NCBI GenBank assembly: GCA_016839635.1
Contig: JAEOTV010000081.1
Location: 1 to 10,862, forward strand
Direction: 5' to 3'
DNA length: 10,862 bases
Source of the DNA: Promethearchaeota archaeon
Lineage (GTDB): Archaea > Asgardarchaeota > Lokiarchaeia > Sigynarchaeales > SOKP01
This document shows positions 1-10,862 of the stretch, one piece after another; the first letter of the stretch is position 1, and each line of letters begins with the position of its first letter. The translations under genes were made by a program, and so were the position numbers. The notes under the pieces are model-generated. The model made no database searches. It had not been told where the DNA came from and worked only from the letters and a program-made list of their open reading frames with translations.

Positions 1-1274
1 CAATCCTCTCTTTTTATTATATTTAGATGATCGAATTGTCCATATATCCCATTATAATTTACATAAGGGGGATCCATTGGAGCACCAATATTCCTACCAT
101 TAACTCTAAATAAAAGTTTTAGAGCTTCTTGAGATTGGATGCTTGCTATAACCGAACTAACTGTTTGTATTGCAGCGATCTTATTTCCGAGAATATTTTC
201 CATTTCTTCAAATTTGTAGTCTGGACCAAAGGTAGTCTTTATATTTTGTTTCCACTCTTCGAGTTCCTCTTCGTTTAAGGTTTCTCTTTTTTCTTCGGGC
301 AAATTTTCATTAAAGACACGTTCTCTCAATTTTTCTAATTCTATTTGTGCCAATTCCTTTAATTTGAGTACTTCATCATTTAAATTGAGATCTGGTTTAT
401 GCCCATATTTTTTTTCAAACTCTACTTCCGCTTTTATGACACAATGATTTCGATTACGTGGTAGCCCCTTTAAGGTGCATGCTGCGACAAGTTTATCATC
501 AGCAGGAGGGATTGGTACTAAACATCTATAACAAGGAGTTTGATCTAATACTTCTGGAGCATGTTTCCAATCAAAAACCATTTCAATCTCTTTTCGAAAT
601 CTTTGAATCAGAGGTGTAATACTTTCCGCTTTGAGATATTCTATTTCTTCTTCTAATTCTTCAATTCTTTTTTGTGCTTTAAAATAATCAGGATATTCTC
701 TTTCTGCTATTTCCCATAGTCTTGCCTGGACTAAATTCTCAATTTCTATCTCTTTATTTTTATATTTTAATTCGGATCCTTCAGGAATTACAATCTGTAC
801 ATGACCTTCGAATCCTACTGTCCCACCTTCTACCATGGGTTTTTTTAGCCGAAGGCATATTTTATTCAAGTCTAGTCTAGCATTAAAATTATCTAGAGCT
901 GCAACTACTACATCTGATTCTTCATATACTGAGATTGGTAATTTTTGAAGTTTTTCAAAATAATGATCGACCTTGAGATAAGGATTCATATCCTTCAATC
1001 TTTCTGCTGCCACTTCAGCCTTAGGACGGCCTTCATCACCAGGTTTAAAAAGCATTTGTCGTGATAAATTGGAGGTTTCAATAGTATCTAGGTCAACCAA
1101 GATCAATTTCCCAATCCCCATAAGAGCGAAATCTTTAGCTATTTCGCAACCCAAGGCACCTACACCAATTATCATTACAGTTCCCTTATCTATTACTTCT
1201 TGATCCCAACCATCAATTAATTGTTGACGGGCATACATTCGCGACTTTACAATATCCTCAGTTTTTTCAGTCAT
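1..1274 (-). CDS. E1-like ubiquitin-activating enzyme, UBA2/UBA3-like (C-terminus cut by window edge)
   Basis: My translation of the minus strand gives 424 complete codons from ATG at 1274, running off the left edge without a stop. An in-frame TAA lies five codons upstream. The fold is ThiF/MoeB/E1 adenylation: a glycine-rich nucleotide loop GVGALG (residues 37-42), acidic D61/D63, the SNLSRQ stretch (68-73) followed by K85, and ALDNFNAR (126-133) with the Mg/ATP aspartate. A zinc pair CYRC (C248, C251) is followed by CTLKGLP, where C266 aligns with the thioester cysteine of UBA1/UBA2/UBA3 (CTLKNFP, CTIRNTP, CTIASMP); H277 and C278 also match UBA2/UBA3. About 98 residues later the adenylation fold resumes (NKIAAIQ...EALKLL, 364-388), so the catalytic-cysteine domain is short, as in UBA3. 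Family role: ATP-dependent adenylation of a ubiquitin-like protein, then thioester transfer to an E2. No ubiquitin, E2 or RING gene is visible here. Between residues 165 and 247 lies an unusual charged insertion. Function at family level is confident; the exact substrate is unknown. Confidence 0.9.
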   Translation of the reverse strand, partial: MTEKTEDIVKSRMYARQQLIDGWDQEVIDKGTVMIIGVGALGCEIAKDFALMGIGKLILVDLDTIETSNLSRQMLFKPGDEGRPKAEVAAERLKDMNPYLKVDHYFEKLQKLPISVYEESDVVVAALDNFNARLDLNKICLRLKKPMVEGGTVGFEGHVQIVIPEGSELKYKNKEIEIENLVQARLWEIAEREYPDYFKAQKRIEELEEEIEYLKAESITPLIQRFRKEIEMVFDWKHAPEVLDQTPCYRCLVPIPPADDKLVAACTLKGLPRNRNHCVIKAEVEFEKKYGHKPDLNLNDEVLKLKELAQIELEKLRERVFNENLPEEKRETLNEEELEEWKQNIKTTFGPDYKFEEMENILGNKIAAIQTVSSVIASIQSQEALKLLFRVNGRNIGAPMDPPYVNYNGIYGQFDHLNIIKRED

Positions 1275-1323
1275 ATTGAACAAATCTTATTTTTTATGAT
1301 TATAATATTATTATTTCAAATTC

Positions 1324-1333
1324 AAAATATAAA
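1324..1333 (-). promoter_or_regulatory. Candidate TATA box of the E1-like gene
   Basis: The minus strand reads TTTATATTTT, preceded by purine-rich AAAAGAG that could serve as a BRE. Transcription about 26 nt downstream would start near 1303 and give a leader of roughly 29 nt before the ATG at 1274. A second, weaker A/T element (AATATTATAAT, near 1299-1309) lies about 30 nt before the ATG and could be used instead. No clear Shine-Dalgarno sequence precedes the ATG. In an A/T-rich genome such boxes occur by chance, so this is tentative. Confidence 0.4.
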
Positions 1334-1398
1334 CTCTTTTAGTTCCTACCTTATTGACAAAAAGTAATTAAGATTAGTAATACTCACTTTTAAATTTG

Positions 1399-1410
1399 AT
1401 AAAATAAAAA
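1399..1410 (-). terminator. T-rich transcription stop downstream of the giant repeat gene
   Basis: On the minus strand the sequence TTTTTATTTTAT begins about 12 nt after the TGA stop of the giant gene (1423-1425). Archaeal RNA polymerase terminates at T-rich stretches without needing a hairpin. A further T-run (CTTTTTG, around 1356-1362) follows. Together with the candidate E1 promoter, this suggests the giant gene and the E1 gene are not a strict operon, although read-through is possible. Confidence 0.35.
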
Positions 1411-1422
1411 TTAAGAAGTAAT

Positions 1423-4400
1423 TCACTTTTTCTTCTTTTCAGCGGCATCTTTAATCATTTTTTTAAGACTATCGACTTTTTCTCTTTCTTTAGCTTCCTC
1501 TAATTTTTCTTTGAACTGTTTTTTCTCATCTTCCTTTTTCGCAATCTCATCCATGAGTTCTTGTTTAACTTTTATTAAATTTGTCATTTCTTTACGAAAT
1601 TCGCTTGCTTTAGTTTTCACCTTCTTCTTTTGTTCTGATTCTGCTAATTTTTGTTCTTGCCTTCTTTCTTCTATCAAACTTATTACATTATCTGCTAAAT
1701 CACTAACCTCTCCAATAGTCTCTTTTAATTCCGCTTCTTCCTTCTCTCTACGCTTCCGTTCTATAGATCTTTGGTCATCTAATTGTTCTTGAATTTTTTG
1801 GATTCTAGATTCTTCTTTAATAGCTTTTTCTTCTAATAGTCTCGTATTTTTAATTTCAGTTTCGATATATTTTATTTCTTCATTCCAACCAATTTCTTTA
1901 AATTTAGTAATAGCTGAGTTAAAATTTTCATATGCCCTCTCAAAATCATGATATGCTGCCCATTTTTTCCCTGCATCAATAAGTTTTAATCCGTCATCTC
2001 TTATTTTTTCCGTTTGTTGCCTTTTAATAACCAAATCTCTATATTGTCTTTCTTGCTCTCTTTTTAATCTCTCTTGTTCTAATCGTCTTTTTCGTGCTTC
2101 TTCTTGAAACATGGCATACTCATTTTCCCTTTGTAAGCGAGCTTGTTCCTCCAATCGTTTCTTTTCAAAAAAAATAGCTTGTTCTTGTTGCAGATCCTTG
2201 ATTAATGTATCCAAATTTTTAATTTCAGGTTCCCAACCAATATTTTCTGCTAAAATATACCTAGCTTGAACATATAATGAAATTGCATCATTATAGTTAG
2301 GAGTATGTTGTTTCAAATATTTTCCAGCTTCTTCTAGTAGAGAGTATGCTGATTCTCTTACGCTCCTTTTTTCTTGTATCATTTTTTCTCGTTCTTGAAG
2401 AGCTAATTTTTGAGCTTCCTTTTTTTCTCTTTCTTGCCTCCTTCTTTCCTCAATAAGCATAGATAATGTTCTTTCTTCCTCTAGTTTCTCTAACTCTTTT
2501 TGAACTTCTAAATTTTCTAATTCAACTTTTTGATTTTTCAATCTATTGATCTTAAATATCATATTATTAATTGAATCAGTTGGAAATTGTACTTCATTTA
2601 ATATTATTCCTGCTCTTCTATAGCATACTACCGCGTTATCATAATTTTGTTCTTTTAGAAATTTTTCACCTTCATCTAATATCTTGAATGCTTGTTCTTT
2701 TCTCTCTTCTAATCTTGATTTCAATTGTTCCATTTCGAGAATTTTCAAATCTTTTTGTTTTAATCGTTCCTGTTCAAACCTTAAATTTTCTGCTATTTTT
2801 TGTTGATTTTTCCATTCCTCTCGATCTTTTTGTATACTTAACTGTAAGTCTTTTTGTTTTTGTAATTGTTGTTCTCTTTTTTTCTCTTGTACTTTAAGAA
2901 TTAATTCTCTTATAGAATCAGTTGGAAAGGCAATTTCATTCAATATTAATTCAGAGGCGTGATAATATTCGAGAGATTTGTCATATTGTAATTGTTTCAT
3001 ATAAATCTCTGCTTCTTCAAGAAGATTGAAAGCTTCCTCTTTCCTTTTTTCCATATAAGCATGGTATTCTTTTTGATTCTCAATTTCTTTCTGCTTGGCT
3101 TTTAATCTGATATCGTTTATCTTAATATTTTTCGCAATTTTTTGTTGGAATTTATATTCTTCTTGGGCTTGTTGAACTTTCAACTCTAAATTCTTTTGTT
3201 TTTCAATCAAATCTTCCTTTATTATTTCTTGGACCTTATGAATCATTTCTCTAACTGAATTAGTAGGAAACCCAATTTCATTCAACATCAATTCTGCTTG
3301 TCTATATTTTCTATTTGCATTCTCGTATTCCTTTTGATTAAAAGATTGTTCAGCATCGTTTAAAATTTCAAATGCCTCAATTTTACGAGTTTCCTTTATT
3401 TGTTTTATTTTTTCCTGTTTTTGGATTTCAATTTTTTTCGTTCTTAATCTTTTTTGTTCTCTTTGCATATAATCATAAATTTTTTTCTGAAATTGGTCTT
3501 CTTCATATTCTCGTTGCCTTATTGAATCAATTTCTAATTCATCTTTTCTTTCCAGTTCTCTTTTTCTAATTGTAATTAATTCAATATCATCTTGAAGTAG
3601 CTTTAAATAATCACTTGTCCACCCAATTTCAGTTAGTAAATTTTTAGCCTTTTGATAATTTAATAATGCGTTATCATAATTCTTCTGCTGAAGTAAATTA
3701 TAACCTGTATCAATGAGTTTAAAAGCTTCCTTCTCTTTTTCTAAATATTTAGTAGTGAGTAATTCTTTCTTTTGAAATTTTTCTCTTTCTGCTAATGCTT
3801 TAATTTTTTCACTCTCCCGTAAAAGCCTAATTTTTTCCATGAAAATATTATTTTCCTTTTCCTTTTCTATTGCTTGTTTTATAGATTTTTGTTTAATCAA
3901 GTCTTTTTCTCTTTTTTTCTCCTCAATTTCTTGAATAGCTTTATTTATAATTGGGATTTCTTCAATCCATTGAATTTGAGCAAAAATATTTGCAGCACTG
4001 TAGTAAAGTTCAATCGCCTCATCAAATTTACCTGAGGAGATATAATTTTGAGCTTTTTCTAATATACTAAATGCTTCTTTCTTCCTTTTCTCACGATAAG
4101 CAAGTTCTTTTTCTCTTTCTCTAAGTGTGATTTCTTTTTTCTTTAACTCTTCACTTTGTGATTTCATTTCTGTAATAAGTTTTTCTTGAAAAGCGCTCTC
4201 TTGTTTTTCTTTTTCTATAGATGATTCTAATTCTTGTTGTTTCCTAATCTCTGCTTCTCGCTTTTTATTCTCAACAGCAATAATGGAATTTTGAATTAAA
4301 TCGATTTCTTCATCCCATTGAATAGTTCTAAAAATTTTTATTGCTTTTTTATACAAATTGATTGTTTCATCATAATTTCCTAGTTCAATTTGTTTTTGAG

Positions 4401-7400
4401 CCTCTTCAAGCACTTTAAATGCCTTTTCTTTATCTAGTTCTTGGAGGATTCTTAATTCTTCTTCATTCTTCAGTTTCTCTTGTTTTTCTCTCATTTTGGT
4501 TTGTTCAAATTCTATTTTCTTTAGAATTTGCTCTTGAAATAATTCTTCTTCCTGTTCTCTTCTTATTTTTGTTTCAAATTCTTTAAGTTGATTTAAATCC
4601 TGCTCTCTCTTTTTCTCTTGAATTTTTGATATCATTTCTCTAATTGAACCAGTAGGGAAATTAATTTCATTTAATATTAACTCTGCATTGAGGTAATTTT
4701 CAACTGATTTATTGTATTCTCCTTGAGTTAATAGCTTTTGCGCATTATCCAATAGGTTAAACGCTTCTGACTTGCGTTTCTCCATGAATTTTACTAAATC
4801 TACTTTTTTTTGTATTTCAATTTTTTTTTCTTGTAATTTTTTCTTTTCTTTAAGCATATATTCACTAATTTTCTTTTGAAATAAGTCATCCTCTTTTTGA
4901 AGTTTTAATGAGTTCTCAAAATCCTTTTGTTTTTCTCTTTCCTTTTCTTTCTCTCTAATTTTGATTGTTTGAATTGTGTCATTTAATAGTTTTAAGTAAC
5001 GTTCCTCCCATCCAATTTCTTTTAGAAGATCTATAGCTTTTGCATAATTAATTGTAGCGTTATCGAAACTCTCTTCTTCAAAGAATTTATCTGCACTTTT
5101 TATTAGATTAAATGCTTTTTGATGTTTAGCTAAATTTTGGGCAGATAATTGTTTTTGTTTTTCAAATATTTCTTTCTCTTTCAAGAGCTCTTTCTTTTCC
5201 CTTTCATTTTGATACATTACTCGTTCAATAAATGTTCTATCTTGAGCTTCTTTTCTAATTGCTTTCTGTAAAAGCTTCTGTTTATTCAATTCATCTTGTC
5301 TTTTTTTATCCTCAATTGAAAATATTGCTTCTTGGATTATTGGAATTTCTCCAGTCCATTGAATCTGAGCGAAAATATTTGCTACATTATAATAAATTTG
5401 AAGGGCATCATCAAATTTTTTTTGATAGAGGAAATCCTGAGCCTTTTCCAGTAAGTCAAAAGCTTCTTGCTTTTTTCTTTCTCGATAAGCAAGCTCTTTT
5501 TCCTTTTCTCTAAGGACTATTTCTCTTTTTACTAAATTCTGATGTTCAACGTTCATTTCTTTTGCGATACGCTCTTGAAATGCTTTTTCTTGTTTTTCAT
5601 GCTCTAAATCTGCTTGGAATTTAATTTGGTTTTGAATCTCTTTTTCTTTCTTTTTATTTTCAATCTCCACTATTGCGTTTTGAATGAGATTAATTTCATT
5701 CTGCCATTGAGCATCAGCAAAGAAATTAATAGCATATTGAAGTATATCAATAGCTTTATCAAAATTACCTTCTTTAACATTATTTTGTGATTCTTCGAGT
5801 AATTTAAAACCTGCTTTTCTTCTTTCTTTACGGAATTCTGATTCTTTCTCACGTTCCATTAGTTCAATTTTCTTTTTCTTAAGTTGTTCACGTTCTTGTT
5901 GTAAATATTTTGAAATTTGCTTTTGGAACTCTTCCTCTTTTTTTTGTCTGTTAATATTGTCTTTTAATTCTTTCTGTTTAAAGATGTTCTGTTTTCTTTT
6001 TAGTTCTTCAACATCTCTTATAGATTCTTCTATTAATGGAATTTCCTCTGTCCATTGAATCTCAGCAAATAAATTCGCAGCATTTTGATAATTTAAGATT
6101 GTATTATCATAATCACCTCTATTTAAGAAATCTATAGCAGAATCTAAGAATTCAAATGCAACGTTTTTCTTTTGTTCAAATGATTTGATCTCTTCTTCAC
6201 GATCTTTAATAACAATTTCTTTCTTCTTTAAGCGTTCACGTTCTTTATTGATTTGAGTAGTCAGTTGTTTCTGAAATTCTAATTCTTCTCGGTTTCTCTC
6301 TTCTAGTTTCTTTTGATCGTCATATTCTTTAGCAAGTTGCGAGTTTTTTAGCTTTTCCACGTTGGAAATTGTATTTTGAACCATAGATCTATAAGGCTCC
6401 CATCCAGGACCTAAATCTGTGAGGATTGGTAAAGCTTTATGATAAATATTTATAGCTTCGTCAAAATTTTTATCCTTTAGAATATCATCTGCTTTATCTA
6501 ATATATTAAACAGATCTTCTTCTTTCCTTAAGTCACCTCTCCTTTTTTCTTCATAATCTCTTCTTTTTTTGTCTAATTCTTTTGCGGATTCGATATATTG
6601 GTCCTTTTGTTTTTTGTGTATTGAATCTTGAAGTGCATTTAAATCCCTTTGTCTTTGTTCTATTAAATGTTTAGAGATCTTTTCTTTCTTTAGTTTATTT
6701 TTAACATTTTCAATTAAATTTGAAATTGGTTGGATATATGAATCCCATTCTATCGATCGAAAAAGCTGAACTGCTTGATTTAATTTGTCGATAGCATCAT
6801 CATATCTTTTTTCTCTTTCAAGTCTATTACTAATATCTATTAAATTAAAAGCTTTAAGTTGAACCTCTTCCTCATGCCTTTTCTTCGTTTCATATTCAAT
6901 TAATCTTTCTTTTTTCAATTCTGCTTCTTGTTCTAATTTAACTTTCTGTTCTTCAATGTCACTTGTTAACGATACTGGCTTCTTTATTTGATGAACCTCA
7001 AGTTCTAGTTTATCTTTCTTAAGCTTTTCGATTATAATTTGAATTTTTTGAGTCTGAACATCCCAACCAATAGAATCTAATAACTCTACTGCCCGTTCAT
7101 AATTCGTTATTGCATTATCTAATTTCATATCTTTTTCGAACATTTTAGCAGCATCAATATGAGCAAATGCCTCATTTTGTACATTTTCTTCATATTGTTG
7201 CTTGTTTCTAAATTTCTCCAGGACTTCTGCTTTCTCAATACTACTTTTTTGCCCAAACATGCCAACGACTTGTGGTGTCTCATCTGGAACTATTTGGGGA
7301 ACTTCTTCTCTTAATTCAGTTTCTTGTTGTTGATAATGTTGATCAATTTCATGTTGCTCGGCCTCTTTTACGAGCTTATTAATCTTTACTTTTAAATTCT

Positions 7401-7791
7401 CTAACTGGCTTTCGGTCCAACCGGCTTCTACTAATAAATTAATAGCAGATAAGTATTGTTGAATAGAATCTTCAAAAAGACCATCAAACTCCAACTTCTT
7501 GGCTCCTTCTAATATGGTAAAAGCTTGATCCTGTAATTGTTCAATTTGTGCTTTAGTTTGAGTTCGTTGATATAGTGTTTCTTTCTGTACAAAATCTTTT
7601 AATTCCCCAATTCTATCATAAATTTCTTGAATGCGATGCATCAAATATCCACTTTGCTTAAGAAAATCAGCTGCTCTCTGATAATTTGAAATAGCTTCTT
7701 CTATATTTTTCTCTTCTTCAAACTTTTGAGCATTCTCTAGTAATTTTAAAGCTTCTTGCGCTAAATTCTCGGGATTCTCCAATTTAAACAA
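1423..7791 (-). CDS. Giant coiled-coil protein with 18 tandem TPR/MIT-like helical modules (2122 aa)
   Basis: I do not recognise a named family for the whole protein. It has no signal peptide or membrane segment, is dominated by K, E and Q, and contains one cysteine (C1723). Eighteen modules begin near residues 14, 90, 208, 314, 427, 545, 661, 777, 893, 1010, 1124, 1240, 1356, 1473, 1587, 1701, 1815 and 1934. Each starts with a helical hairpin: AF-x-LL-xx-A, then Y/F-D-x-A-I-xx-Y-xx-A, closed by I-x-W or F-P-T. Small and aromatic residues at hairpin positions 8, 20, 24 and 27 match the TPR pattern. A third helix (EIxxIxxxI) makes it resemble an MIT domain. About 60 charged, probably helical residues join modules. 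Residues 161-184 form a proline-containing break; 2028-2122 is a charged helical tail. The assigned start is TTG, with an in-frame TAA five codons upstream; another TTG at codon 4 lies about 10 nt after AAAGGA and is equally possible. A scaffold, filament or tether role is inference only. The mRNA is strongly purine-rich. Confidence 0.93.
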   Translation of the reverse strand: MFKLENPENLAQEALKLLENAQKFEEEKNIEEAISNYQRAADFLKQSGYLMHRIQEIYDRIGELKDFVQKETLYQRTQTKAQIEQLQDQAFTILEGAKKLEFDGLFEDSIQQYLSAINLLVEAGWTESQLENLKVKINKLVKEAEQHEIDQHYQQQETELREEVPQIVPDETPQVVGMFGQKSSIEKAEVLEKFRNKQQYEENVQNEAFAHIDAAKMFEKDMKLDNAITNYERAVELLDSIGWDVQTQKIQIIIEKLKKDKLELEVHQIKKPVSLTSDIEEQKVKLEQEAELKKERLIEYETKKRHEEEVQLKAFNLIDISNRLEREKRYDDAIDKLNQAVQLFRSIEWDSYIQPISNLIENVKNKLKKEKISKHLIEQRQRDLNALQDSIHKKQKDQYIESAKELDKKRRDYEEKRRGDLRKEEDLFNILDKADDILKDKNFDEAINIYHKALPILTDLGPGWEPYRSMVQNTISNVEKLKNSQLAKEYDDQKKLEERNREELEFQKQLTTQINKERERLKKKEIVIKDREEEIKSFEQKKNVAFEFLDSAIDFLNRGDYDNTILNYQNAANLFAEIQWTEEIPLIEESIRDVEELKRKQNIFKQKELKDNINRQKKEEEFQKQISKYLQQEREQLKKKKIELMEREKESEFRKERRKAGFKLLEESQNNVKEGNFDKAIDILQYAINFFADAQWQNEINLIQNAIVEIENKKKEKEIQNQIKFQADLEHEKQEKAFQERIAKEMNVEHQNLVKREIVLREKEKELAYRERKKQEAFDLLEKAQDFLYQKKFDDALQIYYNVANIFAQIQWTGEIPIIQEAIFSIEDKKRQDELNKQKLLQKAIRKEAQDRTFIERVMYQNEREKKELLKEKEIFEKQKQLSAQNLAKHQKAFNLIKSADKFFEEESFDNATINYAKAIDLLKEIGWEERYLKLLNDTIQTIKIREKEKEREKQKDFENSLKLQKEDDLFQKKISEYMLKEKKKLQEKKIEIQKKVDLVKFMEKRKSEAFNLLDNAQKLLTQGEYNKSVENYLNAELILNEINFPTGSIREMISKIQEKKREQDLNQLKEFETKIRREQEEELFQEQILKKIEFEQTKMREKQEKLKNEEELRILQELDKEKAFKVLEEAQKQIELGNYDETINLYKKAIKIFRTIQWDEEIDLIQNSIIAVENKKREAEIRKQQELESSIEKEKQESAFQEKLITEMKSQSEELKKKEITLREREKELAYREKRKKEAFSILEKAQNYISSGKFDEAIELYYSAANIFAQIQWIEEIPIINKAIQEIEEKKREKDLIKQKSIKQAIEKEKENNIFMEKIRLLRESEKIKALAEREKFQKKELLTTKYLEKEKEAFKLIDTGYNLLQQKNYDNALLNYQKAKNLLTEIGWTSDYLKLLQDDIELITIRKRELERKDELEIDSIRQREYEEDQFQKKIYDYMQREQKRLRTKKIEIQKQEKIKQIKETRKIEAFEILNDAEQSFNQKEYENANRKYRQAELMLNEIGFPTNSVREMIHKVQEIIKEDLIEKQKNLELKVQQAQEEYKFQQKIAKNIKINDIRLKAKQKEIENQKEYHAYMEKRKEEAFNLLEEAEIYMKQLQYDKSLEYYHASELILNEIAFPTDSIRELILKVQEKKREQQLQKQKDLQLSIQKDREEWKNQQKIAENLRFEQERLKQKDLKILEMEQLKSRLEERKEQAFKILDEGEKFLKEQNYDNAVVCYRRAGIILNEVQFPTDSINNMIFKINRLKNQKVELENLEVQKELEKLEEERTLSMLIEERRRQEREKKEAQKLALQEREKMIQEKRSVRESAYSLLEEAGKYLKQHTPNYNDAISLYVQARYILAENIGWEPEIKNLDTLIKDLQQEQAIFFEKKRLEEQARLQRENEYAMFQEEARKRRLEQERLKREQERQYRDLVIKRQQTEKIRDDGLKLIDAGKKWAAYHDFERAYENFNSAITKFKEIGWNEEIKYIETEIKNTRLLEEKAIKEESRIQKIQEQLDDQRSIERKRREKEEAELKETIGEVSDLADNVISLIEERRQEQKLAESEQKKKVKTKASEFRKEMTNLIKVKQELMDEIAKKEDEKKQFKEKLEEAKEREKVDSLKKMIKDAAEKKKK
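2350..3033 (-). repeat. Two extra FPT-class modules (15 and 16), 342 bp each
   Basis: Residues 1587-1700 and 1701-1814 are FPT-type modules (AFPTDSIREL and QFPTDSINNM), each 114 codons long. They follow module 14 of the same class, also 114 codons. This indicates expansion of a single-module unit next to the four-module block, a second duplication scale within the gene. Module 16 carries the protein's only cysteine (C1723). Confidence 0.75.
3034..4422 (-). repeat. Super-repeat block, copy 2 (modules 11-14, 463 codons)
   Basis: This block encodes residues 1124-1586 and repeats the order QW, QW, GW (YLKLL), FPT (REMI) without any net insertion or deletion relative to copy 1. Shared stretches include ANIFAQIQW (812 versus 1275 at the tryptophan), KELAYRE, LTEIGW/LKEIGW and the linker FQKKI. 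It directly abuts copy 1, as expected for a tandem duplication of a 1389-bp unit. Confidence 0.85.
4423..5811 (-). repeat. Super-repeat block, copy 1 (modules 7-10, 463 codons)
   Basis: This block encodes residues 661-1123 with module order QW (EINLIQ), QW (EIPIIQ), GW (YLKLL), FPT (SIREMI). Every module start has its counterpart exactly 463 codons further on in the second copy: 661/1124, 777/1240, 893/1356 and 1010/1473. DNA similarity is visible too: the A/T-rich stretch around 5358-5380 matches 3969-3991 with few changes at a distance of 1389 bp. The copies are diverged, so the duplication is not recent. Confidence 0.85.
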
Positions 7792-7811
7792 TTCCTTTAA
7801 GTATTAATTTG

Positions 7812-7831
7812 AAATATAAATAACATATATT
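7812..7831 (-). promoter_or_regulatory. Candidate promoter of the giant repeat gene
   Basis: Two overlapping TATA-like elements are read on the minus strand. TTTATATTT (7812-7820) is centred about 25 nt before the TTG start, which would give an essentially leaderless transcript. AATATATG (about 7824-7831), preceded by a purine-rich GAAAA that resembles a BRE, would give a leader of about 10 nt containing AAAGGA. The sequence alone does not decide between them. Confidence 0.4.
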
Positions 7832-7867
7832 TTTCTTACTTTAATTTAACCACACTAAGTAATTAAA

Positions 7868-7930
7868 TTTTTTATATCGTGATAATTATTTTAACTAAAT
7901 TATTAAAAGGGATTAATAAGTTTTAATTTA
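7868..7930 (+). promoter_or_regulatory. Candidate promoter region of the RACo-type gene
   Basis: Two plus-strand A/T boxes could serve. TTTTTATATC, within 7868-7878, would give a leader near 90 nt. TTTTAATTTA (7921-7930) would give one near 38 nt. The whole 7792-7988 interval is A/T-rich and lies between divergent genes; I see no convincing operator or riboswitch in it. The RACo start codon itself has no strong Shine-Dalgarno sequence. Confidence 0.3.
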
Positions 7931-7988
7931 CATCAATATTGAATTCAAAATTTTAAAAAAAAAGATTAAACATTGATGAAATAAAGAA

Positions 7989-9944
7989 ATGGAGATAAAA
8001 GATAATAGCTTCCTCATAGATTTTGAACCAATTTCAAGAAGGTTATCTGTTTCAAAAGAGAGCTCTATTTACGAAATATTGACTGAAATAAATATACCTA
8101 TTAGAACTATCTGTGGAGGATTAGGAAAATGTGGAAAATGTAAAATTTTAGTTCAAAAAGGACATAAATATCTGAATTCCCCTACCAATATTGAAAGAAA
8201 TCTTATATCCGAAACAGAAATTCAAAATGGATGGCGCTTAGCATGTGAAACTAGAACTAAAATAAATAATAATATACAAAAAATTGATGATAAAACACCT
8301 CAGATTAGGATTTTTCTGCCTAATCAATTATTACTTGAGGATTTTAAGATTCTTACGTCAGGTATTAGTAAAGTTATAACATTACAACCAACCATCAAAA
8401 AGCTTTATTTAGAAGTAATAAAACCATCATTAGAGGAACCGAATGCTGATTTTGAAAGAATAGAAAAAGCAATTATCCCTAAAATACAAAAGTTGAAGAA
8501 AGGTAATAAGATCGATATTGAATTTAATATTTTGAAAAAGATCCCTAATATTCTTAGAAAAAACAATCATAAGATCACATTAGTTTTATGGAATAATAGT
8601 AATATAATTGCTTGTGAGCCTGGTAATACGGTTGAGAGCAATTTTGGTATTGCTTTTGACATTGGTACTACTACAATTGTAGGGTATCTATTAAATTTGA
8701 ATAATGGTAAAATTTATGCTGTTGATTCAAAATTAAATAGTCAAACCGCCTATGGGGAGGATTTGATAACAAGGTTAACTTTTATTAAAGAAAATAAAGA
8801 AAATCTTAGTAAATTAAATTCTACAATAATAAGTGATTTGAATGAGATTATTTCAAACTTATGTCAACAAGCAAATATCAAACCTTTTCATGTGTATGAA
8901 GTTGCAGTTGTAGGAAACTCTGTTATGCACCACATTTTTCTAAGTATAGATCCTGTGAACATTGGATTGAGTCCCTTTATTCCCGTTATTCAAAGAGATC
9001 TTAATGTTAAAGCAAAGGACTTGGGACTTAAGATCTCTAATCATGGGAATGTTTATGCTGCACCTGTTATTGCAGGATTTGTGGGAGCCGATACTATTGG
9101 TGTAATCCTCTCTTCAAAAATTTATAATGAAAAACCACTTACATTAGCAATAGATATTGGCACTAATGGCGAAATTATAATTGGTAATCGAGATAATTTA
9201 ATTGTTGGTTCTTGTGCGGCAGGATCTGCTTTAGAGGGTGCACATATCGATGATGGAATGAGAGCTGCTGCAGGTGCTATAGATACTATTAAAATTGATC
9301 CAATAAATTTAGATGTATCTTATACCACAATCAAAAATAAGAAACCAATAGGTATATGTGGATCTGGGTTAGTTGATGGAATAGCAGAGATGTTAAAATC
9401 GAAAATTATAACAAGAAGTGGCAAAATCAATCAAGAACTAGTTGATCATGAAAGATTTATTAAAAATGATAAAAAAATAAAATTCATTATTGCTAATAAA
9501 GAAGAAACTTCTATAGATAAGGAAATTTCAATTAGTCAAAGTGATATTCGCCAAATTCAAATGGCAAAAGCAGCATTCTATTCTGGAATGAGAATTATTT
9601 TGAATCATTTAAGTAAAAATCCTCGTGTTGAGCAAATCTTCTTAGCAGGAGCTTTTGGGAATTATATTAACGCCCAAAATGCTAAATTTATAGGAATGAT
9701 CCCCGACATTCCTAATGATAAAATTTTTCAAATAGGAAATGCGGCTGGGATTGGAGCACAACACTGTTTATTAAATAAGGATTTAAGAAATAAAGCGAAA
9801 ACCCTTTTAAGCAAAATAAAATATGTTGAAATCGCCGTAGAAAAAAAGTTTCAAAAAGAATATGCTGAAGCAATGTATTTTCCTCACTTAAACCTTGATT
9901 TGTTTTCAAATTTACAAGAATATAAGGGTATCCCTAAAAGATAA
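7989..9944 (+). CDS. RACo-type ASKHA protein: [2Fe-2S] ATP-dependent reductive activator of corrinoid proteins
   Basis: The 651-residue product has the layout of RACo/DUF4445 proteins. An N-terminal plant-type [2Fe-2S] domain (about residues 5-95) has cysteines C42, C48, C51 and C86 in a C-x5-C-x2-C-x34-C arrangement. A linker/middle region spans about 100-215. The C-terminal ASKHA ATPase runs from about 218 and shows phosphate loops DIGTTT (224-229) and DIGTNGE (389-395), a glycine-rich ICGSGLVDG (456-464) and AGAFGN (553-558). The tail with EAMYFP (626-631) also fits the family. Characterised members use ATP and a low-potential electron donor to return inactive Co(II) corrinoid to Co(I) in methyl-transfer proteins, as in the Wood-Ljungdahl corrinoid protein or methylotrophic methyltransferases. 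It lacks the C-terminal ferredoxin domain of RamA, so it is RACo-like rather than RamA-like. No corrinoid protein or methyltransferase partner is in view, so its substrate is unknown. ATG at 7989 is the first usable start; upstream ATG/TTG codons stop at once. Confidence 0.92.
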   Translation: MEIKDNSFLIDFEPISRRLSVSKESSIYEILTEINIPIRTICGGLGKCGKCKILVQKGHKYLNSPTNIERNLISETEIQNGWRLACETRTKINNNIQKIDDKTPQIRIFLPNQLLLEDFKILTSGISKVITLQPTIKKLYLEVIKPSLEEPNADFERIEKAIIPKIQKLKKGNKIDIEFNILKKIPNILRKNNHKITLVLWNNSNIIACEPGNTVESNFGIAFDIGTTTIVGYLLNLNNGKIYAVDSKLNSQTAYGEDLITRLTFIKENKENLSKLNSTIISDLNEIISNLCQQANIKPFHVYEVAVVGNSVMHHIFLSIDPVNIGLSPFIPVIQRDLNVKAKDLGLKISNHGNVYAAPVIAGFVGADTIGVILSSKIYNEKPLTLAIDIGTNGEIIIGNRDNLIVGSCAAGSALEGAHIDDGMRAAAGAIDTIKIDPINLDVSYTTIKNKKPIGICGSGLVDGIAEMLKSKIITRSGKINQELVDHERFIKNDKKIKFIIANKEETSIDKEISISQSDIRQIQMAKAAFYSGMRIILNHLSKNPRVEQIFLAGAFGNYINAQNAKFIGMIPDIPNDKIFQIGNAAGIGAQHCLLNKDLRNKAKTLLSKIKYVEIAVEKKFQKEYAEAMYFPHLNLDLFSNLQEYKGIPKR

Positions 9945-9977
9945 AAAAAATAATTCTTCAATAGGTTATTTTTTTTT
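9943..9977. terminator. Bidirectional terminator between convergent genes
   Basis: An 11-bp perfect A/T inverted repeat has its left arm at 9943-9953 (eight A, then TAA), its right arm at 9966-9976 (TTA, then a T-run) and a 12-nt loop between them. The arms overlap both stop codons. Each strand therefore shows a long T-run at the end of the gene read in that direction, as expected for archaeal T-tract termination. The A/T stem is weak, so the T-tracts probably matter more than the hairpin. Confidence 0.5.
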
Positions 9978-10619
9978 CTTTACACATAATATTTGATTAG
10001 CTCTTTCAGGGTGATTTCTTACAAAAATTTGCGTTATCTCAGATATAATATACCATAATATTTTTGGTTTATATCTAGGAGCGGCATATTCGCCTTTTAA
10101 ATATTTTAATCCATTCATCCCTATCACCTTATAACCTCTTTGTTTCATTTCGTCAATAGTCCATCCAGATTTATGAATATTCCAAGGATTTACATCAAAT
10201 TCTCCTTGAGATGTAAATCCATTAGGTGTGAATATTAAAATTTTGCTTTTTGAAATCTTCTCCATAGCGCTAATTAATTTAATTCCTTCTTCTTTTGTTA
10301 AATGTTCAATTAAATCTAGAGCAACTACACAGTCAAAGGAATTAGCTTTAAATTTTTCTTCTATTTTCAATACATCCATTTGGAGATATTCGTTATGGAT
10401 CTTCTTACTTCTACTTTCTTCAATGCTTTTTTCATAGAGATCAACACCAACACTATTGAAATTATCTGAAAAATATTTTATTGGAGAATTTGCCCCACAT
10501 CCAAGATCTAGAAGAGTTTTACATGGAAGTATAGCATTTTCCAATTCCGTTCGTAAATTAGGGAAAATTTTAAAATTTGTTTGTAAATATAATTCTTTTA
10601 AAAAATTAATTCCATACAT
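9966..10619 (-). CDS. Class I SAM-dependent methyltransferase (Methyltransf_11/23-like)
   Basis: The 217-residue protein has a Rossmann-type methyltransferase core. Motif I is LLDLGCG (36-42), the acidic residue after strand beta-2 is D60 in VGVDLYE, the adenine-contact region is MDV (81-83), and motif IV is FDCVVALDLIEHL (95-107). TPNG (131-134) follows beta-5. The substrate cannot be told from sequence; related proteins modify small molecules, sugars, lipids, quinone precursors or proteins. The C-terminal 40 residues include an amphipathic or weakly hydrophobic stretch (LWYIISEITQIFV, 188-200) and end in a lysine tail. The start is ATG at 10619, since the ATG just upstream is followed at once by TAA. 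A TATA-like box 26 nt upstream suggests a leaderless message. It is convergent with the RACo-type gene, 21 bp apart, so shared regulation is unlikely. Confidence 0.85.
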   Translation of the reverse strand: MYGINFLKELYLQTNFKIFPNLRTELENAILPCKTLLDLGCGANSPIKYFSDNFNSVGVDLYEKSIEESRSKKIHNEYLQMDVLKIEEKFKANSFDCVVALDLIEHLTKEEGIKLISAMEKISKSKILIFTPNGFTSQGEFDVNPWNIHKSGWTIDEMKQRGYKVIGMNGLKYLKGEYAAPRYKPKILWYIISEITQIFVRNHPERANQILCVKKKK

Positions 10620-10640
10620 TACATTTTAAAGAATTTTAGG

Positions 10641-10650
10641 TATAATTAAA
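10641..10650 (-). promoter_or_regulatory. Candidate TATA box of the methyltransferase gene
   Basis: The minus strand reads TTTAATTATA, centred 26 nt before the ATG at 10619. At the usual archaeal TATA-to-start distance, transcription would begin at or next to the start codon. This fits the absence of a Shine-Dalgarno sequence. Confidence 0.4.
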
Positions 10651-10785
10651 TTTTATTTTTTCAAATAATTTTTCAAATCAAAGAAGATATATATTTTAGA
10701 TAGATTACTATATAAATAAATTAAAAATGATAATAGTTTAAAAGAAAAATATTTAAACTTTTAATTTATTAAATCTTTAAATTAT

Positions 10786-10795
10786 CTTATATACA
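10786..10795 (+). promoter_or_regulatory. Candidate TATA box for the gene starting at the right edge
   Basis: CTTATATACA on the plus strand places a transcription start near 10815, just before the ATG at 10832. A second good box, TATATAAATA (10709-10718), would give a leader of about 94 nt, or may belong to the opposite strand. The 10620-10831 interval is otherwise plain A/T-rich sequence in which I see nothing further. Confidence 0.4.
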
Positions 10796-10831
10796 TAACT
10801 TAAAAATATAAAACGACATGAGTGAAGCTTT

Positions 10832-10862
10832 ATGTCAAGTTTCAAATTAAAAGTATTATTGA
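10832..10862 (+). CDS. Start of a further gene, possibly a Ras-like small GTPase (10 codons visible)
   Basis: ATG at 10832 opens a frame that reads MSSFKLKVLL and continues off the right edge; the next codon begins with A. A weak ribosome-binding-like GTGA lies 6 nt upstream, and a TATA-like box sits about 40 nt upstream. The residues resemble the first beta strand of Ras/Rab-type GTPases, where K-x-K-V-L-L-I is followed by the GDxxVGKT loop. With ten residues this is only a guess; any protein starting with a basic, hydrophobic strand could look the same. Confidence 0.4.
   Translation, partial: MSSFKLKVLL

Follow-up and report, generated by a model that had tools for sequence, protein, structure and literature searches.

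Spectrin is built from three-helix units linked by a continuous helix, and single alpha-helix (ER/K) linkers are rich in E, K and R and free of Pro and Gly. MIT domains are described singly or in tandem, and human MIT domains are reported to bind the tails of ESCRT-III proteins in several ways, including by the helix 1/3 and helix 2/3 grooves (PMC9477494). In VPS4A, the substitution V13D blocks MIM2 binding and L64D blocks MIM1 binding (PMC11218997). For Asgard Vps4 MIT, binding to ESCRT-III subunits was reported by ITC, and for Lokiarchaeota Vps4 MIT the modelled MIM1 contacts were placed on helices 1 and 2 instead (PMC7240154). Hatano et al. (2022) reported that the ubiquitin and ESCRT genes of Lokiarchaeota fall into two relatively discrete regions (PMC9192718), and Makarova et al. 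(2024) mentioned TPR repeats in Asgard multidomain ESCRT-related proteins (PMC10936438). The titles and abstract openings listed for Asgard MIT, TPR, giant and scaffold proteins and for ubiquitin-ESCRT proteins do not describe the giant protein analysed here.

The window, that is, the whole stretch of 10,862 nucleotides that was analysed, carries this protein between a ubiquitin-type E1 and a divergently transcribed corrinoid activator. Its features, in coordinates of the window, are as follows:

3..1283, minus strand: ubiquitin-type E1 (ThiF; PF00899, 5.8e-59), cut by the window edge, 139 bases downstream of the giant
1423..7791, minus strand: giant MIT-module protein, ORF of 2122 codons with TTG as first codon
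1426..1836, minus strand, aa 1986-2122: C-terminal charged tail with KKKK end
1462..6474, minus strand, aa 440-2110: gapless segment, in 61 family members including the window
1837..7176, minus strand, aa 206-1985: rod, modules 3-18, repeats of about 116 residues with three-helix core and helical linker
3052..4440, minus strand: four-module block B, modules 11-14, apparent duplicate of block A
4441..5829, minus strand: four-module block A, modules 7-10, with identities to block B
7177..7371, minus strand, aa 141-205: hinge with Pro/Gly and a conserved motif around PQVVGMFG
7372..7791, minus strand, aa 1-140: head, modules 1-2 in tandem, module-1 helix 3 running into module-2 helix 1
7989..9944, plus strand: RACo/AcsV-like corrinoid activator, divergent from the giant, in conserved synteny
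Module anchors (aa): 30, 106, 224, 330, 443, 561, 677, 793, 909, 1026, 1140, 1256, 1372, 1489, 1603, 1717, 1833, 1950

The true start of the giant is probably a second TTG three codons into the ORF, at window position 7782, which would give a product of 2119 aa, since an AAAGGA (Shine-Dalgarno-like) about ten bases ahead fits this codon better and since 12 of the 13 homologs with their first residues printed start at this point; the remaining homolog (P0013) starts three residues earlier, as the window ORF does. Lysine accounts for 14% of the residues, and the preliminary description was correct in giving a single cysteine (C1723) and no membrane segments, as no 19-residue stretch exceeds KD 1.6 (maximum 0.79). 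Neither an enzyme domain nor an actin-binding or membrane domain is among the Pfam hits of the giant.

Eighteen modules could be anchored by their Y/F-D-x-A-I core, as first described, with anchor spacings by module profile of 76, 117 and 106 residues and then 113-119. The profile, which was made from those very modules, recounts 18 in the window protein and also finds 18 in 60 close homologs. Charged linkers of about 60 residues had been claimed throughout; this holds for the length from module 4 onward (59-64 residues), but the linker between modules 1 and 2 has 22 residues only, and linkers 2 to 4 contain Pro or Gly, linker 2 being the Pro/Gly hinge. Linkers 5-16 contain 21% E, 20% K and 8% R and are Q-rich too, and Pro and Gly are absent from linkers 5-17 of the window protein. 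In this they resemble ER/K single alpha-helices, whereas they differ by recurring at fixed lengths between modules and by a sparse conserved hydrophobic stripe, located in linkers 6-16 at positions -56, -52, -48, -41 and -34 before the next anchor, which suggests a docking or lateral pairing face. Modules 7-10 and 11-14 form an apparent duplicated block, with identities of 53% (8 vs 12), 43% (9 vs 13), 43% (7 vs 11) and 41% (10 vs 14); other module pairs are equally close (10 vs 15 46%, 14 vs 15 44%, 6 vs 11 41%). Such a duplication would agree with the relation between 14- and 18-module members, since the 14-module homologs match profile positions of about 1-1070 and 1526-2121 and skip the stretch between (about 1070-1526).

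The preliminary description had seen a likeness to both MIT and TPR and had named 14-3-3 as a family to compare. For the whole giant, the top Pfam family is MIT (PF04212) with 74.7 bits against a curated cut-off of 30 (6e-21, six stretches), followed by TPR_12 and TPR_1, both above their cut-offs on the whole protein. A 14-3-3 assignment was rejected, as no 14-3-3 family is among the Pfam hits at E ≤ 1. Scanned singly (Pfam, E ≤ 1), 10 of the 18 modules match MIT and 7 match TPR_1; module 1 alone reaches 29.1 bits for MIT, just under the cut-off of 30, and the best Pfam MIT stretch leaves helix 3 uncovered. When PDB sequences were searched with the module profile, designed and consensus TPR proteins came first via 23 residues of helices 1-2, these leading matches spanning only positions 19-41 of 73, with the MIT domains of calpain-7, Vps4A and archaeal Vps4 following lower at E 0.003-0.03. 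By BLAST, 5 of the 18 modules match the Lokiarchaeota Vps4 MIT region at E ≤ 10, best of all module 12 (30% over 50 residues, with E 2e-5 computed against one sequence and uncorrected for composition).

AlphaFold2 models, covering modules 1-2 and 6-12 and thus nine of the 18 (for the rod, aa 535-1340 only), consist of three-helix modules, with pLDDT values averaging 93.6 in modules 1-2 (residues 1-155) and lying at about 70-90 across modules 6-12. The antiparallel three-helix bundle superposes on MIT structures, and in VIA-align, MIT domains share the top rank among structural matches of the modelled modules with some TPR and designed bundles; in Foldseek, several TPR proteins come out ahead of MIT for aa 535-1340. 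In six of the seven modelled junctions, a single helix runs unbroken from helix 3 through the linker into helix 1 of the following module (model 1, residues 1-155: 51-102; model 2, aa 535-1340: 50-139, 163-255, 396-488, 514-602 and 626-718), with the helix broken at the module 8-9 junction in model 2. The modules do not stack, because the junction helices keep them apart. The claim that each module stands alone is therefore right as to stacking, but has to be amended for the continuous helix that joins one module to the next. A true TPR was rejected, given one helix pair per about 116 residues, bundles parted by long helices and no superhelix stacking. Taken together, MIT-like rather than true TPR modules are supported, and the predicted MIT-type fold is well supported.

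Compared to Vps4, LIP5/Vta1 and calpain-7 (tandem MIT), the giant has the same three-helix module, in tandem in modules 1-2, but carries 18 of them (4-25 in the family) on long helices where those proteins have one or two, shows no enzyme domain in its Pfam hits and has helix 3 outside the best Pfam stretch. With TPR scaffolds it has in common the helix 1-2 signature Y/FD.AI..Y..A, but has only one helix pair per module, unstacked in the model. Within the literature searched, at the level of titles and abstract openings, 4 to 25 MIT modules on locked helices are a new architecture of the known MIT domain, and scaffold evolution by whole-module gain and loss is not described for archaea.

A protein search returned 218 proteins at E ≤ 1e-3, the window's own included. 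The named organisms among the matches listed belong to Promethearchaeota or its groups, e.g. Lokiarchaeota, Hermodarchaeota, Hodarchaeota and Thorarchaeota. In the 120 matches listed, to which the module counts refer, the module profile counts between 10 and 25 modules per protein, mostly spaced by about 116 residues, and the family overall has 4 to 25 modules about 116 residues apart. The match count and the recurring spacing of about 116 are together more than chance. The same architecture, which had been suggested as worth seeking in other Asgard genomes, is present there, with 81 of the 227 Asgard genomes searched matching the family at E ≤ 1e-3, and the giant is a conserved Asgard family.

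Of the 120 proteins listed, 61 (window included) belong to an 18-module class of 2108-2127 aa with a mean length of 2120 (SD 3.0), the rest having other module counts (10 to 25), some of them as fragments. These 61 members, at pairwise identities of 47-89% (median 56%), display not a single gap or insertion between residues 440 and 2110 (1,671 residues); gaps are present before residue 300 and at the very ends, and there is one insertion site, at 439. It should be noted that this count took in the 18-module members, with fragments and other module classes left out. At the 15 loci, the window included, that allowed neighbours to be compared, 7 indel events occur over the 2,138 columns of the whole giant and none over the 1,683 columns from residue 440 on (57% median identity), compared to 6 in 654 columns for RACo at 69% identity and 4 in 533 columns for E1 (14 sequences) at 84% identity. 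In the 14-module group (26 sequences), which has 32 indel events, 22 gap columns lie near residue 900; in the 20-module group (14 sequences), which has 14 events, 8 gap columns lie near 1400; most gap columns of both groups lie before residue 300. From helix geometry, one added residue turns every later module by about 100 degrees. The gaplessness would thus be explained by the continuous helix, through which each additional residue would rotate all later modules by this angle. The model and the gapless conservation are both consistent with the long rod or multivalent scaffold envisaged from the start.

We propose a model in which a register-locked rod of MIT-fold modules is tied to the neighbouring E1-E2 pair, with ESCRT-III tails as the likeliest ligands. 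We infer ligand and function from fold and gene context, and the model as a whole is our leading, if still tentative, reading. In this model, a long helical rod would carry a module every ~11 nm over an extended length of ~170 nm, each module offering MIT-type helix grooves, so that up to 18 peptide ligands per molecule could be held in fixed geometry. Going by the fold, the likeliest ligands would be the C-terminal tails of the cell's own ESCRT-III proteins, as for Vps4 MIT. Because the gene is coupled to the E1-E2 pair, the rod would probably bring ubiquitin or ubiquitin-like conjugation together with ESCRT-III or its cargo in one place. From the comparison of homologs, the N-terminal tandem MIT pair may be a mobile head on its hinge and the remainder a stiff ruler, changing in length mainly by whole modules.

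The locked length and the continuous inter-unit helix would equally suit a structural rod of the cell skeleton, in which the modules are joints or spacers without peptide binding and the linkers pair laterally in dimers or bundles, giving cell shape or supporting protrusions. Spectrin and nesprin rods and bacterial EzrA are alike in building a rod from three-helix units that a continuous helix connects, and the conserved stripe of linkers 6-16 would suit lateral pairing. However, the giant differs from them in its helical linker of about 60 residues, its sequence family and the lack of an actin-binding or membrane domain in Pfam; the sequence favours MIT, with no spectrin family among the Pfam hits at E ≤ 1; linkers 5-16 have no 3.5-residue heptad peak, their period peaking at 4.6; and the E1 linkage is left unexplained. 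That no spectrin appears among the fold matches displayed excludes nothing. We consider this structural role the strongest competitor, yet somewhat unlikely.

As regards peptide binding by the register-locked MIT-fold rod, the residues aligned to V13 of VPS4A are Leu or Ile in all 18 modules and those aligned to L64 are Ile in 16, with Tyr in module 1 and Lys in module 2. Over the 61 members, both equivalents remain aliphatic, with exceptions in module 2 and occasional Lys, Thr, Ser, Arg or Phe elsewhere. These conserved aliphatic groove positions would permit peptide binding, but may instead belong to the core. A relation to ESCRT, as initially suggested, is plausible by domain; it has no counterpart in gene position, as in the one complete chromosome examined (G001, a Lokiarchaeota genome) no linkage to ESCRT-III or Vps4 genes was found, with ESCRT-III at 83 and 624 kb, Vps4 at 84 kb and the giant at 2857 kb.

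The coupling to E1 and E2 is visible from a scan of genome contigs with two patterns, which gave 42 loci, all titled Lokiarchaeota or Lokiarchaeia; the patterns may favour these groups. Counting these loci and the window, an E1 of the ThiF family lies downstream of the giant on the same strand in 38 of 43; in the other five the contigs end first (L012, L015, L037, L042, and L019 inside a subtilase). Giant and E1 are 35-1,656 bases apart (median 138) in 25 loci, and the other 13 have an opposite-strand subtilase between them (553-1,715 bases). This subtilase (PF00082) lies just downstream of the giant in 14 of the 43 loci (e.g. L029:17051-18595), which belong to the 14-, 20- and 25-module classes. 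The E1 relatives match both adenylation domains of human UBA1; the match to the UBA1 stretch that we take to hold the active-site cysteine reaches 0.9 bits only, and CT[LIV]K-x-[LFM]-P, whose CTLK motif is presumably the active site, is found in 32 of 36 E1 copies over 450 aa. An E2 lies near the giant in 30 of 43 loci, with HPN...C in all 30. With a UBA1-like motif in E1 and an HPN...C E2 nearby, these are ubiquitin-type conjugation loci.

A second alternative builds on this neighbourhood alone and regards the lysine-rich rod as a platform or substrate of the E1-E2 pair, organising or receiving ubiquitin-like modifiers without ESCRT. It draws on E1 being present in all 38 loci where the contig allows, on E2 in 30 of 43, on the lysine content and on the giant's E1-E2 pair being a different one from that in the ubiquitin-E1-E2 cluster of G001 (566-568 kb). 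However, metabolic neighbours are syntenic as well. RACo is present in 35 of the 43 loci, a HAD hydrolase in 32, aspartate kinase in 26 and a Ras/Arf-like GTPase cluster in 29, so general synteny is high, and RACo is probably a metabolic neighbour unrelated in function to the giant. We regard the platform as unlikely. Least probable of all is a docking scaffold of co-chaperone type, with each module a TPR pair plus capping helix, to which the TPR_12 and TPR_1 scores, the consensus TPR proteins heading the PDB search and the Foldseek ranking of aa 535-1340 would point, but against which stand the lack of tandem stacked pairs in the model, the restriction of those PDB matches to 23 residues and the higher Pfam score of MIT.

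In further Asgard genomes, the slot ahead of E1 is occupied by proteins of 4 (L053), 9 (L051, L052) or 14 modules (L049), and L056 has a 7-module protein next to a subtilase and an E1 relative on the opposite strand, although in changed order. A tally by hand gave 54 genomes with E1 at ≥ 62% identity, 54 with a giant match below 1e-25 and 48 with both. In five of the six E1-only genomes (L069, L070, L072, L073, L074), the contigs end about 600 bases or less from E1 on the giant's side, perhaps since the giant's repeats break assemblies; the sixth, L071, has E1, HAD and E2 without the giant and speaks against tight coupling. Four of the six are consecutive (G152, G154-G156), so the loss may be shared, and shared descent explains much of the E1-giant co-occurrence. 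Also against tight coupling, the sequence retrieved for L075-L078 contains E1 relatives at 50-56% identity but no module protein. Between HAD hydrolase and E2, a protein of 461-465 aa with a weak module match (1e-8 to 1e-9) is located in L070, L071 and L072, the copy in L071, where the giant is absent from its usual place, having 461 aa.

Asgard archaea are often regarded as close kin of eukaryotes, and the giant adjoins a ubiquitin-type E1. Since its modules are MIT-like, of the ESCRT type, and its gene lies beside this E1, it may serve as a scaffold that connects two machineries of eukaryotic type; adjoining the E1-E2 pair makes it a candidate bridge, which would be a physical one if the giant binds ESCRT-III tails. 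In a further-reaching form, which we hold doubtful, the rod of ~0.2 micrometre would be a molecular ruler of archaeal ubiquitin-ESCRT assembly, with length and angular register fixed by selection to the single residue and changes mainly by gain or loss of entire MIT modules (range 4 to 25); such a ruler might be the Asgard equivalent of the giant scaffold rods of eukaryotes. The 1,671 residues without indels offer a rare and clean opportunity to test length as a trait under selection.

A search of the window, L001-L042 and four further loci for a ubiquitin gene by its C-terminal GG motif gave no convincing hit, and a Pfam search of G001 gave none near the giant locus. G001 contains three E1-E2 pairs, at 566-568 kb, 2667 kb and 2863 kb, of which only one was found with a ubiquitin-like gene directly beside it. 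In the Asgard relatives L059-L062, a protein of about 320 aa lies between two module proteins, one of 615-870 and the other of 637-674 aa; the copy of this protein that was compared, from L062 and filed under Sigynarchaeum springense, matches the IFT52 GIFT domain at 1.3e-12 and also ABC_transp_aux.
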